Source of the DNA: an uncultured Victivallales bacterium
GTDB taxonomy: Bacteria; Verrucomicrobiota; Lentisphaeria; Oligosphaerales; JAFGRS01
Direction: 5' to 3'
DNA: 64,000 nt
NCBI GenBank assembly: GCA_903837355.1
Contig: CAILUI010000060.1
Location: forward strand, 26,304 to 90,303
Position 1 is the first letter of the stretch. Every line of letters starts with the position of its first letter. The translations under genes were made by a program, and so were the position numbers. This document shows positions 1 to 64,000 of the stretch, piece after piece. Under the pieces are notes generated by a model. It saw nothing but the letters and a program-made list of their open reading frames with translations. It ran no database searches and was not told the origin of the DNA.

Positions 1-1
1 C

Positions 2-79
2 GGAGTGCCGGCAGACGTCTCCTGGGCGAACTACGTCGAGACCACCCGCCTGCTGGCCAAGGTCACCGGCTGGCTGTGA
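2..79 (+). CDS. 3' end of a CDS truncated by the window edge (…GVPADVSWANYVETTRLLAKVTGWL*)
   Basis: Open frame from the window start to TGA at 77-79; too short to assign a family. Confidence 0.4.
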   Translation, partial: GVPADVSWANYVETTRLLAKVTGWL

Positions 80-89
80 CGCGCCCGCC

Positions 90-629
90 TCACTCCGTCT
101 CGGGCTCAATCTCCCCAACGTCGATCTCCGCGGTAACGGCCTGACCGAGGAGTTCGATGTTGACCGTCACGCGGGTCAGGCTGCGGCGGCGGGCCACGAT
201 GGCGGTCATGCCCTTGAAGGGCCCCACGGTGACGACCACCGGCGTCCCCGGCTGCAGCTCCGGAAGCACCACCAGGTCCGCTTCGACCTGCAACTGCTCC
301 AGGCGCAGGATGTCGTTCAGCTCGCGCACCAGACCCGCTTCCTGATCCGCAGTCACGTCCACCACACGGACGATCTTGTGGCTCTGCACGATCTGGACCC
401 GACTCTCCGCCCCTAACTGCGCAAACAGATACGAGCGGAACATGGGCAGAAAGGTCTCGACGGTCCGCCGCTGGTAGCGCTTGGCACGACGCACAAGCGG
501 CAGGTAACAGGGGATGGCGTGACGGCGGCAATAGTCCGCGGCTACCTTCTCACAGCGGGGCTTGGTGTAGACCGGTACCCAGGTCACGTCGGCCAGTTGC
601 CGAATGTCAACAGGACTCGTTTCAGCCAC
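90..629 (-). CDS. NusG/RfaH/UpxY-type transcription antitermination factor paralog
   Basis: N-terminal NGN-like WVPVYTKPRCEKVAADYCRR… RSYLFAQ and C-terminal KOW-like GTPVVVTVGPFKGMTAIV. Confidence 0.8.
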   Translation of the reverse strand: MAETSPVDIRQLADVTWVPVYTKPRCEKVAADYCRRHAIPCYLPLVRRAKRYQRRTVETFLPMFRSYLFAQLGAESRVQIVQSHKIVRVVDVTADQEAGLVRELNDILRLEQLQVEADLVVLPELQPGTPVVVTVGPFKGMTAIVARRRSLTRVTVNIELLGQAVTAEIDVGEIEPETE

Positions 630-732
630 ACGTTACTCCTGACTTCCGGAGATCCAGCGAGGGATAGGGTGAGACGCGAACCCCACGGCAGCACCGTGTG
701 CCCGCGCGACCCGCGGCGCCGCGCCGCAGGCG

Positions 733-2502
733 TCACGACTCGGCGTTGGGCAGCAGTTCCGGGTAGACCCGCCGAATGAACTCCCGGCACAGCACCAGCA
801 CCTCTTCGGCCGAACCGCAGTTGACGGCCTGATCCACCAACGCCTCGGCCTCGTGCATACGCACCCGCCGCACGAGCTGCTTGACGGCCGGGATGGAGAC
901 GGGGCTCATGCTGAGCTCGTGGATCCCCAGCCCCAGCAGCAAGGGCACCAGCAAGGGCTCGGAGGCCATCTCACCGCAGATGCCCAACCAGCGCCCGTGT
1001 GCATAGGCAGCCTGCGCCACGTGCCGCATCATGCGGATGATCGAAGGGTGGCTGGGCTGATAGAGATAGGAGATGTCGGGGTTCGAGCGGTCGACTGCCA
1101 GCGAGTACTGGACCAGATCGTTGGTACCTAAACTGAAGAAGTTCACGTGCGGCGCCAGCTTGTCCGCAATCAGGGCCGCCGAGGGAACCTCAATCATCAT
1201 CCCGACGTCCAGATGCGGATTGTGCGGCACACCCTCGGCCGCCAACTCCGCCTTGACCTCGTTGAGAACCCCGAGCGCCTGCTGCAGTTCCTCCAGCGTC
1301 GAGATCATCGGAAACATGATGCGCACCTTGCCAAAGGCGCTGGCGCGCAGAATGGCCCGTAACTGGACCCGAAACACGTCCAGCCGCCGCAGGCAAAAGC
1401 GGATCGCCCGCATACCCAGAAACGGATTCAACTCCACCGGCATCTTGAGGTGACTGAGAAACTTGTCGCCGCCAATGTCCAAAGTCCGGAAAATCACCGA
1501 GTGCGGGTAGATGTCCTCGGCGACCTTGCGGTAAGTGCGGAAGTGCTCCTCCTCCTCGCAAAGACCGTCATTCTTGACAAACAGGAACTCGGTACGAAAC
1601 AGGCCGACCCCGACGCCGAGGCGCTGCCGCAGCGTCTCCACTTCCTCGGCCATCTCGATATTGGCGGCCAGACGCACATGGAAGCCGTCCAGGGTCTCGG
1701 CCGGCAGCTTGGACTCCGCCTCGACGCGGGCTAGCCAGGCCTCCTGCTCCCGAATGCGGCGCTCACAAACAACCAACTGCTCCGGAGTGGGGTTGACGAT
1801 CACCTCGCCACGGGTGCTGCCATCTACCACCAGCACGTCGCCGTCGCTGATCACCTCGACGGAGTCGCTCAACCCAACGACCGCCGGAATGCCCATGGCC
1901 CGCGCCATGATGGCGGTATGGCTCGTGCGGCTGCCGATCGCGGTCACGAACGCCAGCACGTGCTCGCGGTCGATACTCGCGGTGTCCGAAGGCGAAAGGT
2001 CGTGGGCCACCACAATGCAGCGTTCGGGCAGGTGCGACAGGTCGATGGAGGCGTGCCCCTGCAGGTTACGGATCACCCGAGCAGCGACGTCCTGAATGTC
2101 CACCATGCGGTCGCGAATGTACTTGTCGTCGACCTTGCTCAACATCTCGCAGTAGCGGCTGATCACGGACTGAAATACGTGCTCGGCATTGCGGTGCCGC
2201 TCACGGATCTGCTGCACGACCTGCTGCACGACGGCAGGGTCGTCAACCAGCATCAGATGGCTGTCGAAAATGGCGGCATGGTCCCTGCCTACCACCTCCA
2301 GAACCCGCGCCCGCAGGACCGCAATCTGCTCGCGGGAAACCCGCAGCGCAGCCTCGAAACGCTCCACCTCGACGTCGGTCTGCGTGGGACTGAGCGCGAC
2401 TTCATGGACCTGCGACAGGGCCCGGCCAACCAGAACGGCCTTCCCCATCACGATTCCGGCCGAGACCCCCGCCCCCTTCAGTCGCGTGCCCGGACTTGAC
2501 AT
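733..2502 (-). CDS. ptsI: Phosphoenolpyruvate-protein phosphotransferase (PTS enzyme I)
   Basis: GSRTSHTAIMARAMGIPAVVG phospho-His motif, FRTEFLF, GICGEMASEP. Confidence 0.95.
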   Translation of the reverse strand: MSSPGTRLKGAGVSAGIVMGKAVLVGRALSQVHEVALSPTQTDVEVERFEAALRVSREQIAVLRARVLEVVGRDHAAIFDSHLMLVDDPAVVQQVVQQIRERHRNAEHVFQSVISRYCEMLSKVDDKYIRDRMVDIQDVAARVIRNLQGHASIDLSHLPERCIVVAHDLSPSDTASIDREHVLAFVTAIGSRTSHTAIMARAMGIPAVVGLSDSVEVISDGDVLVVDGSTRGEVIVNPTPEQLVVCERRIREQEAWLARVEAESKLPAETLDGFHVRLAANIEMAEEVETLRQRLGVGVGLFRTEFLFVKNDGLCEEEEHFRTYRKVAEDIYPHSVIFRTLDIGGDKFLSHLKMPVELNPFLGMRAIRFCLRRLDVFRVQLRAILRASAFGKVRIMFPMISTLEELQQALGVLNEVKAELAAEGVPHNPHLDVGMMIEVPSAALIADKLAPHVNFFSLGTNDLVQYSLAVDRSNPDISYLYQPSHPSIIRMMRHVAQAAYAHGRWLGICGEMASEPLLVPLLLGLGIHELSMSPVSIPAVKQLVRRVRMHEAEALVDQAVNCGSAEEVLVLCREFIRRVYPELLPNAES

Positions 2503-2504
2503 CC

Positions 2505-2807
2505 TTACTCCTCGCCGAATCTGGAACGAAACAACGCCTCAAGAGCGTCCAACGCCTGACGTGCGTCCGGCCCGCGCGCGGTCAGATTCAGGGTCGTATC
2601 CGGACCGGCACCAAGCATCAGCACGCCAATGATACTCTTGCCGTCGCTCACGTGACCATCGTGGCCGATGGTGATCTCCGCGGCAAAACGACAAGCCAAC
2701 TTGACGAACTGGGACGCTGGCCGAGCATGGAGGCCGAGAGCGTTCTCAACCACCACATCCAGGGACCATTCCTGTCCCGTCGAGTCTTCCTGCACTGCCT
2801 TGTTCAT
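2505..2807 (-). CDS. ptsH: HPr family phosphocarrier
   Basis: ALGLHARPASQFV (His-15 motif) and GKSIIGVLMLGA (regulatory Ser site), directly upstream of ptsI. Confidence 0.93.
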   Translation of the reverse strand: MNKAVQEDSTGQEWSLDVVVENALGLHARPASQFVKLACRFAAEITIGHDGHVSDGKSIIGVLMLGAGPDTTLNLTARGPDARQALDALEALFRSRFGEE

Positions 2808-2895
2808 GCGCCGTTCGCCGATCTGTGCAGACGCCCTGAATGGGCCATCCGCTATTGCGGCACCGCCAAAATATAGGCGGCCAGACCGGTCTCGT

Positions 2896-4245
2896 CTAAC
2901 CCTCCGGCGCCGGATTGGCGGCGCTGGAGGCGCGTTGCGCCAGTGTCGTCAGGGCCGCTACTGCCGTATCCGCCCAGCGCGGCGCGGTCCCCATCGGGGC
3001 GCGCACGTGCCGGCACAGGCGAGTCTCGTAGCTGCCCTCGGCCAACGCCTGATCCGTGGCCACATAGCCGATGGAGCCATTGGCTAGACCGACGACCAGC
3101 GTCCGTGCCAGCGGTGACCGCGATTTGATGCTCAGGCCGACCTCCACAAAGACCTCTCCGTGCAGGCCCACAATCCCCAGAGAGCCAATCCGCAGGGCCT
3201 GCAGCGGCACTTGCCACGCGCTGGGCCCGGCTGACAGCCACACCACTTCCCGCGCATAGATCCACTCCGCATCATGCGGCGCCGTCGGACTGGCATAGAG
3301 CTCACGCGCCGCGGTCAACTCGGCCGCGGTCGCCTGGCGCGCTTGGAAATCCACCCGCACCAGCTCGGCATCGAGCGTGAGTTCTGAGCTGAAATCGCTC
3401 TCCCGCAGCAGGCTCCACTGCTTCCAGGTCTCGGCGGCAACAACGTTGGCCACGCGCTCCTGCTGCTGGTAGGGGTGGACACTCTGCCGAGCCGGCCGCG
3501 TGAAATCGCAGTTGTTGATGTTGCCCTGACAACCGTTGCTCAGAGCCACCAGGAACTCCGCCCCGGCCAGGCGCTGCAGGGCCTTGGCGAATTCCCCGAA
3601 GTAGTCCGCCGAAACCCACGTGCAGCAGCCGTTGCCGACATAGTGCAGGGCGAGATTGCCGTACACTGCCAGCGGACACCGCGTCTCGGCCTCGCGCACG
3701 ATCAGCAGCCCCAGTTCCTGATCCGTCGGCCCAGCCGGACGCAACGCCTCAGGGTTCAGATAGCCGGGGTTCATCATCACGCGGCCGTCTTTCATGTGCC
3801 AGCGGCGATTGTGCACCTCCTGCCGACAGTCGCCGGAGACGTGCGCCGCTTCCGCCGGACGCAACCGCGCCAACGCCATGACCAATGCATCGGCGATCCG
3901 CGGGATCAGGCTCTGAGCATAGACCTCGTCCGTCGGCGTCCCCAGGGCGCCGACGGCACTGGGTGCGGTATGCGTGTGGGTGCAGGAGATGAGCACCTGC
4001 GCGGGCGGCACCCCGGTCCGGGCCTGGATCGCCGCCTTCGCCGCTTCCACCACACCGACCGGAATATCGATCAGGTCGCAGGTGATAAGCCCCAGGGTAA
4101 CGTCCCCGGAACGCAAGGCGATGGCCTTGACGTAGAGATCGTCATGGATGAAGTCGGCAACACGGTCCTCAAAATGCCCGACCAGGTGACAGCCCAGCCC
4201 CGGCGTGATCACCTGGCGACCCGTACCGGCCTGCAGAATACCCAT
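2896..4245 (-). CDS. Neutral/alkaline non-lysosomal ceramidase N-terminal-domain-like hydrolase
   Basis: MGILQAGTGRQVITPG…, zinc-ligand-like SCTHTHTAPSAVG, GCQGNINN; paralog of 44189-45493. Confidence 0.75.
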   Translation of the reverse strand: MGILQAGTGRQVITPGLGCHLVGHFEDRVADFIHDDLYVKAIALRSGDVTLGLITCDLIDIPVGVVEAAKAAIQARTGVPPAQVLISCTHTHTAPSAVGALGTPTDEVYAQSLIPRIADALVMALARLRPAEAAHVSGDCRQEVHNRRWHMKDGRVMMNPGYLNPEALRPAGPTDQELGLLIVREAETRCPLAVYGNLALHYVGNGCCTWVSADYFGEFAKALQRLAGAEFLVALSNGCQGNINNCDFTRPARQSVHPYQQQERVANVVAAETWKQWSLLRESDFSSELTLDAELVRVDFQARQATAAELTAARELYASPTAPHDAEWIYAREVVWLSAGPSAWQVPLQALRIGSLGIVGLHGEVFVEVGLSIKSRSPLARTLVVGLANGSIGYVATDQALAEGSYETRLCRHVRAPMGTAPRWADTAVAALTTLAQRASSAANPAPEG

Positions 4246-4300
4246 GCTGACGCGCTCCTTACGTTCACGGCCGCAGCGCCCACACGCACCGACGCCAACC

Positions 4301-5335
4301 TCAGCAGCCGATCAGTGTCTGCATGATCAGCAGATCAAGCTCCTCGTAGTCACGCTCAGCAATCAGCGCCTGGACGCGGGCCTCGTCCAGGCTGCGCGAA
4401 ACCTCGAGCAGGCGCAGGAAGATGGTCCGGCTGTTCGACAGATGCTTGGTGGCCACGGCGCCCTTCTGCGTCCGCATCGCCTTCACGTCGAGCCCCACGA
4501 ACTCCCCGCCCTTGCCGTAGTCATGGCGATCGAGGATGCGAACCTGGTTGAAGGCCCGGCGCAGGTCGACCGAACCGAAGGCCTTATCCTGGTCGAATTT
4601 GAGGCCGTTCTGGTCATTCAGATGCACGCTCCAAAGCTTGTCGAAGCTGAGGGCGAAACCCATCTCATCGGACGGGTCCAGGCCAGCCAGAATGGCGTGG
4701 GCACTCTCGATGTTCACCCCGATCCGGTCCGGCGCCACCGTGCGCTGCGCCAACGCCAGAGCGTGGCCGGTGGTGGGGATGTAGGTGTGGTCCATCGGCT
4801 CGTTCGGCTTCGGCTCGATGGCAATGCGGATCGTCGGGTGGTAGGTCAGCATCTCATTGAGGGTCTCAACGATCTGATCGACGGCCCAAGAGCTGTCCTT
4901 GGCCTCGCGGATATAGGTCCCCTCACGAGCCAGCCAGAGCACGATCAGGTTGGTCCCCATGGCGTCGGCAATGTCAATGCTGCGCCGGAACCGTTCGCGG
5001 GCATAGGCGCGGCAGGCAGCGTCGTTGCTGGTGAAGCCGCCATCGATCGTGCGCTCGTCTTCCCACAGGCGCGGAGCCACGAACTCGGCCACCAACCCCT
5101 GCGCCTGCAACGCGGACTTCATGGCCTTGGCCTCGGCCACGACCTGCTTGGGCGTCTTGCCGTTGATGCCGGGCACGGCGTCGTCGTCGTGGAACTGAAC
5201 ACCGTCAAACCCGAGCGCCTTGTAGAGGCCCAGCTTGCGGCTGAACTCGACGCCGTCGCGCACGGCCGGCCCAAAGGGGTCGGTACCCTCATGGATGTTC
5301 CATGGGCCGAAGGTGAAGCGGAACGTTCCTGCCAT
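4301..5335 (-). CDS. xylA: Xylose isomerase family protein
   Basis: FTFGPWNIHEGTDPFG, EPKPNEP, VHLNDQNGLKFDQDKAFG; start moved from 5398 to ATG 5335, which has AGGAGG 8 nt upstream. Confidence 0.85.
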   Translation of the reverse strand: MAGTFRFTFGPWNIHEGTDPFGPAVRDGVEFSRKLGLYKALGFDGVQFHDDDAVPGINGKTPKQVVAEAKAMKSALQAQGLVAEFVAPRLWEDERTIDGGFTSNDAACRAYARERFRRSIDIADAMGTNLIVLWLAREGTYIREAKDSSWAVDQIVETLNEMLTYHPTIRIAIEPKPNEPMDHTYIPTTGHALALAQRTVAPDRIGVNIESAHAILAGLDPSDEMGFALSFDKLWSVHLNDQNGLKFDQDKAFGSVDLRRAFNQVRILDRHDYGKGGEFVGLDVKAMRTQKGAVATKHLSNSRTIFLRLLEVSRSLDEARVQALIAERDYEELDLLIMQTLIGC

Positions 5336-5505
5336 CGTCGCTATCCTCCTGGTCGATTCGGCTACATACGCCCTGGTGATGAAAGCCCACCCGGACACCG
5401 GGCAGCCTCAACATACCGCGCCGGCACCACCGCGCAACCAGTGCCGCGCTCGGCCAAGGCGGTGCCGGCAACACCCTGGACGCCCGACCTCCGCTCCGCT
5501 CCAGA

Positions 5506-7764
5506 CTACGGCGCGGCAGCTAGATTCGCCGACGCTGCCAGATCCCAGACGGTGAGTGCTGCCAGGCGCGCGGCTGCACCCTGCACGCGCAGAGCGAGAG
5601 TATCGCTGTCGGCGCGGCTGGGATAGACCCGCAGGGTCAGGCATTGGCGGTCGTTGGCGAAAACCTCGACGATGCTGCGATCAACGAAGACACGCAAGCG
5701 CAGCGGTTCGCCGGCTCCCAGCAGCAGCGGGCCACTCTCCGGGGGGCGCGCCTGCACGTCGTCACGCAGCGAGGCGCGAGTGCCGTCCACCATCAGCACG
5801 CAGGGGCGCTGCTGGCCATACTGGCCGAACCAGTTGTGCTCGGTCTGAAAGAAGACGCGGATGTCGGTGCGCTCGGCGCCGTCGGGGGAACGCAGCACGC
5901 TCAGGCACACTTCACGGGCCGCACCAGGATCGATCTCGGCCGTGATCTCGATGCTCTTGCCGCCGCGGGTATCAAGCACGACCTCGGCATTGGCGGGTAA
6001 CTCACGGGCGGCGGCGGCACGGGGATCGGCGCGCAGGCGCTCGACCTCGGCGGCCGGCCGGATACCGAGGGTGCCGTCCGCCTCCAGCGACAGCACCCGC
6101 GGCAACGTCATCACATCGGACCACTCCGTCGCGGGCCGACCCTCGCGCACGTTGAAGAAGGCGATACAACGCCCCTGCGGATCGATGAAGGCGGCGGGTG
6201 CGTGCAGGCTACCCACGCCAATCGGACCGTAGTTGAAGCGGCCATGCCGGCGGATGCGGAAGCGCTCGCCGGAGGGCTCGATGGCACCCAGATAGTACTG
6301 CGCCCCACGCCGGTGGCTGGCGAACAACAGCAGGTGCTCCGCCCCGAGCGGCAGCACGTACGGCACGGCGCCGTCCTCGCCACGCTCGGTGAAAAAGCCA
6401 TCCTCGACAAACACGCCGCGGTACTCCCAGTGCGCCAGGTCGGTCGAGAAGAAGAGTTGCTCCGCCAGGCGGCAGTCCTTCACAAAGTCGCCGTCCTTGT
6501 ACGTGCCCGAAAGCGCCCAGTAGCCGCGCGCATCCTTCCAGACACACGGGTCGTAGATGCGGTATGGGCTCCCGTCTGCCGCGGTGTGGACCGCCGGGAT
6601 GACGGGGTTGGCGGGATGCTTCTCCCAGTTCAGCAGCAGTGGGTCGCTGGCCGTGGCAATGGCATTGCCGCTGCCCGTGCCATGATACAAGGCGATGACG
6701 CGCTCGGGCTCGACCAGCGTATTGCCGCTGAAGCAGTTCCCCTCCGTGTCCGGACGCAAGGCCACCGGCAGGTCGCGCCAATTCACCAGGTCCGTGCTGC
6801 AGGCGTGCCCCCAGAGCAGCGGTCCTCCGCCCGGAGCCACCCACTGGTAGAAGAGGTGGTAATTCCCCTGCCAGAAGCACGGCCCGTTGGGGTCGTTCAT
6901 CATCCCGCCCGGCGGCGCAAAATGCACCGCGGGACGGTAGGGATCGGCAGCCAGACGCTGGCGGGACGCCTGGTGAGCCAGAACCTGCGGATCGGTCGCC
7001 AGGGCCGCCCACTGCGCCGCCAGCGTAGCGGGGTAGAGCACTTGCGGAGCCCGTAACACAGGCGTGATGAGATAGTCGTCCTTGCCGTCGAGATAGAGCT
7101 TGCCATCCCGGATCTCGGCGCCGTTGCGGAGCACGGCCGGACCGAAACAACCCATCTCGTCGCGCCCGCTGCCGTCGACAAAGGTCCAGCGCGCCAAGGG
7201 CCGGACCGGGGTCGCGCCGCCAGGACGCAGCCCCGCAATCTGCGCTGCGCTCAGGGCCTCGGCGTAGAACTGGGCTTCGTCAATGACGCCGCCAAAGGCA
7301 CCCGTGGGGGGCACGCCAGCCGCGTTGCAGTGGCGCATCCCCATGCTGACCCGCAGACCCTCGCCGTAGTCGCGCTGGGGTCGGTCGTAGCTGGCGACGA
7401 CCTGACCTTCACGGTAAAGCGTGATGCGGGTCCCCTGCCAGGTCACGGCAACCTGAACCATGGTCCCCGACGCGACAGTCTCGGTCGGCCACGAATCCTG
7501 GGCGGCTTCCGTCCGCCTAAACAGATGGCTGCCGGCCATCCACACGCGCGGCCTGACCTCCCCCAAGACGATGCTGTCGAACTCCTGCAAATCCTCGACG
7601 CCGAAAACGCCCGCACCACGATGGTCCAGATTCGACGGCGCACACCAGACCACGAGCGTCTTGTCCGCGATCTTCATGTCACCCCCAGCCGTGTTCAGAC
7701 ACAGGGCAAGTACAGAAACGAACAGGGCATGCAGGGCAAGACGCACCGGGTCGTAAGATCCCAT
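5506..7764 (-). CDS. GH32-family glycosidase with N-terminal LamG-like module
   Basis: PPGGMMNDPNGPCFWQGNYHLFYQW (GH32 nucleophile motif), FSGNTLVE, C-terminal SIVEVFANDRQCLTLRVYPS; N-terminal concanavalin-like region. Confidence 0.88.
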   Translation of the reverse strand: MGSYDPVRLALHALFVSVLALCLNTAGGDMKIADKTLVVWCAPSNLDHRGAGVFGVEDLQEFDSIVLGEVRPRVWMAGSHLFRRTEAAQDSWPTETVASGTMVQVAVTWQGTRITLYREGQVVASYDRPQRDYGEGLRVSMGMRHCNAAGVPPTGAFGGVIDEAQFYAEALSAAQIAGLRPGGATPVRPLARWTFVDGSGRDEMGCFGPAVLRNGAEIRDGKLYLDGKDDYLITPVLRAPQVLYPATLAAQWAALATDPQVLAHQASRQRLAADPYRPAVHFAPPGGMMNDPNGPCFWQGNYHLFYQWVAPGGGPLLWGHACSTDLVNWRDLPVALRPDTEGNCFSGNTLVEPERVIALYHGTGSGNAIATASDPLLLNWEKHPANPVIPAVHTAADGSPYRIYDPCVWKDARGYWALSGTYKDGDFVKDCRLAEQLFFSTDLAHWEYRGVFVEDGFFTERGEDGAVPYVLPLGAEHLLLFASHRRGAQYYLGAIEPSGERFRIRRHGRFNYGPIGVGSLHAPAAFIDPQGRCIAFFNVREGRPATEWSDVMTLPRVLSLEADGTLGIRPAAEVERLRADPRAAAARELPANAEVVLDTRGGKSIEITAEIDPGAAREVCLSVLRSPDGAERTDIRVFFQTEHNWFGQYGQQRPCVLMVDGTRASLRDDVQARPPESGPLLLGAGEPLRLRVFVDRSIVEVFANDRQCLTLRVYPSRADSDTLALRVQGAAARLAALTVWDLAASANLAAAP

Positions 7765-7801
7765 ACAGCCGTTGCCTCCGTGCCAAGAACCGCCGCCGGG
7801 G

Positions 7802-10522
7802 TCAGTACGTAGCGATCACCACAACCTGGCCCTGCAGCCCAGCCAAGCGAATGGTCTCCTTGGCCGTATCGAACCGGGTCCAACGCCGGCCGTTGACCAT
7901 CACGCCCTTGATGGGCCGCGCCTGCGGATGCCGCAGGCGTAGAATCACACTCTCGATCGGCCGGCGCTCCGGCAGGCTGAGAGTGGCAGTGATGCTGCCC
8001 TTGTCGGCATCCGAGATGATCTCGTACGCCAGATCGCCGAAGTGGGTGGGTGCATGGGCAACGGCGACCCTCTTGCCCGGCTCCAGCCAGGAGCGCGGGG
8101 TGCCACGCGCCACCCACAGCGAGTCGCCCTCCTCCATCACCAGCAGGTTCCGGAAGTTCTCCAGAAACCAGCCGGCCGTCCCGTTGTCCGGAGCGCCACA
8201 CACATCGTAGTTGCCCAGGTGCGCATGCTCCCAAAGCTTGCCGTCCGCCCCGACCATGGCGGCATACGAGTTCATCCAGAAGCGCAGGAAGCCTGGGATA
8301 TCATCCTGCAACAGGTAGGCGTTGGCCGTGTGCGACGCCTTGGGCAGGATCGAGTAGCTGTGCCAGAACCAGGCGTCCGCGCTGGCAAGGCCCTGCTGCT
8401 TGCGAGCCTCCTCCTTGGCGCTCACGGCGCCCGTGGAGGTCCCCATCTCCTCCATCACCTCCAGCGTGTCCACCAGGCGGGGATCGGCGGCCGCAATGCC
8501 CACATGCGGCTCGGCCAAGGGCAGCGATCCCATCCACAAGTCGGTCTCCGGAAACTGGGGCGCGCCCAGTTCCGGTCCGGTCAGACCGCGGGCGTAGGCC
8601 ATGCGCGGGATGTAGCTGTGGTAGAGGCCATCACGCCCACGCCGCACCGGCGACATGGCCGCCTCCTTCTCCACCACCCGCCGGAGGTCCTTGCGGTAGG
8701 CCTCCGCCTCGCGCAGGTACCTCCGCCCCGCCTTGCGGTCGGACCCCATGAGCGCGTCGGCAAAGCGCTGCAACCCCTGCACCGCCAACGCATTGTCGAC
8801 GTAATACCAACGCCAGTCACAGGACGGAATGGCGTAGTCGCCCAGCATGCTCGGGGGCAGCAACCCCGCCACGAAGAGCTCATCGCGATTGGCAACGTCC
8901 TGCATGTACAGCGAACGCTGACGGATGATCCAGTCCGCCGCCGCCTGCAGCCGAGGCCGCTGACGCCGGAACCAATCCTCGTCACCCGTGAGAAAGGCCC
9001 GCTCGCACATCGCGAACAGTAGCCGACCCGTCGACGCATGCGTCCCATCGTGGCTGTACCCCATGTCATGCCGCATCGAGGTCGCCCACTCCAGCGCCCC
9101 CTGACCGTCCACGTAGTCGCCGTCCGGCTTGGCGCCGGGGGCCTTCAGGAAGTGCTGATAGACCTTGTCGGCCGGTTCGTGCAGCCCAACCATGTCCATG
9201 GCGTGGGCAACGCGCGCCACCTCGAAGGCCAGTCCACCCCACATGTGCTCGCCAGTCAGTTGCTGGGCCGCCGCCCGCCAGGCGGCGGTCCAACGCTCAT
9301 CGGAGAGCTGCACCTGCATCGGCGGGTCCTGCACCGGCGGGAACGGCGCCAACACCGTGCCCGCCGGACAGGTCCACAACCGTACCTCCCGCATCAGCTC
9401 CTCCCAGGAACCAGCCTCCCGATGCTCGTAAGTCATCTGACGCACGCTCTTCAGGCCACGCGCCGCCAGGTCGGCCGCGACCCGCCGACCGTCAAGCCCG
9501 CCGCCCGCCTTGCAGATGAACAGCCCCGCCCGCGGGATCAGGATCGGACCCGTGTCGAGGTCCTTGACACTGAAGGTCACGCCTCCCGCCGAACTCCACA
9601 GCGTCACCCGGCTGTCCAGGCCGGGACGAGCGGCCGGAGCGTAAAGCAATGACACAACGAGACCGCGACGCACACCTTTCGCAGCCTTCGATCGCCACGT
9701 CCCCGCCCCGGTGATAGCGACACCGTTGCGGTCCGCCAGCGGGACCAAGGGACCGATCTGCGCCACATAGGGCTCGAGGCGACCATCAAAGCCCTGCTCC
9801 TCGAACCCCGGCAGGAATCCCCACTCAATCTCGATCTCCAGGCGCTGCCAGTCCCCGAGGCTTGGGCTCACCAGCCGAATCTCGGGTACGGCGGTAGGCG
9901 CACCGAACACCGCAACCATCTCGGTGGCAGCCGGCACCCGCGCATTGTAGGAGGAATCCATCAACTCCGGCGCACCGCTCTGGTAGGTCCACGTACGCCG
10001 GTCCGGCGAGATCGTCGGCGCGGCCAGGACCCGGTCCACCGTAAAGCCGAACCAGCCGAAAGAGGTGGGATAGGCCCGGACTTCCACGCTCTCGGGAACG
10101 GGGATCGCGCTGCCTTCAGGCCAGTGCAACTCCACCTGGTACTCCGCCAGCCCACCGGTCCAGAGCAACCCGCCCCGCAGACGGCCCTGCGGCGGTGGCG
10201 GCAACGCCTTCAGCAGATCCGGCATGTCGTAGTGGATGCTCTTCAGTTGGTCGGGCGGCAGTGCCTCGCGTGCCGTCCGGTAGACCCGGTCCAGACGCTC
10301 CAAACGCCGGGGTATGAAGGCAGCCTCCGCCTGCGGCTGGATCTCCCGATCCGCCCGCCACACGTAGGCCCAGGGAGCCAAGTCAACCGGCGTGCCCACC
10401 AGAGCCTCGCCAAACCAAACGCTGCGCTCATCGTGCGTGCCATCGCGCCCCATACGCCCTCCCGCGCCGCAAACCAGGACTGCTACCAGTGCCGACATGA
10501 CCGCTACCAGGACCGCCTTCAT
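7802..10522 (-). CDS. Secreted (alpha/alpha)6-barrel glycosidase-like protein
   Basis: Signal-peptide-like N-terminus; MRHDMGYSHDGTHASTG… and tandem helical-hairpin composition. Confidence 0.5.
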   Translation of the reverse strand: MKAVLVAVMSALVAVLVCGAGGRMGRDGTHDERSVWFGEALVGTPVDLAPWAYVWRADREIQPQAEAAFIPRRLERLDRVYRTAREALPPDQLKSIHYDMPDLLKALPPPPQGRLRGGLLWTGGLAEYQVELHWPEGSAIPVPESVEVRAYPTSFGWFGFTVDRVLAAPTISPDRRTWTYQSGAPELMDSSYNARVPAATEMVAVFGAPTAVPEIRLVSPSLGDWQRLEIEIEWGFLPGFEEQGFDGRLEPYVAQIGPLVPLADRNGVAITGAGTWRSKAAKGVRRGLVVSLLYAPAARPGLDSRVTLWSSAGGVTFSVKDLDTGPILIPRAGLFICKAGGGLDGRRVAADLAARGLKSVRQMTYEHREAGSWEELMREVRLWTCPAGTVLAPFPPVQDPPMQVQLSDERWTAAWRAAAQQLTGEHMWGGLAFEVARVAHAMDMVGLHEPADKVYQHFLKAPGAKPDGDYVDGQGALEWATSMRHDMGYSHDGTHASTGRLLFAMCERAFLTGDEDWFRRQRPRLQAAADWIIRQRSLYMQDVANRDELFVAGLLPPSMLGDYAIPSCDWRWYYVDNALAVQGLQRFADALMGSDRKAGRRYLREAEAYRKDLRRVVEKEAAMSPVRRGRDGLYHSYIPRMAYARGLTGPELGAPQFPETDLWMGSLPLAEPHVGIAAADPRLVDTLEVMEEMGTSTGAVSAKEEARKQQGLASADAWFWHSYSILPKASHTANAYLLQDDIPGFLRFWMNSYAAMVGADGKLWEHAHLGNYDVCGAPDNGTAGWFLENFRNLLVMEEGDSLWVARGTPRSWLEPGKRVAVAHAPTHFGDLAYEIISDADKGSITATLSLPERRPIESVILRLRHPQARPIKGVMVNGRRWTRFDTAKETIRLAGLQGQVVVIATY

Positions 10523-10858
10523 GGATCAGGAACCCCCTTCCCCATACCCGGCCACCCGGGCGCCGTCGCCGAAACCCCGCGTACATATCGGCTGGCAGCA
10601 AGCCAGGTCGCGCGCCGCCGCACTGAACCCGTCACGCTGGAACCGCTCAGCACCCGCAAACCCCCACCCCGGCGCGCCGACAGCCACCGCTCAAACCCCT
10701 GGCAGCAGGCGCCTCAAACCTGAACCAATATGGGCCCCCTCCCCGCGGACCGCAACCCCGCGCGCAACCCTCCCCATCGCTGAACCCCCGCGCGCAACCC
10801 TCCGCCCACCCATACCCGCCCTGTCAGGCCGACCACACGCACCCCCAACTCCACCGTG

Positions 10859-11463
10859 TTTCGCGAAAACACCGCCGACTGGTTGGAACGCTGGCACGGG
10901 TGACCCACCGCATCCCGCCGAGATCGCCCGGTTGCATGGCCCCAGTTGGCAGCCTCGCAGCAGCAGCTTTCCCTTCCCCCCTTGACCTCCGCCGCCGTTT
11001 CGCGAAAGACTTGCCCACTGGCGCCCCCGTCATCGTTCGTCGTCTCCCGTCTTGCCTCGGCCGCGGTTTCGCGAAAGACCCCAGGCTGCCGAGCCAAGCA
11101 GGCCGGTCCAGCCGCGATGGACGGACAGAGATGGGCTTCGCGAAAGCAGCCCGCAGCCCGCGCCCGGTTCGGGAGTTTCGCGAGAACCTGCTGCTCCGCC
11201 GCGAGTATGCAGGTTTCGCGAAAGCGCGCCGCCGAGAACCGTTGAGACTCTACCGGTTTCGCGAAAGCGCCCCGCCGAGAACCGCCGCGAGTGTGCAAGT
11301 TTCGCGAAAGCGCTCCGCCGAGAACCGTTGAGACTCTACCGGTTTCGCGAAAGCGCGCCGCCGAGAACCGCCGCGAGTGTGCAGGTTTCGCGAAAGCGCC
11401 CTGTCTCGGGCTGATCGCGGTGTGCGGAGAAGCATCGTCTACATATGCTGTGGGTTTCGCGAA
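10859..11463. repeat. Palindromic repeat cluster 1: 11 copies of TTTCGCGAAA or one-step variants
   Basis: Copies start at 10859, 10998, 11067, 11137 (TTCGCGAA), 11176 (TTTCGCGAGA), 11214, 11257, 11300, 11343, 11386, 11455 (TTTCGCGAA); exact 43-bp period from 11214 to 11386. Confidence 0.95.
11212..11383 (+). repeat. Tandem 86-bp dimer x2, each made of two 43-bp units with alternating tails
   Basis: Units 11212-11254, 11255-11297, 11298-11340, 11341-11383; shared ggTTTCGCGAAAGCGCnCCGCCGAGAACCG core followed by TTGAGACTCTACC or CCGCGAGTGTGCA; 83/86 identity between dimers. Confidence 0.95.
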
Positions 11464-11587
11464 GGTCGAGTCCGGAACAAGCCTATCGGCCTGGCTTCCA
11501 TGGTGCCGGCGACAGGAGCGCGGCGCGGCATGCGTCCTGGCTGCCACCGACGGCGGGGCTGGACGCAACCGGCCAGGCGGCAGGACC

Positions 11588-12877
11588 TCAGCGTTCGGCC
11601 GCGCCGCCGGCGTGGGTGCCTCCAGGCGGGACAGGGCTAGCGGGGGTTGGCGGGACCGGTACGAAGGGAACGCGAGACCCCGGTGGCGCGGCGCGGCAGT
11701 GTGGGCCCGCGCGGCGCCGCCTGATCACCCCGTCCCGGCGCGCTCGTCGGACTGACGCGGGCAAAGCGGTTGGCGCGGAGCCCACTGCAGACTGTGGCTC
11801 CTGGCGGAGTGGGCCAGACGGAGAGAGGCTGCCAGGCGCAATGAACGTCTTGCTGACAGAGCCCTGGCCCAGGCGCCTGCGAGCGTGTCTGCCCGTGCCG
11901 GGCGGACACTGCGCCGATGCTGTTGGCCGCGCCGTGTCCTGAATGGGGACGCCGCGAGAGGGCTTCGACGGCCGAGTCCACACACAGGCTTTCCGCAGGC
12001 TGGTAAAGGTCGTTCCGGGCGTCAGGCCCGCCCGCGCCACGAGGCGCTGCAGCGCATTCTGCAGCGTGCGTGTGGTCACCGGCTGAAGCGCTCCGCACGG
12101 TGCCGAAGGAAAGAGGAAGTCTCCGGGTGAGTGGCTGTAGGCACATGCCGCCAGCACCGCAAGGCAGGAGGCGGGAATGGGGGTTGCCAACCTGCTTCCC
12201 CGAACCCTGACATACAGCAGGCTCTGCCGCAGGCGAACGTCACTCCAGCGCAACGCGACCATCTCTCCAGGACGCAAGCCGAGGTCGCACGCGAGCAGGA
12301 CCAGCAGCCTCTCTCGCGGGCTCTGAACGGCCGCGCGCAACGCTGCCACCGCGCCGGGACCCGCGGCGAGCACCGCGCGTGGCCGTGGCGGCAGGGGTAT
12401 CCCAGCGGTCACGTCCAGCCCCAGAGGGCGGTCGACAGTCGCGCGCAGCGCACAGATCGTGGTGCGCCGCAGTGCCAGGTGCCGGGGGTCGCCGCGGCCG
12501 CTGCTCGCGCCGGTTCCGGGAGCGGTGGCAGCAATGGCCGTCAGGAAGCCCAAGGCGTCCGGAGTGGCGGCAGCGTGTCGACCGGCCGTGCTGTTCCAGG
12601 CCGCAAACCGTGCCGCTATCTGGCGGTACCGGAGCGTCGTAGACGCTGCGTAGAGCCGCGGCAACGGCTCGCCGCGAGGTGTTGCCGTCGCCGCGGCCCC
12701 AACCGCTGCCCCCGGCTGACGACCACCCGCCTGCCCCCCCCAGTGCCGGGCCACCCAGCGTACGAGGCTGGCAGAGGCATCCCAGGTGGCCAGGGCCGCA
12801 TTGAACGCCAGAGCGGCGTGGCGCTCGGGCCGCCCCATACCCGATCCCAGAGACATCGAGGGTCCAAGGTTACTCAT
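11588..12877 (-). CDS. Degenerate tyrosine recombinase/integrase-like protein (possible pseudogene)
   Basis: SAM-like N-domain (YAASTTLRYRQIAARFAAWN), box I LACDLGLRPGEMVALRWSDV, box II TSLRKA (His absent), box III LGQGSVSKTFIAP (H->Q, Tyr->Ala); C-terminal tail after ~11820 is probably unselected. Confidence 0.65.
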   Translation of the reverse strand: MSNLGPSMSLGSGMGRPERHAALAFNAALATWDASASLVRWVARHWGGQAGGRQPGAAVGAAATATPRGEPLPRLYAASTTLRYRQIAARFAAWNSTAGRHAAATPDALGFLTAIAATAPGTGASSGRGDPRHLALRRTTICALRATVDRPLGLDVTAGIPLPPRPRAVLAAGPGAVAALRAAVQSPRERLLVLLACDLGLRPGEMVALRWSDVRLRQSLLYVRVRGSRLATPIPASCLAVLAACAYSHSPGDFLFPSAPCGALQPVTTRTLQNALQRLVARAGLTPGTTFTSLRKACVWTRPSKPSRGVPIQDTARPTASAQCPPGTGRHARRRLGQGSVSKTFIAPGSLSPSGPLRQEPQSAVGSAPTALPASVRRARRDGVIRRRRAGPHCRAAPPGSRVPFVPVPPTPASPVPPGGTHAGGAAER

Positions 12878-12901
12878 GAAAGTCCTAAAAGAATGCTTCT
12901 A

Positions 12902-12939
12902 TTTATAATATTATAAACCGATTGGAGGGCTCGTGTCAA
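12902..12939 (-). promoter_or_regulatory. Consensus sigma70-type promoter TTGACA-N18-TATAAT upstream of the recombinase-like gene
   Basis: Minus strand: TTGACA (12939-12934), 18-bp spacer, TATAAT (12915-12910); the -10 lies in a 16-bp perfect palindrome TTTATAATATTATAAA (12902-12917); AGGA 5 nt before ATG 12877. Confidence 0.75.
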
Positions 12940-13059
12940 GCAGTCCCGGAACATTGGTGCGGAGGCCTGCGGGGAGCCGTAGCCGCTAGGGGTCCCCCAA
13001 TCCATCCCCCGGCAGGGTTGAAGGCGTCTTCGCGGCACGCCAAGAGGGGCCGCACTGTC

Positions 13060-13229
13060 TTCGCGGAAGCAAGCGACGAACGTCTACGCTTCACCAGCGG
13101 TTTCGCGAAGACACCAGCCATTCCGTGGGCCAAATGGCCTTTCGCGAAAGCAGCGCAAGGCATGCTTCCGCTCGGCACGGTTTCGCGAAGGCAGGCGCTG
13201 GGCGCGGGCGACGTGCGGTTTTCGCGAAA
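13060..13229. repeat. Palindromic repeat cluster 2: five TTTCGCGAAA-type sites
   Basis: 13060 TTCGCGGAA, 13101 TTTCGCGAA, 13140 TTTCGCGAAA, 13181 TTTCGCGAA, 13220 TTTCGCGAAA; spacings about 39-41 bp. Confidence 0.9.
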
Positions 13230-13299
13230 GCGGGGCGGACAACGTGGGGGGCGGCGTAGGCCCTGGCGGTTGGCGGTGCTACGATTGCGCTCTGCAAGA

Positions 13300-13738
13300 G
13301 CGCTCTGGCGGTTAGACATTCGGGCTGGCGGTCGACGGACGTGTCGTTCCAGACCTGGGGGTCGGCGATGCCGATCTGCTGCTTGTCGTCGCGGTGGTTG
13401 ACCTCGATCTGCCAGCGGTCGAAGTAGGCCTGCAGCAGGTCGTGGGCGGGCAGGTGGAGTTCGGGACGGTAGCAGGTCCCGCGGAAGCGGCTCAGGTCCA
13501 CGGATGTCTCCGCCAGATAGACCCCGTGCCCATGGCGCCTCTGCCAGTCCCCGGGCAACTGCCGCAGGGCCAGCCCCAGCGCATGGCTGGCCAGATGCGG
13601 GACCCGCCCCCAGGGAGGAATCGGGAAGCGCATGTTGTTGGCCACCTTGTGCAGGTTCTGAGTCAAGCCCTGCCGCACGGTTCCCCCCGCCCGAGATGCG
13701 CTCAGCCTCAAGTGTCCGAACGCCAGGGGGCTCTGCAA
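13300..13738 (-). pseudogene. Transposase remnant: DruA/DUF4338-like segment joined in frame to a DDE-transposase C-terminal-like segment
   Basis: NNMRFPIPPWGRVPHLASHALGLALRQLPGDWQRRHGHGVYLAETSVDLSRFRGTCYRP followed by LLQAYFDRWQIEVNHRDDKQQIGIADPQVWN; the frame then runs into palindromic cluster 2. Confidence 0.6.
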
Positions 13739-13969
13739 GAGAGCTCAGAGACGCCGCGGTGACGACGCGCGGACATACCCTGAAACCCTCGTGTGGCAGA
13801 GACGCGGCGGGGGGGCGTCGTGATGGCAGGGTATGGGCGCCACGGTGGGCCTGCCGGGCTGGCGCTCGGTGGTGCCCCAGTCAGTACGGGGTTGGCGGTA
13901 GCGCCGCGGGGGCTTCAGCCTGGGACGCTTTGATCTCGGACTCCAGCATGCGACCCCCGCCAGTCCAAG

Positions 13970-14025
13970 AGGCGGGCATCTGCCGATCATCCGCAACCGG
14001 CAGGCTGCTCATCGGCATCCCGCCT
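13970..14025 (-). terminator. Stem-loop downstream of the PepSY-like gene
   Basis: AGGCGGGCATCTGCCGAT (13970-13987) pairs with ATCGGCATCCCGCCT (14011-14025), directly 3' of the minus-strand stop at 14039; no clear U-tract. Confidence 0.4.
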
Positions 14026-14038
14026 GATCATGCCGCAG

Positions 14039-14626
14039 TCACTTCCGGTCCTGGTGCCCGTGCTCGTTTTCGCCCTCGTCATCATCCTCGGCGTCGTCAG
14101 CGTCATCAGCGTTGTCATCATCGGCGCTCGCGATGACGGCGCCATCCGCCCCCAGGCGTGCCTCGACGGTCTTCTTCTTAGGGGCGTCCGTGTAGGTGAT
14201 TTCATAGACGATCTTGGGCGGGCTCTGCGGCTTGAAGGTGTTTCCCCTGGGCACACCGCGCACCTCCGTACGTTCGACCTCATTGAGCTTGCCGGTGCCG
14301 ACCAGGGCCTTGATCTTGGCCGCGATCTCGGCCGGCAGGTCGGCCTCCTTGAGTTCCTGCGTCACTTCGCCCAGGGCGCCATCCGGAGCGACCTCGACCT
14401 CGAGTTCCTGGTCCTTCCAAGCGATCTCGACCTCGTAGTAGGTCACCTTGCGCTCACGCTCACGCTGCACCGCCTTGATGGTAGCGCCGGGGAAGCTCGC
14501 CACGATGGCCGCCTTGACGGCCTCGGGGGCCTCCACGGCCGCGACCGGCAGGGCGGTCAGCCACAGGGTCGCCAGCAGACCTCCGGCGAGTGTCAGTTTT
14601 GTCAGTCTTTGACAGGCCGTGATCAT
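14039..14626 (-). CDS. Secreted PepSY-like domain protein with acidic, His-containing C-terminal tail
   Basis: Signal peptide; two PepSY-like repeats (AAIVASFPGATIKAVQRE…VTYYEVEI; VYEITYTDAPKKKTVEARLGADGAV); tail DDDNADDADDAEDDDEGENEHGHQDRK. Confidence 0.7.
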   Translation of the reverse strand: MITACQRLTKLTLAGGLLATLWLTALPVAAVEAPEAVKAAIVASFPGATIKAVQRERERKVTYYEVEIAWKDQELEVEVAPDGALGEVTQELKEADLPAEIAAKIKALVGTGKLNEVERTEVRGVPRGNTFKPQSPPKIVYEITYTDAPKKKTVEARLGADGAVIASADDDNADDADDAEDDDEGENEHGHQDRK

Positions 14627-14764
14627 GATTCGCCTCCTGGCCGGATGGTTCGCACCCGGGACCCGTACGTGCCGCCCTTACCCTAGGGCGGCTTCCCCAA
14701 TGACACCAATCTACACCATGGTCCGACGGAAGTACTGCGTCCTGACGAGGGGACCACCGTCTGG

Positions 14765-15619
14765 CTATGCCGAGCGGATAGCCAGGCAGACGCGCACGAC
14801 CTCGGACATCTCGCGCACATCGTGCACCCGCACGAGGTCGGCCCCCTGCAGGGCGCAGGCCGCGACCGCTCCGGCGGTACCCCAGACACGCTGCCGCGGA
14901 TCGGGCTGCCCCAGGACCTGCCCAATGAACGACTTGCGCGACGGCCCCATCAGCACGGGCCGTCCCAGCTCCCGGAGCCGTGCCACGCCAGCCAGCAGCG
15001 CCAGGCTCTGCTCCGCGGTTTTCGCGAAACCGATCCCGGGATCCAGCATGAAATGCTCCGGACTGAGGCCGGAACGGTGAACGGCATCCTCCAGGCGCTG
15101 CGCCAACTCGGTGCAGACGTCGGCCACCACGGCGGCGTACTGGGTCAGGGAGCGCATGGTGGCCGGCGTGCCGCGCAGGTGCATCAGGATACATCCGGCC
15201 GCGCTCTCGGCGAGCACGGCGGCCATGTCCGGGTCGGCCTGCAGGCCGGAGACGTCATTGACCACGTGCGCCCCGGCCGCCAGCGCCGCCCGCGCCGTCG
15301 CCGCCTTCATGGTATCGACGCTGATCAGCGCGTCGGTGCGCTGACGGAGTTCCCGGATGACCGGGACCACGCGTCGCATCTCCTCGGCAGCGGGCACTTC
15401 GGCCGCTCCCGGCCGCGTCGACTCGCCGCCGATGTCGAGCCAGGCCGCGCCCTGGGCCAGCAGTTCCAGGCCGTGCTGCACCGCCCGCTCGGTACTGGCG
15501 TGCTCGCCACCGTCCGAGAAGGAGTCGGGGGTGACGTTAAGAACGCCCATGATCAAACATTGACCGTCGCAGACCAACTCCCGGTCACCGAAACGGAAGA
15601 TCAGCGGTGTCCTCTGCAT
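14765..15619 (-). CDS. folP: Dihydropteroate synthase
   Basis: IMGVLNVTPDSFSDGG, GGESTRPGA, DPGIGFAKT, GPSRKSFIG; start set at ATG 15619. Confidence 0.93.
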   Translation of the reverse strand: MQRTPLIFRFGDRELVCDGQCLIMGVLNVTPDSFSDGGEHASTERAVQHGLELLAQGAAWLDIGGESTRPGAAEVPAAEEMRRVVPVIRELRQRTDALISVDTMKAATARAALAAGAHVVNDVSGLQADPDMAAVLAESAAGCILMHLRGTPATMRSLTQYAAVVADVCTELAQRLEDAVHRSGLSPEHFMLDPGIGFAKTAEQSLALLAGVARLRELGRPVLMGPSRKSFIGQVLGQPDPRQRVWGTAGAVAACALQGADLVRVHDVREMSEVVRVCLAIRSA

Positions 15620-15735
15620 GTGCACCCTTCCCCCGGCGGTTGCTCCCCGCGCCTGGGTCCAGTATGTTAGCGGCTCTGAGACGACCGGCCGTCGCACCTG
15701 GGTGAACGCCGCCGCAGACGAGGACAGAGTTCGCT

Positions 15736-17061
15736 GTGATAGCTCACCGTTACATCCTCGACACGAACATCCTGCTCTTCGATCCGCAGTCACTGTTCCA
15801 CTACCCAGGCGCCGAAGTGATCCTGACCCTCGAAGTTATCGAGGAAATCGACACCTTCAAGCACGACCCGAACGAACGGGGTCGCAGTTCCCGCACGGTG
15901 GCCCAGCTCATCGATGAGTTGCGTGGCCGCGGCTCGGTCGGTGCCGGCGTCCCTCTGGACAACGGCGGCAGCCTCCGCATCCTCTGCCGTGTTCCGCCCA
16001 GTGAGGACAGTGCCGAGATCTTCCGCGGACGTCGCGAGAGTCGGGTGGGCAACAGCATTCTCAACGCCGCTGCCTTCCTGCACCGCACCGACCCCGGGAT
16101 TCCCGTGACCATCGTGACCAAGAACATCAACCTCCGGGTCCGGGCCGATGTCTTTGCGATCGAGGCCCGCGACGACCACCCCGAGCGTCGGCGCGACACC
16201 GACATGCTGAGAGGGTGGCAGACGCTGGAGGTCGACGGGACCCTCATCGACATCCTGAAGACGGGCCGCAGTGTGCAGATCCCCGACCTCGATACCGCCC
16301 CCAACGAGTACGCATTCCTGCGCGACCAGGCGAACGCGAAGCACGCCCAGGCCTGCCGGGTTGACGCCGACGGCCACACCCTCTGGCCGCTCGTCGAGAC
16401 CACCCAGGTCGTATGCGGTATTCGCAGCCTGAATATCGAGCAGACGTTCACGCTCGACGCACTGCTCAATCCGAACGTTCCCCTGGTCACCTTGGCTGGC
16501 AAGGCCGGAACGGGCAAGACCCTCCTGGCGATGGCCGCCGGGCTGCACCAGGTCTTCGCCGAGAACCGCTACCTCCGCCTGATCGTCTTCCGCCCGACCA
16601 TCGCCGTCAGCCGCGACCTCGGCTACCTGCCCGGCGACCTGGGCGAGAAGATGCGTCCGTGGATGCAGCCGGTCTACGACGCCCTGGACCTGATCCGCAG
16701 CCAGGATCGGCTCTGCCCCAGCCGCACGCTGCCCAACGACGTCATGGAGTGCGAGGAGATCAGCGTCGAACCCCTCACCTACATCCGCGGCCGCAGCATC
16801 CCCAACCAGTTCATCATCATTGACGAGGCGCAGAATCTCACCCCGCTCGAAGTGAAGACCGTGATCACGCGTGTCGGCTCCGGCAGCAAGGTCGTGCTGA
16901 CCGGTGATCCGCAGCAGATCGACAATCCCTATGTGGATGCCCGCACCAACGGCCTGACCTGCCTGGTAGACCGCTTCCGCGACAGCCCGCTAAGCGCCCA
17001 CATCACGCTGGTCAAGGGCGAACGCAGTGCCCTGGCCGAGACCGCGGCCAACCTGCTCTGA
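15736..17061 (+). CDS. PIN-PhoH family ATPase (PhoH2-like)
   Basis: N-terminal PIN (YILDTNILLFDP…EIDTFK) and C-terminal PhoH (LAGKAGTGKTLLAMAAG, FIIIDEAQNLTPLEVKT, LTGDPQQID). Confidence 0.9.
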   Translation: MIAHRYILDTNILLFDPQSLFHYPGAEVILTLEVIEEIDTFKHDPNERGRSSRTVAQLIDELRGRGSVGAGVPLDNGGSLRILCRVPPSEDSAEIFRGRRESRVGNSILNAAAFLHRTDPGIPVTIVTKNINLRVRADVFAIEARDDHPERRRDTDMLRGWQTLEVDGTLIDILKTGRSVQIPDLDTAPNEYAFLRDQANAKHAQACRVDADGHTLWPLVETTQVVCGIRSLNIEQTFTLDALLNPNVPLVTLAGKAGTGKTLLAMAAGLHQVFAENRYLRLIVFRPTIAVSRDLGYLPGDLGEKMRPWMQPVYDALDLIRSQDRLCPSRTLPNDVMECEEISVEPLTYIRGRSIPNQFIIIDEAQNLTPLEVKTVITRVGSGSKVVLTGDPQQIDNPYVDARTNGLTCLVDRFRDSPLSAHITLVKGERSALAETAANLL

Positions 17062-17130
17062 ACGCGAGGGCCCACCCATGGCCGAACTGAGCTTTGAGTC
17101 CCGCCGCCGCCCAACCGAGGAGTCTCCACG

Positions 17131-18072
17131 ATGACTGTCCGCGAACTGCTCCAGTTGTTCGAGACCAACCACCGCCGCTGCCTGCTGATCGGCACGGAAG
17201 CGGCCGGCGTCGTCGCCGGCCTGGACCTCGAGGGCCGGCTGTTCACGGTCCTCGCCGGCCAGGTGCTGAATCGCGTCAACCCAGAGGCCTTCACGGGGAC
17301 CAGCAGTCGCGAGCGTTACCTGAACCCGGGCGGCGACGGCCTCTGGCCCGCTCCCGAGGGGTCCCGCCTCGGCTACGAGTACTGCACCGGCATCTGGCGC
17401 GTGCCGCCGGGCCTCAGCGGCGCGCGCTACTGGGTGACCTCGGCCGCGAGCGACCGCGCCGTCCTGCGGGCGGAGATCGACCTGATCAACAACCAGGGAG
17501 TCGGCATTCCCACCGCCTTTGAGCGCCACATCCAAGTCCGTCCCGGGCCCCGTGCCGTCACCCTGGAGATCACCGAGGTCATCGAGTACCTGGGCACGAG
17601 CGCCCGGCCGCGCGAGACGCTGCTGCTGGCCCCCTGGACCCTGGCGCAGTTCGACTGCGGGGAAGGCTGCGAGGCGCGCTTTCCGGCGGCGGGCACCCCC
17701 TGCGTCTGGGATCTTTACGGGCCCAGCGACGAGCGCCGCCAGTGCCGGGACGGCCTCTGGCATGTCCAGACCGCGGGCGGACCGCGGTTCCAGTTGGGGC
17801 TGGCAGCGGAGGTCAGCTACATCGAGTTTATCGACCCAAGACGTGGGCTCACCGTCCGCCGCAGCGCGGCCGCCCTGGCCCCCGGCCTGGGCTATACCGA
17901 CCTGACTGACCGGGCGCCGCAGCACGAGCCGGATGGTCCGCCGATCCGCTTCAGCGTCTACAGCGACCCGACCTGTTTCATGGAGATCGAGGCAGCCGGC
18001 GGTTGTCCGCAGACGCTGCACCCGGGCACTCGTCTTGAACTCGTGGTCACCACCGAACACCGCCTGGCGTAA
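17131..18072 (+). CDS. Galactose-mutarotase-like/DUF6786-like hypothetical protein
   Basis: ORF 313 aa; GLWPAPEGSRLGYEY and beta-rich composition. Confidence 0.5.
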   Translation: MTVRELLQLFETNHRRCLLIGTEAAGVVAGLDLEGRLFTVLAGQVLNRVNPEAFTGTSSRERYLNPGGDGLWPAPEGSRLGYEYCTGIWRVPPGLSGARYWVTSAASDRAVLRAEIDLINNQGVGIPTAFERHIQVRPGPRAVTLEITEVIEYLGTSARPRETLLLAPWTLAQFDCGEGCEARFPAAGTPCVWDLYGPSDERRQCRDGLWHVQTAGGPRFQLGLAAEVSYIEFIDPRRGLTVRRSAAALAPGLGYTDLTDRAPQHEPDGPPIRFSVYSDPTCFMEIEAAGGCPQTLHPGTRLELVVTTEHRLA

Positions 18073-18083
18073 GAGGGACGAGC

Positions 18084-18827
18084 ATGGCCGCCATTCCACC
18101 TTTTGCCTGGCCGCGCGGCGCCCGCGTGGCCGTCAGCCTCAGCTTCGACGACGCCCGTCCCAGCCAACTCGATCAAGGTGTCCCCGCGCTGGCACGCAGC
18201 GGCACCCGGGCGACCTTCTACGTCAGTCCCGGGCGCGTGGAGGAGCGCCTGGCCGACTGGCGTCAGGCCCTCGCCGCCGGGCATGAGATCGGCAACCACA
18301 GCCTGCGCCACACCTGCAGCGGCAACTTCGTCTGGGGCGTCCGGAACGTCCTGGAGAATGGCACGGTCGAGCAGATGGAGGAGGAGTTGGCCGAAGCCAA
18401 CCGCCGCCTGCGGGAGCTGCTGGAGGTCACTCCGGTCACCTTCGCCTACCCCTGTGGGCAGACGTTCGTCGGCCGCGGCGTCAACCGCCGCAGCTATGTG
18501 CCGGCCGTGGCCCGGCTGTTCCTGGCGGGGCGGGGCTTCCGCGAGGAGTTCCAGAACCGCCCCGACTTCTGCGATCTGGCCGCCCTCGGGGGCACCGAGA
18601 TGGACGGGGTGCCCTTCGAGCGCCTGGTCGCCACCATCGAGCAGGCGGCCGCCCATGGCCTCTGGGTGGTCTTTGTGGGCCATGACGTCTCGAACCTGCC
18701 GCGGCAGTGCGTCACCCCGGAGACCCTGGAGCGCCTCTGTGCCTGGTGCCAGGATCCGGCCCATGGTGTCTGGATCGACACCGTCGCCGCGGTCGCAACC
18801 CACGTCGCGGCGGCGCGACCGGGCTGA
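18084..18827 (+). CDS. Polysaccharide deacetylase family protein
   Basis: AVSLSFDDARPSQLDQGVPALARSGTRATFYVSPG, EIGNHSLRHTCSG. Confidence 0.88.
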   Translation: MAAIPPFAWPRGARVAVSLSFDDARPSQLDQGVPALARSGTRATFYVSPGRVEERLADWRQALAAGHEIGNHSLRHTCSGNFVWGVRNVLENGTVEQMEEELAEANRRLRELLEVTPVTFAYPCGQTFVGRGVNRRSYVPAVARLFLAGRGFREEFQNRPDFCDLAALGGTEMDGVPFERLVATIEQAAAHGLWVVFVGHDVSNLPRQCVTPETLERLCAWCQDPAHGVWIDTVAAVATHVAAARPG

Positions 18828-18904
18828 GGTCCCCTCTGGCGAGGGCGGGCGCGCCGCGCCCGCCCCTGGGGGTGTCCAGTGCGTCCAGTGTGCTCGTCGG
18901 CTCC

Positions 18905-20200
18905 TTACAGCGGGCAGGAGCGCTGCAGGCGGCGATGGGTGAAGGGCTTTGTCCCGGCGGCGTAAGGCGCGACCGTCTGGCCGTTCCCGAGCAGCTTCCA
19001 CTTGTAGATCAGCAGGCCCTCGAGGCCGACCGGGCCGCGGGCGTGGATCTTACTGGTGCTGATCCCGACCTCGGCCCCGAGGCCATAGCGGTAACCGTCG
19101 CTGAAACGCGTGCTGCAGTTCCAGAAAACGTTGGCCGAATCGACCTGATCCATGAACGCGGCGGCGGTCGCCCGGTCACGCGTGATGATGGCGTCGGTAT
19201 GGCGGCTGCCGTACGTATTGATATGCTCGACCGCCTGCGGCAGATCATCCACGACCCGGATCGAGAGGGTGTAGTCCAGGTACTCCGTACGCCAGTCGGC
19301 CTCGGTCGCCGGCTGAACCGCGATCAGGGCTGCGGTGCGCGGGCAGCCAATCAGGGTGACGTGGTGCGCCGCCAGGGCATCGCGCAGGCGCGGCAGAAAC
19401 AGCGCGGCCACGGCCTGATGCACCAGCAGCGTCTCCGTGGCATTGCAGACGGCCACATACTGGCACTTCGCGTCGGCCACCACCGCCGCCGCCATGTCCA
19501 GATCCGCCGCGGCATCGACGTAGACATGGCAGATGCCATCGGCGTGGCCGAGCACGGGGATGTTGGAGTGGTCCATGATATGGCGCACGAAGGCATTGGA
19601 GCCGCGGGGGACGATCAGGTCGATGTCGGTATCCAGCGCCAGCATGGCCGTGACCTCGGCCCGCGTCTCGAGCAACTGCAGCCAGCCCACCGGCATGCCG
19701 GCCGCCTCGGACGCCTGCACGATGATCTCAGCCAGGATGCGGTTCGTGTGCGCGGCCTCACTGCCGCCCTTGAGCAGGGCGGCATTGCCGCTCTTCAGAC
19801 AGAGCGTGGAGATCTGCACCAGCGCGTCGGGCCGCGACTCGAAGATGACGCCGATCACCCCGATGGGGCAACTGACCCGATACAGGTCGAGGCCCTGGTC
19901 AAGCTCGGTCGCGGTCAGGGTCTGACCGACGGGGTCCGGCAGACCGATCAAGCTGCGGATTCCGGCGACCGCGGTCGCCACACTGGCCTCATCGAACTTG
20001 AGGCGCTTGAGCAAGGGTGCGGCCAGTTGCGTCTCGCGGGCACAACGCAGATCCTCGGCGTTCGCCGCGGCGATCTCGGCGGCACGGCGCGTCAAAGCCT
20101 CGGCGACACTGGCCAAGGCCGCATTCTTGCTCTTCGTATCCGCCGCGGCGAGCACGGTCGAAGCCCGCTTTGCCGCCCGTGCGGCTTCCATGACATCCAT
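18905..20200 (-). CDS. proA: Gamma-glutamyl phosphate reductase
   Basis: GVIFESRPDALVQISTLCLKSGNAALLKGGSEA, DLIVPRGSNAFVRHI, FSDGYRYGLGAEVGISTSKIHARGPVGLEGL. Confidence 0.95.
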   Translation of the reverse strand: MDVMEAARAAKRASTVLAAADTKSKNAALASVAEALTRRAAEIAAANAEDLRCARETQLAAPLLKRLKFDEASVATAVAGIRSLIGLPDPVGQTLTATELDQGLDLYRVSCPIGVIGVIFESRPDALVQISTLCLKSGNAALLKGGSEAAHTNRILAEIIVQASEAAGMPVGWLQLLETRAEVTAMLALDTDIDLIVPRGSNAFVRHIMDHSNIPVLGHADGICHVYVDAAADLDMAAAVVADAKCQYVAVCNATETLLVHQAVAALFLPRLRDALAAHHVTLIGCPRTAALIAVQPATEADWRTEYLDYTLSIRVVDDLPQAVEHINTYGSRHTDAIITRDRATAAAFMDQVDSANVFWNCSTRFSDGYRYGLGAEVGISTSKIHARGPVGLEGLLIYKWKLLGNGQTVAPYAAGTKPFTHRRLQRSCPL

Positions 20201-20499
20201 ACGGCTACCCTCTCCTGCGTGAGGAACGACGTCGGCGCCGCCGAGACCAGCGCCGCAGTATGTGCAACGAACGAATATAGGGAAGCAGGGGCCAGCGTCA
20301 AGGATGCGGCACCACCCTTCCGACGTGGCCCGCGGGTGTGGAGGGCAACGGCCGCCCTGCGGCGATGCTATTCACGCATTCTTCAGAGGCCCGCAGGCAC
20401 GCCGGCGAAAGCACCCCGTTGGCGGGCCACGGGCCGCGCCAGTACACTAAGGGTAACCGACGACCAACGCGGTCGTCGTCCAGGAGCGCAGCGACGGCC

Positions 20500-21201
20500 A
20501 TGGACCACACCGACACGCCATCGACCATTCTAGTTATCGAGGATGAGGCCGACATGGCCCGCGTCCTCGAGGTCAACCTGTCGACTCTCGGGCACCGGGT
20601 CCTACTGGCCGGCGACGGGGCCGCGGCGGCCGCACGCTTGCAGGCTGGTCGGCCCGACCTGGTGCTACTGGACCTGCGCCTGCCCGATGCCTCGGGCCTC
20701 GACCTGCTGCGCGATCTCAAGGCCGACCTCGCGACCGCCGCGGTGCCGGTGATCGTTGTCAGTGCCCTGGGCGACGAGCAGACGGTCGTTCAAGCCCTCG
20801 ACCTCGGCGCCGACGACTTCGTGGCCAAGCCCTTCCGTACCCGCGAGTTGCTGGCGCGGGTGGCCACAGCCCTGCGCCGCCGCCCCACCCCGACCGAACC
20901 CGAGCCCGCGCTCTGCTTCGGCCCGATCGCCATGGATCGTGCCAGCCGCGGCGTTGTGGTCGCCGGCGAGGCCATCGAGTTCACGCGCTCGGAGTTCGAT
21001 CTGCTGGCCTACTTCGTCGCCAACTCCGGGCGGGTGTTGACGCGCAAGCTGTTGTGCGACCAGGCCCTGGGCAGCGGCGGTGCCGTCCTCGAACGGACCA
21101 TCGACGCCCATATTCGCACCATCCGCCGCAAGCTTGGCGAGGCCGGCCGCAACCTGGTCACCGTCTGGGGTGTGGGTTACCGGCTGGTTGAGGTGTCATG
21201 A
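20500..21201 (+). CDS. OmpR/PhoB-family response regulator
   Basis: ILVIEDEADMARVLEVNL, LVLLDLRLPDASG, C-terminal winged helix RTIDAHIRTIRRKLGEAG..VWGVGYRL; ATG at 20500. Confidence 0.92.
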   Translation: MDHTDTPSTILVIEDEADMARVLEVNLSTLGHRVLLAGDGAAAAARLQAGRPDLVLLDLRLPDASGLDLLRDLKADLATAAVPVIVVSALGDEQTVVQALDLGADDFVAKPFRTRELLARVATALRRRPTPTEPEPALCFGPIAMDRASRGVVVAGEAIEFTRSEFDLLAYFVANSGRVLTRKLLCDQALGSGGAVLERTIDAHIRTIRRKLGEAGRNLVTVWGVGYRLVEVS

Positions 21202-23006
21202 GTCCGGCACCGTCCACCACCACGGCACGTGGGCACGCCCTCTGGACGCGATTGCTGGGCGCCTATGCCGCCGTGGTGTTGTGCTCGCTCGCCCTGCTGG
21301 CGATCCCCCTGCACTACGGACTACAGCGCGACTACATCACCCGCGCCACCGAGTCCTTCGAACGCGCCCTCGCCTTCGAGATCGAGAGCATGGTACGGGC
21401 TGCCGAGAGGGGTGATCGCGGCACGCTGGACCTCGCCTGCGACCGCCTCAACGAGCGCTTCCAGGGGCGGGTCTCGCTGATCGATCCGCAGGGGCGCGTC
21501 CTGGCCGACAGCATGAGCGCGCGCTGCCTGCAGCGGGCCCGTCCCGAGTGCCTGCCCGCCATCCTCAACCTGCAACGCCGCAGCCTGCAGGACAATACGC
21601 CTCTGGACGACACGGTGACCCTGCGCCTGCCGGTCCTGCTGGGCGGCACGGGGCCGGCCACGGTCCGCCTGGCGTTGCCGATCGAGCCGGTGCGTCGGCA
21701 GATGGCGCACATGGGGCGCATGCTGGCCGGCACCGCCGTGGCGGCGCTGGTCCTGGTCGGCGTGCTCAGCCTCTGGTTGGCGCGGCGCATCGCCCAGCCG
21801 GTGGAGGAGATGACCCGCGTCGCGGAGCGCATCGCCGCGGGCGATTTCGAGTGTCGGGCGCCGGTCGGGGGCAGCGATGAGATCGGCCGCCTGGCCGAGG
21901 CCGTCGGGACGATGCAGCAGAGCTTGCGGCGGACGCTCGGCGAGTTGCGGCGCGAGCGCAACCAGGCCCGCGCCATCGTCGCCGGTATGTCCGATGGCGT
22001 CATCGCCCTCGCGCCCTCGCGGAGCATCATCTACGCCAACGAAGCCGCCGCGCGGCTCCTGGCCGTCGGCAGTCTGACGCCGGGGACCGCCTTCGCGCCG
22101 CCGCCCGTGCTGGCGCCGGTCATCGAGCGCGCCCTGGCCCAACGCCAGGAAGCGGCGGTCGAACTGGGCGAGGTGCGCCGGGGGGACCGCATCATCCACG
22201 TCGCGGTGAGCCCGCTCGAACAGGCCAGCGGGGATGACGGCGGCGCGGTGCTGGTCCTCTGCGACCGCACCGAAGCCCGCCGGGCGGAGGCCATGGGCCG
22301 CGAACTGGTGGCCAATGCCTCCCACGAACTGCGTACCCCATTGGCGATCATGTCCGCCACCACCGACACCCTCATCGCCAGCGCCGCGGAGCTGCCGGCG
22401 TCAGCGCGCGAGTTCCTGCAGATCATCGCGCGCCAGGCCGAGCGGATGCAGCGGTTGGTGAACGAGACCCTGCAGCTCTCGCAGTTGGAGTCAGGAATGC
22501 CGACGGGTGATATGGAAATAATTGCCCTAAAGGATATTACGTTACAGATTGTCGACGATCTTCAGCCCCTGGCAAGCAGCCGTGGCGTCGCCCTGCTGCC
22601 AGTCGCGCTGCAGACCGACGCCGTCGTACTCGGCTACGCGCAGCCGCTGACGACGGCGCTCACCAACCTGGTGGACAACGCCCTGCGCTACACTCCGGCC
22701 GGCGGCACGGTCACCGTCGCTATCGAACCCGAGGGGCCACGCCTCGCCGTCGTGATCACCGACAACGGGCCGGGGATTGCGCCCGCCGAGCAGGCCCACC
22801 TCTTTGACCGTTTCGTCCGCGGCAAGGCGGCGACGGCGACCCCCAGCACCGGCAGCGGCCTGGGACTCGCCATCGCCCGGCGCATCGCCGAGATCCACGG
22901 CGGGAGCATCGAACTCGACAGCGCCCTGGGCCGCGGCAGCCGCTTCCGCTTCGTCCTCAAGGAACACCCATGGCCATCCGGAACCCAAGCCAAGGAGCAG
23001 GTATGA
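21198..23006 (+). CDS. PhoR-like sensor histidine kinase (HAMP, PAS, HisKA, HATPase)
   Basis: VANASHELRTPLAIMSA, NLVDNALRYTPAGG, ITDNGPGI, GSGLGLAIARRIAEIHGG; ATGA overlap with the upstream response regulator. Confidence 0.92.
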   Translation: MSPAPSTTTARGHALWTRLLGAYAAVVLCSLALLAIPLHYGLQRDYITRATESFERALAFEIESMVRAAERGDRGTLDLACDRLNERFQGRVSLIDPQGRVLADSMSARCLQRARPECLPAILNLQRRSLQDNTPLDDTVTLRLPVLLGGTGPATVRLALPIEPVRRQMAHMGRMLAGTAVAALVLVGVLSLWLARRIAQPVEEMTRVAERIAAGDFECRAPVGGSDEIGRLAEAVGTMQQSLRRTLGELRRERNQARAIVAGMSDGVIALAPSRSIIYANEAAARLLAVGSLTPGTAFAPPPVLAPVIERALAQRQEAAVELGEVRRGDRIIHVAVSPLEQASGDDGGAVLVLCDRTEARRAEAMGRELVANASHELRTPLAIMSATTDTLIASAAELPASAREFLQIIARQAERMQRLVNETLQLSQLESGMPTGDMEIIALKDITLQIVDDLQPLASSRGVALLPVALQTDAVVLGYAQPLTTALTNLVDNALRYTPAGGTVTVAIEPEGPRLAVVITDNGPGIAPAEQAHLFDRFVRGKAATATPSTGSGLGLAIARRIAEIHGGSIELDSALGRGSRFRFVLKEHPWPSGTQAKEQV

Positions 23007-25975
23007 AGGTTACGCAGTGGATGTCACTGGCGGCATTGGCCGGATCGGCCGTCGCCACGGCTCAGGCCCCGGCCGGCTTCACGCTGGTACGCGACGCCAA
23101 GCCGGCGGTCACGGTGGTGGTAGCGGCTGAGCCCTCACCGGCCGCTGCCTTTGCGGTGCGCGAACTCGTTGAGCATGTGCGCCGGATCACGGGAGCTGTC
23201 CTGCCGGTTATGCCCGACAGCGCGCCGGTAGCGGGTCCACGCATTCTGGTCGGTGCGAGCGCTGCCACGCGGGCCCTGCAGATCGACAACCAGGGCCTGG
23301 GCTCCCAGGAGTACATCGTCCGCTTTCTGCCTGACACCCTCGTCCTGCTGGGCCGTGACGGCGCTGGCGATCCGGCCGCAGCCACGGCAGGCGTGAAACG
23401 GGTGGAGGGAAGATTCGGGGAGGCTCTCGACTTGGATGGCGCCAAGGATGTCCTCGGGGTCCAGGACTGCGCCTTCAGCGACGAGGCCGGGACGCTCGAA
23501 GCCTGGGTCTGGCTGCCGGCGGCGAAGACCGATGCGCATCACGGCACCATCCTGCGCCTGGACGGTACGGACCCGTGGACGTACCACATTCTGCAGCGCG
23601 AGATGGGGACGAGCGTCGTCACCTACACCACCTACGACGGCAAAGCGGGCCACGGACTGGCCTCCAAAGAGTTGTCCGAGGGCTGGCATCACGTCGCCGG
23701 CACCTACGACGCCAAGGCCGGCAAGATGGCCCTCTGGGTCGATGGTGTGCTGCAGGGCGAGACCAGCTACATCAAGACCACCTGCAAGGGGACGGCGCTG
23801 GGCGTCGGCGCCATGGCCTCACCCGTCGGCAACGCCCTGCGCGGCCGCATCGACGAGGTCCGGGTCTCGACCGTGGTGCGGGCCATGCCGGCAGAGGCTG
23901 CCGGCGGCCCCTACACGCCGGACGCCGCCACCGCCTGTCTGTACCACTTCGACGAAGCTCAGGGCCTCCCCGTGGACAGCGTCAGCGGCACCGGCGCCGC
24001 CCCGCCGCCGGAGCTGTTTGGCGATCACGGCACGCTCTACGCCACCTACGATTTCCTCGAGCGCTACTGCGACGTCCGCTGGTACGCGCCGACGGATCTG
24101 GGGACCGTCTGCCCGAGCACGCCGACGCTGACGGTTACGGCGCAGGACCGGCGGCGGGCCCCCGCCATGATCCACCGCTGGATCACGCCGACCGCGCTCT
24201 ACCTCCCCGGCCCCCCGGACCGCATCCCCGCCAAGGATGTCGCCCTCTGGAAGCTGCGCATGCGCATCGGCGGCCAGGCCTTCTGGGTCTGCCACTCGTT
24301 CCAGGGCTACTATGACCGCTTCCTCAAAGAGCACCCGGACTGGTTCGCGCAAGGCTACGAAGGCCAGCCCCCGCAGGTCTGCTACACCAACCCCGAACTC
24401 ATCCAGCAGGTCATCCAGGATGCCCGCGACTACTTCGATGGCAAGGGCAAGCAGGCCGGCGCCACCGCCGAGGGCGATGTCTTCGGGCTGGTGCCCATGG
24501 ACAACAACCAGTGGTGCAAGTGCCCGCGCTGCCTGGCCGAACTCAACCAGGCTCAGATGAGCAACGAACAGTTCACCAACGGCAAGGCCAGCAACTACAT
24601 CTGGAGCTTTGTCAACAAGGTCGCCAGCGAAGTGCGCAAGACCCATCCCGACAAGTGGATCGGCGCCCTGGCCTACGCCGACTACGGCTACTACCCGGAG
24701 ACGGTCAGGCTGGAGCCCAACGTCGTGGTCCAGATGTGCCTGCACACCCGTAACTGGTGGTGCCCGTCGATGGAGGTCAATGACCTCAAGGTGCTCAACG
24801 ACTGGCGCAACCGCGAGCCGGAGCGGCCCCTGTACCTCTGGCTGTACTACTGCTTCCCGGCCCTCAACGCCAAGTTCGGCAACTTCCACTACTTCCCAGG
24901 CTTCTTCGCGCACACCGCGGTGCGCCAGATGAAGCTCTACAATCAGGCCCGGCTGAAGGGCATCTTCATGGAGCATTCAGGCGAGTTCGGCGAGACCTAC
25001 CTGATGGACCAGCTCGAGTTCTACGTGACCCTGAAGCTCGCCGACGATCCGACCCTCGACGGCGACCGCCTGATCGACGAGTTCTTCACGCGCTACTACG
25101 GTGCCGCGGCCAAGCCTATGGCGGCGCTCTACGCCGGCATCGAGGAGGCGTACTCGAACCCGAAGAACTACCCGGAGGCCATCCAGACCTCACCGAGCCA
25201 CCAGCACCAGACCGAGGCGCTGGCCTGGGGCGCCCTCGGCACCGAGTCACGCCTGGCGGATTTCGCCGCGCTGATGGCCCAGGCCGAAGGCGCCGCCCAG
25301 ACGGCCACGGAAAGAACCCGCGTCGCCGTCTTCCGCGCCGGCATCTGGGACTACATGGTCGAGGGCCGCAAACTCTACGCACAGCATCAGCAGAAGCAGA
25401 CCGAGGCCGTGCGCTCAACGCGCGTGCCGAAGATCGCGGACGGCGGTGGCGACCCCGCCCGAGTCGACTTTGCTGCCGTGCCGGTGCAGCCGGGTTGGGG
25501 CGGGATCGCCGGCGACACCACCCCCCGCAAGCTCGAAGCCAGGCTGGCCCACGATGGCCGCTTCCTCTACCTGCAACTGACCGAGTGGACCGACCCGGCC
25601 AAGCTCGTCAGCGGCGCTGCAGTCTGGGACGGCGACGACTGGGAGCTGTTCTTCGCAGCGCAGCGCGGCGGCGCCTACCGCCAGCTCTGCATCGCCCCGA
25701 ATGGCAAGGCGGCACGTCTCCTGCACAAAGAGGCCCCGGGCGTCTGGGACCTCGGCGAGAAAGTGGCGTCAGAGGCGACCCCCGCGGAGCGCTGGACCGT
25801 GCGCCTGGCCCTACCCCTAGACCGCCTGCTGGCGACGCCGTTGGCGAGCGGCGCCACCTTCTACGCCAACCTCTACCGGGCCTCGCCGGGAGCCGAGAAC
25901 CTGCTGGCCTGGGCCCCCATCTTCGCCGGCGGCTTCCACAACACCGAGCGCCTGCCAGAGTGGATCCTGGAGTAG
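23003..25975 (+). CDS. Secreted LamG + DUF4838-domain glycosidase-like protein
   Basis: Signal peptide; LamG region (KRVEGRFGEALDLDGAKDVLGV…VDGVLQGETSY); DUF4838-like PDWFAQGYEGQPPQVCYTNPELIQQV; ATGA overlap with the histidine kinase stop. Confidence 0.8.
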   Translation: MKVTQWMSLAALAGSAVATAQAPAGFTLVRDAKPAVTVVVAAEPSPAAAFAVRELVEHVRRITGAVLPVMPDSAPVAGPRILVGASAATRALQIDNQGLGSQEYIVRFLPDTLVLLGRDGAGDPAAATAGVKRVEGRFGEALDLDGAKDVLGVQDCAFSDEAGTLEAWVWLPAAKTDAHHGTILRLDGTDPWTYHILQREMGTSVVTYTTYDGKAGHGLASKELSEGWHHVAGTYDAKAGKMALWVDGVLQGETSYIKTTCKGTALGVGAMASPVGNALRGRIDEVRVSTVVRAMPAEAAGGPYTPDAATACLYHFDEAQGLPVDSVSGTGAAPPPELFGDHGTLYATYDFLERYCDVRWYAPTDLGTVCPSTPTLTVTAQDRRRAPAMIHRWITPTALYLPGPPDRIPAKDVALWKLRMRIGGQAFWVCHSFQGYYDRFLKEHPDWFAQGYEGQPPQVCYTNPELIQQVIQDARDYFDGKGKQAGATAEGDVFGLVPMDNNQWCKCPRCLAELNQAQMSNEQFTNGKASNYIWSFVNKVASEVRKTHPDKWIGALAYADYGYYPETVRLEPNVVVQMCLHTRNWWCPSMEVNDLKVLNDWRNREPERPLYLWLYYCFPALNAKFGNFHYFPGFFAHTAVRQMKLYNQARLKGIFMEHSGEFGETYLMDQLEFYVTLKLADDPTLDGDRLIDEFFTRYYGAAAKPMAALYAGIEEAYSNPKNYPEAIQTSPSHQHQTEALAWGALGTESRLADFAALMAQAEGAAQTATERTRVAVFRAGIWDYMVEGRKLYAQHQQKQTEAVRSTRVPKIADGGGDPARVDFAAVPVQPGWGGIAGDTTPRKLEARLAHDGRFLYLQLTEWTDPAKLVSGAAVWDGDDWELFFAAQRGGAYRQLCIAPNGKAARLLHKEAPGVWDLGEKVASEATPAERWTVRLALPLDRLLATPLASGATFYANLYRASPGAENLLAWAPIFAGGFHNTERLPEWILE

Positions 25976-25996
25976 TGCCCAGGCCTTGCACAAACG

Positions 25997-26029
25997 GACG
26001 GCGGTCCTCGTTCAGAGTTCAGCCTTGAG
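25997..26029 (+). repeat. 33-bp dispersed repeat, copy 1
   Basis: GACGGCGGTCCTCGTTCAGAGTTCAGCCTTGAG; 31/33 identical to 63821-63853. Confidence 0.85.
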
Positions 26030-26114
26030 GCCGCCTGCAGGACACGTTGAGGCGTGGATTCTGAACCTGCACCTCGCTGCCGGGCTTGGGCTGTGAGTCG
26101 CATTTCACATTTTC

Positions 26115-26125
26115 ACATTTAATGT
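26115..26125 (+). promoter_or_regulatory. Candidate TA operator
   Basis: ACATTTAATGT inverted repeat in an AT-rich tract with two TTTCACAT direct repeats, about 30 bp upstream of the antitoxin gene. Confidence 0.35.
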
Positions 26126-26156
26126 ATAGGCAGGTACGCGCCAGGGAGACCTGCAG

Positions 26157-26387
26157 ATGCCGAACATCACGATCACCGTCGCGGACGATCTTTATCGCCG
26201 AGCCCGGATCGCGGCAGCGGAGAGGGAGACCACGGTCACGGCCATGCTCCGCGACTACCTGGAAGACCTGAGCCCGACCGGGCCAAGCCGCGAGCAGCAG
26301 ACAAGTGAACTCCTGAGGGCTCTGGACGCCGGGAAGAACCACAGGCCGGTGGGGCCATTGCGGCGGGAGGATCTCCATGACCGCTGA
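26157..26387 (+). CDS. VapB-type ribbon-helix-helix-like antitoxin
   Basis: MPNITITVADDLYRRARIAAAERETTVTAMLRDYLEDL; overlaps the downstream PIN toxin. Confidence 0.8.
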   Translation: MPNITITVADDLYRRARIAAAERETTVTAMLRDYLEDLSPTGPSREQQTSELLRALDAGKNHRPVGPLRREDLHDR

Positions 26388-26790
26388 ATGCTTCATCGAC
26401 ACCAACGTCCTGCTCTATGCGGGCTCGGCGGCCGTTGAGGATCTGACCAAGCGGGGCATCGCCCGTAGTCTGCTGACCCAACCCGGCATCGGCTTCTCGG
26501 CGCAGGTGCTGCAGGAGTTCTACCATGCCGCCGTCTGCAAGAAGCGCCTGTGCATCGCGCACACAACCGCGCTGGAGATCCTGCGCGCCCTGGCCCCCTT
26601 CCCCGTGCTCCCAGTGACGCGGGAACTGGTGCTCACGGCGACCGCGATCCGTGAGCGCCACCGGATCTCGTACTGGGATGCGGCCATCGTGGCAGCAGCC
26701 GCCGAACTCGGCTGCCACACGTTGTACAGCGAAGACCTGAATGCCGGCCAGGACTATGACGGCGTGACCGTGGTCAATCCCTTTGCCTGA
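26377..26790 (+). CDS. VapC-type PIN-domain toxin
   Basis: ECFIDTNVLLYA…, VLQEFYHAAV, RISYWDAAIVAAAAELG, YSEDLNAGQDYDGVTVVNPF. Confidence 0.9.
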   Translation: MTAECFIDTNVLLYAGSAAVEDLTKRGIARSLLTQPGIGFSAQVLQEFYHAAVCKKRLCIAHTTALEILRALAPFPVLPVTRELVLTATAIRERHRISYWDAAIVAAAAELGCHTLYSEDLNAGQDYDGVTVVNPFA

Positions 26791-26814
26791 ACCTCTGCAA
26801 CGGAGGCCACACCC

Positions 26815-29349
26815 ATGCGTACACTCACCGCTTCGACGGTTCTGCTCTGGCTGGTGGGTGCTGGCGCCGGCTGGGCCCAGCCCCGAATCATCGCTTCGTG
26901 GGACTTCGACCAGGGCGCCGGAACCGTGCTGCGTGACACCTCCGGCAACGGCCACGACGGAGTGATCCACGGCGCCACCTGGTCCACCGGCCAATTCGGT
27001 GGCGGCCTCCATTTCGATGGGCAGGATGACGACGTCGAGGTCCCCGCCAGCCCGGCTTTTGACGTCGACGACGCGCTGAGTCTCGAGGTCTGGGCGAAGC
27101 TCGAGAATATGGGGCAGACCCAGGACCGGGTCATCATGGCGCGGGCAGACCAGCCGCTGGCCTACGGCGGTTGGGGGCTGAACTGGGGCTACGGCACCGA
27201 CTTCTGGTGGGGACAGGATGGGGACTACCGCGGTCTGGTCAAGGTGGCCCAGGGCGAGTGGGTGCACCTGGTGCTGGTGACCAGCCTGCGCGGTTACGGG
27301 GTCGCGCTCTACGTCAATGGCACGCTGCAGAATCGCAGCCTGTGGGGTAAGCCGCGGGTCGCCTCGAGCTTCCCGCTGCTCATCGGCCGGCGCGGCCAGG
27401 GGCACGCCTTCAGCGGCTGGCTGGACGATATCGCCCTGTACGACGGGGCACTGACCGCGGCGCAGGTGGCGGCGCGGTACCGCGGCGAGCCCCTGCCTAC
27501 CAGCGTCACGGACCCCCTCTCCAGCGCTGCGCGCCGACCGCTGCCGGTGGGTGCGCCGGCGTTGCCGGCCGGCAGCATCGAGGTCATTGGCGGCTGGACG
27601 ACCCCGGCCGCCGACGCCTCGCCCGTCTACCACAACCTCTGCCTGGCGCTGCACAACCGCGGGCCCGAGGCCCTGCGCGTGACCGACACCTGGCTTGACG
27701 GGTGCCACGCCGCGGGGCCGGAGGTCCTCCTGGCCGGGGCGACGACGGAGATCGTGTTCGCAGGCACGATCCCAAGCAGCATCCCCCCGGGATCGGTGGG
27801 TATCCTCAGCCTCAAATTGCTGCGCGGGGCCCCGCTGCCCGAGACGCTCGCGGTGGTACTGCAGGAAGCCGGCGGACGGGTGCTCGAGACCAGAGCCCGT
27901 TTCGCACCGGGGCCGGCCGCGTTCGCGAGCCTCGCCTTCGACGAGGACCTGCGGGGGGCATGGGCCTACCTGCGCGGAAACCAGGCAACGGCGCTCCAGC
28001 AGATCACCCTCGCCGGCGCCCCGGTCACCGTGGCCTGGCAGGGGCCCGACACGAGCCTCGCCGCGGGCGAGCTGCTGCCGGTCCGCCTGACCTTCTCGGC
28101 AGCCCTTGAGCCGGGAACGGCCGTGGTCCTGAGCGCGCAGACCGCAGCCGGTGCCTGCCACGCCTTCCTGGCCGCCTTCCCGGCCCGCTTCCCGGTGGGG
28201 ATGTACCGTGTCCAGCGCCAGACGGTCAGCGCGGACTACACGCCGCCGGCAGACCGCGAGTGGCTGCGAGACTATCTGGATACCTTCGCCGTCGCCGGAC
28301 AGAGCAGCGGTCAGGCCCCCGACGCCTGGCTGGAAGACTGCCGCCGACACTACATCGATACGCTGGTTCCGGACTACGTCAACTGCGGCGGCGACCCCAC
28401 GATCGCGGCCCGCTTCGGCTTCGCCGTCGTACCCTACGCCAGGCACGTCGCGCGCTACGCCGACCATCCTGCCATCGGGGCCTGGTACCTCGCTGACGAA
28501 CCGGGCCGGGAGCCGATCGTCGACGTCCGCACCCGCTTCGAGGCGATCCGGACCGCCGACCGCACCCGGCCGATCGTGGTCACCATCAACCCGCCGGTCT
28601 GGCCACGGGCCGTGGACTACGATCTCGTCGACGTGGGCTACCAGGACACCTATCCCGTGCCCGGCGAAGCGCTGGACACGATTGCGGCCAACGTGGCACT
28701 CTACGCCCGGCTGCTGGCGCCGAAACCCGTCTGCTTCATCCCCCAGTGTTTCCGGATCGCACCGAACCTGAGTGCGGGCTGGTGCCGGTTCCCGACCCCG
28801 GCCGAGGAGCGCTTCATGGTACTGATGTCGTTGGCGGCCGGAGCGCGCGGGGAGATCTACTTTGCCTACAATGTCGAGCCCAGCGAACCCGTCGAGGGCT
28901 GCGGCATCTCGAAGGCCCCCGAGGCCCGGGCCCTGTGGGCGGAGATCGGACGCATCAACCTGGAGTTGCGGACCCTGGCACCGCTCCTGGCCCAATCCTG
29001 CGTCCTCGATCGGCAGCGGGTGGGGGACATCGAGACCGCCCGCCTGGCGCTGGGGCGCGACGCCATGGCCGCGATTCTGCTGAACCATGACTACGAATAC
29101 ACGCGCGAGACCTTCACGTCACACCCCAAAGAGAACCTCACGATCCCCCTGCCCGCGCCCCGCTGGCTGACCGTCGGGGACGCATTCGCGGTCACGCCGG
29201 ATGGCCTGCAACCCCTGCCCTACACGGACGGCGCGATCCGCCTGAAGCGCCTGGAGGCCGGGGCCATCGTCGTGCTGAGCGCCGATCCCGGCCTACGGGA
29301 GCGACTGCAGGCCCGACGCGCGGCGCTGATCGAGGCGGCGGGCAAGTGA
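26815..29349 (+). CDS. Secreted LamG protein with C-terminal TIM-barrel glycosidase-like region
   Basis: WDFDQGAGTVLRDTSGNGHDGVIHGATW…HFDGQDDDVEVP (LamG); HPAIGAWYLADEPGREPI. Confidence 0.75.
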   Translation: MRTLTASTVLLWLVGAGAGWAQPRIIASWDFDQGAGTVLRDTSGNGHDGVIHGATWSTGQFGGGLHFDGQDDDVEVPASPAFDVDDALSLEVWAKLENMGQTQDRVIMARADQPLAYGGWGLNWGYGTDFWWGQDGDYRGLVKVAQGEWVHLVLVTSLRGYGVALYVNGTLQNRSLWGKPRVASSFPLLIGRRGQGHAFSGWLDDIALYDGALTAAQVAARYRGEPLPTSVTDPLSSAARRPLPVGAPALPAGSIEVIGGWTTPAADASPVYHNLCLALHNRGPEALRVTDTWLDGCHAAGPEVLLAGATTEIVFAGTIPSSIPPGSVGILSLKLLRGAPLPETLAVVLQEAGGRVLETRARFAPGPAAFASLAFDEDLRGAWAYLRGNQATALQQITLAGAPVTVAWQGPDTSLAAGELLPVRLTFSAALEPGTAVVLSAQTAAGACHAFLAAFPARFPVGMYRVQRQTVSADYTPPADREWLRDYLDTFAVAGQSSGQAPDAWLEDCRRHYIDTLVPDYVNCGGDPTIAARFGFAVVPYARHVARYADHPAIGAWYLADEPGREPIVDVRTRFEAIRTADRTRPIVVTINPPVWPRAVDYDLVDVGYQDTYPVPGEALDTIAANVALYARLLAPKPVCFIPQCFRIAPNLSAGWCRFPTPAEERFMVLMSLAAGARGEIYFAYNVEPSEPVEGCGISKAPEARALWAEIGRINLELRTLAPLLAQSCVLDRQRVGDIETARLALGRDAMAAILLNHDYEYTRETFTSHPKENLTIPLPAPRWLTVGDAFAVTPDGLQPLPYTDGAIRLKRLEAGAIVVLSADPGLRERLQARRAALIEAAGK

Positions 29350-29412
29350 ACTCTGCACTGAGCCATGGCGCCCGGATTGGCGTTGTAGGCGTTTGTATGA
29401 TACACTGCAGGC

Positions 29413-29664
29413 ATGAAGCCGATTCAATACACGATCCGTGGCATCCCGGCGCGAGTGGACGAACTTGCGCGCCAACGTGCACAGCAGGCTGGCAGAAGTC
29501 TCAACGCGGTGCTGCTCGAGGCCCTCACCCGCGGGGTAGGCGCGGGTGACGATGAGGTGACGTACCACGATCTCGATAGCGTGGCGGGCACCTGGGTCGA
29601 GGATCCCGCCTTCGACGCCGCCATGGCGGCCTTCGAGGCGGTGGACGAGGATCTGTGGCGATGA
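29413..29664 (+). CDS. Antitoxin-like ribbon-helix-helix protein
   Basis: YTIRGIPARVDELARQRAQQAGRSLNAVLLEAL; ATGA coupling to the PIN gene. Confidence 0.7.
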   Translation: MKPIQYTIRGIPARVDELARQRAQQAGRSLNAVLLEALTRGVGAGDDEVTYHDLDSVAGTWVEDPAFDAAMAAFEAVDEDLWR

Positions 29665-30044
29665 GGCTGCTGATCGACAGCAACCGCTACCGGGACCTGT
29701 GTGCCGGCGCTCCGGAGGTACTGCGGCTCATCCAGCGGGCGCAGGAGATCCGCCTGCCCGTCGTGGTGCTCGGAGAACTGCGGGCGGGGTTCGCGTGCGG
29801 CACGCGCGGCCGCGAGAACGAGAGGGTACTGCTGCGCTTCCTGAACAGCCCGCGAGTCCAGGTGCTCTACGCCGACGACACGACAACCCAGCACTACGCC
29901 AACCTGTTACGCCAGCTCCGCACGCAGGGGACACCCATACCGTCGAACGACCTCTGGGTGGCAGCCCTCGCGGTGCAGCACGGCCTGACGCTCTTGTCGC
30001 GAGACGAGCACTTCGCCCATTTGCCGCAACTGCAGATCGTCTAA
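29661..30044 (+). CDS. PIN-domain toxin (VapC-like)
   Basis: MRLLIDSNRYRDLCAG, VVLGELRAGFACG, SNDLWVAALAVQHGLTLLSRDEHFAHLPQLQIV. Confidence 0.88.
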   Translation: MRLLIDSNRYRDLCAGAPEVLRLIQRAQEIRLPVVVLGELRAGFACGTRGRENERVLLRFLNSPRVQVLYADDTTTQHYANLLRQLRTQGTPIPSNDLWVAALAVQHGLTLLSRDEHFAHLPQLQIV

Positions 30045-30077
30045 GGACGGCAGGCGAGTGACCGAAGGGGGTCCACG

Positions 30078-31247
30078 ATGCGCGTGCTCAGTAAAGAGGT
30101 CTTCGAGCCCTGCCGGGCGGGCCGGCCGGTGTTCCCCGGCTTCGTGACCTATACCAGCGCCGCTGAGTCCGTCCTGCTGCACCGCTACGGCTGGGTCGAT
30201 GCGTCCGACACCTACGACGACTTCGCGGATCACGTCAGCACCGACAACGGCGCGACCTGGGGCCGGCCGACCCTGCGCCTGCACTCGCACGCCACCGCCA
30301 CGGGGCGGGTGCGCTACACCGAGAACGCCGCCTTCTACGATGCCGACCGTGACCTGCTGCTGACCTTCTGCAGCCGCGCCCTCTACCCCCATAACACGCT
30401 CCAGTACGACACGCGCTTCGAGGTCACCTGGGATGCCTACGACCCGCGACGCCAGGCCTGGCGCGGCGAGGAGGTCATCGCCCACGACCTTCCCGGCGGC
30501 CTGGGGATCAGCTTCTGCAATCCGCTCAAGACCCGCAGCGGACGGCTTCTGCTCCCAGCCTACAGCCTGCTGGTGGACGCGCAGGGCCGCGCCCGGCACT
30601 ACGGCAATCTGCCGACGGTGCTCGAGACCGCGCTGGTCCTGCGCGGCGAGACCGGCGCCAACGGCGCTCTGCGCTGGGAGTGCGGCGAGCCGGTGCAGGT
30701 CGACCCTGAGAAGAGCTCGCGCGGCTACTCGGAAAACGCCCTCCTCGAGTTGGCCGACGGCCGGCTGGCGATGGTCCTGCGCGGCGATAACAGCGCCTAC
30801 CCCGAGCGGCCCGGCTACAAGTGGCTCTGTTTCTCCACCGACGACGGCCGGCACTGGTCCGAACCCGAGCCCCTGGGATGCACGGAAGGCGAGCCCATCG
30901 AGTCCGGCTCCAACGGCAGTGTGCTGTTGCGCTCGTGCCGCAATGGCAAGGCGTACTGGATCGGCAATCTGGCCTTGGACGGCGAACGCGCCAACGCGAA
31001 CTGGCCACGCAGCCCGCTGGTCATCGCCGAGGTCCAGGAGGCACCTTTCGCCTTACGGCGCGAGACCATCACCGTCATCGACCGCCGCGCCCCCGGCGAG
31101 CCGCCGCTCACGCAGATGTCGAACTTCCGTTACTACCAGGATCGCCTGACCGGGGACGTCGTGCTCTTCCTGTCGCGCTACGGCGAGCACGACCCCGAGA
31201 ACTGGAAACAGGCGGACTACTACCGCTACCGGGTGAGCCTGGAGTAG
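30078..31247 (+). CDS. BNR-repeat/sialidase-like protein
   Basis: STDNGATWGRPTLRLH, FSTDDGRHWSEPEPL Asp-box motifs. Confidence 0.75.
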   Translation: MRVLSKEVFEPCRAGRPVFPGFVTYTSAAESVLLHRYGWVDASDTYDDFADHVSTDNGATWGRPTLRLHSHATATGRVRYTENAAFYDADRDLLLTFCSRALYPHNTLQYDTRFEVTWDAYDPRRQAWRGEEVIAHDLPGGLGISFCNPLKTRSGRLLLPAYSLLVDAQGRARHYGNLPTVLETALVLRGETGANGALRWECGEPVQVDPEKSSRGYSENALLELADGRLAMVLRGDNSAYPERPGYKWLCFSTDDGRHWSEPEPLGCTEGEPIESGSNGSVLLRSCRNGKAYWIGNLALDGERANANWPRSPLVIAEVQEAPFALRRETITVIDRRAPGEPPLTQMSNFRYYQDRLTGDVVLFLSRYGEHDPENWKQADYYRYRVSLE

Positions 31248-31260
31248 CAGGCGGTGTCAG

Positions 31261-31475
31261 GGCGAGCACAGGGGCGGCGACTGCCGCCCCGGCGCGTTGC
31301 CGGCCTGGCGCCCTGCTGGCCAGCCCTGCCGTCCGGCAGGGCCACGGCTGCGGTTCGGCCCGGCGCTTGCCGGCCCTGCCCTTGCCCTCCAGGCGTCGGC
31401 ACCGTCTCGGGATGGAGGGCGAGCACAGTCCTGCTGGCCAGCAGGACGGCGCGCTGCCGGTTCCAGCTCTTGCCC
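31261..31475. repeat. Duplicated hairpin-rich intergenic module
   Basis: GGCGAGCACAG at 31261 and 31418; GGCGC..TGCCGG and CTTGCCCTCCA recur; hairpins GGGGCGGC-GACT-GCCGCCCC (31271-31290), GCCCTGCCG-TC-CGGCAGGGC (31323-31342), perfect palindrome GTCCTGCTGGCCAGCAGGAC (31428-31447). Confidence 0.8.
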
Positions 31476-31757
31476 TCCAAAGGTCTGTGTTCATGGTACT
31501 TTGGGAACACCACACTGGTTCGCGGTATCCCAGACATGGCGGAAGCCCGGCAGTACCAGCCTGCCGCAGGACCCGTCGACTCCTGTTGTGCATAGCGCAT
31601 GGAAGACGAAACAGCCGCCAGGGCTTGGCAGCGCCGTTTCCTGCTCGGCTCGGCCGTGTCTGCGCCCGGCTCCCACGGTCCCATTGCGAGACAAGGCCTC
31701 AATGCCTTTCCAGCGCATGACTGGCAGCCGCGCCCGGGTCCAGCATAGTAACTGGCT

Positions 31758-34700
31758 GTGAATGCGACGACGGAAGAACGGGGGTCGCTCCGCGCCAGAG
31801 GACGGCGGCTGCTGTGGCTGACCGGCCTGTGGAGTGTCCTTGCCTTCACCCAGGTGCCAGCGCCAGCCCCGGATCCCCTGGCCGAAGCTCGACGGCTGGA
31901 GGCGGCGAAGCAGCCGGTCGAGGCGTTCCTGCTCACCCTGACGGTGCCCGGAGCCGAGCACCTCGCCGTGCGTCTGGCCCGGCCCAACCCGGAGCCCTTC
32001 CTGCCCGCGCTGCGCGAACGCGCCGCCGACCTGCCCCCCGCCCGCACGAAACTGCTCGAAGGCGACCTGCTCCTGGCCCTCGGCCGCCGCGACGACGCCC
32101 TCGCCTGCTACCGCGCCGCGGTCGTGCACGCCACCACCGCCCGGGCCGCGAAGACCGGTCCCCTGGAGTTCTACGTGGTCGAGCCGCCGGCACGCCACGA
32201 CAACGGCGCGTTCGACGCCGGTCGCCTGGCGCTACCGTTCACCTGCGGCCCCGGCAGTCATCGCGACAACTGGCTCCTCCGCCGTTTCATCGCGCTGGAG
32301 GCCTGGCCGGACGCCGCCACCGAGTTCGCCCGTTTGTGGACGTTCCACCAAGCCCGGTCTCGGCCATACACCGTGAGCCGACCGGAAGCCGCCGCTGCTC
32401 AGGGCAACCTGGCACTGTTCCAGGTCACCCCGTCCGGGTTCAGCGGTCTGGGCCTGGAGTTTGCCCTCGATTACGCCTTCTTCCTCAAGAAACAGGGCAC
32501 GCTCGACCGGGCTTTGGCCCTGCTCTCCGAGCCTCTGGCGGTCATGGATATGGACCGCAACCCGGACCTGGCTCTGGAGCAGTTCACGCCGGTGCCGGCC
32601 GACGGCCAGGCTGCGATCGCCCCGGAGTTACCAGGGCCGTTCGCGCCCAACGGCCCCTACACCCCCTGGGACTCTCGGCCGGGCACCTCGCGGAAGGAGT
32701 ATATCCGCCTGGTCTACGGCGAGTTCAAGACGGCGGGACGCGAAGGGACGCTCATCCGTACGCTCGAAGGCCAGATCAGCGCCGGCCACAACGCCGCCCG
32801 CCGGGTCCTGGCCCGGGTCCGCATGCACCAGGGCCAGACCGACGCCGCGCTGGTCCTCGAACTGGCCTACGTGCAGGCGGGCGGCTTCGACCTGCTCTCG
32901 ACGGCCCTGCGCCGAGGCCTGGCGTTCGAGGATGCCCGCAAGCTCGCCGAGGCTGCCGCCGAGTACGAAAGGGCTCTGACGCTGCCCTTCCTGCCCCGCC
33001 TGGCCCTGCCGGACGCCGACGAGGAACAACTCCAGGCTCGCGGCATGGCGCAGATCGCTCAGCCCTCGCTGGCGCCCTGGTCCATGCCGGGGACGCCCGC
33101 GGGCCAAGCCCAGTTCCAGGCCGACCTGATCGCGCGGCTCCGGCGCCTCTACGGGGCGTTGAACCTGCCCGACAAAGCCCTCGCCCTGGCCCTGCAACTG
33201 TACGAGGTCAACCCGCTCCTGCTCGACGACGCCGCAGCGGTCGAGCAGACCGCCGCCCAGTTCAAGGCGGTCGGGCGCGAGGCAGACTTCGTGGCCTGGG
33301 CCAGACCGCAGGCGCCGGCTCTGGCCAGCCCGTTGGCGCGCGCCAACCTGCTCTGGCTCGCGGGCGACGGGGCCGGCGCGGCGAAGGCCCTGGCCGAGAC
33401 GAACCGGGACGGCGGCAGCGGCGTCGACTACCGCTGGAAAGAGCGCTTCCGTGAAGCCGGCAAGGAGCGTCTCCGCCTGCTGTTGCAGGCCATGCTCGAC
33501 GCTAACCCGAAGGACGCCCAGACACGGCTCGAGCTACTCGACCTCGACGGCCGGGTCGATAGCCCGGCGGCCATCCCCGATCTCGAAGCACTCCTCGAGT
33601 CCGAGGCGCTGCCTGCCTTCCAGCACGGCAAAGGGGACTCGAACCGAACCCAGTTCCGCGACTACCACAGCCTGGCTTATCACCTGCTCCGCTTGTACGA
33701 GAAGCAGGGCCAGACTGACAAGCTCCTGGCCCTCGGCCTGCGCGTGGCGACCGGCGCCAAGCCGTTCTGCGACCTCCGCAAGCTGAATGACTCCCCCCAG
33801 TTCGAGTACCGCAATGAGAACGCATTGCCCGAAGATGTGAACAACATCCTGGCCGTCACCCTCCAGCACGCCGACGAGCCGACCCTGGCCGCGCTCGACC
33901 AGGCTTTCGCTGGACTTCCGGACCTGCCCGCAGCCCGGCAACTGGCCCGGCGCCGGGCGGGGGGCTGGGCCGCGACCGGGGCGAGGCCGATCGGCTGGGC
34001 CAACCTCCCGGCTGGGGTGGAGGCGGCCCTGGCGGGCAATGAGAACGTGCTGAGCCTGGCGCTTGGCCGCGAGCACATCTTCGCGGGCATGCCCTGGGGG
34101 GTAGCGGTCTACACGCCCGACGGCACGCCGGTTACCCGGATCGCCCTGGCCGAGGCGGCGCTCTGTCTCGCCACCCAGGACGACGTGCTCTGGGTCGGCA
34201 CGCCGGTCGGCCTGTTGCGGGTGACCGTGGGCCCCTGGGACGTCGCCAGCCTGGCCCTCGACCAGGATCTGCCGCCCCGCGAGCGGACCCCTGACATGAA
34301 GGCGGTCAACAACGGCGTCTGGACCCTGGCGCGCGACGGAGGCATGCTGTGGATGGGCACCCGGCGCAACATCCAACGGCTCGACCCGGCGAGCGGCACG
34401 CTGTGGGTCTATGGGCCGGAGGATCTGGACACCGGGGGCCAGCGCGCCGACTGGACCCGCTTCATCATCGAGCCGGAACGGGTGTGGGCTGAAGGCCAGG
34501 CCGGGGTACGGCGCTACGACCGAGCCAGCGACACCTGGCAGGCAGTGGTGCACGGCGAGCAGCCGGTGCACCTGGTTGCCCTGGCCGACGGCCGGCTCTG
34601 GGGTCATGTCTGGCTGAACGACAAACTGCGCGATCGGCCGTGCCTCATCGACCGCCAGACGCTGGCGGTGACCCCGGTGCTGTTCGACCCATCGGTCCAA

Positions 34701-37322
34701 GGCGAGTCGTGCATCAACGGTCCGTTCGGCTACTTCGGGACCTGGCAGGGCCGCCCGGTCCTGGGGCCGGGTGGCCCGGGGTTCTACTACGACGACCAGT
34801 CCGGTACACTGCGGCGGTTGGCGGAGGCGTTTGACTCGGATCTGCCCGAAGGCCTACGCTCCGGCTTCCCCTGGCGCCGGCCGGATGGCGTGGTCGAAGA
34901 CTACGACGATACCACCCACCGGCACCGCACCGCCGGCGTCCGCTTCGCGGCGGGCCGCTGGACGCTGGCCAGGCTGCCCGACGGCGGGGCGGTCCTGGCG
35001 GGGCGCCGGGACCGCTGCCCGCGCTACGAGTACCCCGGCGAAGACCAGCCAGAGCCCTACGAAACCTGGGATGACGAGGGCGGGCTGTACCTGCTCTCGC
35101 CGCAGAACCAGGCGCGCCGCGCCTCGGCCGCCATCACCCCCGACTCGTTGCCGGGGGACATGGTCGCCGCCCTCGTCGCCGCGGCCGACGGACAAACCTG
35201 GGTCTGCACCAACCGCGGCGTGGCGGTCCTCGACCGGGAGGACCGGGTGCTGACGTGGTTGACCCGGGCTGACGGCTTGTGCGCCAACCGGGTGGTCGGC
35301 GGGGTGCTGGTCGACGGGCGGATGTACCTGGCCACCGGCTGGGACGACCACGGCGGCGGGCTGGCGGTGTATGACCCCAGGACGGCGGTGCTGTCCGCGC
35401 TGACGGCCGCCGACGGCCTGGCCACCAACAACCTGGCAGGGGTCGAGGCGCACGACGGCAGACTGGCGGTGACCTATGCGGTCGAGTACATGCGGTCCGG
35501 CGACGGTAAATACCGGCTCCATCCGCCTGGCGAGTTCAGCCCGGCAACCGGCGTGGTCCGCGGCGGCGGCGAGCCGCTGTACCTGGAGCAACGCGACGCC
35601 CAAGCCTTGATGGCCAAGGAACAGGACCATCGCCGGCCGATGCCGGGCCTCGGCGGCTTCGTCCTGGGCGAGGCCAGGCACGGCGACCGCACCCTCCTCT
35701 TCGGCACGCGGGGACTGCTCGTCCTGCGTCCGGGGGCGGCGGCACCGGCGCTGGCGGTGCAGGAACTCCCGGTCGAACTGAGGCTCGGCGCCGGGTCTGC
35801 TGACAAGGCGGATCTCGAGCAGACCGTGGCCGCAGCGGCCAAAGCGGTCGCGACGCTCGACCCGCCCCGACCCGAGACCCTGGCCCAGGCACTGGCGCAT
35901 CCCAACCCCTACTTCCGCGCCGAAGTCCTCGCGTCGCTGCTCAACCGCCTGCCTGACCTGCCGGCTCTTGTCCCGACACTGATCACCCAGTTGGCTGACC
36001 CGAACCTGCGGGTCCGGAGCACCGCCCTGTACCTGCTCACTCGGGTGGATGGCGACGGCGGCATCGTGGCGGCGCTGCAGAAGCTGCTGGCTGACCCAGA
36101 CCGCACCATCCGGGCCGTGGCCACGATCGATCTGTGCCGGCGCGGCCAGGTGCCGGACATGGCGCCGTTGCGGGACGCCTTCGCCGCGGCTGATCGACCT
36201 GGCAACTTCGCCTTCGGCGCCACCTCGTCCATCGGAGTCCCGGCCGATCGCGAGGTGCTGTACGCGGCGCTGGCGCCGCATGCCACCGCGGCCCTGTTTG
36301 CGCTGTTCCTGGAGGTCCCGCTCGCGACCGACGACGATGAACCGCGGCAGAAGATCCTGGCGGACTTGGGCCATGCCCTGCTGCGGCACCCGGATGCCGC
36401 CGGGATCCTGTTGCGGGCCTACGACCTCGAGTCGGAAGCCGCGAACCAGGTCCGCTTTGCCCAGGCGGTGTTCAAGGCGGCCGGCCCGGCGCTGTTACCG
36501 GTCCTGCACGAGGCCCTGGCCAGCCCTGACCGCGTGCTGCGCTCGAATGCGGCCCGTGCCTGCGGCGCCATCGCCGACCCGGCCTCGGGGCCGCTGCTGC
36601 TCAAGGCCCTGGATCTGGAAAGCGGCCTGTCCCGCGCCTCCATCGTCTGGGCCTTGGGCGAGCTCAAGTACCGTGACGCGCTGCCGCGTCTGGCGGAGCT
36701 GTACGCCGACGCGGTAACCGACGAGTCGCGCCGCCGCGGATCGGGATTCCTGGTCGCCCAGAACGGCGCCGCGACCCAGGCGCAGTACCAGACCCTCAGC
36801 CAGGTGGACGCGCTGGCCGAGGACTGGGATGAGCTCAAGCAGGCGCTCCTGCCCAGCCCGGTCGAACCGCGCCAGAACGACGAACTGCTGGAACCCCGCC
36901 ACATCCTGGAGGCGATCCGCCAGATTGGCGCGGCGTCCGCCCAGCCCTTCTACCGCTCCCTGGCCGGCGGCAAGGACGACGGCAGCCGGGCCGAGGCTGC
37001 CGCCGGTCTGGCGGCCGCAACGGGAGCCGAAAGGGCCGCCAGCGTGCCCGTCCTGCGCAATCTCCTGGCCGACCCCAACGACGCGGTGCGCCTCCGGGCC
37101 GCTGTGAGCCTGCTGCGCCTGGACGAAGAGCCGGGGCCGGCGGCAGTGTGCGAATGGCTCACCTCCGGAGACCGCTGGAAGAGGCAGCGAGCCGTGAACG
37201 AGATGCGCCTGGCTGGCGCCAAGGCCAAGCCGAGGTCGGTGCGCGCCGCCATCGCGGCCATCGCCGCGGATGCACAGGAACCCGAGGGCACGCGCCAGGC
37301 CGCCGCGGCGCTGCTGGAGTGA
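31758..37322 (+). CDS. 1854-aa protein: TPR-like N-terminal part, propeller-like centre, HEAT-like C-terminus
   Basis: DLLLALGRRDDALACYRAAV (TPR-like); DGGMLWMGTRRNIQRLDPASGTL and DGQTWVCTNRGVAVLDREDRVLTWLTRADGL (propeller-like); NPYFRAEVLASLLNRL…LADPNLRVRSTALYLL (HEAT-like). Confidence 0.65.
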   Translation: MNATTEERGSLRARGRRLLWLTGLWSVLAFTQVPAPAPDPLAEARRLEAAKQPVEAFLLTLTVPGAEHLAVRLARPNPEPFLPALRERAADLPPARTKLLEGDLLLALGRRDDALACYRAAVVHATTARAAKTGPLEFYVVEPPARHDNGAFDAGRLALPFTCGPGSHRDNWLLRRFIALEAWPDAATEFARLWTFHQARSRPYTVSRPEAAAAQGNLALFQVTPSGFSGLGLEFALDYAFFLKKQGTLDRALALLSEPLAVMDMDRNPDLALEQFTPVPADGQAAIAPELPGPFAPNGPYTPWDSRPGTSRKEYIRLVYGEFKTAGREGTLIRTLEGQISAGHNAARRVLARVRMHQGQTDAALVLELAYVQAGGFDLLSTALRRGLAFEDARKLAEAAAEYERALTLPFLPRLALPDADEEQLQARGMAQIAQPSLAPWSMPGTPAGQAQFQADLIARLRRLYGALNLPDKALALALQLYEVNPLLLDDAAAVEQTAAQFKAVGREADFVAWARPQAPALASPLARANLLWLAGDGAGAAKALAETNRDGGSGVDYRWKERFREAGKERLRLLLQAMLDANPKDAQTRLELLDLDGRVDSPAAIPDLEALLESEALPAFQHGKGDSNRTQFRDYHSLAYHLLRLYEKQGQTDKLLALGLRVATGAKPFCDLRKLNDSPQFEYRNENALPEDVNNILAVTLQHADEPTLAALDQAFAGLPDLPAARQLARRRAGGWAATGARPIGWANLPAGVEAALAGNENVLSLALGREHIFAGMPWGVAVYTPDGTPVTRIALAEAALCLATQDDVLWVGTPVGLLRVTVGPWDVASLALDQDLPPRERTPDMKAVNNGVWTLARDGGMLWMGTRRNIQRLDPASGTLWVYGPEDLDTGGQRADWTRFIIEPERVWAEGQAGVRRYDRASDTWQAVVHGEQPVHLVALADGRLWGHVWLNDKLRDRPCLIDRQTLAVTPVLFDPSVQGESCINGPFGYFGTWQGRPVLGPGGPGFYYDDQSGTLRRLAEAFDSDLPEGLRSGFPWRRPDGVVEDYDDTTHRHRTAGVRFAAGRWTLARLPDGGAVLAGRRDRCPRYEYPGEDQPEPYETWDDEGGLYLLSPQNQARRASAAITPDSLPGDMVAALVAAADGQTWVCTNRGVAVLDREDRVLTWLTRADGLCANRVVGGVLVDGRMYLATGWDDHGGGLAVYDPRTAVLSALTAADGLATNNLAGVEAHDGRLAVTYAVEYMRSGDGKYRLHPPGEFSPATGVVRGGGEPLYLEQRDAQALMAKEQDHRRPMPGLGGFVLGEARHGDRTLLFGTRGLLVLRPGAAAPALAVQELPVELRLGAGSADKADLEQTVAAAAKAVATLDPPRPETLAQALAHPNPYFRAEVLASLLNRLPDLPALVPTLITQLADPNLRVRSTALYLLTRVDGDGGIVAALQKLLADPDRTIRAVATIDLCRRGQVPDMAPLRDAFAAADRPGNFAFGATSSIGVPADREVLYAALAPHATAALFALFLEVPLATDDDEPRQKILADLGHALLRHPDAAGILLRAYDLESEAANQVRFAQAVFKAAGPALLPVLHEALASPDRVLRSNAARACGAIADPASGPLLLKALDLESGLSRASIVWALGELKYRDALPRLAELYADAVTDESRRRGSGFLVAQNGAATQAQYQTLSQVDALAEDWDELKQALLPSPVEPRQNDELLEPRHILEAIRQIGAASAQPFYRSLAGGKDDGSRAEAAAGLAAATGAERAASVPVLRNLLADPNDAVRLRAAVSLLRLDEEPGPAAVCEWLTSGDRWKRQRAVNEMRLAGAKAKPRSVRAAIAAIAADAQEPEGTRQAAAALLE

Positions 37323-37332
37323 CAAGCGTTCC

Positions 37333-39525
37333 ATGACCGTTCGCAGCATCATCATGGGGGCACTGGCTGGGCTGGTCATCTGCGCCGCCTGCTTCTTCAA
37401 CGACTTCGTCATCAAGCAGCGGATGCTGATTCCGCACCAGATGCCAGCCGTGCTCTACGGGAGCCTGATCCTGGGCGTCCTGGGGGCGATGCTGGCAGGC
37501 CGTTGGGCAGGTCGGCGCTGGGCGCTATCCGGGGCAGAGTGGGCCGTGATCGCCGGCCTGGGCCTGGTGGCCTGCGGCATCCCGGGCTGGGGGCTGGTCC
37601 AGGACCTGGTGCCGACCGCGATCATGACGCACCACTACGCCCGGCTGCAGCCCAGTTGGCGCAGCGCGGACGTCGACGTGGTGCAGGCCGTGCCCGCGCC
37701 GATGCTGGTGGACCTCAACGGCGATGACGGCACGATCCTCGACGGCTACGTGCGCGGCCTGGGCGAAGGCAGCCAGCGCGTCCGGGTGACGGCCGTGCCC
37801 TGGCGCGCCTGGGCCGGGTTGCTGCGCTTCTGGCTGCCGTACGTCATGGCCCTGACCGTCGCGGTGCTGGGCCTGGCGCTGGTCCTGCACCAGCAATGGG
37901 CGCACCACGAGGCCCTGCCGTACCCGATCTCGGTGTTCGCCCAGGCGCTGCTGCCGGGCGAGGATGGCCGCGCCGCACCGGTGTTCCGCAACCGCCTCTT
38001 CCAGCTCGGGGCGTTGTTTGTCTTCCTGGTGGAAATGAACAACTACCTGGTGCAGTGGTTTCCCGATGCCCTGATCCCGGTCCAACTCAACCTGGACCTG
38101 AAGCCGGCCTACCCGTTCCTGCCGTTCCTGAACGGGCCAGGCTTCGCGTACGAACTTTCCTTTGCAGTACTGGGTCTGGCCTACTTTCTGCGCACCAGCG
38201 TGGCCCTCTCCGTGGGCATCGTGCCGTACCTCTACACCGGTGTGGCCCTGCTCCTGGCTGACTACGGCGTGTCGCTCAGCGGCGGGGCGCACCTGGGAGC
38301 CAACTACAACACCTTCCTCTTTGCCGGCGGCTACGCGGGGGTCCTGCTGCTGATGCTCTATACCGGCCGGCACTACTACGGGAACGCCCTCCGGCTCGGG
38401 TTCTTCTTCCCGGTCGCCGGCGAAACCCCGAGCCGAGCGCGGCGCGCCGGGCGGGCGGCGGCCGGCGCCGGCCTAGCCTTCGTGGGGTTGCACTATGTCA
38501 CCGGCGCGAGTTGGCCGGCGTCACTGGCCGGGGCGGGGTGCCTGTTCGCGGTCCACTACGCCGGGGCCGGGAGGTTCCCGGCGACGGCCACCCTCGGCGC
38601 GGGGGCGGCCTGGGGTGTACGCGTCTTCGCTGTCGGCATGCTGGTGTTTCTGGCGATGCTGGTCTCGGTCGGGCTCGAGTGGCCCTTCGCCGTGGCCTTC
38701 GCCGCGATCACGGTGACCACGTTCGTCGTGGTCAGTCGGGTGGTGGCCGAGACTGGCGCTTTCCACTTCGGGACCTTCTTCCTGCCGGGGCCGCTGCTGA
38801 TGGGGTTCCTGGGGGCGACCGCGGTGGGCCCGCGGGCGCTGCTGATCATGTCCTTGGCCAGCAGTGCGATCCTGCTGGCCCCGGGCTGGGCGCCGATGCC
38901 GTTCATGGCGCAGGCGCTGAAACTGGTCGACATGGCCAAGGTCAGCGTGCTGGGCACAGCCCGCAGCGCACTGTTCCTGGTGCTGATACTCATCCCGGTG
39001 GCGGTGGCTTGTACGCTCTACTGGTCCTACGATCGCGGCGCCCCTTTGAGCAACTGGCCGGTGGCGGCCAACGAGTACCCGGGCCGCGACTTCGTCACCA
39101 ACACGCAGCGGCTGGAGGGCCAAGGCGCCGGCGAACTGGCCGGGACCCTGCAGGGCTGGGCCCGCCTGCAGCACCTGCAGCCGGACGGACCCCGGGTGCT
39201 GGCCTTCTTCATCATGGCCGGCCTGGCGCTGCTCTGCGGCGGCTGCAGCCTGCGGCTGACCTGGTGGCCACTGCATCCCGTCATGTTCCTCTTCCTGGGG
39301 AGTTTCCACGGTCAGTGGATCTCGGTCTCCCTGCTGCTGGGTTGCCTGCTCAAGATCGGGACCATCCGCTACGGCGGCGTCAGTCTCTACAACCGCTTCA
39401 AGCCCTTGATGATCGGTCTGGTGGCCGGGGCCGTGGTGGCCGCGACCGTGCCGATGGTCGTCGGCGCCGTCTTCTACTTCGCCAGCGGGCAGCCACCGGT
39501 CTCGATGCGCTGGTCGGTGTGGTGA
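37333..39525 (+). CDS. Polytopic membrane protein, DUF6785/OPT-like
   Basis: Numerous hydrophobic segments (about a dozen or more); MTVRSIIMGALAGLVICAACFFNDFVIKQ…; ATG 37333. Confidence 0.65.
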   Translation: MTVRSIIMGALAGLVICAACFFNDFVIKQRMLIPHQMPAVLYGSLILGVLGAMLAGRWAGRRWALSGAEWAVIAGLGLVACGIPGWGLVQDLVPTAIMTHHYARLQPSWRSADVDVVQAVPAPMLVDLNGDDGTILDGYVRGLGEGSQRVRVTAVPWRAWAGLLRFWLPYVMALTVAVLGLALVLHQQWAHHEALPYPISVFAQALLPGEDGRAAPVFRNRLFQLGALFVFLVEMNNYLVQWFPDALIPVQLNLDLKPAYPFLPFLNGPGFAYELSFAVLGLAYFLRTSVALSVGIVPYLYTGVALLLADYGVSLSGGAHLGANYNTFLFAGGYAGVLLLMLYTGRHYYGNALRLGFFFPVAGETPSRARRAGRAAAGAGLAFVGLHYVTGASWPASLAGAGCLFAVHYAGAGRFPATATLGAGAAWGVRVFAVGMLVFLAMLVSVGLEWPFAVAFAAITVTTFVVVSRVVAETGAFHFGTFFLPGPLLMGFLGATAVGPRALLIMSLASSAILLAPGWAPMPFMAQALKLVDMAKVSVLGTARSALFLVLILIPVAVACTLYWSYDRGAPLSNWPVAANEYPGRDFVTNTQRLEGQGAGELAGTLQGWARLQHLQPDGPRVLAFFIMAGLALLCGGCSLRLTWWPLHPVMFLFLGSFHGQWISVSLLLGCLLKIGTIRYGGVSLYNRFKPLMIGLVAGAVVAATVPMVVGAVFYFASGQPPVSMRWSVW

Positions 39526-39578
39526 GGGACATGCGGGGCCACGCCCGTCCCATGGAAGAGCCAGAGGCTGTAGCGGTC

Positions 39579-39679
39579 TAGGCTGTAGACTATTAGGTTA
39601 CGTCATCGAACCCAGATCCGGAAACGGCGAATGCGCCGAGGTAAGACCTAACAGCCTACAGCCTAAGTACCTAACAGCC
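39579..39679. repeat. Intergenic inverted repeat (TAGGCTGTAG family)
   Basis: Left arm TAGGCTGTAGACTATTAGGTTAC (39579-39601); right arm (39641-39665) reverse-complements to TAGGCTGTAGGCTGTTAGGTCTTAC; extra CCTAACAGCC at 39670-39679. Confidence 0.85.
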
Positions 39680-42439
39680 TTGGCGTCCTGTGGGACGCCT
39701 GTGATTCGGGACGTTGGATCCAGAGGCGGGAACATGCAGTCGCGGGAAACAGCCGATCCGGTCGAGCCGACGCCGGTACGCGAGCTGACGGCGGTAATCC
39801 TCCCCGAGGCTGAGATCGCCCTCGAGTGGGCGCCGGCAGCCGCGGAAGTGCCAGCCGAGACCACGGCGCTTTACGAACAGCTCTTCGCCGAGTACCGGCA
39901 AGGCGATGGCTGGCTGGTCCGCCTGGCCTTCCATCGGGGCGGCCTGCCGATGTCGCTGTCCCTGGCCTTCTGGCAGGGCTTGGCCAGGCGGTTTGCCGAG
40001 CGTGTTCGGCGCACCGAGGAACTCGAGCAGCGCCGGGCCGCCGTGCGCCCCGAGATCACGGCCGACGACATGACGGCGGTCCTGGCGGCCGCGCCCCTGA
40101 TGGCGGGCGCCGAGTACCTCAGTGCAGACCTCGTCAGCGCGGTCTGGGCGCGGCTGCAGGAGGCGTTTGCACGGGGGCTGGCCAGCACTGCCGGCAGCGT
40201 GGCCGACTACCTGCGCCAGTTCGATCCTGAGTTGCACCTGCCCGGCCGGGTCTACTTCCATCTGGTCGAGAACCGTTCCGGGACAGCCCCCTTCGCCTTC
40301 CTGGCGACCTACTCGACCCGAATCGACCAAGCTGGCAAGGCCAGGCACCTGCCACTGAAACATGCACTGCAGGAGTTTGCCGGAGATCAGAAGCGCCTAC
40401 TGCAGTTGCTGGCGACGGTCCATGCGGCGGGCCGGCGTAGTCCCTTGGTCGCCCGACTGCTCGATTCCGGCGAGCTCTTTCATCCTCTGGCATGGAGTCC
40501 GGCTGAGGCGCACACCTTCCTGAAAGAGGTGCCGCTCTACGAAGAGGAGGGGGTGCTCTGTCGCATCCCAAACTGGTGGCGGGCCAAGGCCGCGGCCGTA
40601 CGCGTCCGGGTGCGGGCGGGCGAGCAGCCTCCCGCCGGCCTCGGGCGCGAGGCGCTGCTGGCGTTCGACGTCGACCTGGCGCTGGACGGAGAGCCGGTCT
40701 CGGCGGCTGAGGTGGCGGCGCTGCAGGGGGCCACCGAGGGTCTGACCCTGATCAAAGGTAAGTGGGTCAGTGTCGACCCCGAGACGCTGCGGCGGACGCT
40801 GGCGGAGTACGAGCGCGTGCGCCTTCTGCTCGAGGAGGGGCTGTCCCTGCGCGACGCGCTGCGGCTGGCGCTCGAGCCAAGCCGACTGGGCGACGGCACC
40901 GACGCCGACGCGGCCCCCGAGATCACCCAGGGCGAGTGGCTGCAGGAGGTCAGCGCGCGCTTGCGTGCCCCGGCCCGGCTGGAGGCCGTAGCCCCCGGGG
41001 CTGGCTTCGTGGCGACGTTGCGGCCCTACCAGCAGCACGGCCTCAACTGGCTGTGGTTCCTGCATACTCTGGGCCTGGGCGGCTGCCTGGCCGATGACAT
41101 GGGGTTGGGCAAGACGGTGCAGGTTCTCGCCTTCCTCTCGCGGCTGCGCCAGGAGGCGCGGCCAGCGCCGAGCCTGCTGGTACTGCCGGCGTCGCTACTG
41201 GGCAACTGGAAGCGCGAGATCGGCCGCTTCCTGCCCGCCCTGCGTGTCTACGACGCACACCCGAGCCTGTGTGCCGAGGGCAAGGTCACCGCCCTCGACG
41301 TCGCGACCATGGGCCAATGGGACCTGGTGCTGACCAGCTACGCGCTGGTGCCGCGCTGGGCCTGGCTGCGCGAGCTACCGTGGGACTATGTCATCCTGGA
41401 CGAGGCGCAGGCCATCAAGAACCCAGGCACGGCGCAGACGCGCGCCGTGAAGGCTCTGCCGGCCTGGAACCGACTGGTCCTGACCGGCACCCCGGTGGAG
41501 AACCAGCTTGTCGACCTGTGGTCGCTGTTCGACTTCCTCAACCGTGGCCTGCTTGGTTCCGCCCAGGAGTTCAAGCGCTTCAGCAAGGGCCTGACCGTCG
41601 ACCCGGCGGGTTACGCCCCGCTCCGGCAGGTGATCTCGCCCTTCCTGCTGCGCCGCCTGAAGACCGACAAGAGCATCATCGCCGATCTGCCGGAGAAGGT
41701 CGAGGTAACGGCCTATGCAGAATTGTCGCGACGACAGGCCTTGCTCTACGACCGGGTGGTCACCGAACTGCGCGAGCAACTCGACAGCGCCGCCGGAATG
41801 CAGCGCCGTGGCCTGGTCCTGGCGGCGCTGCTGAAGTTCAAGCAGATCTGCAACCACCCGGACCAGTACCTGGGTCAGCAGGGCTATGCCGAAGCCGAGA
41901 GCGGCAAGTTCGCCCGGCTGCGGGAGATCGCCGAGGTAGTGCTCGAGAAGCGCGAACGCATGCTGGTGTTCACCCAGTTCCGCGAACTTACCGAGGGGCT
42001 GCACGCCTTCCTGGGGACGGTGTTTGGACGGCCGGGGTTGGTGCTGCACGGCGGCACGCCGGCACGGCAACGGACTGAGCTGGTGGAGCAGTTCCAGGGC
42101 CGCGACTACGTGCCCTACATGGTCCTTTCGCTGAAGGCCGGCGGCGTAGGGCTGAACCTGACGCGGGCCAACCACGTGGTCCACTTTGACCGCTGGTGGA
42201 ACCCCGCCGTGGAGAGCCAGGCCACCGACCGCGCCTTCCGCATCGGCCAGCAGAAGGATGTGCTGGTCCACCGCTTCGTCACCCGCGGTACCCTCGAAGA
42301 GCGCATTGCGGCAATGCTCGAGGAGAAGCGCGGCCTGGCCGAACGCGCCATGGGTGGCGCCGGCGAAGGCTGGATCACGGAGATGGACAACGAGCAACTG
42401 CTGCAGCTCGTCTCACTGGGTCAATACGTGGTTCCCTAG
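39680..42439 (+). CDS. SNF2/SWI2-family DEAD/DEAH helicase
   Basis: LADDMGLGKTVQVLAFLSRL, DEAQAIKNPGTAQTRAV, TGTPVENQLVDLWSLFDFLN, HFDRWWNPAVESQATDRAFRIGQ; start may be 39734. Confidence 0.93.
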   Translation: MASCGTPVIRDVGSRGGNMQSRETADPVEPTPVRELTAVILPEAEIALEWAPAAAEVPAETTALYEQLFAEYRQGDGWLVRLAFHRGGLPMSLSLAFWQGLARRFAERVRRTEELEQRRAAVRPEITADDMTAVLAAAPLMAGAEYLSADLVSAVWARLQEAFARGLASTAGSVADYLRQFDPELHLPGRVYFHLVENRSGTAPFAFLATYSTRIDQAGKARHLPLKHALQEFAGDQKRLLQLLATVHAAGRRSPLVARLLDSGELFHPLAWSPAEAHTFLKEVPLYEEEGVLCRIPNWWRAKAAAVRVRVRAGEQPPAGLGREALLAFDVDLALDGEPVSAAEVAALQGATEGLTLIKGKWVSVDPETLRRTLAEYERVRLLLEEGLSLRDALRLALEPSRLGDGTDADAAPEITQGEWLQEVSARLRAPARLEAVAPGAGFVATLRPYQQHGLNWLWFLHTLGLGGCLADDMGLGKTVQVLAFLSRLRQEARPAPSLLVLPASLLGNWKREIGRFLPALRVYDAHPSLCAEGKVTALDVATMGQWDLVLTSYALVPRWAWLRELPWDYVILDEAQAIKNPGTAQTRAVKALPAWNRLVLTGTPVENQLVDLWSLFDFLNRGLLGSAQEFKRFSKGLTVDPAGYAPLRQVISPFLLRRLKTDKSIIADLPEKVEVTAYAELSRRQALLYDRVVTELREQLDSAAGMQRRGLVLAALLKFKQICNHPDQYLGQQGYAEAESGKFARLREIAEVVLEKRERMLVFTQFRELTEGLHAFLGTVFGRPGLVLHGGTPARQRTELVEQFQGRDYVPYMVLSLKAGGVGLNLTRANHVVHFDRWWNPAVESQATDRAFRIGQQKDVLVHRFVTRGTLEERIAAMLEEKRGLAERAMGGAGEGWITEMDNEQLLQLVSLGQYVVP

Positions 42440-42516
42440 CCTCGGAGACCCGGTGGTGGAGAAAACTGTCTGGATGCACGTATGGCCACCCGTCACCCGC
42501 TTGGAGCCACCCGAAG

Positions 42517-42717
42517 CTGGGCCGTTACGCGGCCCCGAAGTACGGCACACTCTGGCGGACGGTTAGCGGCATCGACGCAGAGCCGTTCGAGCAGACCGTC
42601 AACCAGTGGTTCCATGACGAGAAGCGCCTGCCGACGGCGCCGGCGCTCGACGGGGAGGTGCTGTGGGGCACCCTGCTGGGGCCCCCCCCGCGTTGCATTC
42701 CGCCTGCCACCGTCTAG
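42517..42717 (+). pseudogene. Transposase fragment, ISAs1-like N-terminal region
   Basis: LGRYAAPKYGTLWRTVSGIDAEPFEQTVNQWFHDEKRLPTAPALDGEVLWGTLLG with no downstream catalytic domain. Confidence 0.5.
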
Positions 42718-42754
42718 TTTGCCCAGGTCTTCCCGGCCCACAGGAGTCCGTCAG

Positions 42755-44170
42755 ATGCAGCTCTGTGCCCAGGCCCTGGCCTTCGCTCCGCCGGCCCTTG
42801 CCAGCCTCGCACTCTCTCTGGTGGCCGCGCCACCCTTGGCCGCAGCTACGGAGCCCTGTCGCATCGAGGTCGTTGAGAAGGGCAGCGGCTGGCCCGTACC
42901 CCTCGTTGAACTGCGGACTACACACCAGGTCCGCCTGGTCTCCGACAACGCCGGCCTCATCGCCTTCGATCTGCCCGAGTTGATGATGCGCGAGACCTGG
43001 TTCGACGTGATCGGTCACGGCTACGAGGTGCCGCCGGATGGCTTCGGCTACCGCGGGGTACGTCTGACCCCGCGGCCCGGGGCAACCCTGCGCCTGGAGG
43101 TCACCCGCACCTGCGTGGCCCGGCGCCTGGGCCGCCTCACCGGGGCTGGACTCTTTGCGGAGAGCCAACGCCTCGGCCAGAACCTCGACTGGCGCGAGTC
43201 CGGAATCGTGGGCTGCGACAGCGTACAGACTGCCGTCTATCGCGGCCGCCTGTTCTGGCTCTGGGGCGATACCTCCCTGGCCTCCTATCCGCTCGGCATC
43301 TTCCACGCCACCGCCGCCACCACGGCGATCCAGCCCCTCGCCGCCTGGGAACCGCCGCTGCGCCTGCCGCTCGACTACATCAGCGACGACCAGGGCCAGC
43401 CGCGGGCCGTGGCGCGCATGGCGGGCGATGGCCCGACCTGGCTGACAGGTTGCGTCGCCCTGCCCGACCAGGCGGGCGTGGCGCGCCTGGTCGGCGCCTA
43501 TGTCAAGATCCGCCCGCCCCTGGAAGCCTACCAGTGGGGACTGTGCGTCTGGAACGACGCCACGGCCGCGTTTGAGCCACTGCGGCTGGTCTGGACACAG
43601 TCCGCTGCGGCACCCAAACCGCCCGCCCTGCCGGAGGGACACGCGCTGCTCTGGACCGACGACCAGGGCAGAGCCTGGGTCCTCTTCGGCAACCCGCTGC
43701 CGACGCTGCGTTGCCCAGCCACCTTCGAGGCCTGGCAGGACGCGGCGCAATGGGAGGTGCTGACCCCGCCGGCAACCCTCGCCGCCGCCGGCGATGGCAA
43801 GCCGGTGAAACCGCACAGCGGTTCCTGCGCCTGGAACCCCTGGCGCCAACGCTGGGTCACGGTCTTCATGGAGGCGTTCGGCAAGCCCGCCGCCTTCGGT
43901 GAGCTGTGGTATGCCGAGGCCGCAGCGCCCACCGGGCCGTGGGGACCGGCCGTCAAGATCCTCTCCCACGACAACTACACCTTCTACAACCCGCGCCTGC
44001 ATCCGGAGTTCAGCGACGCGGACTCGCCGGTCCTGCTGTTCGAGGGCACCTACACCCAGCAGTTCGCTGACCGGCCACCGCCGACCCCGCGTTACGAGTA
44101 CAACCAGATCCTGTATCGGCTCAACCTCGACGATCCGGCGCTGGCCGCGGCGCGCGGACCGCAGCCATAG
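42755..44170 (+). CDS. Secreted hypothetical protein, propeller-glycosidase-like
   Basis: Signal peptide from ATG 42755; SD-like CAGGAG about 9 nt upstream; GGATGAGLFAESQRLG…, HDNYTFYNPRLHPEF. Confidence 0.6.
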   Translation: MQLCAQALAFAPPALASLALSLVAAPPLAAATEPCRIEVVEKGSGWPVPLVELRTTHQVRLVSDNAGLIAFDLPELMMRETWFDVIGHGYEVPPDGFGYRGVRLTPRPGATLRLEVTRTCVARRLGRLTGAGLFAESQRLGQNLDWRESGIVGCDSVQTAVYRGRLFWLWGDTSLASYPLGIFHATAATTAIQPLAAWEPPLRLPLDYISDDQGQPRAVARMAGDGPTWLTGCVALPDQAGVARLVGAYVKIRPPLEAYQWGLCVWNDATAAFEPLRLVWTQSAAAPKPPALPEGHALLWTDDQGRAWVLFGNPLPTLRCPATFEAWQDAAQWEVLTPPATLAAAGDGKPVKPHSGSCAWNPWRQRWVTVFMEAFGKPAAFGELWYAEAAAPTGPWGPAVKILSHDNYTFYNPRLHPEFSDADSPVLLFEGTYTQQFADRPPPTPRYEYNQILYRLNLDDPALAAARGPQP

Positions 44171-44188
44171 GGCCTACGGCGGCTCGCG

Positions 44189-45493
44189 TCACAGCGCCGC
44201 CAAGGCCTGCCGTACGGCGTCCAGGATCAGCGCTTCGGACTGCGGCAGCGGCATGGTCGTGCCATAGTAGCGGATCGCGTCGCAGACCTCGTAACCGCCT
44301 TCGGAGTACGCGGCGGCGGTGGGGATGTAGCCCGCGTTACCGTTGGCGTAGCCAGCCACGAGGGTCGGGCTGAACGGACTGCCGCGGTCGATGTTCAGAG
44401 CGTACTCAACAAAGACCTCTCCAGGCAGGCCGACGATGGCACCGGTCCCCACCCGCAGCGCCTGCACCTCAAAGGCCACCGTCTGGCCGCGAACGCCTGC
44501 CGCGGCGAGCCGCAGCAGTTCGCCGGACCACTCGACGGCGCCCTCCGCCATCCAGCGTACGCCGCGGTTGGCGGTTGCCGGCAGGACCGCGAGCTGCGCC
44601 TGGGCAGCCGCAAGCTGCGCCCTGGCCTCGGCCAGCGGCGGCGGCGGCGCCAGCGGCAGAACCAGAGGCACCACGGCAGCACCCAGGAGCACGCGCTCGG
44701 ACACGGACGCCCTGGCTACCGCTGCCTTGACCGCCGCCGCCGCCGCGAGCCCCTGACTCTCGACGCCGGCCTCACCACGCTCGCGACAGTTGAGGTTGCC
44801 GCAGCACCCTTGCAGGAAGAGCGCCGTGACCCCGGGTTCGTCCGCCTCGATACCGCGCCGCGCGGCGCCGGGCCAGTCGGCTGAGATCAGCGTGTTGTCA
44901 CCCCCCAACGCCACGGCGTGCGCCGCGTGCGAGAACAGCCGCGCCAGCGGCACGCCGGCCGCCGTCGTCACCGCCAGAACGTCGACGTACGGGGCCGTGC
45001 AGCCCTCGTCGTTGGCGCCAATCACCATCCCAGCGGCCGTCCACTGACGGCGGTTGCGGCCGACCTGCAGTTCGACGCGAGCCCAGCCGGCCCGCGCGGC
45101 CTGGGCGTGCTCCCGGGCCGCCGCCGCGGTCGTGCATAGGGTCCGGAGCAGCCCCGCAAAATAGGCCCGATCCGTCTGGCCGAGGAAACTGAGGCCCGGC
45201 GTGGCCGGACCGGCGTGGGTATGGCTGCAACCGACCAGAATATGGGTCGCCGGCACGCCTGTCCCGGCCTCGATCTCACGGCGCAGCGCCACCACATCAG
45301 CGTGCCGCAGGCCGATCAGATCACAGCTCAGAATGAGCAGTTCGCAGGCCCCATCGGCAAGGTAGAGAGCGCTGGCCACCAGCCGGTCGCGGACCCCCGT
45401 ACTCGGCCCCGGCCGCGCCCCATAGCCACACAAGTCTACCCCGACCGGCGGCGTGATGTCCGCCCGTGCTGCACCCGCCACGAAAGGGCTCAT
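44189..45493 (-). CDS. Neutral/alkaline non-lysosomal ceramidase N-terminal-domain-like hydrolase (second copy)
   Basis: AARADITPPVGVDLCGYG, LVGCSHTHAGPATPG, LFLQGCCGNLNCRERG. Confidence 0.78.
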   Translation of the reverse strand: MSPFVAGAARADITPPVGVDLCGYGARPGPSTGVRDRLVASALYLADGACELLILSCDLIGLRHADVVALRREIEAGTGVPATHILVGCSHTHAGPATPGLSFLGQTDRAYFAGLLRTLCTTAAAAREHAQAARAGWARVELQVGRNRRQWTAAGMVIGANDEGCTAPYVDVLAVTTAAGVPLARLFSHAAHAVALGGDNTLISADWPGAARRGIEADEPGVTALFLQGCCGNLNCRERGEAGVESQGLAAAAAVKAAVARASVSERVLLGAAVVPLVLPLAPPPPLAEARAQLAAAQAQLAVLPATANRGVRWMAEGAVEWSGELLRLAAAGVRGQTVAFEVQALRVGTGAIVGLPGEVFVEYALNIDRGSPFSPTLVAGYANGNAGYIPTAAAYSEGGYEVCDAIRYYGTTMPLPQSEALILDAVRQALAAL

Positions 45494-45648
45494 CCGTCGT
45501 CCTCCTCTGGTTCGCTCGTGAAGCGAATTTAACGCGCGCTCAGGATGCACTCAATCTGCCGCGGCCTTATTATACCGCATGAGGTTGAGCGCGGTGTGCG
45601 GCCGTGGGCCGGCGGCGCTTGTGACCGGATACGGACGGGGGTCGACGC

Positions 45649-47088
45649 ATGCCCGCTGTGAACGCCGCGAATGCCGCCGAGCCGCGGCGCTATCCGCTTC
45701 TCTGGCTAGCGCTTATCGCCGGCGTCGTGTACCTGTCTGGGTACACCGTCGGGCCGCCGGTCGTCAACGCCGAACTACGGTGTGTGGAGATCGCCCGCAC
45801 CATGTACGCCACCGGCGAGGTACTGGTGCCGCGGCTCGAGGGCGAGCCGCATCTGACCAAGCCGCCGCTGTTCCATTGGCTCTCCTATGCGGTCTCTGTC
45901 GCGCGCGGGCAGGCCGGAATCGGGTCCGTACGCCTGGTAGCGGCCCTCGCCAGCGTGGGGGTGGTGCTGCTGACCTACGTGCTGGGACTACAGCTCGCGA
46001 ACGCCCGCGTCGCCTGGTGGGCGGCGCTGCTGACGCTGACCAATCTTTCCCTGCTCAGCAATGGCCACCGGGGTACGTTCGATACCTTGCTGACCCTCTT
46101 CGTCTGCCTGACCCTCTGTGGTTACCTGGGGATCAGGGGCGGCAGGCAGAGAACAGGCTACGCGCTGATTGTGGCCGGCCTGATCGGGGGCTTCCTGACC
46201 AAGGGTTTCATGGGCTGGGTGGTACCGCTGGTACCCATGCTGCTTGACCGCCTCTGCCGGCCGCGGCCGCGAGAGGCCCTGCGCCCGGTGCTGTGGATTC
46301 TGCCGGGCGTCCTGGCGGGCTCGCTGGCCTGGTACGGCTACCTGCTGCTGTGCGTCCCCGCCGCCCGGACGGTGCTGCTCGACGTCGTGACCGTCAACTT
46401 CGGCGTCAAGCGCTCCGGGGTCGAGATGGCCTTCCACGGCGAGCCCTTCTACTACTACCTCTACGCGCTGCCGTTCGCGCTGCTGCCCTGGGTCGCGATC
46501 CTCTGGCCCGCCCTCCGGCGCCCGGCCATGGGGCTGCGCGACTGGGCCAACCAGCAGCGGCTGCTGCTGGGTTGGCTGCTGGGGAACGCGGTCTTTCTCG
46601 CCCTGGTGCCCGCCAAGGCCGAACGCTACCTCGTGCCGCTGCTACCGGCGTTCGGCCTGCTGGCCGCGCCTGCCATCCTGGCCATCGAGGCCGGCACGGC
46701 CGCGACGACCCGCCGCTGGCGGCGCTGGCTGCTGACGGTGACCCTCCTGCTGAGTACCGCGGTAGTCTGCGTCCTGCCCCTCTGGCTCTGGGTGCGCATT
46801 GGCGAGAGCCTGGCCGTCGCCATCATGGCCCCCGCCGTGCTGCTGCTCTGCTTGCTGGTGGCGGCATGGCATACCTGGCGCGGACGGCTGACCGCGGCAC
46901 TGCATGGACTCGTCCTCTTCGTGATCCTGGCCGCGACCCCAGCCTACGCCCGCTGGGTGCCCATCCATACCGATCTGAGTCACCGCCATACCTCACCCGA
47001 GCACGAGCAGTACCGGTCCCGCCAGCGGCAACTGGCAGGCTACGCGGCCCGGTTCGTCCCTGGACGGGTGAAGGAGCCGGCCCCCTAG
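45649..47088 (+). CDS. ArnT/PMT-like (GT39/GT83-type) polyprenyl-linked glycosyltransferase
   Basis: NAELRCVEIARTMYATGEVLVPRLEGEPHLTKPPLFHWLSYAV; multiple TM segments. Confidence 0.88.
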   Translation: MPAVNAANAAEPRRYPLLWLALIAGVVYLSGYTVGPPVVNAELRCVEIARTMYATGEVLVPRLEGEPHLTKPPLFHWLSYAVSVARGQAGIGSVRLVAALASVGVVLLTYVLGLQLANARVAWWAALLTLTNLSLLSNGHRGTFDTLLTLFVCLTLCGYLGIRGGRQRTGYALIVAGLIGGFLTKGFMGWVVPLVPMLLDRLCRPRPREALRPVLWILPGVLAGSLAWYGYLLLCVPAARTVLLDVVTVNFGVKRSGVEMAFHGEPFYYYLYALPFALLPWVAILWPALRRPAMGLRDWANQQRLLLGWLLGNAVFLALVPAKAERYLVPLLPAFGLLAAPAILAIEAGTAATTRRWRRWLLTVTLLLSTAVVCVLPLWLWVRIGESLAVAIMAPAVLLLCLLVAAWHTWRGRLTAALHGLVLFVILAATPAYARWVPIHTDLSHRHTSPEHEQYRSRQRQLAGYAARFVPGRVKEPAP

Positions 47089-47112
47089 CCTGACCTATTC
47101 ACAAACCGTCAT

Positions 47113-47220
47113 TTCAACCACGAAGAACGCGACGTTCACGAAGACGAACTGAGCCAGAGGGATAGGCTGTAACCATGTGTCACTCATCACCTTCGTGGTC
47201 TTCGTGCCCTTCGTGGTGAG
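47113..47220. repeat. CACGAAG inverted repeat
   Basis: ACCACGAAG-N11-CACGAAG (within 47113-47145) and reverse complement of 47188-47220 gives ACCACGAAG-N11-CACGAAG. Confidence 0.8.
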
Positions 47221-47244
47221 TCATCCAGGCGAGGAGATCTCTGC

Positions 47245-47982
47245 GTGCCGAACCCGCCCATAGCCCTCGAACTGAGTGTGGTGGTACCGGTCCATAATGA
47301 GGAAGGCGCCGTCGGCGCACTGGCCACGGAGGTCGAGCAGGCGCTGGCGCCATTGGGTCACGCCTGGGAGTGCATCTGGGTCGACGATGGCTCCACCGAC
47401 CGGACGGTGGCCGTGCTGGCAGAACACCTGCCCGGTAGCCGGCACCGCCTACTCGAACTGCAACGCAACAGCGGCCAGTCGGCGGCGTTGATGGCCGGCT
47501 TCCGGGCCGCCCGCGGGCGCTTCATCGCCACCCTCGACGGCGACGGCCAGAACAACCCGGCAGACCTCATGGGCATGCTGGCTCGCCTGCGCGTCGGCGA
47601 CGTGGACGCCGTCAACGGCATCCGTGCCAAACGCCGCGACACCTGGGTGCGTCGGGTCAGCTCGCGAATCGCCAACGCCTACCGCAATGGCCTCACCGGC
47701 GAGCAGGTCACCGATGTCGGTTGCGCCATCCGCGTCTTCCGCCGCGAGTGCACCGACTTCCTGCCCGTCTTCAAGGGCATGCATCGCTTCCTGCCCACGC
47801 TGTTTCGCCTGCACGGCTTCACGATCACCGAGATGCCAGTGTCGCACCGGCCCCGCGAAACCGGCCGCACCAAGTACGGCATCAACAACCGCCTCTGGGT
47901 GGGCCTCGCCGACACACTGGCCATCTGTTGGATGCAGCGCCGCGTGGCCGTGCCCCGGGTGAAGCGGGAACTGCCAGAATGA
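47245..47982 (+). CDS. GT2 (dolichyl-phosphate-mannose-synthase/ArnC-like) glycosyltransferase
   Basis: LSVVVPVHNEEGAVGAL, WVDDGSTDRT, ATLDGDGQNNPAD. Confidence 0.92.
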   Translation: MPNPPIALELSVVVPVHNEEGAVGALATEVEQALAPLGHAWECIWVDDGSTDRTVAVLAEHLPGSRHRLLELQRNSGQSAALMAGFRAARGRFIATLDGDGQNNPADLMGMLARLRVGDVDAVNGIRAKRRDTWVRRVSSRIANAYRNGLTGEQVTDVGCAIRVFRRECTDFLPVFKGMHRFLPTLFRLHGFTITEMPVSHRPRETGRTKYGINNRLWVGLADTLAICWMQRRVAVPRVKRELPE

Positions 47983-49544
47983 ACCGTGCCGTACTCTGCC
48001 TCGGACTGGGGGCGCAGGCTCTTTTCGGTGGCCGCTTCCTGATCCAGTGGATCGCGAGCGAACGGGCTGGCAAGAGCGTCGTGCCGGCGGCATTCTGGTT
48101 CGTCAGCCTGGCGGCGTCCTCGTTGCTGTTACTGTATGCCGGGCTGCGGCACGACCCGGTGAATGCCGCCGCCCAGGTGGTCTCGCTGGCGGTGACCCTC
48201 TGGAACCTGCACCTGCAACGACGTCCCGCGGCGGCCCATCCGGCCACCGCGGCCGGAGCCGCGGCACCGCCGTGCCATGTGGAGTTCGGCGTGGTCGCCG
48301 GCATCATCCTGACCTCCGTCCTGGCGGCCGGGGTGGCCGTACGCCTTCCCGAGCCCATCCCGCCGCTCTGGTTGATGATTGGCCTGATCGGCCAGTTCGT
48401 CTTCAGCATCCGTTTCGCACTGCAGGTCCTGGCCAGCGAGCGCCAGGGCAAGTCCGTGATGCCGGTGGGATTCTGGTACTGCAGCATCGCCGGGTCTGCC
48501 TTGCTGTTAGCCTATGCCTGCTACCGCCTGGACCCCGTGTTCATGCTGGCCAACGCGCCCAACGTCTTCGTCTACGTGCGCAACCTGCAACTGATCCGCA
48601 AGGACCAACGGCGCGCCCGCCAGGCGGGCGCCGGGCTCGAGCCGCAGCACCGGCGCCGCGCGCGCTGGCTGGGGCGCCTGCTCGCACCCATGAACTACGC
48701 TGGGCTCCTCGTGGTCTGCTTCGCCCTGCGCCAACTGCCGCGCCGCTGGGCCTTGGCCGTCGGCGCCGGGGCCGGCTTTTGCGCGTACCACCTGCGCCTC
48801 CGGCGCGGGATCGTGGAGAAGAACCTGGACTACACCGGCCTCATCGCCCCCGGGGAGCGGCGGGCCTTTACCCGCCGCCTCTACCGCACCATGGGGCGCT
48901 ACGCCGCCGACTTCCTGGCCTTTGACGAGCGGCACCCCCCGCGACTCGTGTGCGATCCCCCCGACGCCCTGGACCGCGTGCGTGCCTGCAGCGACGGCCG
49001 GCTCCTCATCAGCGCCCACTTCGGCAACTGGGAACTGCTGGGATACGAGCTCAGGAGATTCGTCCCACGTCTGGCGGTGGTAGCCAAGCCGCTGCGCAAT
49101 CCCTGGGTTGACCGTTGGTTGACCCGCCGGCGCGAACGTACCGGGGTGGAGCTTGTCCTCCCCAAGGACGCCCTGCGCCAGACGCTGCGCGTGGTTGAGG
49201 AGGGCGGCTACGTGGCCTACCTCATCGACCAGTACCCCGGCCGGCGCGGCACCCCGGTGCCGTTCCTCGGCAAGACCGCACTGACCGTGCGCAGCGTCGC
49301 CGGCATCGCCATCCTCTGTTCAGCGCGGGTGATGGCGGGATACGCTCTGCTCGAGGCCGATGGTTCGTATCGGGTCACCATTGAGGAACCACCGCCGGTC
49401 GTGGGCAAGGACGGCGACCGTCAGGACGCCATCAACCAGCACCTCGTCGCGCACAACCAGATCATCTCGCGCTGGGTCGAAGCCTACCCCGAGCACTGGT
49501 TTGGCTGGTTCCACCGCCGCTTCAAGGACGTGGTGCGCTACTGA
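47979..49544 (+). CDS. Fusion of two LAB_N-like membrane domains with an LpxL/HtrB-like acyltransferase
   Basis: GAQALFGGRFLIQWIASERAGKSVVPAAFWFVSL and GQFVFSIRFALQVLASERQGKSVMPVGFWYCSI (two LAB_N copies), then ISAHFGNWELLG (HX4E) and DQYPGRRGTPVPFLG; ATGA coupling with the GT2 gene. Confidence 0.85.
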   Translation: MNRAVLCLGLGAQALFGGRFLIQWIASERAGKSVVPAAFWFVSLAASSLLLLYAGLRHDPVNAAAQVVSLAVTLWNLHLQRRPAAAHPATAAGAAAPPCHVEFGVVAGIILTSVLAAGVAVRLPEPIPPLWLMIGLIGQFVFSIRFALQVLASERQGKSVMPVGFWYCSIAGSALLLAYACYRLDPVFMLANAPNVFVYVRNLQLIRKDQRRARQAGAGLEPQHRRRARWLGRLLAPMNYAGLLVVCFALRQLPRRWALAVGAGAGFCAYHLRLRRGIVEKNLDYTGLIAPGERRAFTRRLYRTMGRYAADFLAFDERHPPRLVCDPPDALDRVRACSDGRLLISAHFGNWELLGYELRRFVPRLAVVAKPLRNPWVDRWLTRRRERTGVELVLPKDALRQTLRVVEEGGYVAYLIDQYPGRRGTPVPFLGKTALTVRSVAGIAILCSARVMAGYALLEADGSYRVTIEEPPPVVGKDGDRQDAINQHLVAHNQIISRWVEAYPEHWFGWFHRRFKDVVRY

Positions 49545-52326
49545 GTCCGTCAGCCACAGGCAACTCCCGGACCTCGAGGTTGCTGACGTTGAAGCGGGTC
49601 CGGTAGCCGCCGATGGCCACGACCGGGGTCGCCAGGGGCGCCGGGTCGCGATAGCTGAGCACGGCCAGGCCATTGACGACGGCCGTGAACTGGTCCCCCT
49701 GCCGCACCAGGCAAATGCGGTTGCGCCGTGGCTGGTAGGGGGCGTGGCCGCCGACGTACTGGATGGGGAAGGCGCGATCCTGTTTGACGGCTGCGACCTC
49801 GACGCCGTTGCGGTAGAGCACCGTCTGCGAGCGCTCCCGGCTGTTGACCTCGAGACGGTAGCCCTGCGCCAGGTTCGCGTCTGCCGCCAGCACGGCGCAG
49901 ATGTTGTCGCACGGGCGGTGGTCATGGCTGTGCTCCCGATTCCAGCCCAGCCACTCGGTGTTCTCTTCGCTGTTGAACGCCACCAGCACCGCGCCCGTAC
50001 AGCTCTCCTTCCGCACCAGCATGCCCTCGCCCTCCGGAGCGTCCAGGCTGATCCAGTTGGAGGCCAGCGCGCAGGCGATGCCGCCGTGGTCGGTCCATGT
50101 CCCGCGGCGCCACCAGTCGGTCTCGCGCCGGTCGAAGGCCGCGAAAGAGCTCCGTCGACCGGCCGCAACGGCCCGCCGCGGCATCGTGAAAATGATATCG
50201 TCGAACTCCAGGTGGCCCTGCTCGATGCCCAGGAGCACCCCGCCGCCAATGCCGCGATCCACCGCGGCCTCCTGGGTCGGACCACCGTCCAGCCGCCAGC
50301 GCAGAGCGCGGTCCGCCAGCTCCACCTCCAGCGCGTGCCAGTCGCCAGGGGCGACGAGCGCCACCGCCTCCCCCGCCGCCTCTTGAGTCGCAGGAAGGAG
50401 ACGCAGCACCGTGCCCTTGCCGCCCTGCTCGCCCAGCAACAGGCGCCCAGCGGAGTCGGCCGCGGCCAGGCGCACGCGCAGGGCCAGCGTGAAGGGACCA
50501 TTGAGGGCCTGACAGAAACGCAACCTGGCGCCCGGCCCGGAACCGCGCAGCACCCCGGCCGCGATCGACCAGTCACCGGACTCGCGCTCCCAGACGGCGT
50601 AGTCGGTACTCGACCCCACCAGGTCCAGGAATTTGGCCTCGCGACGCAGGCGTTCCGGGTCCGCGGAGGCCGCTATTTGCCGGTACTCCTCAGGCGTGAA
50701 ATCGAGGTAGTCGGAAGGGTCGGCCACGCGGGCTTCAGTGAAGTGGTACGGACCCATCTGGAAGCTCTCGTCGGCAGGTGGCGAGCGGACCCGTAACGCG
50801 ATGCGGCGCAAACGGCAGCGCTGGCTCGCCTGCAGCACCGGTGGCGCCGACGGCGCCGCTGCCGTGAACACCATGGTCTCCCCGTGTGTGGCCACCGCGT
50901 AACCGGGGACCTGCAGCGTCGTCGCACCGCCGGGCCCGGTGCCGGCCACCGTGATCTCGCAGATGGCTTGGCCCTCGGGGCTTGCCAGTCGGATGGCACC
51001 ACGCGCCGCCGCCAGGGCCCAGCCGGAGTCGCGGCTGCGCGGCCGGTACCAGCGCGCCCCGTCCAGCGGCGCCCAGGCGGCCTGGAAATCACCCCCGTCG
51101 TCCGCCAGCCACGGAATCTCCTCGACCATCACGTCATCGAACCCCGCCGCCGCGCCCGCGACCAACAGCGTGGGCGTGCCGCAGTCGGCCGTCGGCAGGC
51201 CATCGAGTCGGCCCACCTCCCGGCCATCCAGACGGACCACCAGCGTCCAGGCCCAGCGCTCGACCTCCAGGCGGTACCACTGGCCCGCTTCGAAGCTCAG
51301 CCCCGGCGGCTGCAACACCGTCACCCCGGGCAGTTCCGGCAAGCGTACGCCATCCCCCACGACCACTGCGGTGCCGCCGTCGGCGGAGCGGAACAGCACC
51401 CCGACCGCCACCTGGGCTTGGGCAGCACAGAAGCTGACGCCGACCGTCGCCCCCCGCCAGGGCGCTCCGGCGAGCGCCGCCAGGCCCCATTGGCCAGGTG
51501 CCGGCGTCCCGTTCAGGGCATACTGCAGGGGGATGCGGTTGGGATCCAGCGAGAACGCCACCTGCCAGTCGCCCGACTCGAAACGCCAGCCCTCGCTGCC
51601 ATGCCCCGGCGAGCGATCAAAGCGGTCCGCGAAGCGGCGCAGCTCGGCGCCCTGTCGGTTCCCTGACAGGATGGGCCCCACCGGCAGGAAGTCCGCAGCG
51701 GCAGGACAGGCGAGCACTTGGTCGACCGCCACACCGTCCTCACGCTCGTGGACGGTGACCGCCTGCGCTCCGGCCTGCAGATCCGCCTCGCCGGCGTCGA
51801 CCCAATGCCAGAAGTGGTGGAGCGCGTCCTGACCCACCGTGAGTGGTTCGGTGGCGTCCAGGGATACACCCAGAGAGTTGCCGCAGGAGTCTGACCAGCG
51901 GCAACGTAGCCAGAGCCGGTAACGGCCGGCGGCGGGAACTTGCAGCGTCACGATACCACGCCCCGCATTGCGGGCCTTGTCGCCCTGGCCTTCGGCCAGA
52001 CTCAGGGCAAACCCCGCCGGTGAGGCGGCGCTCGCGACCACCGTGAAGGGGGCGACGACGGCCGTCTCGTTCCCCACCGTCGCCACCACGGCCCCCGCGG
52101 GCAGAGCCCCCTGCCCGGCGCCGACGCCGGCATCAGCCCCGTCCCGCAGCGGCACGCCGGGCGGCCAGGCCGTCAGCAGGAACGCCGCGATCAGCAGCGC
52201 GGACAGCACGGCCAGCCCGATCCCAACGAGCCCTTTCCGGCGCGGGTTGCTCAGCATATCGTGTGGCCTTACCATCCGCATTTCCCAGGCTGCCATGCTT
52301 CTCAGCCGCGAGACAGGCGGCGCCAC
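49522..52326 (-). CDS. Membrane-anchored protein with multiple concanavalin/DUF1080-like modules
   Basis: N-terminal TM (KGLVGIGLAVLSALLIAAFLLTAW); repeated W.ALEVE…LDGG…FDDI modules. Confidence 0.6.
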   Translation of the reverse strand: MAPPVSRLRSMAAWEMRMVRPHDMLSNPRRKGLVGIGLAVLSALLIAAFLLTAWPPGVPLRDGADAGVGAGQGALPAGAVVATVGNETAVVAPFTVVASAASPAGFALSLAEGQGDKARNAGRGIVTLQVPAAGRYRLWLRCRWSDSCGNSLGVSLDATEPLTVGQDALHHFWHWVDAGEADLQAGAQAVTVHEREDGVAVDQVLACPAAADFLPVGPILSGNRQGAELRRFADRFDRSPGHGSEGWRFESGDWQVAFSLDPNRIPLQYALNGTPAPGQWGLAALAGAPWRGATVGVSFCAAQAQVAVGVLFRSADGGTAVVVGDGVRLPELPGVTVLQPPGLSFEAGQWYRLEVERWAWTLVVRLDGREVGRLDGLPTADCGTPTLLVAGAAAGFDDVMVEEIPWLADDGGDFQAAWAPLDGARWYRPRSRDSGWALAAARGAIRLASPEGQAICEITVAGTGPGGATTLQVPGYAVATHGETMVFTAAAPSAPPVLQASQRCRLRRIALRVRSPPADESFQMGPYHFTEARVADPSDYLDFTPEEYRQIAASADPERLRREAKFLDLVGSSTDYAVWERESGDWSIAAGVLRGSGPGARLRFCQALNGPFTLALRVRLAAADSAGRLLLGEQGGKGTVLRLLPATQEAAGEAVALVAPGDWHALEVELADRALRWRLDGGPTQEAAVDRGIGGGVLLGIEQGHLEFDDIIFTMPRRAVAAGRRSSFAAFDRRETDWWRRGTWTDHGGIACALASNWISLDAPEGEGMLVRKESCTGAVLVAFNSEENTEWLGWNREHSHDHRPCDNICAVLAADANLAQGYRLEVNSRERSQTVLYRNGVEVAAVKQDRAFPIQYVGGHAPYQPRRNRICLVRQGDQFTAVVNGLAVLSYRDPAPLATPVVAIGGYRTRFNVSNLEVRELPVADGLSSAPRP

Positions 52327-53129
52327 GTCGCCTCGAGGTCGGCGGGCGTGAGCTCTGCCAGGATGCGTCCCTCCTGCTGCAGAGTCGTCTCGAGACGCTG
52401 GAACCGGCCGATGAACTTACGGACCCCCTGCTGCAGGACGTCCTCGGCCTCCAGATGATACCAGCGACAGAGGTTGGTCACCGCCAGCAGCAGATCGCCG
52501 AGTTCCTCCGCCGTCCGTCCTGGATCGCCCGACTGGCACGCCTCCTCGGCTTCGGCCAGTTCCTCCCGAACCTTGGCCCAGGCCCCGGCAACGGTGGGCC
52601 ACTCGAAGCCGACCTTGCCGGCCTTACGCAGCACCACCTGCGCCCGGTGCAGGGCCGGGAGTTGGCGCGGCACACCGTCGACCGCCGACGTCTTCCGGGC
52701 ATGGCGCTCCTCGTCGCGCTTGAGGCGATCCCACTGATCGACGACGTCCGCGGACGTTGCCGCCTGGGTGTCGCCAAACACGTGCGGGTGCCGGCGGCGC
52801 ATCTTCTCGCACTCCGACCGCGCCGCATCCTGCAGCGTGAAGCGCCCCTCCTCCTTGCCGATCTGGCCATGGAACACCAGCTGCAGGAGCACGTCCCCCA
52901 ACTCGTCAACGATGGCGCTGTCGTCGCCATCGTCGAGGGCGTCCAGCAGCTCGCCGCACTCCTCGATCAGGAAACGCTTCAGGCTGGCGTGCGTCTGCTC
53001 CCGGTCCCATGGACAGCCGCCCGGCCCGCGCAGGCGCTCGAGGATCGCCACCAGTTCCTGAATGTAATCGGTCTGCACGAAGCGCACCTCCCGGCGTCCG
53101 TTGGCGGACCGCCCTGACCGACGCCGCAC
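52302..53129 (-). CDS. mazG: Nucleoside triphosphate pyrophosphohydrolase
   Basis: LRGPGGCPWDREQTHASLKRFLIEECGELLDALD, DELGDVLLQLVFHGQI; true start may be internal. Confidence 0.93.
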   Translation of the reverse strand: MRRRSGRSANGRREVRFVQTDYIQELVAILERLRGPGGCPWDREQTHASLKRFLIEECGELLDALDDGDDSAIVDELGDVLLQLVFHGQIGKEEGRFTLQDAARSECEKMRRRHPHVFGDTQAATSADVVDQWDRLKRDEERHARKTSAVDGVPRQLPALHRAQVVLRKAGKVGFEWPTVAGAWAKVREELAEAEEACQSGDPGRTAEELGDLLLAVTNLCRWYHLEAEDVLQQGVRKFIGRFQRLETTLQQEGRILAELTPADLEATWRRLSRG

Positions 53130-53357
53130 TGCGAGAAACCGGTACTATAGCGCGGGTGATCCGGGGGGTGCAGTGACGCTCGCCGTACTACTCAGGCCAT
53201 TCCGGGAAACAGCGAGACCGCAAGGAGGACCGGGCATCCAGCCCAGTGGACGCTATACTGCAGGTAGCGGTGTGCCTGGTCACGAGCGCCGTTGCCGGCG
53301 GGCTGCCGATACGTCGTACCGCGGTGTGTGGGCGAGATCTGTGAGATGGAGAGCCCC

Positions 53358-56300
53358 ATGAAGCCAATGCTACTGCTTGCCAGCGCCGCGGCCCTGTCCG
53401 CGGGCCTTGCCGCTCAGGACACCGTGCCCCTGCGGCTCTCGACCACGGCCGTTCACAGCGCCACGGTGCGCGTCCTGGCGGACGGCGTCTGCGAGGTGCG
53501 CACCACGGGCGGCGATCCCTATGTGCTCTGCGAACGGCTCACGACCGGCTTCGACCACCGCCGACTCAGCGTCTTCGCCTTTGAGTACACGTGTTCGGAA
53601 GCGCTCGAGTTCTTCGAGGTGTTCCTCGGCAATCCCTTTGTGCCCGAGAACCACTATGGCAGCGGCCCCCTGCCCCCGGCGCCGGAATGGACGCGCTTTG
53701 CCGTGGATCTTGGCGCCCTGCCTGGCTCTGAGTGGGGCGAGGACGTGCGCGACTTCCGCATCGACTTCGGAGACCGCGGGGGCCGTGTCGTGCAGGTGCG
53801 GAACCTGCAGCTGCGGGCGCCGACGCCCGCCGAGATCCGGGCCGTGCAGGAACGTCAGGCTGCCGCCGCCGCCGCCCTCAAGGCCGTGCAGGAACGCGTC
53901 GAGAAGACCCTGATCGCGCCCGCTAAGATACCGGCTGCCGACAACGCCATCAGTGCCACCAGCAGCCTCGCCGACGCCGGTGGGCTCACCCTGATCAGCA
54001 TCGTCGGCCGTGACCTCGACCTGGTCACCCAGGTGGCCACCGGCGGCGGTGACGTGCCGCCCGCCGCCGCGCTGCCGCCGGCACTGGTCGTCGGCGAGGG
54101 CGAGAGCGAGGGGAACCATACGGTCATCCGCATCCTGAACCGCTATGGCCTATGCGAGGTGCAGTTTCTGGCCTATCCGGAGAGCGTGCGCGGCGGCGTG
54201 GCAGTCGCCGCCGGCCGCGCCGGGGACGGCCAACCGGTGATCGTCACCGCGCCGCTGACCGACGAGAGCGTGCGCGACCTCCGCCTTTTCGGACGTTACG
54301 GTAACCTCCTGGGTACGCTCCGCGTGGGCCCGGAACTGACACCGCCGTTCGTGATCGCTGTCGGGGACTTCCGCCGCAGCCTGGAGGGCGACGAGGTCGC
54401 GGTCGCAGCGCGCGCCGCCGGAGTCGGCCCGACCCCGGTGCGCCTCTACAGCCTCAGCGGCAGCCTGCTGCAGAGCTTCGAACTCCCGGCTACCGCCGTG
54501 GCCGGCGGCCGGCTCTGCCTGTCCGCGGCACCCAGCCCCGGCGGCGCCACGCACCTGCTCGCCTACGCCGAGGGCTCGACCACCTTCCGCCGGCTCGACA
54601 CCGAACTCGGCACGACCACGGTCCACGAGGCCGGACTGAGCCCCGATTGCACCGGTGTCTTTGCCTCGGCCGTCGCGGCGCAGCCGCTGGCGGCAACTTG
54701 TCGCGAGCCGCTGCACTCGAGCCTCGTACGCCTGGGCGACGCCGGTCCGCCTGCACGTCAGGATGTGGGCACGCGGGAAAACCGCTTCTGGTTTACCACC
54801 GATGGAAAGTTCAGCTCTATCCCGCAAGGGCGCTACGTCCGCCACTCGCGCTTTGCCCATATCCGTACCGACTTCGCCAGCCCGATGGCCAGTACCCCGG
54901 ACTTCGCCAGGACGGACATCGAGTTCTGGACCGGCGAGCGCTTCGCCGGCTGGGTGGCGGCACGGCTGCAAAGCTACGACAGCGATCCGCCGACCTGCTG
55001 GGAGCCCTGCTTCACACACCGCTGGTTCTACGGCCAGGCCAAGACCTGGGCCGCCGCGCTCGACCCGGAGACTGGCCTGCCGAGCTATACCCTCGTCACC
55101 CGCGACAACGAAACCGGCACCTATGGCGAGTTCGGCGAGACCAAGAGCTTCGTCTCCGGTAGCTACGCTCCCGGGGTCACGCCGATCGACTGTTTCTACA
55201 CCTACCCGCAGCGCCGCTTTCTACAGGGGCTGGCCACGCGCTTCCGGGCGAATCCGGAGCATTTCGTGGCGGTCGAACCCAATCACGAGATGGAGATCAA
55301 TGCCGAGAGTCAGGAGACGCACGGCGACTACAACCCGAACATGATCCGTGCTTTCTACGGTTACCTCACCGGGCTCTACGGCGACTTGGATGGCATCAAC
55401 CGCGTCTTCGGCACCGCCTTCTCCCCGGCGCGCTTCGATGCACCTCGCAATCTGCGGCGCGGAACCTGGGATGCCTATGCGACCGGCAATCCCTACTACC
55501 TGGTCTGGATGCGCTTCCTCAACTACGTCATCTACCGGGTCGTGGCAGGAACCTACCGTGAAGCGTTGCTGGCCGGGTTCCCACCCGAAGCCATCAAGTG
55601 CCACCAGATCCCCGATCACTACGCGATCGCCAGCCTGACCGCGTTCAGCCGACCGGCACAACGCATCACCCCGATCGACTGGAACCTCAACGCCGGCGTC
55701 GGCTTCGGCTTCACCAAGTACGGCGTCTGGTTCAACCAGGAGCACAACTGCGTGCAAGGGCCGAACAGCTCCGGGTTTGACGGCATGGTGGTCGGGGAGT
55801 ATCAGTCGCTGACCCCCGATGCCGACGCGGCCTTCAAGCAGTTGGAGTACATGCAGTCACGGGGCGTGCAGTTCGTCCACTGCATGAACTGGCCAGACGG
55901 GCATGACCAAGGCTACAACCAGGCCCTGGCTACGGCGCTGCAGCGCCTGGTTGCCGCGGATCAGCCCCGACCCGGCCAGACCGGCGGCACCGGCGAGGTT
56001 CGGGCCGTACGCCAGGGAGATCGGGCCTACGATATCGTCAGCCTGGGCACACTCCCCGAGACCACCGGCCTGCTCAAGAGCGTCACCGCTACGGGCGCCT
56101 GGGAGGGAACCGTCTACGTCGTGCCCTTCCACGCTCGTGTCGAGGTCGAGACCCTGCTCGCCCGCGAGACCGCCGACCTGGCCGCCGAGTCGCTGCGCCT
56201 CGGGCCTTTCCCCGCCATCGATGCCGGGAACCTGATCGACTGCTCCTTCGCCGCCAAGTCCGCCGGCCCCGGCCAGCAGGCGCTGACCTTGCGCCTCTAC

Positions 56301-56585
56301 CACCACGGGGTCGAGTTGCCGGCGCAGGCGCTGGTCCTCCCGGTGGGGCCGGAGTGGCGGCAGGCGCGGCTCCTGGTACGGGTGCAGATGGACCTCGATG
56401 ACCTGGCCCTCGAACTGGGCTCGGGCGATGGTCGCCACGGCACCTGGCGGCAGGGGCACATCGCCCTGCAGAACCTCAGCGTCGTGCGCCACAGCGAGAA
56501 GACTGCCAAGTTGAAGAAGGGCGTGCTGGCGGGCGAGCGCCACACCGGCGGGGTGCGTTTCGATGTGCTGCCAGAGGTGCCGTGA
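53358..56585 (+). CDS. Secreted glycosidase-like protein with GH42-like TIM-barrel features
   Basis: MKPMLLLASAAALSAGLAAQ signal peptide; VEPNHEMEINAESQETHGDYNPNMIRAFYGYLTGLYGDLDGINRVFGTAF. Confidence 0.55.
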   Translation: MKPMLLLASAAALSAGLAAQDTVPLRLSTTAVHSATVRVLADGVCEVRTTGGDPYVLCERLTTGFDHRRLSVFAFEYTCSEALEFFEVFLGNPFVPENHYGSGPLPPAPEWTRFAVDLGALPGSEWGEDVRDFRIDFGDRGGRVVQVRNLQLRAPTPAEIRAVQERQAAAAAALKAVQERVEKTLIAPAKIPAADNAISATSSLADAGGLTLISIVGRDLDLVTQVATGGGDVPPAAALPPALVVGEGESEGNHTVIRILNRYGLCEVQFLAYPESVRGGVAVAAGRAGDGQPVIVTAPLTDESVRDLRLFGRYGNLLGTLRVGPELTPPFVIAVGDFRRSLEGDEVAVAARAAGVGPTPVRLYSLSGSLLQSFELPATAVAGGRLCLSAAPSPGGATHLLAYAEGSTTFRRLDTELGTTTVHEAGLSPDCTGVFASAVAAQPLAATCREPLHSSLVRLGDAGPPARQDVGTRENRFWFTTDGKFSSIPQGRYVRHSRFAHIRTDFASPMASTPDFARTDIEFWTGERFAGWVAARLQSYDSDPPTCWEPCFTHRWFYGQAKTWAAALDPETGLPSYTLVTRDNETGTYGEFGETKSFVSGSYAPGVTPIDCFYTYPQRRFLQGLATRFRANPEHFVAVEPNHEMEINAESQETHGDYNPNMIRAFYGYLTGLYGDLDGINRVFGTAFSPARFDAPRNLRRGTWDAYATGNPYYLVWMRFLNYVIYRVVAGTYREALLAGFPPEAIKCHQIPDHYAIASLTAFSRPAQRITPIDWNLNAGVGFGFTKYGVWFNQEHNCVQGPNSSGFDGMVVGEYQSLTPDADAAFKQLEYMQSRGVQFVHCMNWPDGHDQGYNQALATALQRLVAADQPRPGQTGGTGEVRAVRQGDRAYDIVSLGTLPETTGLLKSVTATGAWEGTVYVVPFHARVEVETLLARETADLAAESLRLGPFPAIDAGNLIDCSFAAKSAGPGQQALTLRLYHHGVELPAQALVLPVGPEWRQARLLVRVQMDLDDLALELGSGDGRHGTWRQGHIALQNLSVVRHSEKTAKLKKGVLAGERHTGGVRFDVLPEVP

Positions 56586-56600
56586 GGGTCAGCGCCCGCG

Positions 56601-57332
56601 TCAGGCCAACGCGTAGAGCCGGTTCACGGTGGTCAGCGTGACGCGCTGCGAGTAGTGGTGGATCCGGGTGGTCGCGTCCAGCGCTGGCGCCCCGGCGCCC
56701 ACCGCGGTGGGGACCTCCACGACGACGTCCGCAAAATGCGGCACATTAAAGGCTACAAAGGCCAGCGCAATACTGTCCACCAGGCGCTCGGGACGGCGGC
56801 TCAGATCGGCGAAGAGAACCGGGCCGGTGTCGACCTGGTAGGCCTGGCGCTGCCGGTTGGTGTTGAGCGTCTTGACGGGGTACTCGATGATGGCGCGCAG
56901 ACCGCTGGCGGCGTCGCTGTACTCAGTCTGGGCCACGATCGGACGCATGGCGTGCGTCGCCTGGATCACCGCCTCGGTGGAATGCAGCTCCTCGACCCCG
57001 GCGCCCTCGAGCAGATGGTAGATTTGCCCGGCCCACAGGTCACGACTCAGGGGACAACTGCGGTAGTTCGGGTTCAACCAGGCCTTGCGACGGTAGATCA
57101 GGCTGTACTCGGGACCGAACACGGGCAGGAAGTCGTAGTTGTCCTCGTAGAAGAGGTTCCGTTCGGCGAACGTGTCCTCGCTCTTGCAGGAGGCGCACTG
57201 CACGTAGTCCTCGCTGAGTCCCTGCTGCGCATCGATGATGCGGGTACGGGACTCAACCCAGAAGCGCACCTCGTTCTCCGGCCATCTTCCCAGAATGAAC
57301 GATCGCCCGTAGTCCAAGGGTTGCAGACTCAT
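56601..57332 (-). CDS. Hypothetical protein
   Basis: 243-aa ORF; includes C-x-x-C pair (QCASCKSED); no family recognised. Confidence 0.5.
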   Translation of the reverse strand: MSLQPLDYGRSFILGRWPENEVRFWVESRTRIIDAQQGLSEDYVQCASCKSEDTFAERNLFYEDNYDFLPVFGPEYSLIYRRKAWLNPNYRSCPLSRDLWAGQIYHLLEGAGVEELHSTEAVIQATHAMRPIVAQTEYSDAASGLRAIIEYPVKTLNTNRQRQAYQVDTGPVLFADLSRRPERLVDSIALAFVAFNVPHFADVVVEVPTAVGAGAPALDATTRIHHYSQRVTLTTVNRLYALA

Positions 57333-57522
57333 TGGAGGTCTCCTCAGAACACGTCACTGAGCGCATGGACGCCGACTGCAGTCCACCCAATGTACCCGAC
57401 TGATGGCGGCGCGGCGAGTCCCGCGCCGACTTGACGCAGCAGCTTCGCTGAGCCACCGTAACAACGCCGGGGGCAAGGCGCCCCGGGCCCTGGTCGCGTG
57501 GTCGCTACAGGAGCCTCGGCAG

Positions 57523-60500
57523 ATGACGTCCGGCCGCCGCATCTCCCTCGCCCAGCCCTACGGCCGCCACCCGCGCCTCCTGCCGACCACAGTGCTCTGC
57601 CTGGCTCTGGCCCTGCGCGCCTTCGCGGCGCCCGCGGCCGGCAACGCCTCCCGACCGCTCGAACGCGTTTCACTGCAACTGAAATGGACGCATGCATTCC
57701 AGTTCGCCGGCTACTACGCCGCCTTGAGCAAAGGCTACTACCGCGAGGCCGGCCTCGACGTCGAGATCGTTGAGGCCAAACCCGGTGTTGACCCGGTCCG
57801 CAGTGTCCTCGCGGGGCGCGCTCAGTACGGGGTGGGAACCAGCAGCCTGCTGCTCGAGCGCAGCGCCGGCAAGCCCGTCGTGGCCCTGGCGGTGATCTTC
57901 CAGCACTCTCCGTACGTGCTGATCGCCCGACACGAGAACGCCACCCAGAACATCCATGACCTCAGCGGTAAACGCCTGATGCTGGAGCCGCAGTCCGACG
58001 AACTCCTCGCCTACCTCAAAGCCGAGGGTATCCCGCTGGACCGTATCACCCGCGTCGAGCACAGCTACGACCCACAGGACCTGATCGACGGCCGGGTGGA
58101 CGCGATCGCCGGCTACGTCACCAACCAACCCTACTCCCTCGACCGCGCCCAGTTTGCCTACCAGATCTACACGCCGCGCTCGGCAGGGATCGACTTCTAC
58201 GGCGACAACCTGTTCACCACGGAGCAGGAACTGCACGCGCACCCCGCCCGGGTCGACGCCTTCCGCACGGCCAGCCTGCGCGGCTGGCAGTACGCCATGG
58301 CGCAGCCGGACGAGATCGTGGATCTGATCCTCGCCGAGTACTCCCAGCGCCACTCCCGTGAGTACTTCCAGTTCGAGGCTCAGCAGATGGTCTCGCTGCT
58401 GCACCCGGAACTGATCGAGATTGGCTACATGTACCCCGGACGCTGGCGCCACATCGCCAGTACCTACGCCGACATCGGCATGCTGCGGACAGACGTCGAC
58501 CTCAGGGGCTTCCTCTATGACCCCCATCCGCCGCCGCCAGATCTGACTTGGTTGTACGTGCTGACGGGCGTGGCCACTGGGGTGCTCTCGATCGTACTGG
58601 GGGTGGCTGTCTATATCGGCCGGATCAACGCCCGGTTGCGCCGGGAGGTCACCGAGAGGAAGCAGGCGGAGGAGATCTCGCGGACAAGTACGGCCAGATT
58701 CCGCAGCTACTTCGAGTTGCCCCTGCATGGCATCGCCATCACCTCTCCCGAGAAGGGCTGGATCGAGGTCAATGACCAGCTCTGCGCGCTCCTGGGCTAC
58801 GCTCGCGAGGAGATCCTCCGCCTCACCTGGGCGGAAATGACCCACACTGACGACCTGGCCGCGGATGTGACGCAGTTTGAGCGTCTGTTGTCCGGCCAGA
58901 TTGGGCAGTACAGGCTCGACAAGCGCTTCATCCGCAAGGGCGGCGAGGCCGTCTGGACCACCATTTCCGTGGGCTGCGTACGAACGCCAGCCGGCGGCGT
59001 GGATCACGTCGTCTGTGTGATGGACGATATCAGCGCCCGCAGGCATGACGAGGAGGCACTGCGCCAGAGCGAGGAGCGCTTCGCAAAGGCCTTCCAGACC
59101 TCGCCCTACGTCATGACCATCACGCGCGCGGCAGACGGCAGATTCATCGAAGTCAATGCCGCGTTTACGGCGCTGACGGGCTTCCGGCACGATGAGGCCC
59201 TCGCCGACTCCTCGCTCGGGCTGAGGCTGTGGGCCAACGCGGACGACCGGCGGCGCGTGGTCGCCGCCCTGAGCGCCGGCGAGCCCGTGGTGAGCCAGGA
59301 GTTCCCCTTCCGAACCCGGACCGGGGCGGCCATCGCCGGCCTGCTCTCCGCGCAGGTGGTCCAACTGGGCCAGGAAGCCTGCATCCTCTCCAGCATTATC
59401 GACATCACGGAACGCAAACGGGCCGAGGCCGAGAAGGCGGTCCTCGAAGGGCGCTTGCAGGAGGCACAGAGGATGGAGTCGGTGGGGCGACTCGCCGGCG
59501 GCGTCGCGCATGAGTTCAATAACCAGCTCATGGGCATCATGAACTACGTCGAGCTCTGCCGGGACGAACTGCCGCCAGAGCACCCCAGCCGCAGCCACCT
59601 GGATGAGATCACCCACGACGCCCAGCACGCCGCGGATATCGCCCGACAACTCCTCGCTTTCGCCCGCAAACAGATCATCGCCCCCGAGATCCTGAACCTC
59701 AACGACGCCCTGGTGGGCATGTTCAAGATGCTGCGCCGCCTGCTGGGTGAGGATATCGAACTGCTCTGGATGCCGGGCGCCAGCCTCTGGCCCGTCAGAA
59801 TGGACCCCGGCCAGATCAACCAGATTATGCTCAACCTCTGCATCAACGCCCGCGATGCGATCGCCGGAGTCGGCACCATCACCATCGAAACGAACAACGT
59901 CACCCTCGATCTATCCCACCCTGCAGCGCACCCGGACGCCGCCGCGGGAGATTACGTGCTGCTGGCCATCCGCGACAGCGGCTGCGGCATGAGCCAGGAT
60001 GTACTCGCGCACCTCTTCGAGCCCTTCTTCACCACCAAAGAGGTGGGCAAAGGGACCGGCCTGGGGCTGGCCACTGTCCACGGGATTGTCAGCCAGAATG
60101 ACGGCCGCATCAGCGTCTGCAGCGAACCGGGCAAAGGAACGACCTTCAGGCTCTACCTGCCCAGGGCGACCGCGCCGGCCGACCCGGCAGCGCCCAGCCA
60201 GGACCCCAGCCGGACTGACCTGCCCCGTGGCACCGAGACCATCCTGCTGGCTGAAGACGAGAAATCCGTCCGCCTCACCACGCGGCGCTTCCTCGAACTG
60301 CTCGGCTACACCGTCATGGTGGCCGAGACGCCGGCGGAAGCACTACGCCTGGCAGCCGCCCACGCCGGCCCCATCCACCTGCTCATCACCGACGTGGTCA
60401 TGCCCAACATGAACGGCCGCGACCTGGCCAGGCAACTGGGTGAGGCCCGCTCCGGTATGAAATGCCTGTTCATGTCCGGCTACACGGCCAGCGTCACCAT

Positions 60501-60597
60501 GGCTCGCGGCGGACTGGACGCCGATGCGCCGTTTCTCGCCAAGCCGTTCTCGCGCCGCGAACTGGCGCGTACGGTCCGCAACGTCCTGGGTGCGTGA
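57523..60597 (+). CDS. Hybrid histidine kinase with periplasmic NMT1/THI5-like sensor domain, PAS x2, HisKA-HATPase, REC
   Basis: LQLKWTHAFQFAGYYAALSKGYYREAGLDVEIVEAKPGVDPVRSVLAGRAQYGVG; GGVAHEFNNQLMGI; GKGTGLGLATVHGIV; ILLAEDEKSVR…LLITDVVMPNMNG; ATG 57523. Confidence 0.9.
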   Translation: MTSGRRISLAQPYGRHPRLLPTTVLCLALALRAFAAPAAGNASRPLERVSLQLKWTHAFQFAGYYAALSKGYYREAGLDVEIVEAKPGVDPVRSVLAGRAQYGVGTSSLLLERSAGKPVVALAVIFQHSPYVLIARHENATQNIHDLSGKRLMLEPQSDELLAYLKAEGIPLDRITRVEHSYDPQDLIDGRVDAIAGYVTNQPYSLDRAQFAYQIYTPRSAGIDFYGDNLFTTEQELHAHPARVDAFRTASLRGWQYAMAQPDEIVDLILAEYSQRHSREYFQFEAQQMVSLLHPELIEIGYMYPGRWRHIASTYADIGMLRTDVDLRGFLYDPHPPPPDLTWLYVLTGVATGVLSIVLGVAVYIGRINARLRREVTERKQAEEISRTSTARFRSYFELPLHGIAITSPEKGWIEVNDQLCALLGYAREEILRLTWAEMTHTDDLAADVTQFERLLSGQIGQYRLDKRFIRKGGEAVWTTISVGCVRTPAGGVDHVVCVMDDISARRHDEEALRQSEERFAKAFQTSPYVMTITRAADGRFIEVNAAFTALTGFRHDEALADSSLGLRLWANADDRRRVVAALSAGEPVVSQEFPFRTRTGAAIAGLLSAQVVQLGQEACILSSIIDITERKRAEAEKAVLEGRLQEAQRMESVGRLAGGVAHEFNNQLMGIMNYVELCRDELPPEHPSRSHLDEITHDAQHAADIARQLLAFARKQIIAPEILNLNDALVGMFKMLRRLLGEDIELLWMPGASLWPVRMDPGQINQIMLNLCINARDAIAGVGTITIETNNVTLDLSHPAAHPDAAAGDYVLLAIRDSGCGMSQDVLAHLFEPFFTTKEVGKGTGLGLATVHGIVSQNDGRISVCSEPGKGTTFRLYLPRATAPADPAAPSQDPSRTDLPRGTETILLAEDEKSVRLTTRRFLELLGYTVMVAETPAEALRLAAAHAGPIHLLITDVVMPNMNGRDLARQLGEARSGMKCLFMSGYTASVTMARGGLDADAPFLAKPFSRRELARTVRNVLGA

Positions 60598-60614
60598 GCC
60601 CGCCTCCGGACCGG

Positions 60615-61286
60615 CTACGCCCCGTACAGGGCGCGGTAGGCGTCGATGCGGGCCTTGAGCGCATCATCCAGGACAACCCGGCCGTCGAGGGGCCGGTTGT
60701 GCAGATGCTCGACCACGTCGGCCAAGGTGACGATGGCACAGGCCGGCATCCCGTAAGCCTCCTGGACTTCCTGTAAGGCGCTGCGCTCGCCGGTGCCCTT
60801 CTCCATGCGGTCGACACCGACGAGCAGGCCGGCCAGTCTGATCCTGGCCGCCGCCTGTAGTAGCGGCACGGTCTCGCGGATGGACGTGCCCGCCGTGATC
60901 ACATCCTCAACGATCAGGACCCGCTCCCCGTCCCGCAGTTTGTGCCCGACCAGAGCGCCGCCCTCGCCATGGTCCTTCGCCTCCTTGCGGTTGAAGCAGT
61001 ACGCCACCTCCCGGCCGTGACACGAGGCCAGGGCGATCGCCGCTCCGACCGCGAGCGGAATACCCTTGTAGGCCGGACCGAAGAGGACATCGAAATCGGC
61101 ACCAAAGCGGGCCACCATCGCCTGGGCGTAGAACTCACCCAGGCGCCGCGCCTGCTCACCGGTCCGGTAGTTTCCGGTGTTGATGAAGAAGGGCGTGCGG
61201 CGACCACTCTTGGTGACGAAATCCCCGAAGGTCAACACCCCCGAAGCCACCATGAACTCGATGAACTCGCGCTGGTAATCCTGCAC
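60615..61286 (-). CDS. pyrE: Orotate phosphoribosyltransferase
   Basis: VLFGPAYKGIPLAVGAAIA, ERVLIVEDVITAGTSIRET; GTG start at 61286 with AGGAGG upstream. Confidence 0.93.
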   Translation of the reverse strand: MQDYQREFIEFMVASGVLTFGDFVTKSGRRTPFFINTGNYRTGEQARRLGEFYAQAMVARFGADFDVLFGPAYKGIPLAVGAAIALASCHGREVAYCFNRKEAKDHGEGGALVGHKLRDGERVLIVEDVITAGTSIRETVPLLQAAARIRLAGLLVGVDRMEKGTGERSALQEVQEAYGMPACAIVTLADVVEHLHNRPLDGRVVLDDALKARIDAYRALYGA

Positions 61287-61299
61287 GGCTGGCCTCCTC

Positions 61300-63654
61300 C
61301 TAGAGCTCGTAGACCTGCACCGCGAGCGGCCCGACCGCACCGCTGAGCTTAGCCGCCTGCACACTCAGACCGCCGGGACGGCTCGGAAACAGGTTGACAG
61401 CCGGACCCGTCACCCCCGCCGGCAGGGCGAGGGCGACGTCACGGCTCTCGCTAGGCGCCGAACTGACGACGCACACCACCGTCTTGCCGGCCAGCGTCCA
61501 GGCGCCGGCGTAGACATCCTTGAAGCCGGTTTCAAGCCGCACCCGCCGGCCATCAAGCAACCACGGCTCCAGACGCTTGATCTCCGCCGGCAGACCTGTC
61601 ATCTGGGCCCAAAGTTCGGGCTGTTTGGCCATGTCGAAGCCGGGATCGCGGAAGGTGTAGTAGAGGACGCCTTTGGCCCCGGCCAGCAGCGCCAGGTAGG
61701 TCATGTTCCGCACCTGTGCGAAGGTCGGTACGACCCAAGGCCCGCTACCGGGTTTGCCGTCGTAGCCGAAGCACTGCAGAATCGCCCAGATCGGCCGCCC
61801 GTACTTCCCGGCCTCAGTCTGGGCCCGCGTCAACAGCGCGTACACATCGTCCGTGGTGGCCGTCGCACTGGTGATCGGGTAAGGGTCAGGAGCGATCACC
61901 TCCGCGGCTTCCACGTAACGGCTGTACTTCTGCGGCTGGCACAGGGTCATGAACGTAGGCACGCCGGAATCCCAGTCCTTGATGCTGTTGTGACGCTCCA
62001 GCATCGTTCGCGGCGCCACGCCCTGCCCATCCGGCTCATCGCCAGGGTTCCAGGCCAGCACCGGCGACCGCTCCCGATAGCGCGTGATGGCCTGCTGCAT
62101 GTCGACGCCGAACTCGGTGATGACCTTCATCTTGAGTTGCTCGGCAGCCGCCAGGAAGGGGTCCCACTCGTCGATCTGCTTGAGGCTGGCATGCACGGTG
62201 TTGAAGCCGCCGGCAGCCACCGTCTGCAGAAACTCGAGGCGGTCCGCTGCCGTGAAGCTCCAGGAGACATGGTACCACCCGAAGGGGAAGAAGGGCGTGC
62301 CCGCAATCAGAGCCGTGCCATCCTCGGGACGGATCATGACCCGGGGTTCGGGGTGCGTGGTAATAGGCTGCTCGACCTCGCCCAGTACCGTGTCGCCTTG
62401 CCGCAACCGTAGCGTGACCGTATGGACGCCCGGCACCAGGGCCGCCAACTCAACGGCGGCACTCATCTGCGGCGTCAGGGCCGCCAGACTCAGCGCCAGC
62501 CGGCCGTCCACCAGCAACTCCGCCCGGCACTGCGCCAGCACCGTCCCCGCCTCCGGAGCGAAGCCGAGATCAACCGGCACCTGTTTGTGCCACGGGTAAA
62601 AATGACGGTTTCCCAGCGCCAGACTCAGCATCGGCGGGACGCTCTGCTTCTGCTCGAACACCAAGGGCGCCGCCGCGCCGGAACTGAGCTCGATGCTGAA
62701 GACGACATCGCCGCGCGTCGCCAGCCGGTAGGGCAGCTCAAGGCGTGCCTCGGCCCCGGCCGCGGCGCTCGCCGAGACCGGCCCCAGCCGCAGCGGCGCC
62801 GCCCCGGTCGGGGTGATGACCGCACTCAGGGCGTACGTCGCCGCCGCGCCGGACTGGTTCCGCAGGCCGACCGCCAACGTGTGCTCGCCGGGGACGGCAA
62901 CGCCCAACTGCAGCGCGGTCAAGGCGACCCCGGCGCGCAAGCCCTGGCCGTGCAGCCACAGATTCTGCAGCAACCCGCCGAGAACGGGCGTATCAACCGC
63001 GCCCTGGAACGAGTAGTAGCTAGTCGCCAGTAGACAGCCCTTACCGACATCGCGCGTGACCAACAGGCTCTTGCCATCGGCGCAGGTAACCAGACTGGTC
63101 CACGCCGGTGTCCAGGACTCCAGGTGGGCCCAGAGGTTAGTCTTGCCGGCGAGCAACGGCGGCAACTCGGTCGGCACGTGCAACAGCGGACTGGTGGCGG
63201 CGAAGACCATCCGTTCGGGATCGTCCTTGTCGCGCCGGTGAAAGGCGCACTCGGTGCTGCTCAGGGCGTAGTCCGGACCCAGGCCGTTGACCCACTGATT
63301 CAGCACCTGGCCGTAGCTCGCGTCCGTGATCAGCAGCAAACCGCCGCGCTCCAGGAAGCCCAACCAGGCATCCTTGTACGCCGCCATGTCCACCGCATTC
63401 TCGTAGTTGCCGACACCGGCGGAGATGACTAGGTCAAACTCCCCGAGCCGCGGCACCAGGTCGGCAACCCGCGTGTTCTCGAACTTCTCAAAGGCCCAAC
63501 CCAAGGCCGTGAGGTGCGGATCCATCTCGCCGCGGAAGGCATAGCCGCCCCAGGCCGAGTAGAGCACCGCCACCCGCGGCGCTGCCGAAACCCCGCAAGA
63601 GACGAGAATAAGAGTAGCTATAATGCTACGCAGAAATTCTTTATGCATGATCAT
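61300..63654 (-). CDS. Secreted protein with GATase/ThuA-like N-terminus and TIM-barrel glycosidase-like domain
   Basis: Signal peptide; FFPFGWYHVSWSFTAADRLEFLQTVAAGGFNTVHAS, AWNPGDEPDGQG. Confidence 0.65.
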   Translation of the reverse strand: MIMHKEFLRSIIATLILVSCGVSAAPRVAVLYSAWGGYAFRGEMDPHLTALGWAFEKFENTRVADLVPRLGEFDLVISAGVGNYENAVDMAAYKDAWLGFLERGGLLLITDASYGQVLNQWVNGLGPDYALSSTECAFHRRDKDDPERMVFAATSPLLHVPTELPPLLAGKTNLWAHLESWTPAWTSLVTCADGKSLLVTRDVGKGCLLATSYYSFQGAVDTPVLGGLLQNLWLHGQGLRAGVALTALQLGVAVPGEHTLAVGLRNQSGAAATYALSAVITPTGAAPLRLGPVSASAAAGAEARLELPYRLATRGDVVFSIELSSGAAAPLVFEQKQSVPPMLSLALGNRHFYPWHKQVPVDLGFAPEAGTVLAQCRAELLVDGRLALSLAALTPQMSAAVELAALVPGVHTVTLRLRQGDTVLGEVEQPITTHPEPRVMIRPEDGTALIAGTPFFPFGWYHVSWSFTAADRLEFLQTVAAGGFNTVHASLKQIDEWDPFLAAAEQLKMKVITEFGVDMQQAITRYRERSPVLAWNPGDEPDGQGVAPRTMLERHNSIKDWDSGVPTFMTLCQPQKYSRYVEAAEVIAPDPYPITSATATTDDVYALLTRAQTEAGKYGRPIWAILQCFGYDGKPGSGPWVVPTFAQVRNMTYLALLAGAKGVLYYTFRDPGFDMAKQPELWAQMTGLPAEIKRLEPWLLDGRRVRLETGFKDVYAGAWTLAGKTVVCVVSSAPSESRDVALALPAGVTGPAVNLFPSRPGGLSVQAAKLSGAVGPLAVQVYEL

Positions 63655-63820
63655 CTACCTTATCCTAGAGGAGCCACTGAACGCCACCACACTGTAACCC
63701 CACAGAGAAGGTTGGCGAGGCGCCCCAGGACGTCGCCATGGCTGTTTGAAGACAGCGTCTCCCGCCGGCTCTCGCAGCCTGCCGCAATGTCCTTGGGCAT
63801 CCCCTTCCTGTATGAGACTT

Positions 63821-63853
63821 GACGGCGATCTTCGTTCAGAGTTCAGCCTTGAG
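63821..63853 (+). repeat. 33-bp dispersed repeat, copy 2
   Basis: GACGGCGATCTTCGTTCAGAGTTCAGCCTTGAG, 31/33 identical to 25997-26029. Confidence 0.85.
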
Positions 63854-64000
63854 CCGCCGCGGGGCGCCGTGTCCGCCCGATCCTGTCAGGATGAAACTCT
63901 GCTTGGGAGTACTGCCGCGTGCCCTCACGCGGCTGGCGGGTGGGGGCACCCGCCACTACCTCAGAGCCCCCCGCGCGACTGAGGTCGAGTTTCACAGGAG

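Follow-up and report, generated by a model that had tools for sequence, protein, structure and literature searches.

Highly iterated palindromes of the HIP1 type are short GC-centred palindromes that are over-represented in one genome. In REP/BIME systems, a cognate RAYT gene is accompanied by flanking repeats, dispersed intergenic clusters, and hybrid arrays (PMC2817692), and the REP repeats carry a GTAG/GTGG or CGTC tetranucleotide tag at their end (PMC3733652, PMC2817692). MrpR (YopR) of phage SPbeta is a repressor of recombinase fold that has lost catalysis and binds a repeated intergenic element, SPBRE (PMC10516654). Here, we describe extragenic repeat arrays associated with a family of truncated tyrosine-recombinase-like genes; in the open-access literature that we searched, we found no description of a recombinase–repeat pair of this kind.

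Repeat arrays on both sides of a recombinase-like gene

In the window (the whole stretch of DNA analysed, 64,000 nt), 16 sites lie within one mismatch of TTTCGCGAAA, as against 0.63 expected and a maximum of 4 in shuffles. Eleven of these are located at 10859–11464, four at 13101–13229, and one at 15020, and the features of the locus are as follows.

10859–11464, no strand: 3'-side repeat array, 11 sites, GKTTTCGCGAAARC or one-step variants
11214–11395, no strand: regular 43-bp sub-array, five sites, two linker types alternating
11588–12877, minus strand: tyrosine-recombinase-like gene, ORF of 429 aa, conserved part 11951–12877
12902–12917, no strand: AT-rich perfect palindrome TTTATAATATTATAAA, shortly 5' of the gene start
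13101–13229, no strand: 5'-side repeat array, four sites, spacing 39/41/39

The recombinase-like gene is located between the two arrays. Successive sites of the 3'-side array are 139, 69, 69, 40, 38, 43, 43, 43, 43, and 69 bp apart, and decayed sites are also found near 13030 and 13060, by the 5'-side array. A preliminary description of this DNA had reported eleven TTTCGCGAAA-like copies within about 600 bp that hold no credible CDS, five of them consecutive and exactly 43 bp apart, and all of this was borne out: 11 sites are present, no credible gene covers 10859–11464, and the sub-array sites start at 11214, 11257, 11300, 11343, and 11386. The roughly 30-bp core that it assigned to all five copies is found in the first four, though the fifth diverges after GCGC. 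Moreover, since two linker types alternate, the true unit of the sub-array is an 86-bp dimer. The view that the array is neither coding nor CRISPR is likewise supported; we rejected a CRISPR array because linkers are near-identical or alternating within an array and no cas gene is present among the flanking genes. The palindrome TTTATAATATTATAAA, a near-copy of which is present in another contig (C27) of the same genome, is a candidate promoter or operator.

The remaining site in the window, a lone TTTCGCGAAA at 15020–15029, falls within the reading frame of folP (dihydropteroate synthase, DHPS) at a GIGFAKT stretch and is probably a coding coincidence. In addition, an ORF at 13091–13738 on the minus strand overlaps the 5'-side array, gives a weak partial match to DruA/DUF4338 (PF14236, 26.1 bits versus a cut-off of 27), resembles a decayed gene, and has a near-repeat, GCTCTGCAAGAG, close to both of its ends. 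This ORF was rejected as a partner of the arrays, given that the fragment scores below the cut-off and that no such match occurs among the tested genes flanking other arrays.

A recombinase family that ends before the catalytic tyrosine

The product of the window gene gives a match to PF00589, the phage integrase family, with E 1.3e-11, and the matches of the associated gene are limited to PF00589, PF02899, PF13495, and phage integrases. The protein comprises a SAM-like core-binding domain followed by the beginning of the catalytic fold. A family profile aligns to the archaeal XerC-like recombinase XerA of known structure (4a8e, E 4e-17), with further matches to 5hxy and 2a3v. Here, the match to XerA ends at the HQLRH (H-x-x-R) box of the latter, for which the family reads T-x-L-R-K-A, and the conserved part of the window protein ends at T-S-L-R-K-A. 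So, while homology to the core-binding and catalytic domains of tyrosine recombinases is present, the catalytic set R..K..H-x-x-R..H/W..Y is incomplete: the LGH box and the catalytic tyrosine are absent in all 12 aligned members, the histidine of H-x-x-R is replaced, and Arg I and II are not conserved (Arg I is Met in genome G007, and Arg II is lost in the C225 copy of G014). A stop codon follows within about 8–12 residues past the conserved part in G006, G007, and G010. AlphaFold, run on the single window protein sequence, returned a pLDDT of 35.5, which is too low for use.

Across the family, dN/dS values of 0.16–0.60 indicate purifying selection, with 0.35–0.60 in G007, 0.16 in G010, and 0.32–0.45 among the copies in the genome of the window (G000), where the C-terminal tail past the conserved part is less constrained (about 0.65). 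As the tyrosine box is missing and catalytic residues have drifted under purifying selection, a non-catalytic role is the simplest reading for the family. No relatives of the protein were found among viral and plasmid sequences, and searching 388 genomes of the phylum with a single sequence recovered only G014 besides G000.

At least five copies of the gene are present in G000. They are found on contigs C60 (the window), C76, C398, and C27, with C12 carrying a 5' start and C335 and C336 each a 3' half. The last 141 bp of C27 are identical to the first 141 bp of C335 and C336, and thus these three contigs hold pieces of one copy, or of similar copies, that the assembly has divided. Copies differ by about 20–25% at the DNA level, and their frames stay open. 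Every copy with an assembled 5' side (C60, C76, C398, C27, and C12, the last with only the gene start available) has an upstream array, which ends about 160–230 bp ahead of the start codon. A 3'-side array is found at C60, C76, C335, and C336, and is absent at C398.

A clustered, extragenic repeat family across the genome

The G000 assembly amounts to 9.6 Mb in 466 contigs, with about 69% G+C (for the part read) and 8.3% contamination. By pattern search, it holds 228 copies of TTTCGCGAAA and 2 of the reversed control word, whereas Markov models of orders 0–5, trained on about 418 kb of fetched sequence with the arrays masked, predict 1.3–2.9; the other 47 genomes of the order have 0–26. The count and clustering check suggested in the preliminary description thus reveal a genome-wide family, most copies of which are in about 25 intergenic arrays (25 read, on 22 contigs). 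The site consensus is G(G/T)TTTCGCGAAA(G/A)C, or GKTTTCGCGAAARC, and between arrays conservation ends beyond about 14 bp. In fact, 192 of 196 array sites are extragenic, though 87% of the fetched DNA is coding, as judged by gene prediction with a purpose-written codon-usage script. Isolated TTTCGCGAAA sites, 18 of 22 of which are within genes, are probably background.

The period is regular inside each array and varies among arrays, with values of 32–34 (32 or 33–34), 36, 37–41, 43, and 48 bp, and steps are doubled where a middle site has decayed. Because of this variety, we rejected fixed helical phasing as a rule, and with it the earlier proposal that a 43-bp period places the sites on roughly one face of the helix. 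Otherwise, the earlier reading of a cooperative binding array fared better, as the arrays are still best understood as multi-site targets of a binding protein and a link to a recombinase does exist. The genes neighbouring the arrays are of unrelated housekeeping types, with no shared transposase. Divergent gaps make up 7 of 16 array-bearing gaps and 32 of 93 background gaps, which is no clear difference.

These observations bear on the idea of a helically phased operator or centromere-like array for a conventional DNA-binding protein (a repressor, or one of ParB type), beside which the recombinase-like gene would be incidental. Multi-site arrays of a dyad site are what such a protein would occupy, seven of the array-bearing gaps are divergent, and TTTC..GAAA may resemble ParB/Noc half-sites. 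We nonetheless consider the idea very unlikely, considering that spacings are out of helical phase across arrays, that gap orientation is not clearly off background, and that about 25 arrays stand by unrelated genes and repeatedly by the same gene family.

Linkers are often near-identical within an array and mostly unrelated across arrays. Even so, 38 cross-array linker pairs reach at least 0.78, compared with 0 in shuffles. A 22-bp linker with both of its sites recurs at C196, C336, C342, and C351, and other linkers are common to C97 and C115 and to C394 and C395, in each case amid unrelated genes; a match between C81 and C407 may represent a single array split by assembly. Since such two-site units recur at unrelated loci, they would appear to have been moved or copied, with arrays then growing locally. 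A neutral satellite, in which a chance palindrome without function was tandemly duplicated in place, would by slippage also give linkers that are alike within arrays and mostly unlike between them. However, strong conservation of the 14-bp site extends across arrays with unlike linkers, the arrays go together with a single gene family, and parallel cases exist in four other genomes, so this explanation is already disfavoured and, to our minds, extremely improbable.

Relatives carry the gene with repeats of their own

The family is found in 5 of 198 genomes of the class, namely G000, G014, G007, G010, and G006, with at least two copies in each. Every one of these genomes has a distinct repeat of the same type in the flank of the gene. 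In G014, hairpins stand on either side of each of two gene copies and are spelled differently at the two (GTTCGCGAAAA... and GTGCGTGAAAAC...), these being GAGTTCGCGAAAA-loop-TTTTCGCGAACTC at C53 and TGTGCGTGAAAAC-loop-GTTTTCACGCACA at C225. In G007, inverted pairs of GTTTTCCGGACA and TGGCCGGAAAAC are upstream of 4/4 copies, with no repeats downstream in the sequence examined, and in G006 GTTTTCCGGACA is upstream of 2/2 copies, with flanking repeats again seen on the upstream side only. In G010, GTTTTCCTGACA is upstream of the C1739 copy and no upstream repeat is present at the 5'-degenerate C1079 copy; the C1191 copy, which meets a contig end, was left out of the upstream test. Altogether, cognate repeats occur directly upstream in 14 of 15 testable copies from the five genomes, and on both sides of the gene in G014 (2/2) and at C60 and C76 of G000.

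As in G000, the flanking motifs are high in number genome-wide. There are 454 copies of GTTTTCRCGMAC in G014 (control 0), and 202, 59, and 31 copies of GTTTTCCKGACA in G007, G010, and G006 (controls 0, 2, and 2), respectively, while genomes without the gene are at background counts for both words. The highest GTTTTCCKGACA count without the gene is 10, versus a control of 0, in G044, a genome 86% complete in which the gene was not found and the word is slightly above background. Within the order, motif expansion is seen in 5/5 gene-bearing genomes and in 0/43 others, for which 1/C(48,5) is about 6e-7, a value that ignores relatedness among the five related genomes, comes from fragmented assemblies throughout, and is partly conditioned on the outcome, since the motifs were read from flanks in gene-bearing genomes. 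Absence from all relatives, which the preliminary description had named as an outcome that would refute its reading, holds for the exact word, yet relatives do have the system itself, under other cognate words.

A GTTTTC half-site (GKTTTC in G000) is common to all versions, and so the perfect palindrome of the window, which had been regarded as the essential feature, is to judge from these spellings one form of an oriented site and not its essence; the sites of the sister genomes are oriented and non-palindromic, and the window site is oriented too (GKTTTCGCGAAARC). Hairpins are strong in G014, G007, and G010 and weak in G000, on which account a single-stranded hairpin was rejected as a common feature. 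Two side observations concern hairpins in this group. Three 169-bp tandem copies with a GTTTTCGCGAAC hairpin in each are found in G014 (C61; L146 4510–4874). A long hairpin, CTGGATT-TTCGCGAAGC...GCTTCGCGAA-AATCC, occurs twice in G008 (L149 6149, L150 156), which belongs to the same family and is without the gene; this hairpin is possibly a small mobile element.

Pair spacing is 17–19 in G014, 26–28 in G007 and G010, and 32–48 in G000. Some inverted pairs in G014 are arranged as 11+7+11, like a tyrosine-recombinase core site, and such a layout is, by analogy, what a protein of tyrosine-recombinase descent should recognise. Active site-specific recombination, with the repeats as core-type sites and the truncated protein acting alone or together with a full-length recombinase, would draw on this layout, on the dif-like size of the G014 sites (two inverted 11–12-bp halves around 5–7 bp), on the descent of the protein, and on the presence of copies at several places. 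We regard it as quite unlikely, as the tyrosine box is missing in 12/12 members alongside the other losses in the catalytic set, the site geometry is as variable as the pair spacings show, and cassettes are absent.

Outside this group, exact TTTCGCGAAA pairs gave 57 hits in 85,462 species genomes and 4 in viral contigs, in diverse contexts, and the truncated protein is encoded at none of these 57 + 4 loci. Therefore, the word TTTCGCGAAA itself was rejected as the conserved unit. Two Bacteroidota MAGs (Odoribacteraceae Pcl387_bin142 and Tannerellaceae Gsp477_bin92) have TTTCGCGAAA arrays of their own with a period of 41–42 bp (L024, L025, L038, L042, L068, L069), and the truncated recombinase gene is absent from the examined stretches around them. 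Planctomycetota Nc350_bin156 has, on four contigs (L029, L047, L055, L057), dispersed hairpin-like units, each with two TTTCGCGAAA spaced 34 bp apart, and an unrelated short array in Thermophilibacter mediterraneus (L023 2721–2821) consists of TTCGCGAA six times, every 20 bp.

Proposed role of the protein and its sites

The intergenic alternating arrays, inverted pairs, and hairpins resemble BIMEs and REPINs (PMC2817692), and the same linkers are found at different loci. An ordinary REP/BIME system, where the repeats are generated and dispersed by a Y1 (HUH) RAYT encoded elsewhere, with the recombinase-like gene as a mere passenger or frequent neighbour, could account for both. It nevertheless seems unlikely to us, in that no Y1 transposase is present among the tested array-flanking genes, each recombinase-like subfamily has its own repeat spelling (even two within G014), and no GTAG/GTGG/CGTC tag is present in the site consensus of any of the five genomes (5/5).

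Instead, we favour, with a probability of about two-thirds, a REP/BIME-like system in which the arrays serve as extragenic platforms to which the recombinase-like protein, encoded between them, binds. The logic of REP/BIME and RAYT, taken together with the MrpR precedent, leads us to propose that the protein binds DNA in a sequence-specific manner, at dispersed platforms of multiple sites. It retains the DNA-embracing part of a tyrosine recombinase, which comprises the SAM-like core-binding domain together with the opening portion of the catalytic domain; as its catalytic tyrosine box is gone, it most likely binds DNA but does not cut it. The protein of each lineage would pair with an oriented site of about 12–14 bp with a conserved GTTTTC half (GKTTTCGCGAAARC in G000), and these sites occur as inverted pairs and tandem arrays, both beside the gene and at many intergenic places, as do E. 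coli REP/BIME elements. It probably controls its own gene and organises or regulates other loci, and would thus be an autoregulator or nucleoid-type organiser rather than a nuclease. Another enzyme would copy the units to new loci, with local amplification afterwards; their spread may have involved a full-length recombinase, a Y1 transposase, or repair-based copying. Counted against this binding-platform reading, the strong hairpins in G014, G007, and G010, but not in G000, fit a single-strand enzyme encoded elsewhere equally well. Further points against it are the missing repeats upstream of the C1079 copy of G010, on the 3' side of C398, and downstream of the G007 copies in the sequence examined.

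We see about as much for as against the further claim that this is a previously undescribed class of chromosomal repeat system, in which a tyrosine-recombinase-derived family without the tyrosine box co-diversifies with its own genome-wide extragenic arrays, as an independent counterpart of RAYT/REP with a different fold. If true, repeats long explained by the RAYT transposase alone would have a second, unrelated partner family, and genome-wide extragenic repeats could pair with a DNA-binding protein that has no obvious DNA-cutting activity. Moreover, the system would supply natural cognate protein–site pairs (at least four spellings) for distinguishing a selfish from a regulatory or an architectural role of such repeats, and the set of truncated recombinases would be useful for studying the transition from enzyme to DNA-binding protein. 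Annotation would take these genes for broken integrases.

Comparison with known systems

With XerA, XerC, XerD, and the integron integrases, the family shares the SAM-like N-terminal domain and the beginning of the catalytic domain, but it ends at the H-x-x-R box, with the histidine, LGH box, and tyrosine absent and Arg I and II not conserved. An integron was rejected, as linkers are mostly 22–38 bp without ORFs and the integrase is truncated. Unlike HIP1-type palindromes, the sites are clustered in intergenic arrays and linked to a gene family.

The likeness to REP, BIME, and REPIN elements lies in high-copy extragenic short repeats, inverted or alternating, many of them in regularly spaced clusters with mosaic linkers, and the likeness to REP/RAYT in a probable cognate gene with repeats of its own beside it, upstream in most copies and on both sides in some, with several subfamilies and hybrid arrays in one genome (PMC2817692). 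In contrast, the partner here is a protein of tyrosine-recombinase fold without the catalytic tyrosine, not a Y1/HUH transposase, and the common element is the GTTTTC half-site, with a hairpin that is weak in G000.

By analogy, MrpR would be the nearest functional precedent, being likewise a tyrosine-recombinase-fold protein without recombinase activity that is tied to a repeated intergenic element, although binding is predicted in the present case and PDB 8A0A (the MrpR comparison) is absent among the family-profile matches. While MrpR is full length, keeps a tyrosine, and acts as the repressor of a prophage, a single one in which it has about ten sites, the protein described here is truncated, multi-copy, and chromosome-wide, with tandem arrays.
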